Assembly (NCBI GenBank): GCA_951828235.1
Contig: OX639965.1
Coordinates: forward strand, 372,001-436,000
Source: an uncultured Gammaproteobacteria bacterium
Lineage (GTDB): Bacteria > Pseudomonadota > Gammaproteobacteria > Steroidobacterales > Foliamicaceae
Direction of reading: 5' to 3'
DNA length: 64,000 nucleotides
Below are positions 1 to 64,000 of the stretch, one piece after another. A program made the position numbers and the translations under genes. Numbering within the stretch: the first letter of the stretch is position 1; each line of letters begins with the position of its first letter. The notes below the pieces were generated by a model. It had not been told where the DNA came from. It ran no database searches and saw only the letters and a list, made by a program, of their open reading frames with translations.

Positions 1-1
1 G

Positions 2-40
2 TACCTCTCCATCCTCAACGAAGGCACCGAAGTCTCATAA
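2..40 (+). CDS. C-terminal end of a gene entering from the left edge (unidentified)
   Basis: An open frame enters from the window edge and reads YLSILNEGTEVS before a TAA stop at 38-40. Only 12 codons are visible, too few to name a family. It would be convergent with ligA, whose stop lies about 80 bases away. The 41-121 stretch between them shows no other gene. This could equally be a chance open frame. Confidence 0.3.
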   Translation, partial: YLSILNEGTEVS

Positions 41-121
41 GCCAGGATATGCGCGCGCTCTGGGGCGCCCGTCTCCCTCAAACCGGGGCAGCCTGAGGCG
101 GCAGAAGGAATGATCGGGCGG

Positions 122-5180
<5,059 letters not shown>

Positions 5181-5227
5181 TGCAAACGCTTCTCAAAAGC
5201 CGGGCAACTGGTGTAAATTCCCCTGCC

Positions 5228-5599
5228 ATGAACTCCGTCCTGGAGACTTTCCCGAACCCGCGCACGGGCCGCAATTATACCATCACGGTGCGCGCGCCCG
5301 AATTCACCTGCCTGTGCCCGAAGACCGGCCAGCCGGACTTCGCGGAGCTAACGATCGACTATGTACCGGACGCCGTCTGTGTGGAATTGAAGTCGCTGAA
5401 GCTGTACCTGAATTCATTCCGCGACCACGGCGCGTTTCACGAGGCGGTCAGCAACGAAATCCTCGATGAGCTGGTGTCGCTCTTGCGGCCAAGCCACATG
5501 CGCCTCAGCGCCCGCTTCAATGTCCGCGGCGGCCTGTACACCACGGTCACGGTAGAGCATCGCGCGCCGGGCTGGGAACCTGATCCGCCCGCGGATTGA
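5228..5599 (+). CDS. queF: NADPH-dependent 7-cyano-7-deazaguanine (preQ0) reductase QueF, short form
   Basis: Reduces preQ0 to preQ1 in queuosine biosynthesis in the cytoplasm. The 123-residue protein carries the QueF motif [11 protein letters not shown], with Cys30 as the catalytic thiol and Asp37 as the proton donor. The substrate-binding segment [22 protein letters not shown] is near 51-72. It is the compact single-domain (Bacillus YkvM) type, not the long enteric type. The ATG at 5228 gives the expected N terminus [11 protein letters not shown]; an upstream in-frame ATG at 5180 would add an unconserved leader overlapping the smc start. The 47-base gap to smc is too short for a preQ1 riboswitch plus promoter. 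Confidence 0.95.
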
Positions 5600-5633
5600 A
5601 GGGCGCGCCCAGGGAAACGAAAAACGCCGGAAC

Positions 5634-5650
5634 GAGGGCGTCCCGCCCTC
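5634..5650. terminator. Short GC hairpin after queF
   Basis: A perfect 7-bp inverted repeat (gagggcg / cgccctc) with a 3-base loop lies 35 bases after the queF stop. On the plus strand the downstream sequence is acccaaaac with no T-run; on the minus strand it runs toward gcgtttttcg. It may end queF transcription, but a classical Rho-independent terminator is not supported. A similar hairpin follows dksA. Confidence 0.35.
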
Positions 5651-5723
5651 ACCCAAAACACGAACAATCGGGGCTACGTTGCAGGGCGGGCAAAACGCTA
5701 TAATTCCGCGCGCTCGCAAAACC

Positions 5724-6158
5724 ATGCAAGACCAACTCATACACGGCATTCCTCCTTATCGCCCGAAAAAGGGTGAGAAGTACATGAACGACGCCCAGTT
5801 GGAGCATTTCCGCAAGATTCTGCTTGCCTGGAAGGCGGAATTGATGGGCGAGGTGGAGCGCACGGTGCATCACATGCGCGACGATGCAAGCAATTTCCCC
5901 GACCCGAGCGACCGGGCGACCCAGGAATCCGAATTCGGCCTGGAACTCAGAACGCGCGATCGGGAGCGCAAGCTACTGAAGAAAATCAATGCCGCCCTGG
6001 AGCGGATTAATGACGGCAGCTACGGCTACTGCGAGGAAACCGGCGAGGAAATCGGCCTGGAACGGCTTCAGGCGCGCCCCGTGGCGACGCTATCGGTGGA
6101 AGCGCAGCAGCACCGCGAGATGGCCGAGCGCCAGTACCGCGACCGCACTACCCGCTAG
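5724..6158 (+). CDS. dksA: DksA-family RNA polymerase secondary-channel regulator, cysteine-poor (DksA2-like)
   Basis: Works with ppGpp at the RNA polymerase secondary channel to retune rRNA and amino-acid promoters. The 144 residues match DksA from the N-terminal segment (PYRPKKGEKYMNDAQLEHFR) through the coiled-coil tip DPSDRA (Asp60, Asp63, Ala65). The C-terminal zinc-finger site reads Cys103-x2-Thr106 and Ser124-x2-Ala127, so three of the four canonical cysteines are replaced. This is the pattern of zinc-independent DksA2 proteins and of many alphaproteobacterial DksA proteins. The ATG at 5724 restores the conserved N terminus. A -10-like TATAAT lies at 5699-5704, with no good -35 at proper spacing. 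Confidence 0.93.
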   Translation: MQDQLIHGIPPYRPKKGEKYMNDAQLEHFRKILLAWKAELMGEVERTVHHMRDDASNFPDPSDRATQESEFGLELRTRDRERKLLKKINAALERINDGSYGYCEETGEEIGLERLQARPVATLSVEAQQHREMAERQYRDRTTR

Positions 6159-6166
6159 CCGGGAAA

Positions 6167-6183
6167 GAGGGCGGAACGCCCTT
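6167..6183 (+). terminator. Hairpin downstream of dksA
   Basis: GGGCG-GAA-CGCCC, extended by A-T and G-T pairs, begins 9 bases after the dksA stop. The following sequence is only mildly AT-rich (ttgatgaatttgat), so it is a weak terminator candidate. Confidence 0.35.
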
Positions 6184-6230
6184 GATGAATTTGATATTTA
6201 CCCACCTGGCGGGCGATAATCGCCCACACT

Positions 6231-7466
6231 ATGGTCGATTATCCACTTTTGCCCCGAATTGCTTCGGCGTTGCTCAGCTCCGCACTGAACTCTTTCCCCG
6301 TGGTGGTACTCATGGGCGCGCGGCAAACCGGCAAGAGCACGCTGGCACAGTCCGATCCCTTCTCCCACAGGCGGCTCTATCTCACGCTTGATGACCTTCA
6401 ATCGCACGAACGCGCGCGGCTCGCCCCGGAGGACTTCCTGCAAAGCGCGCCTCGGCTCACCGTCGATGAGGTACAGCGCGAGCCGCAACTGTTACGCACC
6501 ATAAAGCGCGCAGTCGATAATGACCGCCCACGGCAGTTGGGGCGTTTTCTGCTTACGGGTTCAGCCAACCTGCTGCTCATGCAGCGTGTTTCCGAAAGCC
6601 TCGCCGGCCGCGCCGCCTATGTGAATCTCTGGCCAATGACCCGACGTGAGCGCATGGGCCTGGGAACCGCGGGAATCTGGTCGGAATTCTTCGACGTTTC
6701 GCCGCAGGACTGGCTCGATGTCGCGGCCGCAGGTAATGAGGCTCCTGCCGATTGGCGGCGCGAACTCCTTCAGGGCGGATATCCAACCCCGGCGCTGGAA
6801 CTGCAGGACGACGCCGCCCGCGCCATGTGGTTCGACGCCTATATCCGAACTTATCTGGAGCGGGACCTTCAATCCCTGGCCGCCATCGGCAGCCTCATAG
6901 ACTTCAGGCGCCTCATGCGCGCCGCATGTCAGCGTGTAGGCGGCCTTGCGAATCAGACGGAGATCAGCCGGGACACGCTGATTCCCCGCGCTACCGTGCA
7001 GCGCTACCTCAACCTGCTCGAAACCTCCTTCCAGCTCGTTCTCCTTCCCGCGTTCGCGATGAACCGCACCAAACGCCTTATCAAGTCCCCCAAACTCTAT
7101 TGGAGCGACCCCGCGCTAGCCTTCTGGTTGAGCGGGGAGCAAACGCCTCGCGGCGCGCATTTGGAAAATCTCGTGCTCTCGGACCTCCTGGCGTGGAAAG
7201 GCGCGCAATCACCGGCGCCCGAAGTGTTTTATTGGCGCACGGCCACCGGCAAAGAAGTGGATTTCGTGCTCGAAATCGGGGACAGGCTGCTGGCGGTAGA
7301 GGTAAGGGCGACTGCCTCTCCCCGTCACCAGGACGGCCAGGGGCTACGGCTTTTTGGCGAGGAGTATGGGAAAGCCTGCGTTGGCGGCTTGCTGCTGCAC
7401 GGCGGAACGGACGCTTTCTGGCTGTCCGAAGGCATTCTTTGCGCGCCCTGGTGGAAAGTGTTTTGA
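6231..7466 (+). CDS. AAA_14 / DUF4143 family ATP-binding protein
   Basis: A 411-residue P-loop protein. Walker A GARQTGKST is at 29-37, a Walker-B-like LTVDEVQ is near 90 and a sensor-like LLTGSANLL follows. These are hallmarks of the AAA_14 plus DUF4143 family widespread in bacteria and archaea. The C-terminal part carries YWRTATGKEVDFVLE and then AVEVRAT, resembling a PD-(D/E)xK nuclease core with Arg in place of the usual Lys. The family's biochemical role is not settled. It stands alone between dksA and a stretch of gene remnants, with no toxin or antitoxin partner visible. The ATG at 6231 gives the usual N terminus. Confidence 0.85.
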   Translation: MVDYPLLPRIASALLSSALNSFPVVVLMGARQTGKSTLAQSDPFSHRRLYLTLDDLQSHERARLAPEDFLQSAPRLTVDEVQREPQLLRTIKRAVDNDRPRQLGRFLLTGSANLLLMQRVSESLAGRAAYVNLWPMTRRERMGLGTAGIWSEFFDVSPQDWLDVAAAGNEAPADWRRELLQGGYPTPALELQDDAARAMWFDAYIRTYLERDLQSLAAIGSLIDFRRLMRAACQRVGGLANQTEISRDTLIPRATVQRYLNLLETSFQLVLLPAFAMNRTKRLIKSPKLYWSDPALAFWLSGEQTPRGAHLENLVLSDLLAWKGAQSPAPEVFYWRTATGKEVDFVLEIGDRLLAVEVRATASPRHQDGQGLRLFGEEYGKACVGGLLLHGGTDAFWLSEGILCAPWWKVF

Positions 7467-7569
7467 AACCCTCCGCCTGGCAATCCGGGATAGATGCACC
7501 GCTCCACAATCTTTGACAGAGACGGAACTACGTTCATTCGATTAGGGACGCTCTACCACTTGCGTGATA

Positions 7570-7862
7570 TCAGATTCCATCCAGGAAGTTCTTGAGGTGC
7601 TGAATCGCGCCCGGCTCGTGCAGCATCGGCGCATGATCCGGGCGACTCCGGCGGGCGAGATCTTTGGGCCGACGTCATTCAATACCACGCCGCGAAACAG
7701 CCGTAGCCGCATATTCGCCATAATCATCGACATCAGGCCGCCCGTGGAGGCGGCGACGGGCGCGATGCGGCGCAATCCGAGCTGCTCAATGAGAGTGAAC
7801 ATGTCCGCCACGCAGCGCGCCGGCGTGTGGTTTCAGGGTTGCTGTCCCGCTGGGATTCTCCG
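7570..7862 (-). pseudogene. Internally deleted alpha/beta hydrolase remnant
   Basis: Read from 7862 downward, one frame gives PHTPARCVADMFTLIEQLGL, then VAASTGGLMS (nucleophile-elbow region with the serine position altered) and LNDVGPKISPAGVARI, typical mid-protein alpha/beta hydrolase sequence. Directly after that, in a different frame, comes DHAPMLHEPGAIQHLKNFL with a TGA at 7570-7572. This matches the family's C-terminal catalytic-histidine segment. The N-terminal third and the middle are missing, and the two parts are out of frame. The intact hydrolase at 8970-10064 is not obviously its parent. Confidence 0.7.
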
Positions 7863-7870
7863 CAGCGGCG

Positions 7871-8053
7871 CTAGCTGTAGCGAAGGTCGCCGAATCGGGT
7901 CCTTAGCACCCTCTTGAGCACCTTGCCGTTAGCGTTGCGGACAATGCCCTTGGGCTCGCCAGTAGTGCCGGAGCTGTAGATGATGTTCATCAAGTCATCG
8001 TCCGCCAACCGCTGCAGCCGACCGCCGGTCTCAGGAATGGTGCAAGTCGGCGT
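7871..8053 (-). pseudogene. Acyl-CoA synthetase (AMP-binding) remnant with in-frame internal deletion
   Basis: The visible reading is DDLMNIIYSSGTTGEPKGIV joined directly to RNANGKVLKRVLRTRF and a TAG at 7871-7873. The first piece is the P-loop-like AMP-binding motif found near residue 190 of fatty-acid and aromatic acyl-CoA synthetases. The second is the C-terminal A10 motif with the catalytic lysine, near residue 500. About 300 intervening residues and the N-terminal domain are gone, so it cannot be functional. The frame continues upstream as antisense of the winged-helix gene, which is not meaningful coding. Confidence 0.75.
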
Positions 8054-8131
8054 TGCTTGGCTAGGGTTATGAGCAGCACGCCGCGTAGACAGTTCGAAGA
8101 ATCCCGCATGGGGTGGAATAGAATCGCCGTG

Positions 8132-9010
8132 ATGACCGAATTGCGCAGTGCCGCAAGCGGCTCCTTGATACGGTCGGGCCATCCGAGACCCGTCTTGGCG
8201 GCTTGGATGGGCCACATGGAGCGTTACGGCGAAGTCTGGTACGAAGACATTGGCCGCGACTACTTTAATCAGGAGTACTGGTACCTGCTCGTCAGCGTCA
8301 TCGTGCGCTACTGGCGCGGCGAGCTGATGAATGTGGGCGCCGCTTGCGCGTGCATGAAGACTGGCTCCATGCGAACCCGCGAGGCCCGCTTGCGCAGATT
8401 GCTGAATGCCCGCTGGATCGAAAAATCGAAAAGCGCGCCTGACAGGCGGCAAACCTGTGTGCTGCCGACCGCCGACATGCAGCGCATCGTTGGAGCGCAT
8501 TTGCGGCGAAGCCTGATCGAGGCGGCGCGTTTCGCGCGCGAGGCAGACATTCTTGATGCCGTCGAGCCGCTGATCAGCTCTCTGGAGACCAACGGAGGCG
8601 CGTTGAACGAGACTCATCTGCTTCCTTGGGCCGAGTTTCTGGTCGAATACACCGACGATTGGAACGCCACTTTCGACAACCGCTTTCACACCGAGGAATA
8701 CTGGCACCCGTTCGTGCACTGCCTGCTGGCGTTCTGGGAGGGCCGCCCGCTCACGATAGGCGAAGCCTGCCAAACCATGCGCACGGGCTCGAACCGCACG
8801 CGGGAGAGCCGCGTCGCCATTGCGATGATGCGAGACCTGCTGGTCAAGCGCAAGACCGAAACGGACCTGCGGACTCTGCTGGTGCTGCCGGCTCCCAGCC
8901 TGGAGCGCTGCCTGGTGGCCCATTTCGATCGCACGCTCGAACAGCTTGGGTGCCTGCTCCGCCATCTGCTCACCCGCGGGCGGGCGGATTGGCCCGCAGA
9001 AACTCCGTGA
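8132..9010 (+). CDS. Tandem winged-helix (MarR-like) protein made of two internal repeats
   Basis: About 292 residues from the ATG at 8132; upstream in-frame ATGs at 8057 and 8108 exist, and a GTG at 8129. Two units of about 105 residues (roughly 25-130 and 165-271) repeat the same order. Each has an aromatic-rich helix (FNQEYWYLL / FHTEEYWHPF), a helix-turn-helix (VGAACACMKTGSMRTREARL / IGEACQTMRTGSNRTRESRV), a wing ending in VLPT or VLPAP, and a terminal helix. This looks like two MarR-type winged helices in one chain, which could bind DNA as a monomer. Its 3' end overlaps the convergent hydrolase gene by 41 bases. It probably regulates that hydrolase and the TonB receptor, an inference from position only. 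Confidence 0.75.
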   Translation: MTELRSAASGSLIRSGHPRPVLAAWMGHMERYGEVWYEDIGRDYFNQEYWYLLVSVIVRYWRGELMNVGAACACMKTGSMRTREARLRRLLNARWIEKSKSAPDRRQTCVLPTADMQRIVGAHLRRSLIEAARFAREADILDAVEPLISSLETNGGALNETHLLPWAEFLVEYTDDWNATFDNRFHTEEYWHPFVHCLLAFWEGRPLTIGEACQTMRTGSNRTRESRVAIAMMRDLLVKRKTETDLRTLLVLPAPSLERCLVAHFDRTLEQLGCLLRHLLTRGRADWPAETP

Positions 9011-10064
9011 GCAGGCGAAGGAACTCCTCCGGCTTCTCGATGAACGGCGTGTGCCCGCAATCGGGGATAACCCGTTCCGCGACCTCGCCGCCGCGCCTCG
9101 CGTAGGCAGCCAGCACGCTGCGCGTCTGGCGCAGCATAGGCTGCGGCGGGCAGCGCTGCATGCCCGGCCAGCCGGGAATGTTGCCGAGCGCGCCCTGATT
9201 GGCCGCATCCAGCGCGCTCCGGTCGCTGATGATCGCGTCGTCGGCGCCGCGCAGCCACAGCACGGCCGGCTTGGGTTGGATCTCGGTAATCGCAGAGGCG
9301 TTGAAGTAGCGCCCCGACATCGCATTGACCACTCCGGTGTCGCCCGGGGCGAAACCCGGCCAGTTGCGCGTTGCCACGCTGTTACCCGGATACCACTCGT
9401 CACCGATCCGTGTACTCAGCACGCTGTCGAGCAGTTCTTCCATGGCGGCGGGCACGAACGGCGGCTTGAAGTAGAGCTGCTCCATCACCCGCCGCGGCGA
9501 AGTGACGCCGTCCAGTCCGCGGTCCTTGGCGGATAGTTTGGCCACGAAGTCCCCGTGAACGGCGCCCGCGCCCGCGCCCGCGCCATCCGCGAAGCAGAGG
9601 GTGCCGCGCTCATCGGCGGTGCCGCTGTAACCGAAGGGGGAGATGGGATCGACCAGGGCAACGCTATCGAGCGCCTCGGGCCTGCGCAGCAGCATCTTCA
9701 TCGCCACGCCACCGCCCATGCTGTGGCCGATCAGATGGAAGCGCTCGATCCCGAACTCATCGATCGCCGCAAGGACATCGCCAGCCATGTCATCCATGCC
9801 CGTGCGGGCGCGCACGGGCAGCGGCTCGGTGTTCCCGTAACCCCGCAAGTCGGGCGCCAGGCAACGGAACTCCCCCGAAAGCGCGGCCATAGTCGAATGC
9901 CAGAAGATCGACGAGGACAAGTTGCCGTGGACGAGAACAACCGCTGGGCCGGCGCTGCCGGCTGTGCGGACGGCGACTTTGATCAAGGGCGTCTGCACCA
10001 GGCGCACTGGCAGCGCCGCTCCCGTGGGAGTCGCCTGCTTTGGGGCTGCCTTGCTAGGTTTCAA
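8970..10064 (-). CDS. Alpha/beta-fold hydrolase
   Basis: A 364-residue serine hydrolase. The oxyanion region is LVHGNLSSS (about 44-52), the nucleophile elbow GHSMGG puts Ser115 in place, the acid is in LRGADDAI (Asp275/276) and the catalytic His338 is in DCGHTPF. A long cap (about 140-260) includes an Ala-Gly repeat (162-168). The N terminus has no signal peptide, so it is probably cytoplasmic; esters or related compounds are likely substrates but the specific one cannot be read. It lies 62 bases downstream of the TonB receptor on the same strand, suggesting co-transcription. Confidence 0.88.
   Translation of the reverse strand: MKPSKAAPKQATPTGAALPVRLVQTPLIKVAVRTAGSAGPAVVLVHGNLSSSIFWHSTMAALSGEFRCLAPDLRGYGNTEPLPVRARTGMDDMAGDVLAAIDEFGIERFHLIGHSMGGGVAMKMLLRRPEALDSVALVDPISPFGYSGTADERGTLCFADGAGAGAGAVHGDFVAKLSAKDRGLDGVTSPRRVMEQLYFKPPFVPAAMEELLDSVLSTRIGDEWYPGNSVATRNWPGFAPGDTGVVNAMSGRYFNASAITEIQPKPAVLWLRGADDAIISDRSALDAANQGALGNIPGWPGMQRCPPQPMLRQTRSVLAAYARRGGEVAERVIPDCGHTPFIEKPEEFLRLLTEFLRANPPARG
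9562..9584. repeat. Hexanucleotide repeat GCGCCC, about 3.8 copies
   Basis: Direct tandem copies of gcgccc lie inside the hydrolase gene and encode an alternating Ala-Gly stretch in the cap region. The six-base unit keeps the frame if copies are gained or lost. Confidence 0.75.
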
Positions 10065-10126
10065 TCAAAGCTGGACGTTCTTGGCCGTATTCGGGCCGCG
10101 CTGCGTCGGGAACGCCATGCCGCGTT

Positions 10127-12382
10127 TCAGTTGAAGCGATAGTTTGCCATCACGCGGTAGGTCCTCGGCGCGCCATGATAGGCGAGCCCCACGCCTGGGA
10201 AGGCGGTCAGGTCGAAACCGTGCGTGATGTAGGTCTCGTCCGTCAGGTTCTTCACGCCCAGGGACAGCGCCCAGCGCTCGTCGTCGTCCTCAAGCGAAAC
10301 CGCGACGTTGTGCAGCGCATGGCCGCTCTGTTCGAGGGAGGGATGGTTGTTGACCTCCACGAAATAGTCGGAGCGCCAAGTCATGTCCCAGGCGAAGCGC
10401 ACCTGTCCGAAGCCTACTGGCAACGCGTACTGAGCGGCCAGGCTGCCGGTCATGTCCGGCGCATGGATCGGGGTGCGCTCATCGGCGACATCGCGTTGCG
10501 ACGCGTCGATGAATTCCTTGTAGCTGGCATCCAGAAAGCCGAGGCTGGCGCTTACCAGAAGGTTGGGCATCGGACGGGCCACGGCTTCCAGTTCCAGGCC
10601 CAGCATCTCGGCTTTGCCCGCATTTGTGAACACCGTGGCGAATCCCCCGCCCGGCGTCGCCGAAAAGCTGCTCAACTGCAGGTCGGTATAGTCGTTGAAG
10701 AACGCGGCGGCGCTGAACCGCCAGGAACCATCGTCGGCGCCCACCTTCCAGCCTAGTTCGAAGGTATCCGCGAACTCCGGATCGTAGGGCGCGGACTGCG
10801 TGCCCACCGCGTCTGCAGAAGACGCGCCATTGTAGCCAATGCGCCCGTCGAATCCGCCGCTCTTGAAGCCGCGTGCCCAGTTGAGGTACAGCATTCCCGC
10901 CGAATTGGTCGTGTATGCGATGCCGAGCTTCGGCGTGAGCGCGTCGAATCTGTCCTCAAGATTCAGACGAAGCGCAAAGGGGTTCAGCGATCCCAACTCA
11001 GGCGTGCAGGCATCGATATCCAGCGGCTGCGGACTGAAGGCCTGGCAGGCCTTGCGCTTCAAGCGGCGGATCTCGTCGTTGTAGCGCAAACCCGCCGTCA
11101 GTTCGACCCTTTCGCCCGCAAACCAGGAGACTTCGCCGAACAGGGCGGTCGCTTCGATGCGCTGATCGTTCTCGCTGACGGTGTTGTAGGGTAGGAAGAA
11201 CCCGGCGCCGCCGGCGAAGTCGATGGGTTCGGAATTGCTGATGCCGTCGGGCGTGATGTCGTTCTCGGAGAACCAATACGCTCCTATCAACCCGGTCAGC
11301 GCGTCCCCCGCGGCGAAGGCGAGTTGCAGCTCCTGGCTGAACTGGTCCTGATCCTGATCCACCAATACGCCAAAAATAGGGTAGCCCGTCCCGTCCAGGT
11401 CGATATGGGTTTCGTGCTCTACCTCCCGGTAGGCAGTGATCGACTTCAGTTCCATGTTCGGCGTAACGGACCGCCGCACAACCAGGCTCACGCCCTGCAC
11501 CACCAAGCGCTCCACATCGTTGAAATCCGCTTCGATGGAAAAGGGGTCGGCGGCGGCCGGATGGGTGGCGGTTGCCGCCACGAGGGTGGGTCCGGCGGTC
11601 ACGCGCGCCGGGGTCACGGAACGCGCTGGTTCGTTCTCCGAGCGGTCCACGGCCAAGTTCACCGCCCATGCGGCGGAGGGCGAGTAGCTCAGTTGCGCCC
11701 GCCAGGCCAGACTGTCGCGGTCGCCGTCTATGCTTGCGGCGCCGGGATGAACGTTTTCCGTGTAGCCTTCGTGACTGCCCCAAGCCAGCGACATGCGGCC
11801 GAGCAAGTTGCCTTCGCCCAGCGGGCCGCTCAGCACCGCTCGCACTCGGCGCTCGCTGTAGTTGCCCAGCCCGGCTGCGACATTGACAAGCGGAGTGGCC
11901 GACGGGGGGGCCGAAACGTACTTGATGGCGCCGCCGATCGTGTTGCGTCCGTAGAGGGTGCCCTGGGGACCGCGCAGAACTTCGATGCGGTCCACATCGA
12001 TTACATCCAGAAATGCCCCTTGCGCGCGTCCCAAATACACATCGTCGAGGTACACGCCCACGCCGGGATCGGCAAACGATAGCGAGTCGCGCTGACCGAC
12101 ACCGCGCACGTACACGACGGCGTTGGCAGCGTCGCCCATATGGAAGGCCAGATTGGGGACGATGCCCGAAAGATCGCCGAGGTCGTCAACCTGCATCCGG
12201 CCGAGGTCTGACGCGGTCAAGGCGCTCACCGATAAGGGCGTGTCCAGCAGGCCCTCCTCGCGCTTGCGCGCCGTAACGACAATTTCTTCAATGGCCGCAG
12301 CCTGACCTGCGTCGTTCTGCGCGACAACTGGCAGCGGACACAGCAGCGACACCCCAATAACAGCGAAGACGTGGCGTTTCAT
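10127..12382 (-). CDS. TonB-dependent outer-membrane receptor
   Basis: A 751-residue receptor for energised uptake of an unknown ligand. The ATG at 12382 has ggggag upstream and gives a signal peptide (MKRHVFAVIGVSLLCPLPVVAQ). The TonB-box region EEIVVTARKREEG and the plug (LYGRNTIGGAIKYVS, about 130-145) follow, then a 22-strand-type barrel rich in aromatic alternation that ends YRVMANYRFN. This architecture is common among receptors for hydrophobic or aromatic compounds in sphingomonads and marine gammaproteobacteria, but no ligand can be assigned. The downstream alpha/beta hydrolase suggests an uptake-and-hydrolysis pair. Confidence 0.93.
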   Translation of the reverse strand: MKRHVFAVIGVSLLCPLPVVAQNDAGQAAAIEEIVVTARKREEGLLDTPLSVSALTASDLGRMQVDDLGDLSGIVPNLAFHMGDAANAVVYVRGVGQRDSLSFADPGVGVYLDDVYLGRAQGAFLDVIDVDRIEVLRGPQGTLYGRNTIGGAIKYVSAPPSATPLVNVAAGLGNYSERRVRAVLSGPLGEGNLLGRMSLAWGSHEGYTENVHPGAASIDGDRDSLAWRAQLSYSPSAAWAVNLAVDRSENEPARSVTPARVTAGPTLVAATATHPAAADPFSIEADFNDVERLVVQGVSLVVRRSVTPNMELKSITAYREVEHETHIDLDGTGYPIFGVLVDQDQDQFSQELQLAFAAGDALTGLIGAYWFSENDITPDGISNSEPIDFAGGAGFFLPYNTVSENDQRIEATALFGEVSWFAGERVELTAGLRYNDEIRRLKRKACQAFSPQPLDIDACTPELGSLNPFALRLNLEDRFDALTPKLGIAYTTNSAGMLYLNWARGFKSGGFDGRIGYNGASSADAVGTQSAPYDPEFADTFELGWKVGADDGSWRFSAAAFFNDYTDLQLSSFSATPGGGFATVFTNAGKAEMLGLELEAVARPMPNLLVSASLGFLDASYKEFIDASQRDVADERTPIHAPDMTGSLAAQYALPVGFGQVRFAWDMTWRSDYFVEVNNHPSLEQSGHALHNVAVSLEDDDERWALSLGVKNLTDETYITHGFDLTAFPGVGLAYHGAPRTYRVMANYRFN

Positions 12383-12558
12383 AGGCTTGCTCCCCAGTGC
12401 ATCTCCAATGCTCGGCGAGGAAACAAGCCGAATCAATAACAAATTTTGTCGCAATTATCGCGGTCGTTTTGGCGCCGCGGCGGAGCGGCCACGAACACCC
12501 CGTGGCGGCAATAGACGAGAAGGGCGACCCAAAGGACGCCCTCCATCAAGGGAATACG
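12383..12558. other. Intergenic region between the TonB receptor and pnp
   Basis: 176 bases. The part next to the receptor (about 12425-12465) is AT-richer than its surroundings and probably holds the receptor promoter, but no convincing -35/-10 pair is seen. An imperfect hairpin at 12521-12542 (AGGGCG/CGCCCT with an inner CC/GG pair) follows the pnp stop and may stabilise or end the pnp transcript; it lacks a T-run. Confidence 0.4.
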
Positions 12559-15000
12559 CTAGCCTTGGACGCGGCGGCGGCGGCGCGCCCGGCGGCGGCC
12601 CGCGCCCTCGCCGGCGGTGTCTCCGCCGGCAGCGTCTGCCCCCTGAACCCCCCGCATGGTCAGCCGGATCCGCCCCCGGCCATCAACCTCCATTACCCTC
12701 ACGTTCACACTGTCACCCACACTCACCACGTCGCTGGTGCGTTCGATGCGGCGGTCCGACATCTGTGAAATATGCACCAGGCCGTCCGTGCCCGGCAGCA
12801 CCGTAACGAAGGCGCCATAATCCATGACGCTGGACACGGTTCCCTCGTAGACCTTGCCGACGTCGATCTCCTGCACGCGGCTGCGCGTGGGAGCCGGCGC
12901 GACGGAATCTTCGCCTTCGCCGTCCAGATTCCGCATGCTCAGCCGTATCCGCCCCTGGCGGTCGACTTCCAGCACCTTTACCCGCACCGCGTCTCCCTCG
13001 GACAGGCGGTCGCTGACGCGGTCCACGCGTTCGTCGGAAATCTGCGAAATGTGCACCAGGCCGTCCTTGCCCGGAACAATAGTGACAAAGGCGCCGAAGT
13101 CCATCAGCCGGGCCACTTTGCCGTCATACACCTGGCCCACTTCCACGTCGGCAACGATCATTTCGACTCGCTTGCGCGCTTCCCTGCCGGACTCGCCGTC
13201 GACGGAGGCAATCTTGACCGTGCCGTCGTCCTCGATGTTGATCTCCGCCCCGGTCTCCTCGGTAATCGACCGGATCACCGCGCCACCCTTGCCGATCACG
13301 TCTCCGATCTTCTCGCGGTCGATCTGCATGGTGAAAATGGACGGCGCCCAGTCGGAGATCTCCTCGCGGGACACGGCGATGACCTCGTTCATCGCGGAGA
13401 GTATGTGCAGCCGCGCGGTGCGCGCCTGTTCCAGCGCCTCGGCCATGATTTCCCTGGTTATTCCGTCGATCTTGATGTCCATCTGCAGGGCGGTGATTCC
13501 TTCCTCGGCGCCGGCCACCTTGAAGTCCATGTCGCCCAGGTGGTCCTCATCACCGAGGATGTCGGTCAGGACCGCGTAGCGGTCGCCTTCCTTGACCAGG
13601 CCCATGGCGATGCCGGCGACCGGGGCCTTCAGTTTCACGCCGGCATCCATCAGCGCCAGGCTGGATCCGCAGACGCTGGCCATGGAACTTGAACCGTTCG
13701 ATTCCGTGATCTCCGAGACCACGCGAATCACGTAGGGGAACTCCTCCATCTCCGGCAGCACGGCGGCTATGCCGCGCCGGGCCAGCCGGCCATGACCGAT
13801 TTCGCGCCGCTTGGGTCCGGTCATGAATCCCGTTTCGCCCACCGAATACGGAGGGAAGTTGTAATGCAGCATGAAGCGATCGCGGCTGGTGCCGTCGAGG
13901 GCCTCGACGATTTGCGCGTCGCGGTCGGTGCCCAGGGTGGCGGTCACCAGCGCCTGCGTCTCGCCGCGGGTGAACAGCGCCGAACCGTGCGTGCGCGGAA
14001 GCAGGCCCACTTCGATATCAAGAGGACGTACCGTGAAATTGTCACGTCCGTCGATCCTCTGCTCTCCCGAAAGCACGCGCTCGCGAACGAGGCGTTTCTC
14101 CAGTTGTTTCAACGCGCCCGAAATCTCCTTCAGCCTTGACGCTTCAGCATCGTCGGAGGACAGAGACTCGCTGACGCTCGCGCGAATCTCGCGAAGGGCG
14201 TCGTTGCGCTCGGTCTTCTCAGTGATGGTGTAGGCGGCGGAAATGTCCTTCTCGGCAGCCTTCGCCACTTCGGCCGCAATTCCTTCGTCTTCCGCCGGCG
14301 ACTGCCAGTCCCAGGCGGGCTTGCCGGCCTCCGCGGCCAACTCGCTGATGGCTTCAATCGCCACTTGCATTTGCTCATGCCCGAACAGGACGGCGTTCAG
14401 CATCGTCTCTTCCGGCAACAGCTTGGCCTCGGACTCCACCATCAGCACGGCGCCTTCCGTGCCCGCGACCACCAGGTTAAGCCGTGACGACTCCAGTTCC
14501 GTGGCGGTGGGATTGACAATGAATTCTCCGTCATTCCATCCCACGCGCGCCGCGCCGATGGGACCCGCGCAGGGCAGACCCGAAAGCGCCATCGCCGCGA
14601 ATGCGCCCAGCATGGAGGGAATGTCCGGATCGACCTCCTGGTTGTTGGACAGCACCGTTGCGATGACCTGAACATCGTGAAAAAAGCCCTTGGGGAACAT
14701 CGGCCTCAAGGGGCGGTCAATCAGGCGGCAGGTGAGCGTCTCCTTTTCGGTGGGACGCCCTTCCCGGCGGAAGAAACCTCCGGGAATCCGGCCCGCCGCG
14801 TAAGTTTTTTCCTGGTAGTTGACGGTCAAGGGCAAAAAGCCCCGGCCCGGGTCCGCCTCCCTGGCTCCGACGACGGTTACCAGAACGACAGTCTCGGACA
14901 TGCTCACTACCACCGCGCCATCTGCCTGGCGCGCCATTTTTCCTGCTTCCAGCTTTACCGTATGGCTGCCATACTGGAATTCCTTCGTTACGATAGGCAC
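12559..15000 (-). CDS. pnp: Polyribonucleotide nucleotidyltransferase (PNPase) with two S1 domains
   Basis: Phosphorolytic 3'-5' exoribonuclease of the degradosome. 813 residues against about 700 in most relatives. Order: first RNase PH domain (about 1-145), helical domain, second RNase PH domain (about 315-545, including the catalytic-region Asp motif [16 protein letters not shown] at 482-497), KH (about 555-615), S1 (about 621-691), a short linker, a second S1 (about 712-784), and an Arg-rich tail. The two S1 domains are close copies ([20 protein letters not shown] / [20 protein letters not shown]). Start is GTG at 15000 with a gagga ribosome site. It is the last gene of the nusA-infB operon, after rpsO. 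Confidence 0.96.
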
Positions 15001-15025
15001 AGTTTCCTCGCTTTAATTGGTTTCG

Positions 15026-15042
15026 GCGCGCTCCTGGCGCGC
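15026..15042. promoter_or_regulatory. Hairpin in the pnp leader
   Basis: A 6-bp GCGCGC/GCGCGC stem with a 5-base loop lies 26 bases upstream of the pnp start, in the 153-base gap after rpsO. In E. coli the pnp leader holds an RNase III-cleaved stem used for autoregulation; this hairpin may play a similar part, but it is much shorter. Confidence 0.3.
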
Positions 15043-15153
15043 AATTCATCCTTCTCCACGAATGGAGTCGTGCGTTCAATCCTTCCAGGTTCGATTAAAG
15101 GTTCCGGGATAAGTTCTTCAGCACCGACGGACTTGTGTGGGCGCCCCGCCCGC

Positions 15154-15423
15154 TCAACGGCGCAGGCCGAGACGAGAAATCAGCTTCGAATAGCGTTCCT
15201 GATCCTTGTTTCTCAGGTACTTGAGCAGCCGGCGGCGGCGATTGACCATGCGCAACAGGCCACTGCGGGAGTGGTGATCCTGCTTGTGCGCACGGAAATG
15301 GCCGGACAGCGCGTTGATGCGCGCCGACAACAACGCGACCTGCACTTCGGCGGACCCTGTGTCCGCCGTACCGCGCTGATATTCCTGCACGGTGGCGCTG
15401 ATGTCGCTGGCGGTAAGTGGCAT
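15154..15423 (-). CDS. rpsO: 30S ribosomal protein S15
   Basis: An 89-residue primary-binding protein of the small subunit that organises the 16S rRNA central domain. The sequence has the family core [20 protein letters not shown] and the C-terminal [22 protein letters not shown] region. The ATG at 15423 gives the standard length. It sits between truB and pnp exactly as in E. coli. Confidence 0.97.
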
Positions 15424-15476
15424 GCGGTAAGTCTTCAGCCCGTATTCAAGCCGCGTATTGTACTCTGATTTCGCGT

Positions 15477-16406
15477 TCAAACCGTGCCGGCCTGGGGTCT
15501 GAGCAGTCGGCGCGGGGCCACCTGGCCATCCGCCCCGGCTTCCCCTATGCCGATGAAGCCCTGGGCATCGGCATACAGTCGAACCGCGCCGGGCCGGACC
15601 CCGCGCGCCGCGGCCACGGGGTTTCCCCGCTGCAGATAGAAGCTCTCGCTCGCCGAAAGCCGGACCTCCGGCAAAGCCGAAACGGCGGCATCGGCCGGCA
15701 GAAGCAATGCGTCCAGCCCGGAATACCCTTTCTCCGCGCCGTTCTCGATTTGCTCCATGGTCACCATGCCCGATTCTTCGAAGGGAGCCACGTCCAGCCG
15801 CCTCAGGGCGCTGACGTGGGCCAGCGACCCGATTGCTTCGGCAACATCCTCGATCAGGGTGCGGACATACACGCCTCCTCCGCAGGCCACCAGGAAGACG
15901 GGTTCCGACGGCGAATACTCCTCCAGTTCCAACCGCCGAATCCGGATGCGCCGGGGCGCCCGCTCCACGGTTTGTCCGGCCCGCGCCAGTTCGTAGAGCC
16001 GCTTGCCCTTGTGCTTGAGCGCCGAATACATGGGCGGAACCTGCTCTATTTCCCCGATGAAACCGTTCAGGACCGCCTCCAGGTGCGATCGTCCCTTTGG
16101 CCGTTGCGCGGTCTCGCCGACGGTTTTTCCGGCCGCGTCCCCGGTGTCGGTCTTGGTCCCGAAGCAGGCGGTCACCCGGTACGTTTTTTCCGCCTTGAGA
16201 AGGAAGGCCGACAACTTCGTGGCCTCGCCCAGGCACAGCGGCAACATTCCGGTGGCGATCGGGTCCAGGCTGCCCGTGTGTCCCGCCTTGCGCGCAGCGA
16301 ACAGGCGCTTGACCCGCTGCAAGGCGGCGTTGGATGTCATTCCGGGCGGCTTGTCGAGCAGGAGCAGCCCGGTTACGTCGCGCTTACTGCGCCCGGAGTT
16401 GGTCAC
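15477..16406 (-). CDS. truB: tRNA pseudouridine-55 synthase TruB
   Basis: Isomerises U55 in the T-loop of tRNAs. 309 residues. The catalytic motif [15 protein letters not shown] contains Asp48, and the thumb-loop and PUA-like C terminus follow. Its start overlaps the rbfA stop by 4 bases (ATGA), indicating translational coupling. It precedes rpsO by 53 bases. Confidence 0.97.
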
Positions 16407-16765
16407 TCCCGGGCCGCCCGGTCCCTGCGCACGGCGTCCTCGATCAGGCCTTCCAGCGCCTTGCCCCTGGCCACGCTCTCGTCAGGCACGAACCGCAATT
16501 CCGGCTGCCGGCGAAGTCGAAAGGAATCGCCGAGGCGCTTGCGCATGTAACCGCTGGCGGCCTTGAGCGAGGCGGCGGTCGTTTCCTCGTCGGCGGACCC
16601 GGGCAGATACCAGACGCGGCAGACGCTCAAGTCCGGGGAGAACGCCACATGAGTGAACTGCACTCCGCTCAGCCGCGGGTCGCGCAGTTCCGAATAGGTC
16701 ATGGTGGCGAAAACGCGCAACGCCCGTGCGGACAGTCTTTGCGCGCGTGTGAATTCGCGGGGCAC
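16403..16765 (-). CDS. rbfA: Ribosome-binding factor A
   Basis: KH-fold factor for late 16S processing and 30S maturation at low temperature. About 120 residues from a GTG at 16765, giving MPREFTRAQRLSARALRVFA, which lines up with the family N terminus; longer in-frame reading overlaps infB and is unconserved. Core motifs ELRDPRLSGVQFTHVAFSPDLS and RRQPELRFVPDES are present. No strong ribosome site precedes the GTG, so the start is inferred from homology. It overlaps truB by 4 bases. Confidence 0.9.
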   Translation of the reverse strand: MPREFTRAQRLSARALRVFATMTYSELRDPRLSGVQFTHVAFSPDLSVCRVWYLPGSADEETTAASLKAASGYMRKRLGDSFRLRRQPELRFVPDESVARGKALEGLIEDAVRRDRAARE

Positions 16766-16814
16766 GTCCGTCAGCGGCTGGTGTTGTGTCCAGCTACTCC
16801 GGTGCGGGGGCCGA

Positions 16815-19400
16815 TCAGGTCCTGGCCTCCTCCACGCTCTCGAAACACTCGATGATGTCGCCTTCGCGCACATCCTTGTAGTTGCGCACGCCGATACCGC
16901 ATTCGGTTCCGGCGCGAACCTGCTCGACATCGTCCTTGAACCGGCGCAGGGACTCCAGTTCGCCCTCGAAAATCACCACTGCATCCCGCAGGACGCGAAT
17001 GGGATTGTTGCGCTTCACCAGACCGTCGGTCACCAGACAGCCGGCGATGTCGCCGAACTTCGGTGAATGAAACACTTCGCGGACCTCGGCATTGCCCACG
17101 ATGGACTCGCGCAGCACCGGCGCCAGGTGACCCTTGACGACTTCCTGAACGTCATCGAGGATTTCGTAGATCACGCTGTAGTAGCGCACCTCCACGCCGG
17201 TGGCCTTGCGCGCCTGCTGGCCGCCGGGATCCAGACGCACGTTGAAGCCGATGACGGCAGCGCCGGATGTTGCAGCCAGGTTGATGTCGGACTCGGTTAT
17301 ACCGCCGACACCCGACGAAACAAGGTCCACCTCCACTTCCTCGCGGCTCAGACGTGCGAGGGCATCGCACAAGGCCTCGACACTGCCGCGCACGTCGGCC
17401 TTGACCAACAGGCGCACGATCTTGGTCTCGTCTTCGCCGGGGAATGCGCCGGAGAAAGCCGGCTGGCCCTTGCGTTGAGCCAGTTGCTGCTCGCGGGTGG
17501 CGCGCGCGCGCCATTCGGCCAGCTCCCGCGCATAGCGCTCCGACGGGAATACGACGGCGTCCTGGCCGGCCTCCGGAGCACCGGAAAGTCCCTGCACGAC
17601 GACCGGTACGGAAGGCGTGGCCTGCTCGATCTGCTTGCCGCTCTCGTCGCGCAATGACTGAACTCGCCCGTACTCCGAGCCTGCCAGCAGTATGTTTCCC
17701 TTGCGCAGGCGCCCCTCCGTCACCAACAGCGTGGTTACCGGGCCGCGGCCGGTCTCTATGCTCGATTCAATCACCGCACCGCGGGCGCCGCCCTTGCGCT
17801 TCGCCTTGAGTTCCAGCAAATCCGCCTGCAGCAGCACTTTCTCCAGCAGATCGTCGACGCCAGCGCCCGTAAGGGCCGAGATCTCCGCGACCTGCGTCTC
17901 GCCGCCGTACTCTTCCGGCGCCAGTCCCAGTACGTTGAGTTGGTTGCGCACTTGTGTGGGGTCTGCGTCTTCCCGGTCGATCTTGTTGATTGCAACCACG
18001 ATAGGCACCTCGGCTGCCTGTGCGTGCTTTATTGCCTCCTCGGTCTGCGGCTTCACGCCGTCGTCGGCGGCTATGACCAGGATAACGATGTCGGTCAGGC
18101 GGGCGCCCCGGGCGCGCATCGCGGTAAAGGCCGCGTGGCCGGGCGTATCCAGAAAGGTAATCGCACCGTCTCCCGATTGCACCCGGTAAGCGCCGATGTG
18201 CTGGGTGATGCCGCCCGCTTCGGATCCGGCAATACTGCTGCTGCGCATGTAATCGAGCAGCGATGTCTTGCCGTGGTCGACGTGACCCATGATGGTTACG
18301 ACCGGATCCCGCGGCTCCTCCTCCCCCGAAACCGTCACTGCTTGCTGAAGCAGCACCGTCTCTTCGCTGGTCTCGGCCTGGGCGACAACTTCATGGCCCA
18401 TGGCTTCGACGATGATCATCGCCGTCGTCTGGTCCAGGGTATCGTTGATTCCGGCCATCACGCCTTCCTGCATGAGCTTGGCGATTACTTTCTCCGCGCC
18501 GACCGCCATCTGGCGCGCCAGATCGGAAACGGTGATCGAATCGGGAACTTCCACCGTATGCACGATGGGCGCGGCGGGCCGCACAAAGGCGTTGACGTTC
18601 TCCACCTTGGCCGTCGCATGGCGCCTTGCCTTGCGGCGACGCGTCCGGCGCGGGCGAACGTTGCCGGCGACGTGCAGTTCTTCCCTCGGCTGCGCCTTTC
18701 TCGGACGCGCGGCCTTCGAAACCCTCGACTGCTTGCGAGCGGCTGCCTCGCGGGCCCGGGCGGCCTGGGCCGCCTCCTCCCTGCGCTTCTCTTCCGCCTG
18801 GCGTTCGGCCTGCTCCCTCTCCAGGCGAGCCTGCTCCTGCGCCTGTTCCTGCTCAGCCTCCTGCTCGGTCTCCTGCTCGGCCTGCTTCTTGGCTTCCTCC
18901 TCGGCATGCGCCTCCGCCTGTCGCGCTTCCTCCTGTTGCGCCTCCTCTTGCTCCTTGCGCTCCTCCTCCTCGGCAAGCTGCCTCTCTTTCTCCTTTGCCT
19001 TCGCTTCCCTAGCGGCCTGGCTTTCCTTCTCCAGCCTGCGCGCCTCTTCTTCCTGGCGCCGCGCCAGAGCTTCGCGCTCCAGCGCCGCGCGGTTTACGAA
19101 CTTGCGCTTACGCCGAAAATCCACCTGAACGGCGCGGCGGCGGCCCTGGTCAACCTGCACCACTTCCACGGATTCTCGGCGGGTAATGCTGATTTCGCGA
19201 GGTACCGCGGAGTCCTTGGTTGAGGACCCGCCGTGGCCGTGACGGCTGCGAAGGAAGGCCAGCAGTTCTTCGCGGGCCACGTCCGGCACTGTCTGACTGG
19301 CGTCGTCGAAGGTGTGCCCGGCGCGCTCAAGCTGGTCCATCAGGTGCTCCACCGGCACCTTGAGGTTCTCGGCAAGTTTGGCGACAGTCAGGTCAGTCAT
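16815..19400 (-). CDS. infB: Translation initiation factor IF-2
   Basis: GTPase that brings fMet-tRNA to the 30S subunit. 861 residues from the ATG at 19400, which yields the conserved MTDLTVAKLAENLKVPVEHL. An N-terminal IF2-associated domain is followed by a long Glu/Ala/Arg/Gln-rich helical linker (about 120-230). The G domain (G1 GHVDHGKTS from residue 372, DTPGHAAF, NKID) comes next, then domains II-IV. The ATG overlaps the nusA stop as ATGACTGA. A further upstream in-frame ATG would add only an Arg/Lys tract and is rejected. Confidence 0.97.
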   Translation of the reverse strand: MTDLTVAKLAENLKVPVEHLMDQLERAGHTFDDASQTVPDVAREELLAFLRSRHGHGGSSTKDSAVPREISITRRESVEVVQVDQGRRRAVQVDFRRKRKFVNRAALEREALARRQEEEARRLEKESQAAREAKAKEKERQLAEEEERKEQEEAQQEEARQAEAHAEEEAKKQAEQETEQEAEQEQAQEQARLEREQAERQAEEKRREEAAQAARAREAAARKQSRVSKAARPRKAQPREELHVAGNVRPRRTRRRKARRHATAKVENVNAFVRPAAPIVHTVEVPDSITVSDLARQMAVGAEKVIAKLMQEGVMAGINDTLDQTTAMIIVEAMGHEVVAQAETSEETVLLQQAVTVSGEEEPRDPVVTIMGHVDHGKTSLLDYMRSSSIAGSEAGGITQHIGAYRVQSGDGAITFLDTPGHAAFTAMRARGARLTDIVILVIAADDGVKPQTEEAIKHAQAAEVPIVVAINKIDREDADPTQVRNQLNVLGLAPEEYGGETQVAEISALTGAGVDDLLEKVLLQADLLELKAKRKGGARGAVIESSIETGRGPVTTLLVTEGRLRKGNILLAGSEYGRVQSLRDESGKQIEQATPSVPVVVQGLSGAPEAGQDAVVFPSERYARELAEWRARATREQQLAQRKGQPAFSGAFPGEDETKIVRLLVKADVRGSVEALCDALARLSREEVEVDLVSSGVGGITESDINLAATSGAAVIGFNVRLDPGGQQARKATGVEVRYYSVIYEILDDVQEVVKGHLAPVLRESIVGNAEVREVFHSPKFGDIAGCLVTDGLVKRNNPIRVLRDAVVIFEGELESLRRFKDDVEQVRAGTECGIGVRNYKDVREGDIIECFESVEEART

Positions 19401-20931
19401 TTTCCGCCTGCGCTTCCTCCTGCGCTTCCTCCTGCTCGGCAAACCACGGCGCGCGCGCCGCCATGATCAGTTGACCGGCAGTCTCTTCACTGAGGTCCTC
19501 GACATGGTCGGCAAGGTAGTCGGCCTCCTCCCAGGCCAGGTCCTCGCGAGTGGAAACGCCCTGGGTGGCCAGCGAGTAAGCGAGCGCGCGAGTCATGCCT
19601 TCCACTTCGAAGAGGTCGTCGGCCGGGGTAGCCTGTTCCATTTCCTCTTCGCGGCTCAGGGCATCCATGAGCAGCACGTCGCGCGCCCGTCCGCGCAACT
19701 GGTCCACCAGCTGCTCGTCAAATTCCTCAATGGCGTAAAGCTCGGAGACCGGGGAGTAGGCAATGCCCTCCAGGTCGGTGATTCCCTCGTCCACGAGCAC
19801 CTGGGCGACGTCTTCGCCCACCGACAGTTGTTCCCGGAACATTTCGATCAGCTGCCTGTTTTCCCCTTCGATCTTCGATTCGATTTCGGCGGGAGTCATG
19901 GCGTTCAACTCCCAGCCGGTCAGGCGGCTGGCCAGACGTATGTTCTGTCCGCCGCGGCCGATTGCCTGAGACACCATGGATTCGGAAACGGCGATGTCCA
20001 TCCGGCGGTGGTCCTCATCCACCATGATCTGCACAACATCGGCCGGCGACATCGCGTTGACCACGAACTGCGCCGGGTTCTCGTCCCACAGGATAATGTC
20101 CACCCGCTCACCCGCGATTTCGTTGGTAACTGCCTGCACGCGCGATCCGCGCATGCCCACGCAGGCGCCCACCGGGTCGATCCTGGGTTCCCGGGAACGA
20201 ACGGCGATCTTCGCGCGCGCACCCGGATCGCGCGCGGCGCCCAGTATCTCGATCAGACCCTGACCCACTTCCGGAACTTCCACGTTGAACAGGGCCATGA
20301 GAAATTCCGGGCTGGTGCGGGTGAGCTTCAGTTGCGGGCCGCGGGTCTCGGTAGCCACCTCGTAGAGCAGACCCTTGACCCGGTCCTGGGGCCGAATCGG
20401 CTCTCTCGGAATCATGTGTTCGCGCGGCACAAAACCCTCAACGCCGCCTCCCAGGTCCACGTAAACGCCGTTGCGATCAACGCGCTTGACTACGCCGCTC
20501 AGCAATTCGCCAATGCGGCCCTGATAGCGTTCCTGAATAAGCGCACGCTCGGCTTCGCGCACTTTCTGGTTGATGACGTGCTTTGCCGTATAGGCGCCGA
20601 TATGGCCCAGGTCCATTCCGTCTATGGGCTTTTCCACAACGCCGCCGGGCTCAGCTTCGGGATCAATGCGCTGGGCCTCGCTGAGGCGCAGCTGGCGGGT
20701 GGGCGCCTCGATATCTTCGGCGTCTTCTTCCATGACCTCCCACTGGCGAAAATACTCCTGCTCGCCGGTGTGACGGTCGATGGCGACGCGAATCTCCACG
20801 TCTTCGGCGAGCAGTCGGCGGCGCGCGGCCGCCAGTCCCGCTTCCACGGCGGAAAAGACCACGTCCTTATTGATGGCCTTCTCATTGGACAGAAGCTCCA
20901 CGGCTTCAAGAATTTCCTTGCTGCCAAACAC
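19393..20931 (-). CDS. nusA: Transcription termination/antitermination protein NusA
   Basis: RNA polymerase-bound elongation factor acting in pausing, termination and rRNA antitermination. 512 residues. The N-terminal domain (MFGSKEILEAVELLSNEK) is followed by S1 (about 130-200, GVVKRVDRNGVYVDLGGG), two KH domains (including AVRSREPRIDPVGACVGMRG and QAIGRGGQNIRLASRLTG) and two acidic repeats. It ends in a Glu-rich tail that overlaps infB. It follows rimP with a 3-base gap. Confidence 0.97.
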   Translation of the reverse strand: MFGSKEILEAVELLSNEKAINKDVVFSAVEAGLAAARRRLLAEDVEIRVAIDRHTGEQEYFRQWEVMEEDAEDIEAPTRQLRLSEAQRIDPEAEPGGVVEKPIDGMDLGHIGAYTAKHVINQKVREAERALIQERYQGRIGELLSGVVKRVDRNGVYVDLGGGVEGFVPREHMIPREPIRPQDRVKGLLYEVATETRGPQLKLTRTSPEFLMALFNVEVPEVGQGLIEILGAARDPGARAKIAVRSREPRIDPVGACVGMRGSRVQAVTNEIAGERVDIILWDENPAQFVVNAMSPADVVQIMVDEDHRRMDIAVSESMVSQAIGRGGQNIRLASRLTGWELNAMTPAEIESKIEGENRQLIEMFREQLSVGEDVAQVLVDEGITDLEGIAYSPVSELYAIEEFDEQLVDQLRGRARDVLLMDALSREEEMEQATPADDLFEVEGMTRALAYSLATQGVSTREDLAWEEADYLADHVEDLSEETAGQLIMAARAPWFAEQEEAQEEAQAEND

Positions 20932-20934
20932 CGG

Positions 20935-21411
20935 TCAGTCCTCGAAGCGAATATCAGGCGCCAGCCTCGCCACGAAGATGTCTTCGAGGTTCAGCTGAAC
21001 CTTGCCGGTCCCGTCGTGGACGTCCAGTTCGATGACATCCCCTTCACGCGCCAGCAGCGTGCCGCCGAAATTCCTTCGGCCGAGATGCTGGCTGCGCATT
21101 CTCACGTGAATCCGGCGCCCCGCAAAACGATCAAAATGTTCGGGCTTTGCCAGCTTGCGGTCCAGGCCGGGCGATGAGACTTCCAGGTTGTAGTACCCCG
21201 GAATCGGGTCCTCGACATCAAGCAGGGCGCTGACCTGGCCGCTCACCCGCTCGCAATCGTCAAGGCCGATTCCCGCGTCCTGGTCGATGAAAAGGCGCAG
21301 CACCTGGCCGCGGCGCTCGCGTTTCAGCTCCAGGTCCGCCAATTCGTAGCCCATCGCCTCCACGCAGGGCGCCAGCAGTCCGTTCAACCTGTCCAGAATC
21401 ATGTTTGCCAT
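20935..21411 (-). CDS. rimP: Ribosome maturation factor RimP
   Basis: Assists 30S assembly, acting on the S12/S19 side. About 158 residues. The family motif EDPIPGYYNLEVSSPGLDRKL is present, with the C-terminal SH3-like domain. The ATG at 21411 is preferred because an aggggc ribosome site lies 11 bases upstream; an ATG at 21402 and a TTG at 21417 are alternatives. It begins about 40 bases after the initiator tRNA, with which it is probably co-transcribed. Confidence 0.94.
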   Translation of the reverse strand: MANMILDRLNGLLAPCVEAMGYELADLELKRERRGQVLRLFIDQDAGIGLDDCERVSGQVSALLDVEDPIPGYYNLEVSSPGLDRKLAKPEHFDRFAGRRIHVRMRSQHLGRRNFGGTLLAREGDVIELDVHDGTGKVQLNLEDIFVARLAPDIRFED

Positions 21412-21451
21412 GCACAAAAAAGCCCCTCGCGGGGCCGTCGCAAAACCAAAG

Positions 21452-21528
21452 TGGTAGCGGGGACAGGATTTGAACCTGTGACCTTCGGGTTATGAGCCCG
21501 ACGAGCTGCCTGACTGCTCCACCCCGCA
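21452..21528 (-). tRNA. metY: Initiator tRNA-fMet (CAT)
   Basis: A 77-base cloverleaf with encoded CCA. The anticodon arm has three consecutive G-C pairs (GGGCTCATAACCC), the hallmark of initiator tRNA; the T-arm is ACAGG-TTCAAAT-CCTGT. Acceptor pairs 2-71 to 7-66 are perfect, while position 1 and position 72 are both T. Initiator tRNAs usually have an unpaired C1-A72; here it is U1-U72. It heads the rimP-nusA-infB operon, as metY does in E. coli. Confidence 0.96.
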
Positions 21529-21543
21529 ACCGCGAGTCGGACG

Positions 21544-21572
21544 ATTATACAGGAAAACGGCTTTTGAGTCGC
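21544..21572 (-). promoter_or_regulatory. Putative promoter for the tRNA-fMet/nusA operon
   Basis: On the minus strand a perfect -10 TATAAT (21544-21549) ends 15 bases before the tRNA 5' end. Seventeen bases further upstream lies GCGACT (21567-21572), which matches only the GAC core of a -35. The position relative to the tRNA is right for a sigma-70 promoter. Confidence 0.6.
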
Positions 21573-21701
21573 CCGAAAACGTCGCCTGCGGCGCGATATC
21601 CAGAGGTGCTTTCCGCACCGAATCAGCGGTCGCGGGGTAGGCCAAATACTGTACACTACCGGGCCGCGACACACAAAAGCCGTATTGAGGTATCTCCTGT
21701 A

Positions 21702-22202
21702 ATGACCGCCAGCACCTTCGCAGATTACTGCATCGAAAACAACAAGCGCTACGCCCACGACTTTGACAAGGCCGACGTGCCGCTGGCGCCGGGTCGCAAG
21801 GCCGCTGTTGTCGCCTGCATGGACGCCCGCATCGAGACCGGAAAGCTGCTCGGCCTCTCGGAGGGCGATGCGCACGTGATCCGCAACGCCGGGGGCGTGG
21901 TGACCGATGACGTGCTCCGCTCGCTGGTCATTTCGCAGCGCCTGCTCGGCACCCGGGAGATCATTCTCGTTCAGCACTCGGACTGCGGAATGCTGACCTT
22001 CCGGGACGACGACGTGAAGGACTCGATCGAAGCGGACACCGGTCTTCGTCCCTCATTTGCGCTGGAGGCGTTCTCGCATCTTGAGGACAACGTGCGCCAG
22101 TCGATTCGCCGCATCCAGGCATGCCCCTTCATCCCGGTAAAGGACAAGATCCGCGGCTTCGTCTATAACGTCAAGACGGGGCTGCTGGAAGAAGTCCTGT
22201 GA
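21702..22202 (+). CDS. Beta-class carbonic anhydrase
   Basis: Interconverts CO2 and bicarbonate. 166 residues from the ATG at 21702, with a gagg site upstream. Zinc ligands and the catalytic dyad are visible: Cys39, with Asp41 and Arg43 in the CMDAR motif, and His92 and Cys95 in QHSDCGM. RNAGG (about 61-65) is also typical. The compact length places it with small single-domain beta enzymes like the mycobacterial Rv1284 type. It is followed at 215 bases by a CO2-releasing amidase candidate, which may be functionally relevant. Confidence 0.92.
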   Translation: MTASTFADYCIENNKRYAHDFDKADVPLAPGRKAAVVACMDARIETGKLLGLSEGDAHVIRNAGGVVTDDVLRSLVISQRLLGTREIILVQHSDCGMLTFRDDDVKDSIEADTGLRPSFALEAFSHLEDNVRQSIRRIQACPFIPVKDKIRGFVYNVKTGLLEEVL

Positions 22203-22317
22203 TGGAGGCCGGCTAGGGCGTAGTCGGCAGCCAGCCGGTCCGGTCGGCCGCGCTTGACAACCCGGTCAGGCGCAACACCAGGTGCACGCGGTGCGCGCGC
22301 GGCGCACGCAATACCGG

Positions 22318-22326
22318 TGATACTAT
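22318..22326 (+). promoter_or_regulatory. Extended -10-like element before the amidase gene
   Basis: TGA followed by TACTAT gives a TGn extended -10 pattern, about 92 bases before the amidase start. A TTGACA at 22254-22259 is too far upstream to pair with it. The rest of the 22203-22417 gap shows no gene. Confidence 0.35.
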
Positions 22327-22417
22327 TCGGCCTTGCCGCGGCAGCCGAACTCCATGCAACCCCAGGAGGTTCAGCGCATCGGCAACCGGGAAACGCTTGG
22401 CAAGAGGGGAAATCATC

Positions 22418-23047
22418 ATGGCGCAAACTGCCGACACAAACTACGCGGGCGTCTGGGACAATCGTCTCGGCTTCGGCAAGACGCCGGTCGTTATCGTTAT
22501 CGACCTGTTGAAGGGCTACACGACCGAGGGTTCGCCGCTTTATGCACCTGGCGTAGTGGCTTGCCTGAAAGAGGTCCCCGATGTGATTGAGGCCGCCCGC
22601 GCCAAGGGCGTGCCGGTGATCCACACCCGGGTTCTCTATAACCCCACGAATTACGAGGACGGCGGCGTCTGGACGCTGAAGGCCCCGGTGCTCAAGAACC
22701 TGGTGCCCGGAAACCTGTATTCGGAGTTCTGCGACGAAGTCGCGCCACCGGATGAAGAAACGGTGTTGACCAAGAACTACGCAAGCTGCTTCTTCGGCAC
22801 CAGCCTTTCATCCATCCTGGCTGCGCGGGGTGCGGACACGCTCATCATTCTGGGCTGCACCACCTCCGGCTGCATCCGCGCGTCGGCCGTCGATGCGGTC
22901 CAGCACGGCTACCGCCCGATCGTGGTCCGCGAATGCGTCGGCGACCGGCACGACGGTCCGCACGAGGCCAACCTCTTCGATATCCACGCCAAGTACGGCG
23001 ACGTGGTGTCCAAGGCCGAAGCGCTGGAATACCTGCAGGGGCTGTAG
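22418..23047 (+). CDS. Isochorismatase-family cysteine hydrolase, N-carbamoylsarcosine-amidase-like
   Basis: 209 residues from the ATG at 22418 with a gagggg site 8 bases upstream. The family triad is visible: Asp29 (VIVIDLLKGY), Lys119 (LTKNYASCFFGTSL) and Cys152 (GCTTSGCIRASAVDA). The last motif, with two cysteines around TTSG, is characteristic of N-carbamoylsarcosine amidase and relatives, which release CO2 and ammonia from N-carbamoyl compounds. The exact substrate is inferred, not shown. It is followed after 48 bases by a deacetylase-family gene, probably in one operon. Confidence 0.87.
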   Translation: MAQTADTNYAGVWDNRLGFGKTPVVIVIDLLKGYTTEGSPLYAPGVVACLKEVPDVIEAARAKGVPVIHTRVLYNPTNYEDGGVWTLKAPVLKNLVPGNLYSEFCDEVAPPDEETVLTKNYASCFFGTSLSSILAARGADTLIILGCTTSGCIRASAVDAVQHGYRPIVVRECVGDRHDGPHEANLFDIHAKYGDVVSKAEALEYLQGL

Positions 23048-23095
23048 CCGCGCAAACCCGCTTCAGCCAAGAAACCCATACTTAAGGAGACCAAA

Positions 23096-23980
23096 ATGGC
23101 GAACCTGACCCAATCCCGGCACTACGACTACGTGCCGCTGATCGACCGCGAACCGTTCAGGCTGCCCGACGGAGCCCGCGTAGCGGTAATGCCCTACCTG
23201 AATATCGAGCATTTCCCGGCCGACATACCCGGCACCGCGCTGGTTCCGGGAACCCAGCAATTTAATCCGGACCCGCTGAACTACGGCTGGCGGGACTACG
23301 GCAACCGTGTCGGACTGTGGCGCATGACCGACCTGCTGGACGAATGCAATGCCCGCGCGACCGTATGTCTCAACTCGGAAATCATCCGCGAATACCCGCG
23401 TATTCTTGAGGAAGGCATGGCGCGCAACTGGGCCTGGATCGGCCACGGCGTCAACAACGCCCCCGCCAACTTCATCAGCAACATCGACGAGGACCGCGAG
23501 CGCGAGATACTGAGTGCCGTGCTGACCGCCATGGAGGAGACGATCGGCAGGCCTACCAAGGGCTGGCTGAGTCCGTTCCTGACTCACACCGACAACACGC
23601 CTCGGCTGCTGGAGGAGTTCGGCGTCGAGTACCTGTGCGACTACACCGCCGACGACCACCCCTTCCGCTTCAACACGCCGAAGAACAACCTGATTGCGGT
23701 GCCCTACACCGTGGAGCTGAACGACATTCCGGCGTTCGGCAACGTGGGCGTATCGTCCGAGGCCTTCGGCGACATGATCATCGACCAGTTCGACGTCCTG
23801 TACGAGGAAGGAGCGACCAACGCCCGCTGCATGCCCATATGCCTGCACACCTTCTGGGTGGGCCAGCCGAACAAGTTCAAGCACCTCGCGCGCGCTTTCC
23901 GCTACATGGCGAAGCACGAAGGCGTGTGGTTCACCACCGGCGACGACGTCAACGACTGGTACCGCGCCAACTTCATGTAG
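23096..23980 (+). CDS. Polysaccharide-deacetylase (NodB/PuuE-like) family hydrolase
   Basis: 294 residues without a signal peptide. It resembles cytoplasmic NodB-fold enzymes such as the allantoinase PuuE rather than secreted chitin deacetylases: VMPYLNIEHFPAD near the N terminus, then WRMTDLLDECNARATVCLN, WIGHGVNN and GWLSPFLTHTDNTPRLL. The usual first metal-ligand Asp appears as Asn in YLNIEHF, while GHG is kept. It probably acts on a C-N bond in a ureide-like compound, consistent with the amidase next to it. The pathway is inferred from the neighbour. Confidence 0.82.
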   Translation: MANLTQSRHYDYVPLIDREPFRLPDGARVAVMPYLNIEHFPADIPGTALVPGTQQFNPDPLNYGWRDYGNRVGLWRMTDLLDECNARATVCLNSEIIREYPRILEEGMARNWAWIGHGVNNAPANFISNIDEDREREILSAVLTAMEETIGRPTKGWLSPFLTHTDNTPRLLEEFGVEYLCDYTADDHPFRFNTPKNNLIAVPYTVELNDIPAFGNVGVSSEAFGDMIIDQFDVLYEEGATNARCMPICLHTFWVGQPNKFKHLARAFRYMAKHEGVWFTTGDDVNDWYRANFM

Positions 23981-24045
23981 GAAGGCCTTGCGGGAGGGCC
24001 GGGGTAAGATTGCAGACATGACAATGCTCTACGGACACTGCAAAC

Positions 24046-25323
24046 ATGAATTACCGCCGCCTGATTCCCGTCATTTGCGTACTTGCGCTTGCCGCCTGCT
24101 CGAATACGGAGAATGACCCCGCCGGTCAAGCCGACCCCAACCGCTATACGATCACCGGCGACCTGTCGGCAACCTATCAGAACGGTGAGTTTGTCGTTTG
24201 GGTATCGAATCCTAAACAGGAAGACGCGGGCAGCGGGGGGATGATGTCGGCGGCCTCCATGTCCGGCGCCGGAAATTCCTCAACCGGCATCAAGGACGGA
24301 TTGAACGTGCTTGCGGAGGCGCCGATCGTGAACGGCCGGGTATTCCTTGAGGGGACGGTGGAGACGCCTCGGAACGTGTACTTCTATGTCCTGAACGCGA
24401 CCGGTCCCGGAGGAATGCGAATGGCGCCGGTAAAGGGCCAGTCTTTCGTACTGGAGCCGGGCGATCTGACCCTGACCATGGACGGCCGTGCAAAGTTCAC
24501 CGTGGAGGGCGGTCATTACAACGACATCGTGATCAATTCCTGGCGACTCTCGCCCGAATACCTGGAGCACATGAACGCCTACAACCAGTCAGTGCAGGCC
24601 GTGGAAGGCGAGACCGAGGATGAACGGCGCGCCCGGGTGGACCGATCCAGCGAAATCTTCAATGAAATGCTGCAACTGGAGAGCCAGGGCCGTCAGCAGG
24701 TCGCTTTGGGCCATGACGACCCCCTGGCACGCAAACTTACCATTCAATCGACCTGGCTTCGGGGTCCGTGGATCACGGATGCGGTGCGGAGATTGGCGGA
24801 GCTTCTCCCCGATGATCCATGGGTGAGCGAGAACCTCGCTTCGGAAGAACAGTATGCCGCCAGCCGGGCAAAAGCCGCGTCCTTTGCGGTAGGCGCCCAG
24901 ATCAGGGACTTCGAGGCCGAGACCCTGGATGGCGACATCGTGAGCGTGTCAGGCGCCAGCGACGGCAAGGAGATCATTCTTCTGGAGTTCTGGGCCTCCT
25001 GGTGCGGTCCCTGCCGGGCGGAAATCCCGCACATGAAGCAGGCCTATTCAGAACACGGTCCCAACGGTTTTGAGATCTTTTCCTTCACGGTCGACGACGA
25101 ACGCGAGGACTGGGAGGAAGCCTCCCTGGAAGAGGACCTTCCCTGGATCAACGCAGGCATGGGCCTGGATCACCCGGCCACCGGGGCCTATGGGGTTACG
25201 GGCGTGCCGGCGAATTTCCTGGTGGATGCCCGCTCGGGCGAAATCGTGGCCCGAAACCTGAGGGGACACAAGCTCGACGAAGCGCTCGAGGAGTACTTCG
25301 GCGAGCAATCGAACGAAGGCTAG
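24046..25323 (+). CDS. TlpA-like thioredoxin-fold lipoprotein (DUF4369-type N-terminal domain)
   Basis: 425 residues. The lipobox LAAC with Cys18 predicts a lipid-anchored periplasmic protein. The N-terminal half (about 30-140) resembles DUF4369 beta domains. A helical spacer leads to an AhpC/TSA-TlpA thioredoxin domain with the active site WASWCGPCRAEIP (Cys320, Cys323) and the cis-Pro loop GVPANFLVD. It is likely a periplasmic thiol-disulfide reductase. It is convergent with dsbD (21-base gap), the membrane protein that could supply it with electrons. Confidence 0.9.
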   Translation: MNYRRLIPVICVLALAACSNTENDPAGQADPNRYTITGDLSATYQNGEFVVWVSNPKQEDAGSGGMMSAASMSGAGNSSTGIKDGLNVLAEAPIVNGRVFLEGTVETPRNVYFYVLNATGPGGMRMAPVKGQSFVLEPGDLTLTMDGRAKFTVEGGHYNDIVINSWRLSPEYLEHMNAYNQSVQAVEGETEDERRARVDRSSEIFNEMLQLESQGRQQVALGHDDPLARKLTIQSTWLRGPWITDAVRRLAELLPDDPWVSENLASEEQYAASRAKAASFAVGAQIRDFEAETLDGDIVSVSGASDGKEIILLEFWASWCGPCRAEIPHMKQAYSEHGPNGFEIFSFTVDDEREDWEEASLEEDLPWINAGMGLDHPATGAYGVTGVPANFLVDARSGEIVARNLRGHKLDEALEEYFGEQSNEG

Positions 25324-25344
25324 ACCCGGGCCGGGCCCTTCCGA

Positions 25345-27534
25345 TCAGGCGTCTGCGATCGCTTCGATCACCAGGTTCGGCGTGAGGATCTGCGGCAGGA
25401 CCAGCGCGTCGCCGGACCCCGGCTTGAAGTAGAGATAGAGGGGCACGCCGGCGCGTCCGTGACGCAGCAGCACCTCGGTTATTTCCGGGTCCTCGTTGGT
25501 CCAGTCACCCACCATCACCTGGATGCCCTCGCGGGAAAAGAACTCCCTGACCGCATCGCTCTTCAGCGCCACGTTCTCGTTCACCTTGCAGGTAATGCAC
25601 CAGTCGGCCGTGAAGTATGCGAACACAGGCTCCTGCTGCGAACGAAGCTCACTCAGCGCGGCAGCCGAATAGGCGATCTCGCCGGAAGCCACCGGCGCGC
25701 CCCCTGAATCCACGACCGCCCTGGGAAGCGCCCATAGGCTGAGCAAAACGACCGCCAGCCCTGCCACGCTTGCTCCCCGCCAGGGGCGCGAGAAGGTCTC
25801 GCCGGCCCTGCGGTTCCAGCCGAAGGCGCCCAGGGCCAAGGCCAGAGCGGCGATCAACGCCAGGGTCTGGGCGTTGATGCCGGCCAGATTGCCCAGCACC
25901 CAGTACAGCCAGATCGCCGTCGCGAACATGGGAAACGCCAGCGCCTGGCGGAAGCTCACCATCCAGGCGCCGGGCCGCGGCAGCAGCCGCTGCGCATCCG
26001 GCAACATCGCAACGGTGAAATAAGGCAGCGCGAAGCCCAGCCCCAGGGCCAGGAATACGGCCACCGTAACGCTGGCAGGCTGCAGCAGCGCATACCCCAG
26101 CGCCGGCGCCATGAAGGGCGCCGTACAGGGCGTCGCCACCAGCACCGCCAGGACCCCGGTAAAGAACTCGCCGGCCTTGCCCTGCGTGGCCTTGCCGCCC
26201 AATGCGCCGGCTCCGATATTGACTTCAAACACTCCGAGCAGATTCAGGCCCACGGCCACCATCACGAGCGCCAGGAACGCAACGATCAGGGGATTCTGCA
26301 TGTGAAATGCCCAGCCTACAGCCTCGCCCGCCTGACGCAGTGCAATGATCAGAATCGCGAGGACCAGGAAGCTCACCAGCACACCGGCCAGAAACTGCAG
26401 GCCCGCGTTGCGAGCCACCTGCGGCTTCTCCCCGGCCATCTGGGCCACGCCCAGGGCCTTGAGACTGAGTATCGGCAGGACGCAGGGCATTAGGTTGAGG
26501 ATCAACCCGCCGAGAATCGCAAAACCGATGGCTTGCAAGAGGCTCGGGCCGACGTTGCCGCCGCCGGCCGCGATTGAAGTGCCGGAACCCGCTGTGTCTC
26601 CGCCCGGTGCGGCGTGGCCGCCACCCCCCCAAGGACTTGAGCTCAAGCCTGCGGTCGCGGCATCCCCGGGGCCACCCGACTCATCGTCACGACGCGCCAC
26701 AAGGCTGAACGTCTGCTGGGGAGCGCCTTCCATGTCCACGGAAATCACCAAGCCGGTTTCCTCGTACCGGGCCACCCGCGACCCGGCGGGAACGCTTACG
26801 CGCACACGATCGCTCCACAGGCTGACCTGCTGGTTCGCCGTGTGGTCGATCATGCCGGCGGCTGCCGGGAACAGGTACAGGTTCGATGCGTCTTCCAGTG
26901 ACAGGGGTGTGGAAATGTCGAAGACCACCGAGTCGCCGTCCTGCGAAAACCGGGCAGGCCACTCCATCTCCTGCGGCTGCAGCGCCCGGGCGTCCGCGAA
27001 GGTGGCGGTCCGCCAATCCTCGCTGCCGGAATCCGGCCCGTCCCCGCCGCCCACCGGGATGGTCAGCGCAAGATTCGCGCGCTCCGGAATACACACCTTG
27101 TCATCGCAAACCAGCCAGGATGCCCGGGCCCTTATTTCGAGAACATCGCCGGAAACCGGTTGGGTCTGGGTAACGTCCACCAGGAGCAGTGTCGGCTCGT
27201 TGTAGCCATAGCTCATCATGGTCATGAATGGCACGAATCCCGGCGCCGGGAATTTGAGATCGCCGAATTCGAGCCCCTCGGGCGCGTCCCAGCGAAGACT
27301 CGCGGGCTTGCCGGCATCGCCCGGGTTGATCCAGTACGTGTGCCAGCCGGGGTCGGGACTGAGGTTGAGGCCCAGAGTGAACGGTTCGCCCGGCGTGATG
27401 CGGGTCACCTCCGCAAGCAATTCGGCCTGCGTATGCGCGGTCTTGACCGGGGCTGCCTGGACGGCCTGAAGCGCAGCCGACAGGAACAACAATCCTGCAC
27501 AGGCCGCCGGAGTTCGCGCGACTTGCCGGTTCAT
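25345..27534 (-). CDS. dsbD: Thiol:disulfide interchange protein DsbD
   Basis: Moves electrons from cytoplasmic thioredoxin to periplasmic thiol proteins. About 729 residues from the ATG at 27534, giving a signal peptide ending near LQAVQA; a further ATG at 27570 adds a polar leader. The periplasmic N-terminal domain contains LVCDDKVCIPE (redox cysteines). The central part has eight hydrophobic segments with LMPCVLPILSLK and VATPCTAPFMAPALGY, the membrane cysteine-proline motifs. The C-terminal thioredoxin domain has TADWCITCK. A Gly/Pro-rich linker (about 290-325) joins the first two parts. Confidence 0.94.
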   Translation of the reverse strand: MNRQVARTPAACAGLLFLSAALQAVQAAPVKTAHTQAELLAEVTRITPGEPFTLGLNLSPDPGWHTYWINPGDAGKPASLRWDAPEGLEFGDLKFPAPGFVPFMTMMSYGYNEPTLLLVDVTQTQPVSGDVLEIRARASWLVCDDKVCIPERANLALTIPVGGGDGPDSGSEDWRTATFADARALQPQEMEWPARFSQDGDSVVFDISTPLSLEDASNLYLFPAAAGMIDHTANQQVSLWSDRVRVSVPAGSRVARYEETGLVISVDMEGAPQQTFSLVARRDDESGGPGDAATAGLSSSPWGGGGHAAPGGDTAGSGTSIAAGGGNVGPSLLQAIGFAILGGLILNLMPCVLPILSLKALGVAQMAGEKPQVARNAGLQFLAGVLVSFLVLAILIIALRQAGEAVGWAFHMQNPLIVAFLALVMVAVGLNLLGVFEVNIGAGALGGKATQGKAGEFFTGVLAVLVATPCTAPFMAPALGYALLQPASVTVAVFLALGLGFALPYFTVAMLPDAQRLLPRPGAWMVSFRQALAFPMFATAIWLYWVLGNLAGINAQTLALIAALALALGAFGWNRRAGETFSRPWRGASVAGLAVVLLSLWALPRAVVDSGGAPVASGEIAYSAAALSELRSQQEPVFAYFTADWCITCKVNENVALKSDAVREFFSREGIQVMVGDWTNEDPEITEVLLRHGRAGVPLYLYFKPGSGDALVLPQILTPNLVIEAIADA

Positions 27535-27669
27535 TCGCGTTGACCTGGAGTCATTGCTTGATCGGTCCATGTCTGTAATTGCTCTGAATTCATCTTTGTC
27601 TAAAGCATAGCGCAGTCAGGCCCGGCCAACCTTACGATTTCCTGATACAACAGAGCGGCCGCCACCCTC

Positions 27670-29523
27670 TCACGGCGGGTTCCCTGACGGGTCGTCATCA
27701 TCGGCGCCGTCGGCCGCGGCAATGACCTCGAGAAAGGCATGCCCGAACCGCTCCAGCTTGGCCTGCCCCACTCCATGCAGCTCGAGCATGGACTCGGGCG
27801 TGCTCGGGCGGGCCCGCAGGAACTCCTTCAGGGTTGCGTCGTGAAAGATCACGTATGGCGGCACTCCGGCTTCCTCGGCCAGTCGGGTCCGGCACGTCCT
27901 GAGCGCCTGCCACAGGGGCTCGTCCGCTGCCGCCATTTCCCAGGGCTCCGGTCGTGGCCTTGAGGCCCGTCTCGGCCTGGCCAGGCGAACTTCTTCCCGC
28001 AACTCGATGGTCTGCTCGCTGCGCAGCAGCGGGCGCGCCCGGGGAGTGAGCACGAGGGCGCCGTGGCGTTCGGCATCGACTCGCGCAAATCCCATCGCCA
28101 CTACCTGGCGGACCACGGCATGCCATTGGCGCGCCGAGAGATCGCTGCCGATGCCGAACGTGGAGAGGTTCTGGTGCCGATGCCGGCGGACCTTGTCGGT
28201 GTCCCTGCCGCGCAACACATCAATCAGGTGAGCCGCTCCGAATCGCTGGCCGGCCCGCACGGCGCAGGACAGGAACTTCTGGGCCTCCAGTGTTCCGTCG
28301 AAGGTCTTCGGCGGGTTGAGGCAGTTGTCGCAGTTCCCGCAGGGTTGGGGGTATTGCTCGCCAAAGTAGGCGAGCAGCGCCGCACGCCGGCATTGCGTGA
28401 TCTCGCACCATGCAACCAGTGATTGCAAGCGCGTTCGCTGCACCCGCTTGTGGTCCTCATCGGCCTCCGACTCGTCCACCATCTGCCGCAGCCTGACGAC
28501 GTCCTGCAGGCCGTACGTCATCCAGGCCTCGGCGGGCTCGCCGTCGCGTCCCGCCCGCCCGGTTTCCTGGTAATAGGCCTCGATGCTCTTGGGCAGATCG
28601 CAATGCGCCACGAACCGCACGTCGGGCTTGTCGATTCCCATCCCGAAGGCGATGGTCGCCACGACAATCACTCCATCGGATCGCTGAAACCGCGCCTGGC
28701 AGCGCCGCCGTTGTTGGGCGGACAGGCCCGCATGGTAAGGCAGGGCGTCGAACCCTTCATTCCTGAGCCGTTCGGCCGTGGCTTCGACCTTGCGCCGCGA
28801 CAGGCAGTAGACGATGCCCGCCTGGCCCTGGCGTTCACGCAGGAAGGCCAGCAAATCCGCCCCGGGGCCGTTCTTCATGCGCACCGTATAGCGGATATTG
28901 GGCCGATCGAAGCCGCTGATGAACCGCTCGGCTGCGGTCAGCCTGAGACGCACGACGATCTCCTTGCGTGTGGCCTCGTCCGCCGTGGCCGTAAGCGCCA
29001 GGCGAGGCGTCCCCGGAAAGTGGTCTTCGAGTACATCCAGTCCCAGGTAGTCCTGGCGGAAGTCATGACCCCATTGCGAAACGCAGTGGGCCTCGTCGAT
29101 GGCGATCAGGGCGATTTCGATGCGGCGCAGCAGAGCCAGGGTGCCGCTGTCTTCGTTCAGCAGTCTTTCCGGCGCCAGGTACAGCAGGTCCAGCTCGCCG
29201 CCCTGCAGCGCCGCCCTGGTTCGCTGCCGCTCCTCATGGGACATGCTGGAATTCAGGAAGGCCGCGGCAACGCCGTGCTGGCGCAGGGCGGACACCTGGT
29301 CCTGCATGAGCGCGATCAGCGGCGAGATCACCACGCCGGTACCAGGGCGCAGCATCGCGGGAATCTGGTAGCAGAGTGATTTGCCCCCGCCGGTGGGCAT
29401 CAGCACAAGCGCGTCGCGCCCGCGCAGGACCGCGCGGATGATCTCCTCCTGGTCGGGCCTGAAGGCCGGAAACCCGAATACTTCGCGGAGAAGCCTGCGG
29501 GCTGGATCCAGTGCCGTTTCCAA
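27670..29523 (-). CDS. recQ: ATP-dependent DNA helicase RecQ
   Basis: 3'-5' helicase for recombination repair. About 617 residues from a TTG at 29523 (E. coli RecQ is 609). An ATG at 29634 would add 37 unconserved residues and overlap the upstream gene by 82 bases. Motifs: Walker [26 protein letters not shown], helicase C-terminal GRAGRDG, an RQC zinc cluster (CGNCDNC) and a C-terminal HRDC domain. It closes the hpaB-like operon, 29 bases after the cyclase stop. Confidence 0.95.
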
Positions 29524-29552
29524 GGGAATTACCGCGGCACCGGCCGGCCCCG

Positions 29553-30644
29553 TCAGCCGATGGCGATGGGCCGCACGGGTGACCCCGAGGCGCCCACCGA
29601 GCGTAGCGGCAGGATGATGGTGCAGGACTCCCACACCTGGTCCGCGGCAAGTTCCGCAAGGTTTGCGTTCTGGATGTTGTGCACGCCGGACTGGGTGAGG
29701 TTGTGATGGTGGATCACGAAAGGCAGACCTCCAGGAGTGCCTTCGGGCGGACCCGCCTGGCCCATGAGCTGACCGTCGTTGGCCGGGTCGGTGAACGGAT
29801 TGTCCAGCGCCACCAGCACCACACCCTTCTCGCCAAGCATCCTTGCCGCGTCGTACCCCAGACCCGGCCCCATCGCGTAGTACTGCGGCTGGTTCCAGTT
29901 GTCGCTCCAGCCGGTGTAGATATACACCACGTCTCCGGCAAGAATGCCGCGCCCGGCCAGGCCCTGGGCGGCCAGCATTGCATCGATGTCGGCAGCGGTA
30001 ATGACCTGCCCCGGCTCCAGGGGCTCGCCCCCGCCCATGTGGCTGCGAGCGTCCAGCAGCAGGGCGCTGGTCACCAGCGGCGGCGCATGCTCGATGCCGA
30101 GCTTCAGCAAGGGGGAGTCGGGAGTCGGCTTGACGTCGGACTGGGCGTATCCCCCGTAGTACATGGCCGAATCGGCAGGCAGATCGCCTTCGCCCAGCCA
30201 GGGCTCCGGCAGCCAGGCGAAGTGTCCCAGTGCGTCCATCTGGGTTCCCTGGGCGCCCGGTTCTCCGCCGGTGAGGTGCTCGCCGTTGAAGGCATGGGCC
30301 GTATACGGGATGCCCACGGTGGGACGGTAGACATACTCGAGCGGCGGCGAGAACGGCGACTGGGGCATGGACATCGAGCGCGGGTGCGAGAGCTCGTAGA
30401 CCTTCGCGCCGGGTTGACTCATGTGAAAGGCGCAGCGCATCCAGGTTCCCGGACCCTGTGTATTGCCGTTGCCGCGCTGGTCGCCCTGCTCCCAGGGGCC
30501 GGCCGGCGTCAATTCAACCGACTGCGCCCGCATCCCGGCCTTGGGATCGGCCGCCTCCTCAACTTCAGTCTGCGGTGCTGCGCAAGCCGAGATCATGGCA
30601 AGCAGCGCAACACAGGCGCCCGTTCTGCGATAAATCGAAGTCAT
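29553..30644 (-). CDS. Cyclase-family (kynurenine formamidase-like fold) lipoprotein
   Basis: 363 residues. The N terminus carries a lipobox (MISAC, Cys21), predicting a lipid-anchored periplasmic enzyme. The body matches the bacterial cyclase family (PF04199): [20 protein letters not shown] near 124-143, then [16 protein letters not shown] and a C-terminal IHHHNL segment. In KynB-type enzymes the metal motif is HxGTHxDxxxH; here the two leading His positions are Ala and Gln, while Asp and the final His remain. Its start overlaps the 44-codon gene by 4 bases. The substrate is unknown; the neighbours suggest hydrolysis of a compound then imported by the symporter. Confidence 0.82.
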
Positions 30645-30775
30645 TTGTTGTCTCCCTTGGCGCGGTCTCCGCCGCGGCCCCTGCCCCGGTAGCTTGCCAC
30701 AAACATTGCCGCGATCACGATCGCGGGCAGCACGATCTGCACCAGGAAACTCTCCAGTGGCAGCCCGAGAATCAT
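30641..30775 (-). CDS. 44-residue single-span membrane protein
   Basis: The ATG at 30775 overlaps the symporter stop (ATGA), and its own TGA at 30641-30643 overlaps the start of the cyclase gene (ATGA). This is strong evidence that it is translated. The peptide starts MILGLPLESFLVQIVLPAIV, has one hydrophobic helix (about 9-28) and ends in a basic tail rich in Arg, Gly and Lys ([14 protein letters not shown]). No family is recognised. By position it may be an accessory subunit of the symporter, as small proteins accompany some SSS transporters. Confidence 0.72.
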   Translation of the reverse strand: MILGLPLESFLVQIVLPAIVIAAMFVASYRGRGRGGDRAKGDNK

Positions 30776-32232
30776 GGTCCGCGGCCCTCTTCGGCGGCGG
30801 CCGCGACCCCGCCTATGGCGATGGCGGGCTGCGTAAAGGAATTGACCAGCGCCATCGCAAGGCCGGCCACCAGCAGGCCGGGAATGCCCGGATGCAGAAC
30901 CTGCGCCCAGCCCTGCCCGGCAAGCGTGCCGGCAATCCAGACCAGCGTGGTCAACACGCCGCATACCGACGAGGTCAATGCGGCCTCGGCGCTTACGCGA
31001 CTGCTCACCATGCCGGCAATCAGAGGGAAGAAGAATGCGGCGCCTATGATCGCCACGGCGAAGGACACGATCCGCAGAATAAGCGCTACGTCGGGTATCG
31101 CCAGCACGAACGCCACGGCGCCCACGGCCACGATGGCCCCGCGCGATATCCACACGTAGCTGCGCTCGTCGCGTTCGACCCCACGCGGTTCGTCCACGCA
31201 CTTGCGCACCAGGTCATGGGCCAGGGCCGAACCCGCCATCAGCAGCAGGGAGTCCGTCGTGGACATGGCGGCCGCGGCGATTCCGGTAAGCGCGAACGCG
31301 GCCAGCGCCGGAGCGAGGTACTGGCTGACCAGCGCAACGTAAGCCTGATCGGGCGAGGCCAGGCCCTCCCAGACCGTGATCCGGGCCACGGCGCCCAGGT
31401 ACATGTTGCCGTAGAGCAGAAACACCATCACGATCAGCATGGTCCACGGCAACGATACCTGCGCGACCCATGAATCGCGTGCGGCGTACATCTTGGTGAC
31501 CAGCTCGAGGCGCGTGCAATAGGCCAGCATCCAGATGACCTGCCAGGAAATGAAGTAACCCCAGCCCCAGGACACCCCGCGCAGGCTGGTCCAGCCGGGC
31601 GCAGCCTGCTCCACCTGCTGCATTACCCCGGTCCAACCGCCGACTTCCTGCAGCAACACCGGCCCGATCAGCAGCAGCCCGGCCCACATGAAGAAGAACT
31701 GGGCGATGTTGGTCCACACCACCGCCAGCAGCCCCCCGAGGGCGACATAGGCCACGAATATCAGGCTGCCCAGCGCCAGTCCCCACAGGAAGGGGATTTC
31801 GAGCAGTCGCTCCAGTATGAAGGCCATGCCCCGCAGCTGGGCCACCAGGTACACGACGCTGGACACCGCAACGACGATCGCGCTCCAGGCCCGCATTTTC
31901 CGGCTTGCATAGCGGTCGCCCAGGTAGTCCGGCAAGGTAAAGCCGCCGGACTGGCGCAACTTGCGGGCGAAGAAGAAGAAAACGATGGCGATGCCGACGG
32001 CGAACGCCAGAAAGGGCAGCCCCGCCACGCCCCCGAAGGCGCCAATGAACGCAACGCCGCTCAGTATGGAACCCCCGTGCATGATGGCCGCCACGTTGGC
32101 GAGGACCAGCACCCCAACGCCGAAACGCCGGCCGGCAACCCAGAAATCCTCGCTGGCGCGCTGTCCGCGGGAGGCGACCAGCCCCAGCACCACGACCAGC
32201 ACCAGGTAGGCGGCGAAAATCGTCAGGCCCAT
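30772..32232 (-). CDS. Sodium:solute symporter (SSS family)
   Basis: 486 residues with about 13 hydrophobic segments. Typical SSS features include the N-terminal GLVASRGQRASEDFWVAGRR motif (cytoplasmic loop after helix 1), LPDYLGDRYASRKMRAWSAI, and GIAAAAMSTTDSLLLMAGSA in the region that binds Na+. The substrate is not readable. It lies 15 bases downstream of the hpaC-like gene and overlaps the 44-codon gene, so it probably imports the substrate of the monooxygenase pair. Confidence 0.92.
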   Translation of the reverse strand: MGLTIFAAYLVLVVVLGLVASRGQRASEDFWVAGRRFGVGVLVLANVAAIMHGGSILSGVAFIGAFGGVAGLPFLAFAVGIAIVFFFFARKLRQSGGFTLPDYLGDRYASRKMRAWSAIVVAVSSVVYLVAQLRGMAFILERLLEIPFLWGLALGSLIFVAYVALGGLLAVVWTNIAQFFFMWAGLLLIGPVLLQEVGGWTGVMQQVEQAAPGWTSLRGVSWGWGYFISWQVIWMLAYCTRLELVTKMYAARDSWVAQVSLPWTMLIVMVFLLYGNMYLGAVARITVWEGLASPDQAYVALVSQYLAPALAAFALTGIAAAAMSTTDSLLLMAGSALAHDLVRKCVDEPRGVERDERSYVWISRGAIVAVGAVAFVLAIPDVALILRIVSFAVAIIGAAFFFPLIAGMVSSRVSAEAALTSSVCGVLTTLVWIAGTLAGQGWAQVLHPGIPGLLVAGLAMALVNSFTQPAIAIGGVAAAAEEGRGP

Positions 32233-32247
32233 ACCGTCGGCGCCTGC

Positions 32248-33189
32248 TCAGCGAGGGCGCTTGCTGCCTCCCAGCCGCGCAATCATGCTGCGCAGCATGT
32301 GCTTGAAGTCCTGCTGTTCCAATTCGGGAAAATCCGCCAGCACGTCCGCCTCGCGGGCCTTGGCCACAGCCAGCAGCTTGACGACCCGGCGGCTGCCCCG
32401 GGGGGTGCAAACCAGCCGGGGCAGGCGTCCTTCCACCCGCGGTTCGTCCTCGGCGATCATCTCCTGGTCAAACAGGGCCCCAAGCGTGCTGTCGAGAATC
32501 TCCTCGGGCATCCGGATGATCCAGGCCAGCTCGTCGCGGGTGCAGCTCTGGTCGCTTAAGGTGGCCAGCACCCGCCATTCGTCGCGGGGAATCTTCCGTT
32601 CGTTCAGGTGCTCGTAGAACGGCAGGCCGAACAGGCGATAGGCCCGCGCCAGCAGCGGCAGGAGAAAGTCATCGACATAGCCGCCGGCGATTTCCGATTC
32701 GCCCGATTCCTGCGCCGGGCGCGGCATGGTAACCGTGTAGTCGCCGCGGTGAAATACCAGCGGGGTCCGGTCGTTGACCTCGAAATCCAGCACCTCCCCC
32801 ACAAAGATCGCGTGATCACCGCCGCTGTAACGATGCACGTTGCGGCACTGGAAGGTGGCGGCGCAGCCCGCGATTACGGGCACTCCCCCAATGCCCTCGG
32901 CGCAGTCCAGTCCCGCAAAACGGTCCTCGACGTAGCGGGAAAAACGCTGCGACACCTCCACCTGGTCGGCCGCCAGTACATTGACCGCGAAGTAGCTCGC
33001 TTCGGCGAACACATCGAAGTTCGTTGAATCGTTCTTGAGGCTCCAGAGCACCATGGGCGGGTCCAGGGAGGCGGAATTGAAGCTGTTGGCCGTAAGTCCG
33101 ATGCGGTCGCCGTTTTCCGCCTTCGCCGTCACCACCGTGACGCCGGTTGCGAACTGCCCCAGCGCCGCGCGAAACCCTTTTGTATCCAA
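32248..33189 (-). CDS. Flavin reductase with C-terminal MarR-like domain (HpaC / C1-type reductase)
   Basis: 313 residues. Residues 1-160 are a flavin-reductase domain (FATGVTVVTAKAENGDRIGLTANSFNSASLDPPMV split across the FMN-binding region; GGDHAIFVGEVLDFE; PLVFHRGDYTV). Residues about 190-300 form a MarR-like winged helix (YEHLNERKIPRDEWRVLATL; CTRDELAWIIRMPEEI; LVCTPRGSRRV). The layout matches the reductase C1 of the Acinetobacter p-hydroxyphenylacetate hydroxylase, where the MarR-like tail senses the phenolic substrate and controls reduced-flavin formation. It is 19 bases from the oxygenase gene. Confidence 0.9.
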   Translation of the reverse strand: MDTKGFRAALGQFATGVTVVTAKAENGDRIGLTANSFNSASLDPPMVLWSLKNDSTNFDVFAEASYFAVNVLAADQVEVSQRFSRYVEDRFAGLDCAEGIGGVPVIAGCAATFQCRNVHRYSGGDHAIFVGEVLDFEVNDRTPLVFHRGDYTVTMPRPAQESGESEIAGGYVDDFLLPLLARAYRLFGLPFYEHLNERKIPRDEWRVLATLSDQSCTRDELAWIIRMPEEILDSTLGALFDQEMIAEDEPRVEGRLPRLVCTPRGSRRVVKLLAVAKAREADVLADFPELEQQDFKHMLRSMIARLGGSKRPR

Positions 33190-33208
33190 TTGCCTCTCCC
33201 GCCGCGCC

Positions 33209-34660
33209 CTAGTGTTCTTCCGCCGAATCGCGAAGGAACTCGCGCACGCGTTCCATGTAGCGCGTGCGGTCCTTGGAGTGGAATATCGCGCAGGCCATCC
33301 GTACGGGGTCGCCGAAGAAATAGGTTTCGTACTGCACCTGCCGCGCCGCGAAGGCCGACAGCGCCGTGTCCCAGGCCAGTCGGTACAAGGGGATACGGTC
33401 CTTCGCCTCCAGCCGCGCCGATTGGTAGTAGCGATGCACCTCCTCGCCGAGCGGACCCTTAAGGTCGGCTTCCGTGGGCATGGCCACCAGGCCGCTGGCG
33501 CCCAGCAGGCGGACGATTTCCACCATGCGCGGATAGAGGCGCGGGTAAAGGTTGCGGGCCGCGTCCAGCGGATCGAAAGCCGGAGTCATCATGCCGTGCT
33601 CGTTCAGCGCGGCGTCGGCCTCCGCGGCCCGCCGGAAGGCCTTCATGGTCTCCAGGTTGATCCAGATCTCGGCCACCTTCTCCTGCACATGCTGAAAGAT
33701 CTCGATGCCCACGGCGTCGATCATCAGCGAAACCAGGCCCAGCAGGAACTCGGTCTTGGCGATGTTCTTGCAGATAACCTGGTGCGACATGTGAACCACC
33801 GCCGACGTGGCTGCGTAAGCCTCGTTGCAGGCCTTGACGTCGCGATACAGAAACACGTTCTCCCAGGGCACGAACACGTCGTCGAACACCACCAGCGCGT
33901 CCAGTTCCTCGAACCGCGAACCCAGTGGATGGTCGAAGTGACTGCGCCCGTAATCCACCGTTTCCCGGCAGATGAACTTCAGCCCCTCGGTCGCGTTGGG
34001 CAGGCAGAAGGCGAAGGAGTACGGCGCGTCTTCTTCCGGGTTCTTCAAGAGCGTGGAAGGAAACACCATGATCGAGTCCGAGATCGGCAGCGTGGCCAGC
34101 ATGCGGGCGCCCTTGATCACCAGGCCGGCGTCGGTTTCCTTCTTCACGCGAGCCGCCAGGAACGGGTCGGCCTGTTTTGCGGCGCTGACGGCCCGATTGA
34201 TCTGCGGGTTGATCAGCGTGTGCGTGAGCGCCAGGTCGCGTTCGCGCATCTCCCGGTGCCAGGCCCTGGCGTTCGCCCCGCCCCCCGGGTGCGCCGAATC
34301 CAGCCAGCCGGCGGCGGCCGCGTAGGCGCTCATCGCGCGGTTCAGGTAGCTGGGGTCGCGCCCCGCCATGCCGAAACTGAAATCCGCAAGTCGATGCATC
34401 GCATCGCCGACCCTCACGAGGTCCTCCCTGGTCTCGGGAATCATGAAACTCATGCCCACCGGATCGCCGGTATCCGGCGAGGGGAAAAGCAACTTTTCGG
34501 ATTCCCTGTGCTGCAGATCGTAACGGGCTGCAAGGCTTCGTACTCCGCCTGCAATGCCTTCCTCGGTGGTGAGGTCTTCGACCTTCCGTCCCCGGTGCCA
34601 CAACTCAATCGGAGACTCCCTGAGCGCCTGAATGAGCTCGCTGCCTGTTCTCGCGGGCAA
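33209..34660 (-). CDS. 4-hydroxyphenylacetate 3-monooxygenase-type oxygenase (HpaB family)
   Basis: 483 residues of the two-component flavin monooxygenase family that ortho-hydroxylates phenols with FADH2 from a partner reductase. Family segments seen: GRDPSYLNRAM, LTHTLINPQINRAV, GLVIKGARMLATLPISDSIMVFP split over the FAD region, FDHPLGSRFEELDALVVFDD and HMSHQVICKNIAK. The start is a TTG at 34660 with agga 8-10 bases upstream; a -10-like TAGAAT lies at 34700-34705. It leads the operon. The substrate could be 4-hydroxyphenylacetate or another phenol; no ring-cleavage dioxygenase is present. Confidence 0.9.
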   Translation of the reverse strand: MPARTGSELIQALRESPIELWHRGRKVEDLTTEEGIAGGVRSLAARYDLQHRESEKLLFPSPDTGDPVGMSFMIPETREDLVRVGDAMHRLADFSFGMAGRDPSYLNRAMSAYAAAAGWLDSAHPGGGANARAWHREMRERDLALTHTLINPQINRAVSAAKQADPFLAARVKKETDAGLVIKGARMLATLPISDSIMVFPSTLLKNPEEDAPYSFAFCLPNATEGLKFICRETVDYGRSHFDHPLGSRFEELDALVVFDDVFVPWENVFLYRDVKACNEAYAATSAVVHMSHQVICKNIAKTEFLLGLVSLMIDAVGIEIFQHVQEKVAEIWINLETMKAFRRAAEADAALNEHGMMTPAFDPLDAARNLYPRLYPRMVEIVRLLGASGLVAMPTEADLKGPLGEEVHRYYQSARLEAKDRIPLYRLAWDTALSAFAARQVQYETYFFGDPVRMACAIFHSKDRTRYMERVREFLRDSAEEH

Positions 34661-34837
34661 GTTCGGATCCTGTTACGCGTGCTTCCTTTCGAACGGCCCA
34701 TTCTAGCCCGAAGAAGCCTGGCGATACCGGCCCTGCCGGCGCCGGTTCCGGACCGCCGAAGCGGCGCGGATCGCGGGCGCCAGGCCGCATGCACGCCGCC
34801 TGCCGGAGGCCGGACCGCAACAGGCATAATGCCGCTC

Positions 34838-35302
34838 ATGAACACCGAATCGAATCTGCAGGACGCCGTCGTGGCCGTACTGGGGCAGTTGCGGCAGAAC
34901 TGGAACCGCATGGACCTCAAGGCAATGGCGGAATTGTGGGACACCTCCGATCCCAACCCCTTCTACCTGCCGGAGGAAGTCGAGGAGCCCTTGCGCGACT
35001 GGGACGCGATCCGCGCGTATTGGGACAAGACCATGCAGATGATCCCGCGCCTGAAGATGCGCATCTGGGATATCGCAGCGATTCCGGTCAGCGAAGACCT
35101 GGCCTGGGTCTCCTACCAGTTTCACTGGGACGCGAAAGCCGAGGGCTACGCAAAACCCGTGGGCGCCGACAACCGCGCCGTGGCCTTGTTTCGCAGGCTC
35201 CCCGAGGGCTGGCGCATCTGCCGCTACGTCGAAGCGCCGCTGGCGCCGATCCTGTATATGCGAAAGCTCTACGAGAACTCGGTGGACAAGGATTTCGGCT
35301 GA
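34838..35302 (+). CDS. SnoaL / NTF2-like fold protein
   Basis: 154 residues from the ATG at 34838 (an ATG at 34829 would add three). The pattern of an N-terminal helix (DAVVAVLGQLRQNWNRMDLKAMAELWD), WDAIRAYWDKTMQMIP, then strands with VSYQFHWDAKA and WRICRYVEAPLAP, is that of SnoaL/NTF2-like domains, used for small-molecule binding or isomerase and dehydratase chemistry. It diverges from the hpaB-like gene over a 177-base gap that probably holds both promoters. It may act on the same pathway; the function is unknown. Confidence 0.75.
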   Translation: MNTESNLQDAVVAVLGQLRQNWNRMDLKAMAELWDTSDPNPFYLPEEVEEPLRDWDAIRAYWDKTMQMIPRLKMRIWDIAAIPVSEDLAWVSYQFHWDAKAEGYAKPVGADNRAVALFRRLPEGWRICRYVEAPLAPILYMRKLYENSVDKDFG

Positions 35303-35330
35303 CGTGACCGGCGCGACGACGGTCAGTCCG

Positions 35331-36680
35331 TCAGTTCAGCAGCCAGTAGCACATCGTTGAGATCACGAGAGCGCCCAGGAAATTGAGCGCCAGGCCCTCG
35401 CGGGCCATCTGCGGGACGGTGAGGCGCCCCGAACTGAACACCACGGCGTTTGGGCCAGTGGCGACCGGAAGCATGAAGGCGAAACTGGCGCTGATCGCCG
35501 CGGGCACCATGATCAGGCGCGGCTCCATGCCGGCGGCGATGGCGGCAGCGGCAAGTATCGGCATCAACAGCGAGGTGGTGGCGGTATTGCTGGTGATCTC
35601 CGTAAGGAAGGTGACCGCCAGGCAGATCAGCAATATCAGCAGCCAGGGCGCCCAGTCCGCCTGCGAAGCCAGGGCCGAGCCGAGGCTGGCGCTCAAGCCG
35701 GTGCTGGCGAAGGCGCCGGCAAGGCAGATGCCCCCTGAAAACAGCAGCAGAACGCCCCAGGGAATGCTCACGGCCGTCTTCCAGTCCAGCAGACGCCCGC
35801 CTGCCCCGTTCGGAAAGATGAACATCGCTACCACCGCGAGCAGCGCTATGCTGCCGTCATTGGCCTGATCCAGACCCAGAAGACCGGACCAGCCGCCGAA
35901 GGGTTCGCGCCGGGTCACCCACAACAATGCGGTAAGCGCAAACACAAGCAGCGTGCGCACCTCCTCGCCGCGCCACTTGCCGACCTCCGGCAACTGGACG
36001 GGCGCGCGCAGTTTGAGGCCCCGGGTCAGCCAGAAACCCGCAATCGGCAGCATGACGAGAACCACGGGCAAGGCCCAGCTCATCCATTGCGTGAATCCCA
36101 GTTCGATGCCCGTGCTTTCCTGGTAAACGCGCATGAAGATCAGGTTGGGCGGCGTGCCGACCGGCGTGCCCGTACCTCCGATGCTGGCCGCGTAGCACAT
36201 GCCCAGCAGCAGCGGCAATGCCAGCCGCTTGTCGTCGCAGCCCTGAATGACGGCCAGCGCAATCGGCAGCAGCATCAGGGTAGTGGCCGTATTCGATATC
36301 CACATGCTGAGAAATGCCGCCGCTGCCATGAAACCGAACACCAGCCGGCGTCCGTCGCTGGCGCCGAAAAGATTGATCATCCCCAGCGCAATCCGGCGAT
36401 GCGCTCCGCTCTTTTCCATGGCGGTGGACAGCATGAATCCACCCATCAGCAACAGGATCAACGGATCGCCCACCGCGGTCGCAGCCTGCGAGGGCGGGAT
36501 GGCGCCTACCAGAGGGAGTAGCGCTATGGGAATCAGGGAGGTGACCGGAATCGGCACCGCCTCGGTGATCCACCAGGCCGCGCACAGCGTCGTGACCGCT
36601 ACCGTCCAGGCCACGGCCGGTCCCGATTCGCGCATCAGGAGACCCGCCGCCAGGGCCGCCAAGGGCCCCGCAACAAGCAT
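35331..36680 (-). CDS. DASS (SLC13) family sodium/dicarboxylate-type transporter
   Basis: About 449 residues from the ATG at 36680; a TTG at 36695 is an alternative. Roughly 12 hydrophobic segments are visible. Two SNT signature repeats mark the family's Na+/carboxylate sites: MWISNTATTLMLLPIALA and LTEITSNTATTSLLMPILAA. GGTGTPVGTPPNLIF and TGPNAVVFSSGRLTVPQM are also characteristic. It likely imports C4-dicarboxylates or related acids, or sulfate. It lies 22 bases downstream of nuoN and may share its transcript. Confidence 0.9.
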   Translation of the reverse strand: MLVAGPLAALAAGLLMRESGPAVAWTVAVTTLCAAWWITEAVPIPVTSLIPIALLPLVGAIPPSQAATAVGDPLILLLMGGFMLSTAMEKSGAHRRIALGMINLFGASDGRRLVFGFMAAAAFLSMWISNTATTLMLLPIALAVIQGCDDKRLALPLLLGMCYAASIGGTGTPVGTPPNLIFMRVYQESTGIELGFTQWMSWALPVVLVMLPIAGFWLTRGLKLRAPVQLPEVGKWRGEEVRTLLVFALTALLWVTRREPFGGWSGLLGLDQANDGSIALLAVVAMFIFPNGAGGRLLDWKTAVSIPWGVLLLFSGGICLAGAFASTGLSASLGSALASQADWAPWLLILLICLAVTFLTEITSNTATTSLLMPILAAAAIAAGMEPRLIMVPAAISASFAFMLPVATGPNAVVFSSGRLTVPQMAREGLALNFLGALVISTMCYWLLN

Positions 36681-36702
36681 GATCCTTTTCAGCAAGCGCC
36701 GC

Positions 36703-38115
36703 CTACCCGGGACCGAAGGCGGCCCGGCACAGTTCCAGCAGCGGATTGGGCCACACACCGATCACCACCAGCGCCAGGCCATTGGCGCCCAGCATCACGC
36801 TTGTGCCCCAGCCGGGTTTCAGCGGCTCCTGCTCCCGGGGCGCCTCCATGAACATCAGCCGGATAATCCGCAGGTAGTAGTAGGCCCCGACTACGGCGAA
36901 GACCACCGCAACGACCGCAAGCGCCGTAAGACCCTGGTCCACCAGCACCATCAGCACCTGCCACTTGGCCAAAAAGCCCGCCAGCGGCGGTATCCCGATC
37001 ATGCTCAGCATGATGAGCAGCATGATGAACGCCATCCCGGGGTGGCGGCGGTACAGTCCCCGCAGGCTGTCCAGCGGAGCAGCCTGTTTTTCCAGGGCGA
37101 TGACCACCCCGAAGGCGCCGGCCGCCATGAGCACATAAATCAGGGTGTAGAAAAGCGCCGCGCTCAGGCCTTCGCCGCCGCCCGCGACGACGCCAAGAAG
37201 CAGGAATCCGACATGCGCGATTGCCGCCCAGGCCAGCAGCCGCGCGGCCTGTGTCTGGGCCATGGCCACGATGGTGCCCAGCGACAGGGAGGCGACCGCC
37301 ATAACGATCAGCAGCAGGTTCCACTGCTCCTGCGAGGCGGAAATGCCGTCAACCAGCAGCCGCACGATAAGGGCGAAGGAGGCCAGCTTGGGGACGGTCG
37401 CAAGCAGCACGGCCACGCCCAGCGGCGGTCCTTCATATACGTCCGCCACCCACTGGTGGAAGGGCACCGCACCCAGTTTGAACGCCACCCCGGTCAGCAC
37501 CAGGGCCGCGGCCACGTAAGCTCCAACGCTCTCCGGCGCAAGGGCCGCCGTTTCGCTCAGCAGCAGCGAACCCGAAAGTCCATACAGCAGGGACATCCCG
37601 TAGAGCATCGCGCCGGAGCCGATCGCCCCCAGCACGAAATACTTCATCGCGGCCTCCGCCGCAAGGGCGGAATGGCGCTGCAGAGCCACCAGGGTGTAGA
37701 GAGCCAGCGCCAGCAGTTCCAGCCCGAGATACAGGGTGAGCAGGCTGCCGGCGGACGCCGTTACGAAGACGCCCAGCAGCGCAAACAGGCCCAGTACGAA
37801 ATACTCGCCGCGCAGCGCTCCGGCTTCGCGCAGATCACGCGGCGCATATACGAAGGCCAGGCCGCTCAACAGCACGCCGGCAAACTTCAGCAGCCGCGCC
37901 AAACTGTCCATTACGAACGCGCCGCCGAACATGCCGCCGTCCGCCGCCACGATGCAGGTCCAGCCCACCACGGCCAGTCCCGCGAGGCAGACCGCCTGCG
38001 TCACCAATGGCCGCTTCCTGCCTACCGCCAGATCCAGCAGCATCAGAACGGGAATCAGCAGCGCAAGCGCCAGTTCCGGATAGAGCGGGGCCCAGTCGGC
38101 CAGGTCGATCACCAT
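36703..38115 (-). CDS. nuoN: NADH-quinone oxidoreductase subunit N
   Basis: Antiporter-like membrane subunit of complex I. 470 residues, about 14 helices. The conserved proton-channel segment AAMKYFVLGAIGSGAMLYGMSL and FKLGAVPFHQWVADVYEG are present. Its start overlaps the nuoM stop by 7 bases. Last of the 14 nuo genes. Confidence 0.96.
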   Translation of the reverse strand: MVIDLADWAPLYPELALALLIPVLMLLDLAVGRKRPLVTQAVCLAGLAVVGWTCIVAADGGMFGGAFVMDSLARLLKFAGVLLSGLAFVYAPRDLREAGALRGEYFVLGLFALLGVFVTASAGSLLTLYLGLELLALALYTLVALQRHSALAAEAAMKYFVLGAIGSGAMLYGMSLLYGLSGSLLLSETAALAPESVGAYVAAALVLTGVAFKLGAVPFHQWVADVYEGPPLGVAVLLATVPKLASFALIVRLLVDGISASQEQWNLLLIVMAVASLSLGTIVAMAQTQAARLLAWAAIAHVGFLLLGVVAGGGEGLSAALFYTLIYVLMAAGAFGVVIALEKQAAPLDSLRGLYRRHPGMAFIMLLIMLSMIGIPPLAGFLAKWQVLMVLVDQGLTALAVVAVVFAVVGAYYYLRIIRLMFMEAPREQEPLKPGWGTSVMLGANGLALVVIGVWPNPLLELCRAAFGPG

Positions 38116-39620
38116 GCGGCCGCCTTTCCGGCCAGCACCCGCCTGGCCAGCTCATCCAGCGACGGCTCCATCATTTCCACCAGCGGGTCCGGGTACAGTC
38201 CAAGGACAATGACGGCAAGGCCCATGCCCCCCAGCGCAATCAGTTCCCGCGTATCCAGGTCCTCAAGGGCCGCTACCTTTTCGTTCGCCACTTCGCCGAA
38301 CACCACGCGCTTGATCATGTACAGGCTATATGCCGCGCCCAGCACCAGGATAGTGCCCGCACCCAGGGCGACCAGCGGCTGGGCGCGGAACGACGCCAGG
38401 ATGACGAGGAATTCGCCCACAAATCCGGAAGTCCCGGGCAGCCCCGCGTTGGCCAGGCCGAACAACACAAGCAGGACCGCAAAAACCGGCATGGTGTTGG
38501 CCACGCCTCCGAAATCGTTGATCCGACGCGAGTGAACGCGGTCGTAGAGCACGCCGACGCACATGAAAAGGGCTGCCGAAATGAAGCCGTGGGAGATCAT
38601 CTGCACCATGCCCCCGCCCATGCCCAGCGCCAGGAGCTGCTCGTTGCCGGCGCCTGCATAGGCCATGGGAATGAACATGCCCAGCGTCACGAACCCCATG
38701 TGCGCCACCGACGAATACGCGATCAGCTTCTTGAGATCACGCTGGGCCAGCGCAACGAATGCGATATACACGATGGCGACCAGCGAAAGAGCCACGATCA
38801 GCGGAGCGAACTGGTAAGCGGCGTCCGGCGTTACGGGCAGGCTGAATCGCAGCATGCCGAAGCCGCCCATCTTCAGCAGGATGGCCGCCAGTATGACCGA
38901 ACCGCCGGTCGGCGCTTCGACGTGCGCATCCGGCAGCCAGGTATGTACCGGCCACATCGGCACCTTCACCGCAAAGGCGGCCAAAAATCCGAAGAACAGG
39001 AACTGTTGCTCGGTGAGCGTCAGCGGCAGGGCGTGCAGGTCGGGAATGGCGTAACTGCCGGCCTTCAGGTACAGGTAGACCAGCGAGACCAGCATGAACA
39101 CCGAGCCCAGAAAAGTGAACAGGAAGAACTTGACGGTTGCGTAAATCCGCCTCTCGCCGCCCCATATGCCGATGATGAGGAACATGGGGGCCAGCATGAA
39201 TTCCCAGAACACGTAGAAGAGCAGGCTGTCGAGCGCGCAGAACACGCCCAGCATCAGCCCTTGCTGAATCAGCAGCGCACCGTAATAGAGACCGGTGCGC
39301 CGGTCGATCGCACGCCAGCCGGCCACGACGGCCGCCGGGGTGAGCAGAAGCGTCAGGAGGATCAGCGCCAGCGCGATGCCGTCGATACCGAGGTAATACT
39401 CCACATTGAAGCGCTCGATCCAATCGTGTCGCTCGACGAACTGGTAGCCGCCGCCCGGCTCGAAGGCGCGCCAGAGGAAAAAGCCCGGGATCCACTCCAG
39501 CAGCGCAACGGCCAGGCACGACCAGCGCGCAACGGCTGCGCTTCGCGCCAGTCCGAGGATCAGCAGTCCGGCCACCACCGGGAACCACACGATCAGGCTG
39601 AGCAGTCCCGCTTCGGGCAT
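38109..39620 (-). CDS. nuoM: NADH-quinone oxidoreductase subunit M
   Basis: Antiporter-like subunit, 503 residues. Conserved segments FYVFWEFMLAPMFLIIGIWGG (with the channel Glu), AFAVKVPMWPVHTWLPDAHV and the lysine-bearing KKLIAYSSVAHMGFVTLG are visible. It overlaps nuoL by one base (TGATG) and nuoN by seven, so translation is coupled. Confidence 0.97.
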   Translation of the reverse strand: MPEAGLLSLIVWFPVVAGLLILGLARSAAVARWSCLAVALLEWIPGFFLWRAFEPGGGYQFVERHDWIERFNVEYYLGIDGIALALILLTLLLTPAAVVAGWRAIDRRTGLYYGALLIQQGLMLGVFCALDSLLFYVFWEFMLAPMFLIIGIWGGERRIYATVKFFLFTFLGSVFMLVSLVYLYLKAGSYAIPDLHALPLTLTEQQFLFFGFLAAFAVKVPMWPVHTWLPDAHVEAPTGGSVILAAILLKMGGFGMLRFSLPVTPDAAYQFAPLIVALSLVAIVYIAFVALAQRDLKKLIAYSSVAHMGFVTLGMFIPMAYAGAGNEQLLALGMGGGMVQMISHGFISAALFMCVGVLYDRVHSRRINDFGGVANTMPVFAVLLVLFGLANAGLPGTSGFVGEFLVILASFRAQPLVALGAGTILVLGAAYSLYMIKRVVFGEVANEKVAALEDLDTRELIALGGMGLAVIVLGLYPDPLVEMMEPSLDELARRVLAGKAAAW

Positions 39621-41560
39621 CAGTCAAGCACCAGGATGACCCAGGCGATCAGCAGGCAGATGGCCGCCACCATCGCAAAGGCGTAGTGATAGAGCAGTCC
39701 GGTCTGCAGACGCCGCATGACGCCAGACCCCCAGCGAATCGTCCTCGCCAGCCCGTTTACCAGCAATCCGTCGATAAAGCGCGCGTCCGCCTGGTCAGCG
39801 GCGACTCTGGCCAGCCCCCGGGCGCCCGGGATAATGGCCCGCTCGAGCGCGGGATCGAAGCCGTAACCCAGTTTCAGCACGCGCCCTGGAACGCGCAGGA
39901 CCGGCGCGGCCCGGCTGCGCCACCCAGGCCGCCATTCATACAGGACCCAGGCGGAAAGTCCGCCAATCAAGGCCAGCAGAAAGACCGGCGAGTACAGGCC
40001 ATGAACAAAGAAGTCCAGCGTGTCCGCGCCCAGGTCCGGCGCGCCGGCAGTGCCCCCCTGCAGGTCAACAAGGGAAGACGCGAAATACTCGCCCAGGACC
40101 ACCGGCTGGTAGGTGAACCAGCCGATCAGCAGCGAGGGGACCGCAAGAAAAACCAGCGGGACCAGCATCCACAAGCCACGCGGTTCCAGTTCCGAGACAT
40201 GCGACGCGCCTTCCGGCTCGCGGCCATGGAACACCACGAGCACGAAGCGGGCGCTGTAAAACGCGGTAACGGCCACCCCGGCCAGCAGGCACCAGCCCGC
40301 GTATGCGCTGACCGGGCCGGCCGACTGGGTCACGGCCGAAATCAGCGCGTCCTTGGAAAAGAAGCCGGCGGTGCCCGGTATGCCGGCCAGCGCCAGACCG
40401 CCGATCAGGGCGGTTGCGTAGGTGATCGGCATCCGCCGATAGAGGCCGCCCATGCGCCGGATGTCCTGCTCGTGGTGCAGGGCGACGATGACCGCGCCCG
40501 CGGCCAGGAATAGCAATGCCTTGAAGAACGCGTGGGTAAACAGGTGGTAGATGGCCACTGAATAGGCCGAGACGCCCAGGCCGGCCATCATGTAGCCGAG
40601 CTGGGAAAGCGTGGACCAGGCGACGATGCGCTTGATGTCCTGCTGCACGATGGCCACCAGTCCGGTCGCCAGGGCGGTGGTTGCTCCAACCGCGAGCACC
40701 ACGGAGAGCGCGAGCGGGCTGTATTCGAACAGCGGCGACATGCGGGCCACCATGAAGACGCCCGCCGTGACCATGGTCGCGGCATGGATCAGGGCCGAAA
40801 TGGGCGTGGGGCCCTCCATCGAATCCGGCAGCCAGATGTGCAGCGGCATCTGCGCCGATTTGCCCATGGCCCCCACGAACAACAGCACGCAACCCAGGTC
40901 CAGCGCCGGCAGGCTGACCCCGGGCCAGACGGTGATTTCCTGAGCGGCCAGGCCGGGAGCGCCGCTGAAAACGACGGCGTAATCGAGCGAGCCCGCCGCG
41001 CCGCCGATCAGTGCGATGCCCAGCAGCAAGCCCAGGTCGCCAACGCGATTTACCAGGAAAGCCTTCAGGCTTGCGAAATTCGCCGACGGCCGCTTGAACC
41101 AGAAGCCGATCAGCAGGTACGAGGCCAGCCCCACCGCTTCCCAACCCACGAAAAGCTGCATGAAGTTGTCGGCCATCACCAGCAGCAGCATGGCCGAGGT
41201 GAAGAACGCGATCAGGGCGAAGAACCGCGCGTAGCCGGGATCATCCCGCATATAGCCGACCGTGTACACATGAACGGCCAGCGAGACCCAGGTCACCACG
41301 CACATCATCAGGGCGGTCAGGCGGTCGATCAGCAAGCCGAAGCTCAACTCGAACCCGCCGATGCTGAGCCAATCGAGCAGCTTTACGTTGACCGGTTCAC
41401 CGTCAAGTTGCTCCAGCAGGGCCCAGATCGACAGGCAGGCGGACAGTCCCACGGCCAGGATCGGGAGCCCGTGCAGCAGGTTGCGCGGCAGCACCCTGGC
41501 GCCCAGCGCCACCACCACCGCCGCGGCCAGCGGCGCAAGCAGGATTGCTTCGTACATCAT
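39620..41560 (-). CDS. nuoL: NADH-quinone oxidoreductase subunit L
   Basis: Distal antiporter-like subunit with the lateral helix. 646 residues from the ATG at 41560, which overlaps the nuoK stop (ATGA); an adjacent ATG at 41557 is possible. Conserved segments: [38 protein letters not shown] and [14 protein letters not shown]. Upstream in-frame sequence belongs to nuoK and nuoJ in other frames and is not part of the protein. Confidence 0.96.
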
Positions 41561-41862
41561 CCCTTGAGCAAGCTGAACTCTTCCACGTTCACGCTGATCC
41601 GGTTGCGGAAAAGCACCACCAGAATCGCCAGTCCTATCGCCGCCTCCGCCGCCGCTACGGTCAGGATGAAGAACACGAACACCTGCCCGGCCAGGTCGCC
41701 GAGGAAGTAGGCGAAAGCGATGAAATTGAAATTCACCGCGAGCAGCAGGAGCTCCACGCACATCAGGAGCAGGATCACGCTGCGGCGATTGATGAAGATG
41801 CCGCACACGGCGATCGCGAACAGGATCGTGCTCAGGGTCAGCAGGTGGGCGAGGCCGATCAT
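41557..41862 (-). CDS. nuoK: NADH-quinone oxidoreductase subunit K
   Basis: Three-helix membrane subunit of 101 residues. The buried glutamates are in [17 protein letters not shown] and [14 protein letters not shown], both essential in the proton path of known enzymes. It overlaps nuoJ and nuoL by 4 bases each (ATGA). Confidence 0.97.
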
Positions 41863-42479
41863 TCGTCCTTCTCCGCCGGCATCCTGACCAGCCGCACGCG
41901 ATTGGCGGGACGCACCGCAACCTGTTCGGATACCTTCTGCACGCGCAAGCCGCGGCGGCGGCGCAGGGTGAGCGTAATTGCGCCGACAATGGCCAGCAGC
42001 AGGATGTAGCCCGCAATCTCGAAGGCGTACAGGTGCTCGGTATACAGCAGCGTGCCCAGCGCCTGCGTGTTGCCCTGCTCGAAAACCAGCGAATCCTCCG
42101 GCGCCGCGATTTCCAGTCCGGACTGCCGCAGCCACCACACGGATGAGAGCTGCGCGGCCAGCAACAGGCCGACCACCACGCCCAGGGGCGCATAGCGCGT
42201 GAGCCCCTCGCGCATGCGCTCGACGTTGATGTCCAGCATCATTACGACGAACAGCAGCAGCACCATTACCGCGCCGACGTAGACCAGCACCAGGGCCACG
42301 GCCAGGAATTCCGCGCGCAGCAACAGCCAGATGGCGGCCGAGATGACAAAACACAGGACCAGGAGCAGCACCGAATGGACCGGATTGCGCGCCGTGATCA
42401 CGCCCACTGCGGCGGCGATCAGAATGCCCGACCAGCCGTAGAAGAGAATGAGCGGGAAGATTTCCGGAAGCTGCTGCAT
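41859..42479 (-). CDS. nuoJ: NADH-quinone oxidoreductase subunit J
   Basis: Membrane subunit of 206 residues with five hydrophobic helices. The conserved [18 protein letters not shown] segment contains the pi-bulge helix 3 region. The C terminus is an extended Arg/Val-rich tail. It lies 11 bases after nuoI and overlaps nuoK by 4. Confidence 0.96.
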
Positions 42480-42490
42480 GAGGACGCGGT

Positions 42491-43009
42491 TCAGCGGTAG
42501 GAAGCGTCGGCGCCGCGATCGGCGGCAATCTGTTCTTCGTATTGATCGCCGATCTCAAGCAGCCGTTCCTTGGTCAGGATGTTCTCGCCCCTGTTCTCCA
42601 TGTGGTACTCGTGAATCCGGGTCTCCACGACCGCGTCCACCGGACAGGCTTCCTCGCAGAAGCCGCAGTACACGCACTTGAACAGGTCGATGTCGTAGCG
42701 GCTCGCGCGACGGGTGCCGTCTTCGTGAACTTCGGACTCGATGGTGATCGCCAGCGCCGGGCAAACCGCCTCGCACAGCTTGCAGGCGATGCAGCGTTCC
42801 TCGCCGTTGGCATAGCGCCGCAGGGCGTGCAGACCCCGGAACCGAGGCGATTGCGGGGCCTTCTCCTCCGGATACTGCAAGGTGACCTTGCGCCGGAAGA
42901 AGTTTTTAAGGGTTACCCGCAATCCCCGCAAAAGCTCCCAAAGCGCGAACGTGCGGAATACCGCCCGGATGCGGTCGCCCGCTCCTGGCCTGCTCCTGGA
43001 ATCATTCAT
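42491..43009 (-). CDS. nuoI: NADH-quinone oxidoreductase subunit I
   Basis: Peripheral-arm subunit with two 4Fe-4S clusters (N6a, N6b). 172 residues from the ATG at 43009, overlapping the nuoH stop by 4 bases. The ligand sets are Cys73/76/79/83 ([12 protein letters not shown]) and Cys112/115/118/122 ([12 protein letters not shown]). The N-terminal amphipathic helix ([17 protein letters not shown]) anchors it to the membrane arm. Confidence 0.97.
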
Positions 43010-44070
43010 TTGAAAGGCCCAACCTGTAGTACGGACATGACGGCCTCCACGCCGATCCACACCAGCGTCACGGGGATGAACACCTTCCAGCCGAGACGCA
43101 TGATCTGGTCGTAGCGGTAACGGGGAAAGGTGGCCCGCAACCACAGGAAGACGAACAGGAACAGAAAGGTCTTGGCGGCCAGCCAGAACAGGCCCGGCGC
43201 CGCGAGTATCCCCACCACCGCCCATTGCCTGCCGACGAGACCCGCAAAGGGCGACTCCCAGCCGCCCAGGAACAGCACCGCGGTTAGCGTGGCGATCAGA
43301 ATCATGTTGGCGTATTCCGCCAGGAAGAACATGGCGAATGTGGCGCCGCCGTACTCCACGTGGAAACCCGCCACGATTTCCGACTCCCCTTCGGCCACAT
43401 CGAACGGCGCCCGGTTGGTCTCGGCCACTCCGGAGATGAAATACACGAGGAACAGGGGCAAGAGAGGAAGAATGAACCAGTTGGCCACTCCCCCTGCCTG
43501 TTTCTCCACGATAACCCCCAGATTCAGGCTGCCGGCAGCCATAAGCACGCCCACCAGCGCGAACCCCATGGCGATCTCGTAGGCGACCATCTGCGCCGCC
43601 GAGCGCATCGCCCCGAGCAGTGCGTACTTGGAGTTGCTGGCCCAGCCCGCCAGGATGATTCCGTAGATGCCCAGCGAGGTCATGGCCAACAGGTAGAGCA
43701 GCCCGGCGTTCAGGTCCGCGACGGCGAATCCGGGGAACAGGGGCACCACCGCCCAGGCGGCAAGCGCCGGGACCAGCGACAGGACCGGCGCGGTGAGAAA
43801 CAGCCAGCGGTTGGCGCGGCCGGGAATTACGATTTCCTTCACCAGCAGCTTAAGCACGTCGGCGAACGGCTGCAGGAGTCCGCGAAAACCCACCCGGTTC
43901 GGTCCCTGGCGCAACTGCATGAAGCCGATTACCTTGCGTTCCATGTAGGTGGCGTAGGCCACGCAGAGAATCACCACGACCGTGACCGCGAGAACCGCCA
44001 GCAGGTCGATCAGCGCACCAATCGCCTCAGGCGGCAAGAAACCAAGCCAGTTAGCAAGCAAATCGGCCAT
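43006..44070 (-). CDS. nuoH: NADH-quinone oxidoreductase subunit H
   Basis: Membrane subunit lining the quinone chamber, 354 residues with eight or nine helices. Conserved: [20 protein letters not shown], the acidic loop [20 protein letters not shown] (E-channel) and [19 protein letters not shown]. It follows nuoG after 8 bases. Confidence 0.97.
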
Positions 44071-44078
44071 GCCAGGCT

Positions 44079-46145
44079 TCAGGCAGCCCTGCGCATCGCG
44101 GCAACCTGCTGCAAGGGCGCGGACCGGCGTACCAGGCCGTCCACCGAATACATCGGCAATTCCAGCCCGGCGTAGTCTTCGTCATCGAGAGCCAGTGAGC
44201 CGATTGCGGCGCCCCGGGGAGTTGGGTCGGCGGCGGCAGGCGCGCGTTCAATCCGCTGTTTCAGGTCCGCCAGGACCTGGTCCGTATCGGCAAAGCCGAA
44301 ACCGTCCAGCCCCAGGCAATCCGCCAGCGCCCTGAGCACTTTCCAGGCCGGCCGGGACAGGCCGGGAGGCGGAGCTGCAGCGGCGAAGGTCTGCCAGTCC
44401 ATCTGACCGTTGACCAGGGTTCCGGGAGTCTCCAGGAAAGTCGCGATGGGAAGCACGACATCCGCATTGCCGAGAAGCCAGGGCGACGCCCAGGGATTCA
44501 GTACGAGCACAAAGTCGGCTTCGCGCATTGCATAGCCGGCGCCGCCCACGCAGTCCAGATCCGGTTCCATGCCCATGAGGACCATTCCCGCAAGGGCCTC
44601 GCGGCTCATCTGCCCCGCGTTCACTCCGGCAGCCCCGCTTCCATTCGCCTCGCCGGGAATGACGCCGGCGAGGTGCAGACCCGCACCATTTCCGCCTTGC
44701 GTAACATGGCCCAGAACGGCGCCCGCGGCCGCTTCGGCGGCCGCTTCAAGCAACTCGGCATAGGCCGGATGGCGCATGGCGAGACCGCCCAGCCACAACG
44801 CCCGGCGCCTTCCCCTGAGCGCACGGCCGGCCAGTTGCCCGAGAGCGCGGGCCCAATCGCGGGGATGCTGCACGCTGCCCGTGCCGATCGGGTGCAGGTA
44901 TTCCCGCTCGGCCAGGTCCAGGTAGCTGACCCGGGCGCCCGCCATGGCCGCCTTGCGAACCCGGTGAGCGAGGATCGGCGCTTCGCTGCGCAGGTCCGAG
45001 CCCACCAGCAGCAGCGAGTCCAGCGACTCCACGTCACTGAACCGCGTGCCCAGCCACGGCGCCGGGCCGGCCGGCGCGGTGCCGCGAAAATCGCGCTGCC
45101 TGAGTCTGTGATCGACGTTAGCCGACCCCAGTGCGCTCATCAGTTTCCTCAGGAGAGAGCCTTCCTCGACGGTTGCCGAAGGCGAGGCCAGCGCTCCCAG
45201 GGCCTGGCCGCCCCGCTCCTCGGTCACGCGCGCCAAACCCGCCGCGGCCGCCTCCAGCGCCTCTTCCCAGCCGGTCTCGATCAGCCGCCCTTGCCGGCGC
45301 ACCAGGGGCTTTTGCAGCCGGTCCCGCACGTACAGCCCCTCGCAACTGAAACGATCCCGGTCCGAAATCCAGGTTTCGTTCACGGCCTCGTTCTCGCGTG
45401 GCACGATGCGCCGTACCCGCCCACGCAGTACGTGCGCGTAGAGCGACGAGCCCACGCAGTCATGCGGCGCCACCGTGGCGTGGGCGCTCATTTCCCAGGC
45501 GCGGGCGTTGAATCGGTAGGGCTTGTTGTTCAGCGCCCCGACCGGACACACGTCGATGACGTTGCCGGACAGTTCATGTTTCAGGGACCGCTCGACGTAG
45601 GTGGTGATTTCCATGTGCTCGCTACGGCCGGTGGCCCCGAGCTCCTGCACGCCGGCGACTTCCTCGCCGAAGCGTATGCAACGGGTGCAGTGGATGCAGC
45701 GGGTCATGTCGGTGGAAACCAGCGGGCCCAGGTCCGGATCGGGCACCGCCCGCTTTCCCTCCGAGAATCGTGAGATATCGCGCCCGAAACCCATCGCCAG
45801 GTCCTGCAGTTCGCATTCGCCGCCCTGGTCGCAAACCGGGCAATCCAGCGGATGGTTGATCAACAGGAATTCCATGGTTGCGCGCTGGGCCGCGATCGCC
45901 CGGTCGGACCGGGTTTCCACCTCCATGCCTTCAGCGACCGGCAGCGCGCAGGCAGGCATGGGCTTGGGCGCGCCGGCCACGTCCACCAGGCACATTCGGC
46001 AATTCGCCGCGACACTCAGCTTGGGGTGATAGCAGAAGCGAGGAACGTAAATGCCGGCCCGGTCGGTTGCCGCGATCAGCATTTCGCCGGCCGGGGCCTC
46101 GAGATCCTGGCCGTTGACGCTGAAGCGAACGCTGTTGTCAGCCAT
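44079..46145 (-). CDS. nuoG: NADH-quinone oxidoreductase subunit G
   Basis: Peripheral-arm subunit holding N1b, N4 and N5. 688 residues from the ATG at 46145, which overlaps the nuoF stop (ATGGCTGA). A 2Fe-2S ferredoxin domain ([15 protein letters not shown] ... MPAC) is followed by the His/Cys-liganded cluster ([14 protein letters not shown]), a 4Fe-4S ([10 protein letters not shown] ... VIDVCPVG) and a molybdopterin-oxidoreductase-like domain without cofactor. Its length is typical of non-enteric forms. A further in-frame ATG upstream at 46205 lies inside nuoF and is rejected. Confidence 0.96.
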
Positions 46146-47433
46146 AGGTCGCCTCCCGCTGCGCGGCAACGGTCCGGGACTCACGGATCCTGGCCTCGAA
46201 TTCACCGCGGAAGTGCTTCAGGAAGCTCTGGACGGGCCATGCCGCCGCGTCTCCCAGGGCGCAGATCGTGTGGCCCTCGATGTTGTTAGCTACGCTCAGT
46301 AGCAGGTCCAGGTCCGAAACCCGGGCCTGACCTTCAAGCATGCGTGTAAGCATCCGGTACAGCCAGCCGGTGCCTTCGCGGCAGGGCGTGCATTGACCGC
46401 AGGACTCCGCGTAGTAGAAGCGCGCGATGCGCCTCAGCACGCTCACCATGCAGGTCTGGTCGTCCATTACGATCATGGCTCCGGTGCCCAGCGCCGAACC
46501 CGCCTCGCTCAGCGAGTCGTAGTCCATGTTGCATTCCCTGATGATTGCCGCCGGAAGCACCGGTACCGAAGACCCGCCGGGTATGACCGCTTTCAGCCTG
46601 CGGCCCTTCCAGACCCCGCCGGCGTGCTCCAGCAGTTCGTTGAAGGAAACGCCCAGCGGCGCCTCGTAGTTGCCGGGACGCTCCACGTGCCCGGATACGG
46701 AATAGATCATGGTGCCGGCTGAATTGGGCGGACCCAGCGATTTGAACCACTCCGCGCCCTTTTCCACGATGGCCGGCACGCAGGCCAGGGTCTGGGTATT
46801 GTTCACCGTGGTGGGACGGCCGTACAGGCCGCTTTGCGCAGGGAACGGGGGCTTGAAGCGGGGCTTGCCGGGCTTGCCCTCCAGCGACTCCAGCAATCCC
46901 GTTTCCTCGCCGCAGATGTACGCGCCCGCACCCACGAAGGGATGCAGCTCGCAGTCGATTCCCGCCGCGCCCAGGCCGCGGCCGATCAGGCCCGCATCGC
47001 GGGCTTCATCCAGCGCATCGAGAAACCTCGGTACGGGCTCGCCCAGGAATTCGCCTCGAATGTAGTTGTAGCTCACCGTGGCGCCCATCGCGAATGCGGC
47101 CAGGGCCATGCCCTCGATCAGCACGTGCGGGTTGTAGCGCAGGATGTCGCGATCATGGCAGGTTCCGGGTTCGCTCTCGTCGGAGTTGCATACCAGGTAG
47201 CTGGGCTGCTCGCAGTCCCTGGGCATGAAGCTCCATTTCAACCCGGTGGGAAACCCGGCTCCGCCACGGCCGCGCAGCCCGGATGCCTTGACCGTTTCCA
47301 GGATCTGCGTCGCGTCCAGCTCGCCTGCCAGGACCTTGCGCCAGACACGGTAGCCGCCGCGGCTCTCGTACGACTGCAGCCGCCAGGGCTGTTCCGCTCC
47401 GGGCGGCGGCATGCAGATGTGAACCAGATCCAT
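46138..47433 (-). CDS. nuoF: NADH-quinone oxidoreductase subunit F
   Basis: NADH-binding subunit carrying FMN and the 4Fe-4S cluster N3. 431 residues. GRGGAGFPTGLKWSFMP is the FMN/NADH glycine-rich motif; ICGEETGLLESLEGKPGKPR and the cluster motif SCGQCTPCREGTGW follow. It starts 5 bases after nuoE. Confidence 0.97.
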   Translation of the reverse strand: MDLVHICMPPPGAEQPWRLQSYESRGGYRVWRKVLAGELDATQILETVKASGLRGRGGAGFPTGLKWSFMPRDCEQPSYLVCNSDESEPGTCHDRDILRYNPHVLIEGMALAAFAMGATVSYNYIRGEFLGEPVPRFLDALDEARDAGLIGRGLGAAGIDCELHPFVGAGAYICGEETGLLESLEGKPGKPRFKPPFPAQSGLYGRPTTVNNTQTLACVPAIVEKGAEWFKSLGPPNSAGTMIYSVSGHVERPGNYEAPLGVSFNELLEHAGGVWKGRRLKAVIPGGSSVPVLPAAIIRECNMDYDSLSEAGSALGTGAMIVMDDQTCMVSVLRRIARFYYAESCGQCTPCREGTGWLYRMLTRMLEGQARVSDLDLLLSVANNIEGHTICALGDAAAWPVQSFLKHFRGEFEARIRESRTVAAQREATYG

Positions 47434-47438
47434 GTCCG

Positions 47439-47954
47439 TCAGCCCAGCCCCTCGATAATGCGGTCAGCCTCTTCGGGGGTGACATTCTCGTGGTAGCTGT
47501 GGTCCACCATCATCATTGGCGCGCCGGTGCAGGCCGCCAGGCATTCCTCTTCTTCCTTGAGAAAGATCCGCCCGTCGAAGGTGCTTTCACCCACCGAAAT
47601 CCCCAGCCGGCTTTCCAGGTGTTGAAGCAGCTCTTCGCCGCCGCGCAACCAGCACGAAATGTTGGTGCAAACGGAAACGCAGTGCCGCCCCACCGGGCGC
47701 ACCTGGAACATGGAGTAGAAGGTGGCGACCTCGTAGACCTGAATCGGCGGCAGCTCGAGTTCCTCGGCCACCTCGTCCATCAGTTCCACCGACAGCCAGC
47801 CGCCGTTTCCCTCCTGGGCAAGCCGAAGCGCGTCGAGAACGGCGGAACGCTGGCGCCCGCGCGGAAACCGGCCGGCCGATTCGCGGATGGCGGCGCGAGC
47901 GGCGACGGGCAGCAAGGTCTTGTCGCTCACGTCCCGGCGCACACTAGCGGTCAA
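47439..47954 (-). CDS. nuoE: NADH-quinone oxidoreductase subunit E
   Basis: Thioredoxin-fold subunit with the 2Fe-2S cluster N1a. Up to 171 residues. The ligands are in [13 protein letters not shown] and [11 protein letters not shown], and the conserved [10 protein letters not shown] is present. The frame opens with a TTG at 47954 that overlaps the nuoD stop; GTG codons at 47942 and 47930 are plausible alternative starts and would remove a short unconserved leader. Confidence 0.95.
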
Positions 47955-49203
47955 TCTCGCCGAACACGACGTCCATGGTGCCGATCATCGCCACCACGTC
48001 GGCCAGCATGTGCCCCCGCACCATCTCGTCCATCGCCGCCAGATGGGCGAAACCCGGCGCCCGGATCTTGACGCGGAACGGCTTGTTGGCGCCGTCGGAC
48101 ACCAGGTAGACGCCGAACTCGCCCTTCGGGTGTTCCACGGCGGCATAAGACTCGCCCTCGGGCACGCAGTAGCCCTCGGTGAACAGCTTGAAGTGATGGA
48201 TCAGCGATTCCATCTTCTCCTTCATCTCTTCACGCTTCGGCGGCGCCAGCTTGTAGTCGTCCACCATGACCGGGCCGGGGTTGGCGCGCAGCCAGTCCAC
48301 GCATTGCCGGATAATCCGGTTGGACTGCCGCAATTCCTCGACCCGCACCAGATAGCGGTCATAGCAATCGCCGTTGACTCCGACCGGAATGTCGAAATCC
48401 ATGTCCGCATAGGCCGCGTACGGCTGCTTCTTGCGAAGGTCCCACTCCACGCCGGAGCCGCGCAGCATGGGACCCGTAAAGCCCAGGTTCAGGGCCCTTT
48501 CGGGCGAGACCACTCCGATTCCCACGGTGCGCTGCTTCCAGATCCGGTTCTCGGTCAGCAGCGTTTCGTATTCGTCGACGTGGGTGGGAAAGCGCCGGGT
48601 GAAGTGTTCGATGAAATCGAGCAGAGACCCGTCCCGACCCTCGTCCAGGGCCTTGTCGCGACCGGAAACCTTTTTCGCATCCCGTTGCGCCAGATGCCTG
48701 GGCATCCGCTCGGGCAAGTCGCGGTAAACGCCGCCCGGCCGATAGTAGGTGGCGTGCATGCGCGTGCCCGATACCGCCTCGTAGCAGTCCATAAGGTTCT
48801 CGCGTTCCCGAAAACAGTAGAGGAATATGGTCATGGCGCCCACGTCGAGGCCATGGCAGCCCAGCCACAGGAGGTGGTTCAGTATCCGGGTGATCTCGTC
48901 GAACATTACGCGGATGTACCGGGCCCTCGGCGGCGGTTCGATCCCCAGCAACTTCTCGATCGCCAGGACGTAGCCGTGCTCGTTCGCCATCATGGAAACG
49001 TAGTCAAGCCGATCCATGTAACCGATGCTCTGGTTGTAGGGCTTGGACTCCGCGAGCTTTTCGGTGGCGCGATGGAGCAGCCCGATGTGGGGGTCCGCGC
49101 GCACCACAACCTCGCCGTCCATTTCCAGGACCAGCCGCAACACGCCGTGCGCGGCCGGGTGCTGGGGGCCGAAGTTCATTGTGTAGCTCTGAAATTCAGC
49201 CAT
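47944..49203 (-). CDS. nuoD: NADH-quinone oxidoreductase subunit D
   Basis: 49-kDa-type subunit forming the quinone site with NuoB. 419 residues. The N terminus [31 protein letters not shown] (given in part) contains the quinone-headgroup His loop; [21 protein letters not shown] and the C-terminal [12 protein letters not shown] are diagnostic. It is separate from nuoC, unlike the fused gene of enteric bacteria. Its start overlaps the nuoC stop as ATGGCTGA. Confidence 0.97.
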
Positions 49204-49948
49204 CGTCCGCCTGCCCGGCGCCGTTTGCGCCTTCGCCGGCCTCGGCCCTGAGCGCCGGCCTGTATCGATTGTCGTCGCGGATCACGCGCGGAACGAGCGT
49301 TCGCGGTTCTATGCTGACCGGTTCATACACCACCCGCCGCTTGTCTTCATCGTAGCGGACTTCCACTCTTCCGCTCAGCGGGAAATCCTTTCGGAAGGGA
49401 TGTCCGATAAAGCCGTAATCAGTCAGAATCCGGCGCAGGTCGCCATGGCCCTCGAACACGATGCCGAACAGATCGAAGGCCTCGCGCTCGAACCAGTTGG
49501 CCGACTGCCAGATGTCCGCAACCGACGGCAATAGCGGCGGGTTCTCGCCCACGGCGAAGGTCCGCAGTCTGAGGCGCACATTCCTGCTCAGCGACAGCAG
49601 GTGATAGACGGCGGCAAACCGCGCCGGCTGCTCCCGTGCCTGCCGTTCGCGTTCCGACGCGGAACGGGTCGTGCTGGCGTCCGGCTCGACGGCCCGGCTG
49701 AAACCGGATTCGGTCGCCGCCTCGGTCCGCCACTGGGCCTGGCCGTAGCCCAGGTAATCGACGCCGCACACGTCGATCAGGGTCGTATAGAAAAAAGCCT
49801 CTTCGTCGTGCAAGGCCTTCGCGGTTGCCGGCAGGTCCGAAGCGTCGAGGTCGTAGCTCAATTCGCCGCAGGCCGATTCGCGCCGGCGCAGCACGCCGTC
49901 AAAGCGCGAGCGCAAGGCTTCGGCCATGGACTCGAGGCGGGAGGACAT
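49196..49948 (-). CDS. nuoC: NADH-quinone oxidoreductase subunit C
   Basis: 30-kDa-type subunit, 250 residues. The signature [26 protein letters not shown] (seen in full across about 155-180) and [25 protein letters not shown] identify it. A polar insertion of about 40 residues, rich in Ser, Arg and Glu, sits at about 71-109 before [14 protein letters not shown]. It overlaps nuoD by 8 bases. Confidence 0.96.
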
Positions 49949-49960
49949 AAAGTGGTTCCG

Positions 49961-50494
49961 TCAGGCTGCGGAATTCGGACGCGCCAGCGCCTTGCTGTGG
50001 CGTATCTTGTTGCGCAGCTGGAGGATGCCGTAGAACAGCGCCTCGGCAGTCGGAGGACAGCCGGGAACATAAACGTCCACCGGCACGATGCGGTCGCAAC
50101 CGCGCACGACCGAATAGGCGTAGTGGTAATAGCCTCCGCCGTTGGCGCAGGAGCCCATCGATATCACCCAGCGCGGCTCCGGCATCTGATCGTAGACGCG
50201 GCGCAGGGCCGGCGCCATCTTGTTGCAGAGGGTGCCGGCCACGATCATCACGTCGGATTGCCGGGGACTGGGCCGGAACATGACGCCAAAGCGGTCGAGA
50301 TCGTAGCGCGCAGCGCCCGCATGCATCATCTCGACGGCGCAGCATGCCAGCCCGAAAGTCATGGGCCACATGGACCCCGTGCGGGCCCAGTTCAGCAGCT
50401 TGTCCAGCGAAGTCACGACAAACCCCTGCTCGCGCGCCTCGGCCAGCGTATCCGCCATTCCGTCGATGCGCGGTCCGGCCGGCTCTAGTCCCAT
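49961..50494 (-). CDS. nuoB: NADH-quinone oxidoreductase subunit B
   Basis: Carries the terminal 4Fe-4S cluster N2 that reduces quinone. About 177 residues from the ATG at 50494, which overlaps the nuoA stop (ATGGGACTAG); ATGs at 50515 and 50458 are alternatives. Ligand motifs: [11 protein letters not shown] (adjacent cysteines), [10 protein letters not shown] and [12 protein letters not shown]. Confidence 0.96.
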
Positions 50495-50841
50495 TCCAGG
50501 GCCCCCTTGCGCCACTCGTAGACGAAACCGACGACGAGAACCAGGAGGAAGATTCCCATCGCGAGCAGCCCCTGATAGCCGATGGCGTCCAATGCAACCG
50601 CCCAGGGAAACAGGAAGGCGATCTCAAGATCGAAAATGATGAACAGGATGGCGACTAAGTAGTAGCGCACGTCGAAGCGCATTCGCGAGTCCTCAAACGC
50701 GTCGAAGCCGCATTCATACGGCTCCAGCTTGCGTGAGTCGCGCTGCCGGCGGCCCAGCAGCAAACCCAGGCCGAGCAAGGCAAGCGCAATGGCAAAGGCC
50801 ACGCAGAGGTAAATCAGTACGGGAAGGTAATCGGCCGGCAC
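50485..50841 (-). CDS. nuoA: NADH-quinone oxidoreductase subunit A
   Basis: Three-helix membrane subunit of 118 residues. The conserved loop [43 protein letters not shown] (in part) contains the quinone-site Cys. First gene of the complex I run, 180 bases downstream of tRNA-Leu, with a large inverted repeat in between. Confidence 0.97.
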
Positions 50842-50893
50842 AACTACTCGCTAAACGCTTTCTCCGTAACCCATAGTACAACTTGCAAGCTTC

Positions 50894-51005
50894 GCTGAGG
50901 GCGGCGCAGGGCCCTTGCGGGAGTGTGTGAGCCAGGGATGGCGGAACCAAGCTCCATGGATGGATTAACGCGTCTCCCGCAAGGGCCATGCGCCGCCCTC
51001 AGCGC
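50894..51005. repeat. 112-base inverted repeat between tRNA-Leu and nuoA
   Basis: Arms at 50894-50924 and 50975-51005 are 31 bases each, complementary with a single mismatch. The 50-base centre contains two related short motifs, cagggatgg and catggatgg. There is no open frame and no T-run after either arm. Flanking target-site duplications are not evident. It could fold as a very stable RNA hairpin in the tRNA-to-nuo transcript, or be a miniature inverted-repeat (MITE- or REP-like) element; the window alone cannot decide. Confidence 0.85.
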
Positions 51006-51021
51006 GCCAGCCTGAGGAAAT

Positions 51022-51103
51022 GCCGATGGCCGGACTCGAACCGGCACGGCTTGCGCCACTGCCCCCTCAAGACAGCGTGTCTACCATTTCCACCACATCG
51101 GCA
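51022..51103 (-). tRNA. tRNA-Leu (GAG)
   Basis: 82 bases, class II with a variable arm (GGCGCAAGCC region). The acceptor stem GCCGATG/CATCGGC is perfectly paired, the discriminator is A, and the anticodon loop TTGAGGG gives GAG. CCA is not encoded, in contrast to the initiator tRNA in this window. It starts 17 bases after the secG stop, the same arrangement as in many gamma- and betaproteobacteria. Confidence 0.94.
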
Positions 51104-51120
51104 AGGATAGAAGAGCTGCA

Positions 51121-51480
51121 TCATTCCTGCGGGGTGCCGGGTAGCTCCGTGGGTTCAGCCGACGGCAGCTGCGGCAGGTCTTCATCATCATTCTCGGACA
51201 CGGCTTCCTCGTCGGACGGGGCAACCTGCTCGATGGTGTCCAGCAGGCTTTCCTCGGGCCTGGGCTTGCCGACCCCGGTGAGGATGAGGCTGGTGGCAAA
51301 GAAGAGCGTGGCGAGGACCGCCGTGACCCGCGAAAGGAAATTCGCCGAGCCGCGCGCGCCGAACACCGTTCCGGATGCGCCCGACCCGAAGGCCGCCCCC
51401 GTTTCCGCGCCTTTTCCGCGCTGAAGCAGCACAAAAACAATAATCAGGGCAGCGACCACAACGTGCGCTGCCAGGAACAA
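51121..51480 (-). CDS. secG: Protein-export membrane protein SecG
   Basis: Auxiliary SecYEG subunit. About 119 residues: two hydrophobic helices (VVVAALIIVFVLLQ and TAVLATLFFATSLILTGVG) separated by the family loop QRGKGAETGAAFGSGASGTVFG. An acidic, Pro-rich C-terminal tail follows. The start is a TTG at 51480; the frame stays open upstream (LLQQ), and a gagg site about 19 bases upstream would fit a slightly earlier non-ATG start better, so the N terminus is uncertain. Confidence 0.93.
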   Translation of the reverse strand: MFLAAHVVVAALIIVFVLLQRGKGAETGAAFGSGASGTVFGARGSANFLSRVTAVLATLFFATSLILTGVGKPRPEESLLDTIEQVAPSDEEAVSENDDEDLPQLPSAEPTELPGTPQE

Positions 51481-51504
51481 TTGCTGTAACAGAACGCTAC
51501 CTCG

Positions 51505-52284
51505 CTATACCGCCGTGATGATTCGCAAAAAATCCTTTGCGTCCAAGGAAGCCCCGCCCACCAGGCCGCCGTCAATGTCCGGCTGGGCAAAAAGCGGGGC
51601 CGCGTTGGCGCCGTTTACGCTGCCCCCGTAAAGAATGCGAAGGCCAGCGGCAATTTTAGCATTGCTGCGGGCAATTTCGCCGCGCAACAGAGCATGCACC
51701 TCCTGCGCCTGCTCCGGTGTTGCGCTGAGGCCGGTACCGATTGCCCAGACCGGTTCATAGGCCAGGACCGCCCGTTCGAATGCACCGGCGCCGCACCGTT
51801 TCATTACCGACCCGAGCTGCTTCAGAACGACTGCCCCGGTTTGTCCCGCTTCCCGTTCGGGAAGCGTTTCCCCCACGCACAGAACCGGTATCAGCCCGTG
51901 GTCCGCCGCCCGGCGAAACTTCCGCGCCACCAGTTCGTCGCTTTCGCCGAAGGCAGATCGCCTTTCCGAGTGCCCGACGAGAACGTGGCTGCAACCGCAG
52001 TCGTCCAGCATGCCCGCGGACACCTGGCCCGTATGCGCACCCTGCTCGTGGCCGGATACGTCCTGCGCGCCCAGTTGAACGGCGATGCCGGCGGCCGACT
52101 GCGCGTCGTCCAGTACCCGGCGCACGGCATCCAGGTGGGGGTACGGCGGAAATATGATCACTTCCGGAAGGCCGCCGGCGGCTTCATGACTCGCGCCAGC
52201 CAACGCCGCGGCCAGTTCCCTCGCCGAAGCAAGGCTGCCGTGCATCTTCCAGTTGCCGGCTACGATCCGGCGCCGATCGCCCAT
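51505..52284 (-). CDS. tpiA: Triosephosphate isomerase
   Basis: Interconverts DHAP and glyceraldehyde-3-phosphate. 259 residues with the catalytic Lys13 (GNWKMHG), the His in VGHSERR, the catalytic Glu in LAYEPVWAIGTG and the phosphate-binding LYGGSVNGANA. It follows glmM after 11 bases and precedes secG, a common proteobacterial order. Confidence 0.97.
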   Translation of the reverse strand: MGDRRRIVAGNWKMHGSLASARELAAALAGASHEAAGGLPEVIIFPPYPHLDAVRRVLDDAQSAAGIAVQLGAQDVSGHEQGAHTGQVSAGMLDDCGCSHVLVGHSERRSAFGESDELVARKFRRAADHGLIPVLCVGETLPEREAGQTGAVVLKQLGSVMKRCGAGAFERAVLAYEPVWAIGTGLSATPEQAQEVHALLRGEIARSNAKIAAGLRILYGGSVNGANAAPLFAQPDIDGGLVGGASLDAKDFLRIITAV

Positions 52285-52295
52285 GCTCCTGCGCC

Positions 52296-53627
52296 TCAGG
52301 CAGCCGGGCGGGCGGGACTCAGCGCCTGCGCCACGCCTTCGGCTGCCTTGTCCACGCGCTTGCGGTCGCTGCCCTCCGCCATGATTCGAAAGACCGGCTC
52401 GGTACCCGAAGGACGCACCACGATGCGGCCCTGGTTGCCCAGCAGGCGGCGGGCCGCGCGCAGAGCCTGTTTGACATCGGGGTCGCCCAGCCTGCCGGCG
52501 CCGTTTGAAGGCACGCTCAGGTTCGCTTGCTCCATGTGCGGCATGTCCACCGCCAGTTCCGCCAGCGAACAGCTCCTCGCCTGCATCACGGCCAGCACTT
52601 CCAGGGCGACCAAAAGGCCGTCGCCGGTGGTTGACTTGTCCAGGCAGAGAATGTGACCGGAGCTTTCCCCGCCCAGGACCCCGCCCTCATCGCGCAGCAT
52701 GTTCACCACCTGGCGATCGCCCACCTCCGAGCGGCGGAAAGCGATGCCCTGCGCCTGCAAGGCCCGCTCAAGCGCCATGCTGCTGATCTGGGTGCCGACC
52801 ACCGGACCGGCCAGTGTGCCGGACTGCCTGCGGGCCAGGGCCAGAATCAGGAGCAGCGTGTCGCCGTTGAGGGTCGCGCCGCCGGCATCCACCATGATCA
52901 CGCGGTCGCCGTCGCCGTCCAGCGCGATTCCCACGTCGGCCTCCACCGCCGTCACGGTGCGGCGCAGGAGGTCCGGCTCCGTGGCGCCGCAACGGTCGTT
53001 GATATTGCGCCCGTTCGGCGAACAGCCCAGCGGCACCAGTTCGGCGCCCAGCGCGGTAAGCGTCGCCGGCGCCACCCGGTAGGAAGCGCCGTGCGCGCAG
53101 TCCACCACGATCTTCACGCCTTCAAGCGACATGTCCCCTGGAACCGTATCCAGGCAGTGCTGCTCGTAGCGCTCCCGCGCGTCGTCGACCCGCCGCACCT
53201 GGCCGAGCGCCGTGGAGTCCAGCGTAACCGCGGCGTCCTCGATATGGCTTTCGATAATCGCCTCTTCCTCAGCCGCCAGCTTGAAGCCGTCATGCTTGAA
53301 GAACTTGATCCCGTTGTCGCCGTAGGCGTTGTGCGAGGCGCTGATGACCACGCCCAGGTCGGCTTCCAGCTCCCGAGTGAGCAGGGCCACGCCGGGGGTG
53401 GGCAGGGGGCCGGACAGGCGAACGTCGGCCCCTGCAGCTACGAAACCCGCCTCCAGCGCCGATTCGAACATATAGCCGGAAACTCGCGTGTCCTTGCCGA
53501 TCACGACCTTCCCGCCGCGCGGCAAGAGGGCGCGGGTGGCGGCGCCGGCCAGCCGCAACGCGAACTCGGCCGTCATGGGATGCTGCCCCACCGTGCCGCG
53601 CACGCCGTCGGTGCCGAAATACCTCAT
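52296..53627 (-). CDS. glmM: Phosphoglucosamine mutase
   Basis: Converts glucosamine-6-phosphate to glucosamine-1-phosphate for peptidoglycan and LPS precursors. 443 residues from the ATG at 53627, which has a ggag site and the conserved N terminus MRYFGTDGVRG; a longer reading from 53720 is rejected. The phosphoserine is in VISASHNAYGDNGIKFF (Ser98). The metal loop DGDGDRV and the C-terminal VRPSGTEPVFRIMAEG are present. Confidence 0.97.
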   Translation of the reverse strand: MRYFGTDGVRGTVGQHPMTAEFALRLAGAATRALLPRGGKVVIGKDTRVSGYMFESALEAGFVAAGADVRLSGPLPTPGVALLTRELEADLGVVISASHNAYGDNGIKFFKHDGFKLAAEEEAIIESHIEDAAVTLDSTALGQVRRVDDARERYEQHCLDTVPGDMSLEGVKIVVDCAHGASYRVAPATLTALGAELVPLGCSPNGRNINDRCGATEPDLLRRTVTAVEADVGIALDGDGDRVIMVDAGGATLNGDTLLLILALARRQSGTLAGPVVGTQISSMALERALQAQGIAFRRSEVGDRQVVNMLRDEGGVLGGESSGHILCLDKSTTGDGLLVALEVLAVMQARSCSLAELAVDMPHMEQANLSVPSNGAGRLGDPDVKQALRAARRLLGNQGRIVVRPSGTEPVFRIMAEGSDRKRVDKAAEGVAQALSPARPAA

Positions 53628-53676
53628 CTCACACTCCTTCTCATTCCCGCAGGCGGCATCACGGCACCTGTGGGCG

Positions 53677-55140
53677 TCAGCCGCCGAAATATTCCTCCCA
53701 GCGCTGATCAACCAGCTCAAAGGAGTCCGCGGCGCGTTCTTCCATCACGGTGCGGTTGTCTTCGGCGAAGACATTCGGACCGCCCTCGGCGGGCAGTTGC
53801 CGGGTGGCGTCGATCAGCATCTTGCTCGAAAGCGCGTTGCGGTGGGTGCTCGGATCGATCATGAAGGAAAAAGTCTGCCTGACCGTAAGGCTGGCCGGCC
53901 AGGGCTGCCAGCGCGTGGTCACCGCGTGCAGCACCCGTGTGAGGTCGGTGGGGTCCACGTCCTTGTCGAGGATGATGATCATCTTCTTGCTGAACCCGAT
54001 CATCCGGTAGCCCATGATCAACAGCCCCGCTTCGATCCCTTCACCCGGCAGGCGCTTGTTGATGCAGGCGACCACCATGCTCGGTATTTCCGGCGGCATG
54101 TGCAGCTTCACGAGATTGGGCATGATCCGCTTCAGCCGGGCGAAATGCCCCACCTGCCACGGCCAGGTCAGATAGGCGCCGCCGATACCCGGCCAGATGT
54201 TGTAGACCCAGGGCTTTTCGCGGTGCGTGATGGCCTTGACCGTCATGAAGTGATTGGGCGCCGGTTCTCCGATGTAGCCCAGCATCTCGCCGTACGGACC
54301 CTCCATCTCCTTGTCGGTGCTTATTTCCCCCTCGATGACAATCTCGGCGTGCGCCGGCGCCATGAGCGAGTTCGTTTCGGCCTGGACCAGCTCCACCGGC
54401 TCGCCCCGGAAACCGCCGGACAGGGCGAATTCGTCGTCGCCCAGCTCGCCCACCCGGGTGCTGCTCATCATCCAGGTGATCGGATCCAGTCCGGTGGCCA
54501 CGACGCAGGGAACGCTCTTCTTTCCCTGCGCGATGGCCTTGCGCATCATCATCGCGCCGTGATTCTGGCCGGTAAAGCAGATGCCCAGCTTCTGCGGACC
54601 CTTGACCTGCAGCCGGTAGGTGCCGACGTTGCGGCCGATGTCGGGGTCCTCCATGATCACCGAGCCCGTACTGATGAATCGTCCCCCGTCAGCGGGATTG
54701 TTCATGATCCAAGGAAAGCGGTCCAGGTCGGCGTCGTCGCCGAACAGCTTCACCTCCTTGCAGGGAGCGCCGGCCGCGTCGACTTCCACGGGAGGAATCT
54801 GCTCGAAACGATAGTCCTCGTTCATGTGCTTGATCAGTTCCTTCTCCACCACGTGGTTCATTTGGCGTTCTTCGTCGCTGAGATCCTCCACTCCCAGGCA
54901 CATGGCCACCGTCTTGAAGCTGTTGAGGACGTTGCAGATGACGGGCGTGTCATACCAGCGGCCGTTCATTTTCGTGCGTTCCACGAGGAAAGCCGGAGCG
55001 GAGGTCCGCATCCGGTCTTCCAGGCGGTAGGAGAAAGCCGTCATCTCGAACTTGTCCTGGTCCATGTCCGGTATGCGAAGCAGCTTGCCCTGCTGCTCCA
55101 TGGCTTGTGCATATTCTCTGAGGGAATTGAATGCCGACAT
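53677..55140 (-). CDS. UbiD-family (prenylated-FMN) decarboxylase
   Basis: 487 residues of the UbiD fold, which catalyses reversible decarboxylation of unsaturated or aromatic acids using prFMN. Family landmarks: RNVGTYRLQVKGPQKLG (prFMN/Mn site region), NHGAMMMRKA, EGEISTDKEMEGPYGEMLGYIG with the catalytic glutamates, and IIILDKDVDPTDL. No ubiX (prFMN synthase) gene is in the window. It could be UbiD itself or a catabolic relative; several deviations from classic UbiD motifs favour a relative. It sits between glmM and ahcY on the same strand. Confidence 0.86.
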   Translation of the reverse strand: MSAFNSLREYAQAMEQQGKLLRIPDMDQDKFEMTAFSYRLEDRMRTSAPAFLVERTKMNGRWYDTPVICNVLNSFKTVAMCLGVEDLSDEERQMNHVVEKELIKHMNEDYRFEQIPPVEVDAAGAPCKEVKLFGDDADLDRFPWIMNNPADGGRFISTGSVIMEDPDIGRNVGTYRLQVKGPQKLGICFTGQNHGAMMMRKAIAQGKKSVPCVVATGLDPITWMMSSTRVGELGDDEFALSGGFRGEPVELVQAETNSLMAPAHAEIVIEGEISTDKEMEGPYGEMLGYIGEPAPNHFMTVKAITHREKPWVYNIWPGIGGAYLTWPWQVGHFARLKRIMPNLVKLHMPPEIPSMVVACINKRLPGEGIEAGLLIMGYRMIGFSKKMIIILDKDVDPTDLTRVLHAVTTRWQPWPASLTVRQTFSFMIDPSTHRNALSSKMLIDATRQLPAEGGPNVFAEDNRTVMEERAADSFELVDQRWEEYFGG

Positions 55141-55173
55141 GCTGGAAGTCCTTATTGGGTTACAGGCTTGGCC

Positions 55174-56484
55174 CTAGTAGCGGTAACGCTCGGGTTTGAA
55201 CGGACCGGTTTCGGGAATGCCGAGATACTCGGCCTGCTCGGGAGACAGGCGGCTGAGCGAGGCGCCCAGCTTGGGAAGATGCAGGCGCGCGACTTTCTCG
55301 TCGAGGCGGCGAGGCAGCGTGTATACGCGGTTCTCGTAGTCCCTGCGCGTCAACAGCTCGATCTGGGCCAGTACCTGGTTGGTGAAGCTTGCCGACATGA
55401 CGAAACTGGGATGCCCGGTGGCGCAGCTCAGGTTGACCAGCCGCCCCCCGGCCAGCAGGATCAGCCTCTTGCCGTCAGGAAAGATCACGTGGTCGACCTG
55501 CGGCTTGATTTCCTCCCAGTCGCAATCCTTCAGGCTTGCAACGTCGATCTCCACGTCGAAATGGCCGATGTTGCAGAGAATGGCCTGGTCCTTCATGCGG
55601 GACATGTGGTCATACGTGATGACGCCCTTGTTGCCGGTCGCGGTGACGAAAATGTCAGCCTGCCCGCAGGCCTCGTCCATGGTGACCACGGGGTAGCCTT
55701 CCATCGCCGCCTGCAGGGCGCAGATGGGATCAATTTCCGTGATCCACACCCGAGCGCCCAATCCCTTCAGCGATTGGGCGCAGCCCTTGCCGACGTCGCC
55801 GTAACCGCAAACGACGGCGATCTTCCCGGCCACCATCACGTCGGTGGCCCGCTTGATTCCGTCCACCAGCGACTCGCGGCAGCCGTAAAGGTTGTCGAAC
55901 TTGGACTTTGTGACCGAGTCGTTCACGTTCATGGCCGGACAGCGCAGCGTGCCCTCCTCCTGCATCTGATACAGGCGATGCACGCCGGTCGTGGTCTCCT
56001 CGCTGAGACCCAGAAGCTCGTCGGCGAGCTGCGGGTGCTCTTCGTGGACGATGAGGGTCAGGTCGCCGCCGTCGTCCAGCAGCAGGTTGGGAGCCCACCC
56101 GCCGGGGCCGGTGATGGTGCGTGCGATACAGGCGAGATATTCCTCTTCCGTCTCGCCCTTCCAGGCAAATACCGGCACGCCCCTGCGCGCCATGGCGGCG
56201 GCCGCGTGGTCCTGGGTAGACAACCGGTTGCACGACGACCAACGCACCTCCGCGCCAAGATCCAGAAGCGTTTCGATCAATACGGCCGTCTGCACCGTCA
56301 TGTGCAGACAACCGGTAATCCGCGCCCCGGCAAGAGGCCGCTCGCTGGCGTATTCCGCCCTCAGCGCCATCAGCCCGGGCATTTCACTGCGGGCGATGGC
56401 GATTTCGCGTTCGCCGAAGTCGGCCAGCGACAGGTCGGCTACCCGGTAGTCTTCGTGCAGGCGCTTTACGGCAGTCCGAGACAC
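55174..56484 (-). CDS. ahcY: Adenosylhomocysteinase
   Basis: Hydrolyses S-adenosylhomocysteine to homocysteine and adenosine, clearing the product of methyltransferases. About 436 residues from a GTG at 56484, one base after the metK stop; an ATG at 56520 inside metK is an alternative. NAD-binding [18 protein letters not shown], substrate motifs [20 protein letters not shown] and [16 protein letters not shown], and the C-terminal FKPERYRY are all canonical. The adjacency to metK links both ends of the SAM cycle. Confidence 0.96.
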
Positions 56485-56485
56485 G

Positions 56486-57685
56486 CTAGGCGACCCTGGT
56501 TCCGCGGGCGTCGTCGGCAAGTTGCGCCACCCGGCCCGTCTCCTCCCAGCTGAAACCGCAGTCCTCCCTGCCGAAATGGCCGAAGGCGGCGGCCGGGCGA
56601 TACGACATGCGCTTAAGGTTCAGGTCCCGGATAATGCCCTCGACGGAAAAGTCGAAATGTGCCTGCAGCAGTGCCTTGAGGCGCTCGTCGCTGACGGCGC
56701 CGGTGCCGAAGCTCTCGACGTCGACCGCCACCGGCTCCGGCTGGCCGATCGCATAACAGACCTGCACTTCGCAGCGCTCCGCCAGGCCGGCGGCGACGAT
56801 GTTCTTGGCCGCATGGCGAACGGCGTAAGCGGCGGAACGGTCCACCTTGGACGGGTCCTTGCCGGAGAACGCGCCGCCTCCGTGCCGGGCCATCCCGCCG
56901 TAGGTGTCGACGATGATCTTGCGCCCGGTCAGTCCGCAATCGGCTTGCGGCCCGCCCTCGACAAAGCGTCCGGCCGGATTGACCAGATAGTTGATCGGGC
57001 CGGCCTGCCACTGGGGCCCCAGCACCGGCTTGACCAGCTGCTCGACGATCGCTTCCCTGAAATCCGGCGGGCAAACGCCCCGCGGGTAGTTGTCCGGCCA
57101 GACATGTGGGGCATGCTGAGTGGACAGAACGACATCGGTAACGGCAACCGGCCGATAGTCTTCGTAGCGCACCGTGACCTGGGCCTTGCCGTCGGGCCGC
57201 AGCCAGTCCAGTTCGCCCGACGCCCGCAATTCGGCATGCCTGCGCATCAGGCGATGCGCCAGGTCGATCGGCGCCGGCATGAGAGCCGGCGTTTCCTTGC
57301 ACGCGTAGCCGAACATCATGCCCTGGTCGCCGGCGCCCAGCGGCTTGCCTTCGCCCGAGTTTACCCCCCGGCGTATATCGGGCGACTGCTTCCCGATCGC
57401 GTTCAGAACACCGCAGGTCGAGCCGTCGAAGCCCAGCTCCGAATTGTTGTAGCCGACGTCCCGGACCAGGCCACGTACCAGCGACTCAAGGTCCACCCAG
57501 GTCGACGTGGTGATCTCGCCGGCGACCAGCACAAAACCGGTCTTGACCAGCACCTCTGCGGCCACGCGCGCGTCCTCATCCTGCGACAGGATGGCATCGA
57601 GGACGGCATCGGAAACCTGGTCCGCCAGCTTGTCCGGATGGCCGTCGGAAACCGACTCGGAAGTAAAAAGAGAGGTCTTGGGCAT
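56486..57685 (-). CDS. metK: S-adenosylmethionine synthetase
   Basis: Makes SAM from methionine and ATP. 399 residues. Motifs: [53 protein letters not shown] -10 TATAAT lies 31 bases upstream of the ATG. The leader is too short for a SAM riboswitch. Confidence 0.97.
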
Positions 57686-57715
57686 GCGCTGAACCGTGAG
57701 ATAAAGCAGCCGGTC

Positions 57716-57721
57716 ATTATA
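57716..57721 (-). promoter_or_regulatory. -10 element of the putative metK promoter
   Basis: A perfect TATAAT on the minus strand, about 30 bases before the metK ATG. The expected -35 position falls inside a GC hairpin (ggcgcc) and does not match consensus, so any promoter relies on the -10. Confidence 0.45.
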
Positions 57722-57726
57722 TGCAC

Positions 57727-57746
57727 AAGGCGCCTGGCGGCGCCTT
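57727..57746 (-). terminator. Hairpin between rsmI and metK
   Basis: A perfect 8-bp stem (AAGGCGCC/GGCGCCTT) with a 4-base loop begins at the rsmI stop codon. A short TT follows on either strand but no full T-run. It probably marks the end of the rsmI transcript before the metK promoter. Confidence 0.5.
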
Positions 57747-58633
57747 CAGGAATCCGGCCCTGGAGACGCTCGCACGGCCAGCGCACGCCCGTAAGCAAGG
57801 CGGCGCGGACACCCGGTGATTGACGCCGCAAGACGGGCCGCCTGGCGGGTCGGAAGTTCCTCGAGCAGGGGGCGGAGCACGGCATCCAGCGTCCGCTCAT
57901 CCTGCTCTTGCGGGACGCGGCCGGCCACGACCAGCGTGAATTCTCCCCTGGCGACTATCGCCCCCGCCGCTGCTGCCGCGCACAGCTCGGCCAGGGTGTC
58001 GCCGTACGCGCTCTCGTGAACCTTGGTCAGTTCCCTCGCCAGAAACGCCATGCGTTCGCTGCCGAGAACTTCCTGCATGTCCTCAAGGGCTGCCGTCAGC
58101 CGATGCACCGCCTCATAGAAGACCAGCGTCTCGGGAACCGCCTCGAGCTGCTTCAGCCGCGCGCGCCTCGCCGCCTGCCGCGACGGCAGGAACCCCTCGA
58201 AGTGAAAGCGGTCGGCGGGAAAGCCGGCCACCGACAGGGCCGCCACCGCGGCGCAGGGTCCGGGCAGCGGGGTAACGCGGATGCCGGCATGCCTTGCTTC
58301 ACCTACCAGCCGCATTCCCGGATCGCTGATCCCGGGAGTTCCCGCGTCGCTCGCCAGTACCAGGTCCTCCCCGGCGCGCAATCTTGCCAGGAGTTCAGGA
58401 ATCCTGGAACGCTCGTTGTGGGCGTGCAGCGAAACCAGGGGAACGCGGATGCCGAGGCTGCGAAGCAGCGTGCCGGTCCGGCGCGTATCCTCCGCCGCCA
58501 CGCAGGAAACGCGCCCAAGTACCGTCTTGAGCCGCGTGCTAACATCGTCCAGGTTGCCAATTGGAGTGGCGGCGACAAACAAGGCCCCCGCTTCTACAGG
58601 CGCGCCCGGCCTCGCCACTTTCGCAACCGCCAT
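57746..58633 (-). CDS. rsmI: 16S rRNA (cytidine-1402-2'-O)-methyltransferase RsmI
   Basis: Adds the 2'-O-methyl of Cm1402 using SAM. 295 residues from the ATG at 58633, preceded by an excellent ggaggtgatc site. Motifs: LFVAATPIGNLDDVSTR, CVAAEDTRRTGTLL, LASDAGTPGISDPG and PLPGPCAAVAALSVAGFP, all SAM/tetrapyrrole methylase family signatures. Its start codon abuts that of the divergent lpoA. Confidence 0.96.
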   Translation of the reverse strand: MAVAKVARPGAPVEAGALFVAATPIGNLDDVSTRLKTVLGRVSCVAAEDTRRTGTLLRSLGIRVPLVSLHAHNERSRIPELLARLRAGEDLVLASDAGTPGISDPGMRLVGEARHAGIRVTPLPGPCAAVAALSVAGFPADRFHFEGFLPSRQAARRARLKQLEAVPETLVFYEAVHRLTAALEDMQEVLGSERMAFLARELTKVHESAYGDTLAELCAAAAAGAIVARGEFTLVVAGRVPQEQDERTLDAVLRPLLEELPTRQAARLAASITGCPRRLAYGRALAVRASPGPDS

Positions 58634-60462
58634 ATGATCACCTCCGTGCCCGCCCACCGGCGCCCAGCCAGGCGCCCCGCAGCGTATCCGCCGGGACGCT
58701 GCGCCCGGTTTGCGGCGCTCGCAAGCATAGCGCTTATCGCATTCGCCGGCTGCACCCCCGCGGAACTGATGCGGGCTTCCAGCGAGGAGCTGGCGGCCCT
58801 GGGCGAACAGGCGCGTACCCTTTCCACCGCGGGCGATTTCGGCGCCGCCCGTCAAGTCTACCTTTCCATGATGCGCCGGGCGCCTCCTCAGGCGCGGCAG
58901 CAATACCAGATATTGGCGGCGCGGGAAGCCGGGCGCGAGGGCCGCAACAGGAGGGCGCTCAGCGAACTTTCGGCGATCGAACCGGGCGCCGAGTGGATCG
59001 GGCTTTGGTCTCTCGCGGCAGCCGAAAGCGAAAGGATTGTCAACGGCCCCGGCGCAGCCTATGAACGGCTTTCGGCTATCGAGCCCGACCGGTATCCCGA
59101 CCTGGCCGGGGACCTGCTCAGGACCCGGTCCGAACTGCTTTTTTCTCTGCAGAGGCCGGTTCAGGCATTGCAGGACCTGACATTGCTCGGCGCGGGCTTT
59201 GCCGCAGGAGACGTTGATAGCACCGGATTCACCTGGTCTTTGCTGGGCGACTACCGTTCCCAGCTGACCACCGACGGTGTGGAGGGGGTTCCGCTGGGGT
59301 GGATTGAGCTTGCCTTGCTGAGTGACGAGCTTCGGGGCGATCCGACCGAAGCCGGCGCCGCCCTGCGGGACTGGCGGGAGAGGTTTCCGCAACATCCCGC
59401 CATCAGCCTGCTGGGCGACACGATAACGCCCGAGATTTGCCGCTCTACAAGTCGTCCTTCGCGCATCGCAATGCTGTTGCCCGGATCGGAACGTTACGCG
59501 ACGGCGCGGCGGTCGTTGCGGGACGGCTTCCTGGCCGCCCGCTTCGCCCTCAAATCATCCTGCGCAGCGCCCGAGGTCGCATTCTATGAAGTCGGCGATC
59601 CCCTCGATGCGGCGCGCGCGTGGGGACGCGCGGTGGAGGACGATGCCGATATCATCGTGGGGCCGCTGTTGCCCGGTTCGGTCGAGAGGGTTGCGCAAGT
59701 CGCCGGGGAACGCCCGACGCTGGCCCTGAACCGTCTGCGTACCGGTTCTCCCCCTCCCGGTTTGGAGGAATTTGCCCTCGCGCCCGAACACGAGGGCCGG
59801 CAGGCGGCTCGTCACGCCCTTGGCCAGGGGCTGAAGCGCGCGCTTGTCCTGTACCCCGGCAGCGAGTGGGGGCGGCGCATCTACCGCAGCTTCGCCGAGG
59901 AGTATGAAGATGGCGGGGGCGAAGTCATTGCGCGTGAGCAGTACAGCCTCACGGCGGTGGACTATTCCGATCCGATCGGGCGACTGCTGAAGATCGGCGC
60001 CAGCACACGCCGGCATCAGCAACTGCAAAGGCGGCTGGGCAGGAGGCTGAGCTTCGAGCCGCGCCGCCGTCAGGACGCGGACCTCGTTTTCGTGGTGGCG
60101 CGCGCGGCTCAGGGCCAATTGCTCGTCCCGCAGTTGCGTTACAACTATTCGGGCGATTTGCCTATTTACGCCATTCAGAACATCTTCGACCCCGAACATC
60201 TCGACAATCGTGACCTGAACGGCGTGGAAATGCCTGCGCTGCCGCTGCTTGCGGATCGGCACGTGCAGGCGATGCATGGCGAACTATCTCCGGGCTGGCT
60301 TGCCTCCTCGGGGTTCAATGTTTCGTTGTTTGCGATGGGCTACGACAGCTTCAAGCTGGCGGTGTCCCTGTTTGGCGGGCCGGACAGGCTGGGCAAGGGC
60401 ATTCGCGGACTTACCGGCGTGGTCTCACGCGCTCCCGACGGACGGCTGCAAAGGGAATTGGC

Positions 60463-61878
<1,416 letters not shown>

Positions 61879-61924
61879 GCCGGGGCAAGCCTGCCGCGTG
61901 AACCGGTTTCGGCGCGCGTCGCCG

Positions 61925-62521
61925 TCAGGCGGCCAGCGGGCGCATGTCCCGCTCCAGTTCGGACAAGCCCTCCATGAAGGAGGGTCGGCCGAAGACCCTG
62001 CGCATATAGCCGTACAGAGCCTCGGCGCGTGGACCGGGATCGATCCCGTAGCTGCGCAGGCGCCAGAGCAACGGCGCGAGGCTGCAGTCCACGAGCGAGA
62101 ACTCGTCGCCCAGAAAAAAGCGGCTGGATTCCACCGCTTCGGAAACCTCGATCATCGCCTCCCTTAGCTGTCGCCGCTCGCCTTCGCCGGCTTTCCTGTC
62201 CAGTCGTCCCGCCAGGTCGTAGAAATCGTTTTCGATGCGATGCAGCGCCAGCCGGAAATGCGCCCGGCGCTTGGGGTCAACCGGCATCAGCGGAGGCTGC
62301 GGAAAGCGCTCGTCCAAGTAGTTGATGATGATTCGCGAGTGATAGACCGCCAGCTCGCGGTCCACAAGAGTCGGTAGCGTGTTGTAGGGGTTCAGGAGTT
62401 GAATATCCGGCGGAAGATTGCCGTCTCGCACCTGGACAATTCGCACACCGATGTTCTTTTCCGCTACAACTATTCGAACCCGGTGACTATGAAGATTGAT
62501 GGGACTGGAATACAGGATCAT
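61925..62521 (-). CDS. sspA: Stringent starvation protein A
   Basis: GST-fold protein that binds RNA polymerase and supports acid and starvation survival. 198 residues. The thioredoxin-like domain (VRIVVAEKNIGVRIVQV, LNPYNTLPTLVDRELAVYHS) lacks catalytic GST residues, and the helical domain (FFLGDEFSLVDCSLAPLLWRL) follows. It lies 7 bases downstream of murA. Confidence 0.95.
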   Translation of the reverse strand: MILYSSPINLHSHRVRIVVAEKNIGVRIVQVRDGNLPPDIQLLNPYNTLPTLVDRELAVYHSRIIINYLDERFPQPPLMPVDPKRRAHFRLALHRIENDFYDLAGRLDRKAGEGERRQLREAMIEVSEAVESSRFFLGDEFSLVDCSLAPLLWRLRSYGIDPGPRAEALYGYMRRVFGRPSFMEGLSELERDMRPLAA

Positions 62522-62528
62522 GGCCGGA

Positions 62529-63782
62529 TTATACGCGCCGGATAACTGCCCCCAGAGCGCTTAATTTCTCCTCAATTCGCTCGTATCCGCGGTCTACGTG
62601 GTACACGCGGTGAATGACGGTTTCGCCCTCGGCGACCAGTGCGGCCAGCACCAGGCTCGCGGAAGCTCTCAGGTCCGTAGCCATGACCGGCGCAGCCTGC
62701 AGCTTGCGAACTCCGCGTATCAGAACCTCCCTGCCCAGCGGCTCGATGTCCGCGCCCATGCGCTTCAGCTCCGCCACGTGCATGAATCTCTGTTCGAAAA
62801 CGCTTTCCCGAACCAGCGCGTGTTCGCTGGCGATCGCATTCAGGGCCGTGAATTGCGCCTGCATGTCGGTCGGGAAGCCGGGCCAGGGCGCCGTAACGAG
62901 ATTGACCGAATGCGGCCGGCGCCCCCGCATGTCCAGCTCCACGAAATCATCGCCCTTACGGACCCTGGCGCCGGTGTTGCGAAGCGCACCCATGACTTCG
63001 CCGAGTGCAAGCGCGCCGCCGAACCGAACGACCACGTGTCCGCCGGTCATGGCGCCGGCAACCAGGTAGGTGCCGGCCTCTATGCGGTCAGGCAGAATCT
63101 CGCGACTGGCGCCATGCAGCCGCTTCACGCCCTTGATGGAGATGCGTGAACCCCCGGCCCCCGAAACCCGCGCGCCCATCGCGTTGAGGCAATCGGCCAG
63201 GTCGCGCACTTCGGGTTCGCGGGCGGCATTCTCGATTACCGTTTCGCCCTCGGCCAGGACCGCGGCCATCAGGATGTTTTCGGTTCCGGTAACCGTGGGC
63301 AGTGGGAGGTCGATGCGGGCGCCCTTGAGGCCGGCGCAACGCGCGGAAATATAGCCGCCCCGAATCTCGACTTCCGCCCCCATGCTGCGAAGGGCATTGA
63401 CATGGATGTCGACCGGCCTGGCCCCGATGGCGCAGCCGCCGGGCAGCGAGACGTCGGCGCGCCCGAAGCGCCCCAGCAGAGGGCCAAGAACGAGGAGCGA
63501 AGCACGCATGGTGCGCACCAGTTCGTATGGCGCGGAAAACGACTCGGGTTCCTCGAGCGCTAGACTCGTCTTGCCAGGCGCCGAGCCATTGACTGTGGCG
63601 CCCAGGATCTTGAGCAGGTGCAGCATTGTGTGCACATCTCGCAGATCGGGAAGGTTGGCCAGTTCCAGCGGTTCGGAACTGAGCAGCGAGGCTGCCAGTA
63701 TCGGCAATGCGGCGTTCTTGGCGCCGGATATGGGAACTTCGCCGTCCAGGCTTGCGCCGCCGGACACGACAAATTTATCCAC
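62529..63782 (-). CDS. murA: UDP-N-acetylglucosamine 1-carboxyvinyltransferase MurA
   Basis: First committed step of peptidoglycan synthesis. 417 residues from a GTG at 63782. The catalytic Cys117 is in LPGGCAIGARPVD; GAKNAALPILAASLL at the N terminus and FPTDMQAQFTAL near 310 are family signatures. Presence of Cys rather than Asp at 117 predicts fosfomycin sensitivity of the target. Its start overlaps the BolA-like gene by 8 bases. Confidence 0.97.
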   Translation of the reverse strand: MDKFVVSGGASLDGEVPISGAKNAALPILAASLLSSEPLELANLPDLRDVHTMLHLLKILGATVNGSAPGKTSLALEEPESFSAPYELVRTMRASLLVLGPLLGRFGRADVSLPGGCAIGARPVDIHVNALRSMGAEVEIRGGYISARCAGLKGARIDLPLPTVTGTENILMAAVLAEGETVIENAAREPEVRDLADCLNAMGARVSGAGGSRISIKGVKRLHGASREILPDRIEAGTYLVAGAMTGGHVVVRFGGALALGEVMGALRNTGARVRKGDDFVELDMRGRRPHSVNLVTAPWPGFPTDMQAQFTALNAIASEHALVRESVFEQRFMHVAELKRMGADIEPLGREVLIRGVRKLQAAPVMATDLRASASLVLAALVAEGETVIHRVYHVDRGYERIEEKLSALGAVIRRV

Positions 63783-64000
63783 GCGGCGACTCTTTTCCCT
63801 GCCCCGGCAGGCGCGCCCACTCCCCGGGTGTGTGGGTGCTTAATGAAAGGGCGTGGATTTCCCGGCCCATACGCGAGCCCAGCGCCTCATACACGATCCG
63901 GTGGCGACCCAGCGGGCGCAGTCCCTCGAAGGCATCGCTGACGACGGTAGCGCTGAAGTGCGTGTTATCCTCGCTCGCGACGCTGACCTCGCTGCCGGGC
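63775..64000 (-). CDS. BolA-family protein, 5' end beyond the window
   Basis: 74 C-terminal residues are visible. HFSATVVSDAFEGLRPLGRH, RIVYEALG and IHALSLSTHTPGEW are BolA-family sequence; the RHR and HALxLxTHT pattern is closer to BolA proper than to IbaG, which usually neighbours murA. BolA proteins work with monothiol glutaredoxins in Fe-S handling. The stop TAA (63775-63777) lies inside the murA start region. Confidence 0.85.
   Translation of the reverse strand, partial: PGSEVSVASEDNTHFSATVVSDAFEGLRPLGRHRIVYEALGSRMGREIHALSLSTHTPGEWARLPGQGKESPRG

Follow-up and report, generated by a model that had tools for sequence, protein, structure and literature searches.

A predicted tandem winged-helix regulator beside a TonB receptor/hydrolase pair, and a candidate operator before the receptor gene

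Two winged-helix units in one chain

The window, by which we mean the whole 64,000-nucleotide stretch analyzed here, comes from an uncultured gammaproteobacterium and carries a gene for a putative tandem winged-helix regulator, an alpha/beta hydrolase gene that meets it tail to tail with an overlap of 41 bp (8970-9010), and a TonB-dependent receptor gene (Table 1). An initial annotation of this DNA had described such a receptor/hydrolase pair beside the regulator, and the expected domains were indeed found: Plug (PF07715, 63.5 bits) and beta-barrel (PF00593, 142.8 bits) in the receptor, both over cut-off, and Abhydrolase_1 in its partner. The interval given there as lying upstream of the receptor (12383-12558) was also correct, given the likely start codon. 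On the other side of the regulator, an early core motif of the AMP-binding remnant joins an apparent C-terminal motif, as if the gene had been internally deleted. The frame beside it (7542-7811, minus strand) looks by eye like a piece of an alpha/beta hydrolase, and had no Pfam match at 0.01.

Table 1. Positions of the features discussed, in window coordinates
Feature	Position	Strand	Remarks
AMP-binding (acyl-CoA ligase type) gene remnant	7871..8116	-	5' of regulator; Pfam E 2.8e-8 over 32 residues
Tandem winged-helix regulator gene	8132..9010	+	open frame, 292 aa; tandem relative in locus L001
Unit 1 (residues 18-137)	8183..8542	+	model elements; faster-diverging copy (tree end branches)
Unit 2 (residues 160-282)	8609..8977	+	model elements; nearer single-unit family
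Recognition-helix candidates			unit 1 residues 80-92; unit 2 residues 221-233
Alpha/beta hydrolase gene (Abhydrolase_1)	8970..10064	-	convergent with regulator; 51% identical to L001 hydrolase
TonB-dependent receptor gene, 751 aa	10127..12382	-	Plug + beta-barrel; likely ATG at 12382
Operator candidate 5' of receptor	12428..12471	-	matrix rank 1; core 12449-12463, CCGCG-ATAAT-TGCGA on minus strand

When the 292-residue protein was aligned with itself, its halves were identical at 34 of 107 positions (32%), without gaps and with a pairwise E of 1e-21. An AlphaFold model, built on an alignment of only two sequences (the window protein and its tandem relative at locus L001), had a mean pLDDT of 80.6 and a pTM of 0.79, and the order H-H-H-H-E-E-H appears in it twice, at residues 18-137 and 160-282, with a short helix joining the two. 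The L001 protein, which was modeled separately, had the same order of elements (pLDDT 80.3, pTM 0.80), such that a helix-helix-HTH-wing-helix unit of the MarR/SarA fold is present in both units of both predicted models. The claim that two winged-helix units are repeated in this frame was thus borne out by self-alignment and by models of two proteins, and both helix-turn-helix motifs that had been named were located, MKTGSMRTREARL from residue 75 in unit 1 and MRTGSNRTRESRV from residue 216 in unit 2. Judged by sequence and model, the protein is a pair of MarR/SarA-like winged helices in one chain. Assembly or frame errors were rejected as the source of the fusion, as L001, an independent genome, has the tandem gene too.

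A Foldseek search of the PDB returned a single match at E<=0.001 for each tandem model, SarS of Staphylococcus aureus (1p4x), with an E of 8.4e-5 over 282 columns for the window model and of 1.1e-4 over 277 columns for that of L001. The matches ranked below SarS were mostly single MarR-family chains, and for both models MarR and SarA chains made up the match lists. Superposition of either whole chain on SarS was poor (TM 0.33-0.37, rmsd 8.9-10.5 A), and the relative placement of the heads is therefore uncertain and may differ from that in SarS. With VIA-align, MarR chains reached Z scores of up to 10.4, some of them mixing both units, and SarS was absent among the matches listed.

The units match the structures of MarR-family regulators (MarR, MepR, HosA, PecS), which have the same helix-helix-HTH-wing-helix order, and in the window a near-palindromic operator candidate lies 5' of the receptor gene. 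The MarR family differs in that its members are dimers of single units, and the whole window protein scores below the cut-off of every Pfam and NCBIfam model. HTH_27 gave 18.4 bits for the whole protein and 19.8 bits for unit 1 against a gathering cut-off of 22.2. Among 12 aligned units, the best E was 0.00096 for HTH_27, 0.0025 for Staph_reg_Sar_Rot and 0.023 for MarR_2, the last matching 2 of the 12, so that Pfam places the protein in no MarR-type family. The staphylococcal Sar-family model TIGR01889 reached a best E of 0.0014 and had 3 of the 12 units at E<=0.1; it found nothing in the whole protein and nothing in window unit 1, which by sequence leaves the protein outside the Sar family. 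A profile search of PDB sequences gave, at E 0.05-1, no chains other than MarR, SarA and SarS ones and two dynamin-like chains.

The closest architectural counterparts are SarS (SarH1), SarU and SarY, which like the window protein carry two homologous winged-helix halves, or tandem domains, in one chain; excerpts of the literature describe all three as two-domain proteins (PMC3855681) and attribute to SarS two homologous halves and no dimerization (PMC10715151). The earlier contention that fused pairs lie outside MarR practice was consequently too strong. Identity to SarS is only 10-12%, and SarS is a regulator of many genes in Firmicutes, whereas the window gene is Proteobacterial and tied to one TonB receptor; the fusion shared by the window and L001 presumably arose independently of that in SarS. 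Among the papers listed by our literature search, none described this family or a fused MarR pair from Proteobacteria.

Relatives, unit divergence and the receptor cassette

The gene is rare, and among the genomes searched only the window and L001 showed its tandem form. A query with the tandem protein yielded matches in 2 of 147 relatives, of which one was the genome of the window itself, and L001 was the sole relative among 29 pattern-matched stretches of an 84,980-genome collection, in a scan that detects close relatives only. None of the eight other genomes of the window's genus matched, and the window's own genome held no further copies beyond the two units. A phage origin or a defence role was rejected: relatives were encoded in 0 of 27 pattern-matched viral stretches, and there was no PHROGs or PADLOC match at E<=1.

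Profile searches, in which a strong match was set at E<=1e-25 and the window's genome was excluded, identified single-unit relatives in ten genomes (G074, G314, G615, G722, G838, G844, G865, G1276, G1393, G1417). The genome draws overlap: there were two matches among 396 genomes of the order (G074, G314), none among 369 of the class, two among 398 of the phylum (G615, G722), four in a 147-genome set (G722, G838, G844, G865) with the same four in a 29-genome set, four in a 289-genome set (G615, G1276, G1393, G1417) and one in a 200-genome set (G314). Weak matches with partial cover (E 8e-7 to 5e-4; G165, G234, G626, G644, G686, G411, G759) were left out, and the loci L022 (G626) and L023 (G686) were excluded from the analysis. 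The single-unit proteins are homologous in sequence to each tandem unit, with 31-49% identity. The initial annotation had regarded homologues with only one repeat as evidence against a tandem architecture, and here the outcome was mixed, since all ten relatives are single-unit but the independent L001 has both units.

In a tree of 14 units, unit 1 of the window paired with unit 1 of L001 (100/99) and unit 2 with unit 2 (100/99), which makes the duplication older than the split between the two proteins. Unit 2 grouped with the single-unit protein of G314 (97/94); the position of unit 1 is unsure because of its long branches. The end branches of unit 1 measured 1.94 and 1.99 and those of unit 2 measured 0.57 and 0.64, from which unit 1 appears to be evolving about three times faster. 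We defined 52 family-conserved positions as those kept in at least 7 of 8 single-unit alignment rows; 30 are retained by unit 1 and 37 by unit 2 of the window protein, and 28 and 35, respectively, in L001. Such figures are what one would expect if unit 1 no longer bound DNA and served only as a built-in dimerization partner or ligand domain, leaving unit 2 alone to read the operator. We think this improbable, given that two elements with little or no variation across all 12 aligned units are intact in unit 1, namely GS-x-[RK]-TRE, where the recognition helix begins, and the D-x-R pair of the wing; with these motifs kept in both units, both look able to touch DNA.

L001 has, after its tandem gene, a hydrolase gene and a receptor gene convergent with it, as in the window. 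Its outer flanks differ, with what we take to be a catalase gene on one side and a Bax-inhibitor-like gene on the other. In nine of the ten relatives, a TonB receptor gene directly follows the single-unit gene on the same strand, whereas the tandem gene lies beyond the hydrolase and on the opposite strand. The exception is G1417 (Niveispirillum), which from its coordinates we take to be plasmid locus L017 and which has neither a receptor nor the operator element nearby. The window receptor is 59.8% identical to that of L001, 39-43% identical to those of eight single-unit loci (the ninth, in G844, is cut off) and 27% identical to an unrelated receptor in L020, and by this comparison the receptors of the single-unit loci are orthologous to that of the window. 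An alpha/beta hydrolase gene follows the receptor gene in six of the nine loci; G844 and G865 reach the contig end, and G1393 is unclear. These hydrolases are of two kinds, one comprising those of the window, L001 and G074 (Abhydrolase_1, 38-51% identical) and the other, a separate group, those of G314 (Abhydrolase_3), G615, G722, G838 and G1276. The loci thus retain some hydrolase even as its family varies, which suggests that the receptor's cargo must be hydrolyzed.

We also compared the pnp region of six siblings from the window's genus, five of which have dksA, another gene and pnp in that order (the names dksA and pnp being our assumption), and the sixth (G004) an AAA ATPase gene, a 129-residue frame and pnp. 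Regulator, hydrolase and receptor were absent from all six stretches (tblastn, E 1e-3), and a search of the genus for the hydrolase found, outside the window's own genome, distant paralogues only (best 38% over 106 residues). By these sequence comparisons the regulator/hydrolase/receptor cassette is accessory, and the pnp spot seems to collect accessory genes. What looks by eye like the start of a Cas9-like protein lies beside the ATPase gene of G004, near pnp (L052, 5002-5517, minus strand). In G074, a gene for a 458-residue TPR-repeat protein (L018, 8765-10138, minus strand) is directly 5' of the regulator, receptor and hydrolase genes. In G314, two genes directly 5' of the single-unit regulator (L019, 5944-8524, minus strand) presumably encode an acyl-CoA ligase and a ketoacyl-ACP-synthase-III-like protein; the former gene is intact, a hint that the cassette may formerly have included a ligase.

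A candidate operator before the receptor gene

The nine gaps between single-unit regulator and receptor genes have in common the near-palindrome CCGCA-N5-TGCGG, whose half-site centres are 10 bp apart. The motif search used a 20 bp palindromic model, with 40 starts for the data and 25 for each null, and gave a log-likelihood of 88.8, whereas 20 doublet-preserving shuffles averaged 33.6 and peaked at 37.9. From the nine sites, aligned by eye on TGCGG, we made a 44-column matrix that did not include the window or L001. In leave-one-out scans, each of the nine sites ranked first in its own 9-17 kb locus with a score of 21.7-45.4, and the rest of these loci scored no higher than 8.3, including the further receptor genes in L020 and L021.

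With the same matrix, the window's candidate site was the best of 127,914 window positions (score 20.1); second came this very site read on the opposite strand, and no other location scored above 8.1. This predicted site is 45 bp before the receptor ATG, the distance to the likely receptor start being 58-83 bp in most single-unit loci, and it falls inside the interval for which a DNA-binding assay had been proposed. None of 2000 column-permuted matrices reached 20.1 (best in the upstream interval, 12.5), so AT-richness alone does not explain the match. With a 23-column core matrix, the site dropped to rank 3 with a score of 10.5, tied with two others (10.6, 10.5), which indicates that the flanks contribute much. 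With up to two mismatches allowed, the 18-base core had a single match in the whole 3.11 Mb genome; with up to three, one further match (with three mismatches) appeared, and a reversed control pattern gave three. The genome thus showed no sign of a wider regulon. Neither in the window nor in L001 did the matrix scan find an element 5' of the regulator's own gene, and there was no sigma-70 promoter match around the window site.

In the nine-site consensus, conservation resumes some 11 bp 3' of the right half-site with a third stretch, TTt-CGgTA (about 12428-12444 in the window), which could be a further half-site or the receptor promoter. As the conserved block extends some 12 bp past the core in this half-site-like manner, the tandem protein might bind as a dimer of two-unit chains, placing four heads on, for example, the core plus TTt-CGgTA. 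This is unlikely in our view, because the downstream block is also present in the single-unit loci and SarS, whose fold is the closest, reportedly does not dimerize (PMC10715151).

In L001, the gap upstream of the receptor gene scored 1.3 (rank 4 in its locus), a value matched by 34 of 2000 permuted matrices, and had no convincing site and no inverted repeat; either operator and regulator have diverged together, or the proposed link does not hold in L001. When the two halves of each site were matched, left against complemented right, at eight positions, the nine single-unit sites agreed at 5, 6, 6, 8, 6, 6, 7, 5 and 4, and that of the window at 3, which makes it the least symmetric of the ten (chance alone gives 2). 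The suggestion that a fused pair could read an asymmetric operator thus fits the lopsided window site and the fast unit 1, which are consistent with it and not proof, as the fit comes from one site and L001 lacks a convincing one.

Half-sites one turn apart are typical of MarR-like dimers. Although L001 keeps regulator and receptor without a convincing site, we consider it quite unlikely that the element is a receptor promoter or operator read by another factor, with the tandem protein regulating something else or nothing, as the element is near-palindromic with this spacing and lies between regulator and receptor in all nine such loci and nowhere else in them.

Proposed mechanism and significance

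We favour as probable that the tandem gene encodes a dedicated local regulator of the TonB receptor/hydrolase pair, predicted to bind as an intramolecular pseudo-dimer. The ancestor would have been a single-unit MarR/SarA-like protein, presumably a homodimer, that bound CCGCA-N5-TGCGG just 5' of the receptor gene, with the half-sites of this near-palindrome one helical turn apart. On the branch leading to the window and L001, this unit would have been duplicated and fused, so that one chain would supply both DNA-reading heads and form the pseudo-dimer within itself, the mode of binding assumed for SarS. The window protein would most likely bind at the candidate site and block the receptor promoter until its ligand, either the receptor's cargo or a product of the hydrolase, is present, and the hydrolase gene, downstream on the receptor strand, is perhaps repressed together with that of the receptor. 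The computations themselves establish the tandem architecture, the predicted fold, the linkage to an orthologous receptor, and a conserved DNA element that recurs in the window where it was expected. We infer DNA binding, ligand and pseudo-dimer geometry, as well as binding as a monomer, for which the models and the SarS precedent speak. Repression rather than activation is a guess based on the family. A comparable arrangement is found in Sphingobium sp. SYK-6, where, according to an excerpt of the report, the MarR-type DdvR of a lignin-dimer pathway represses the TonB receptor gene ddvT in a catabolic cluster until the substrate relieves repression (PMC6874591); we liken DdvR to the window protein by description only.

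More tentatively, and with the balance somewhat against it, the locus may record a natural transition from a symmetric to an asymmetric switch, in which a homodimer on a near-palindrome became a fused chain, the heads specialized, and the operator grew asymmetric alongside them, the L001 operator having moved beyond what the single-unit matrix can recognize. If so, the window would hold a monomeric, directional MarR-like switch.

The passage from a dimeric repressor to a single-chain asymmetric reader is usually argued from a few staphylococcal proteins. Here both states can be compared, in ten single-unit relatives, nine of them with the near-palindrome before an orthologous receptor, and in two tandem proteins beside the same type of receptor. 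The predicted 15-bp core and both heads could be swapped between the systems, making the fusion step directly testable and the family well suited to testing how a symmetric switch turns asymmetric. The analysis also defines a small family of regulators not described before, together with the receptor/hydrolase uptake cassette probably under its control.
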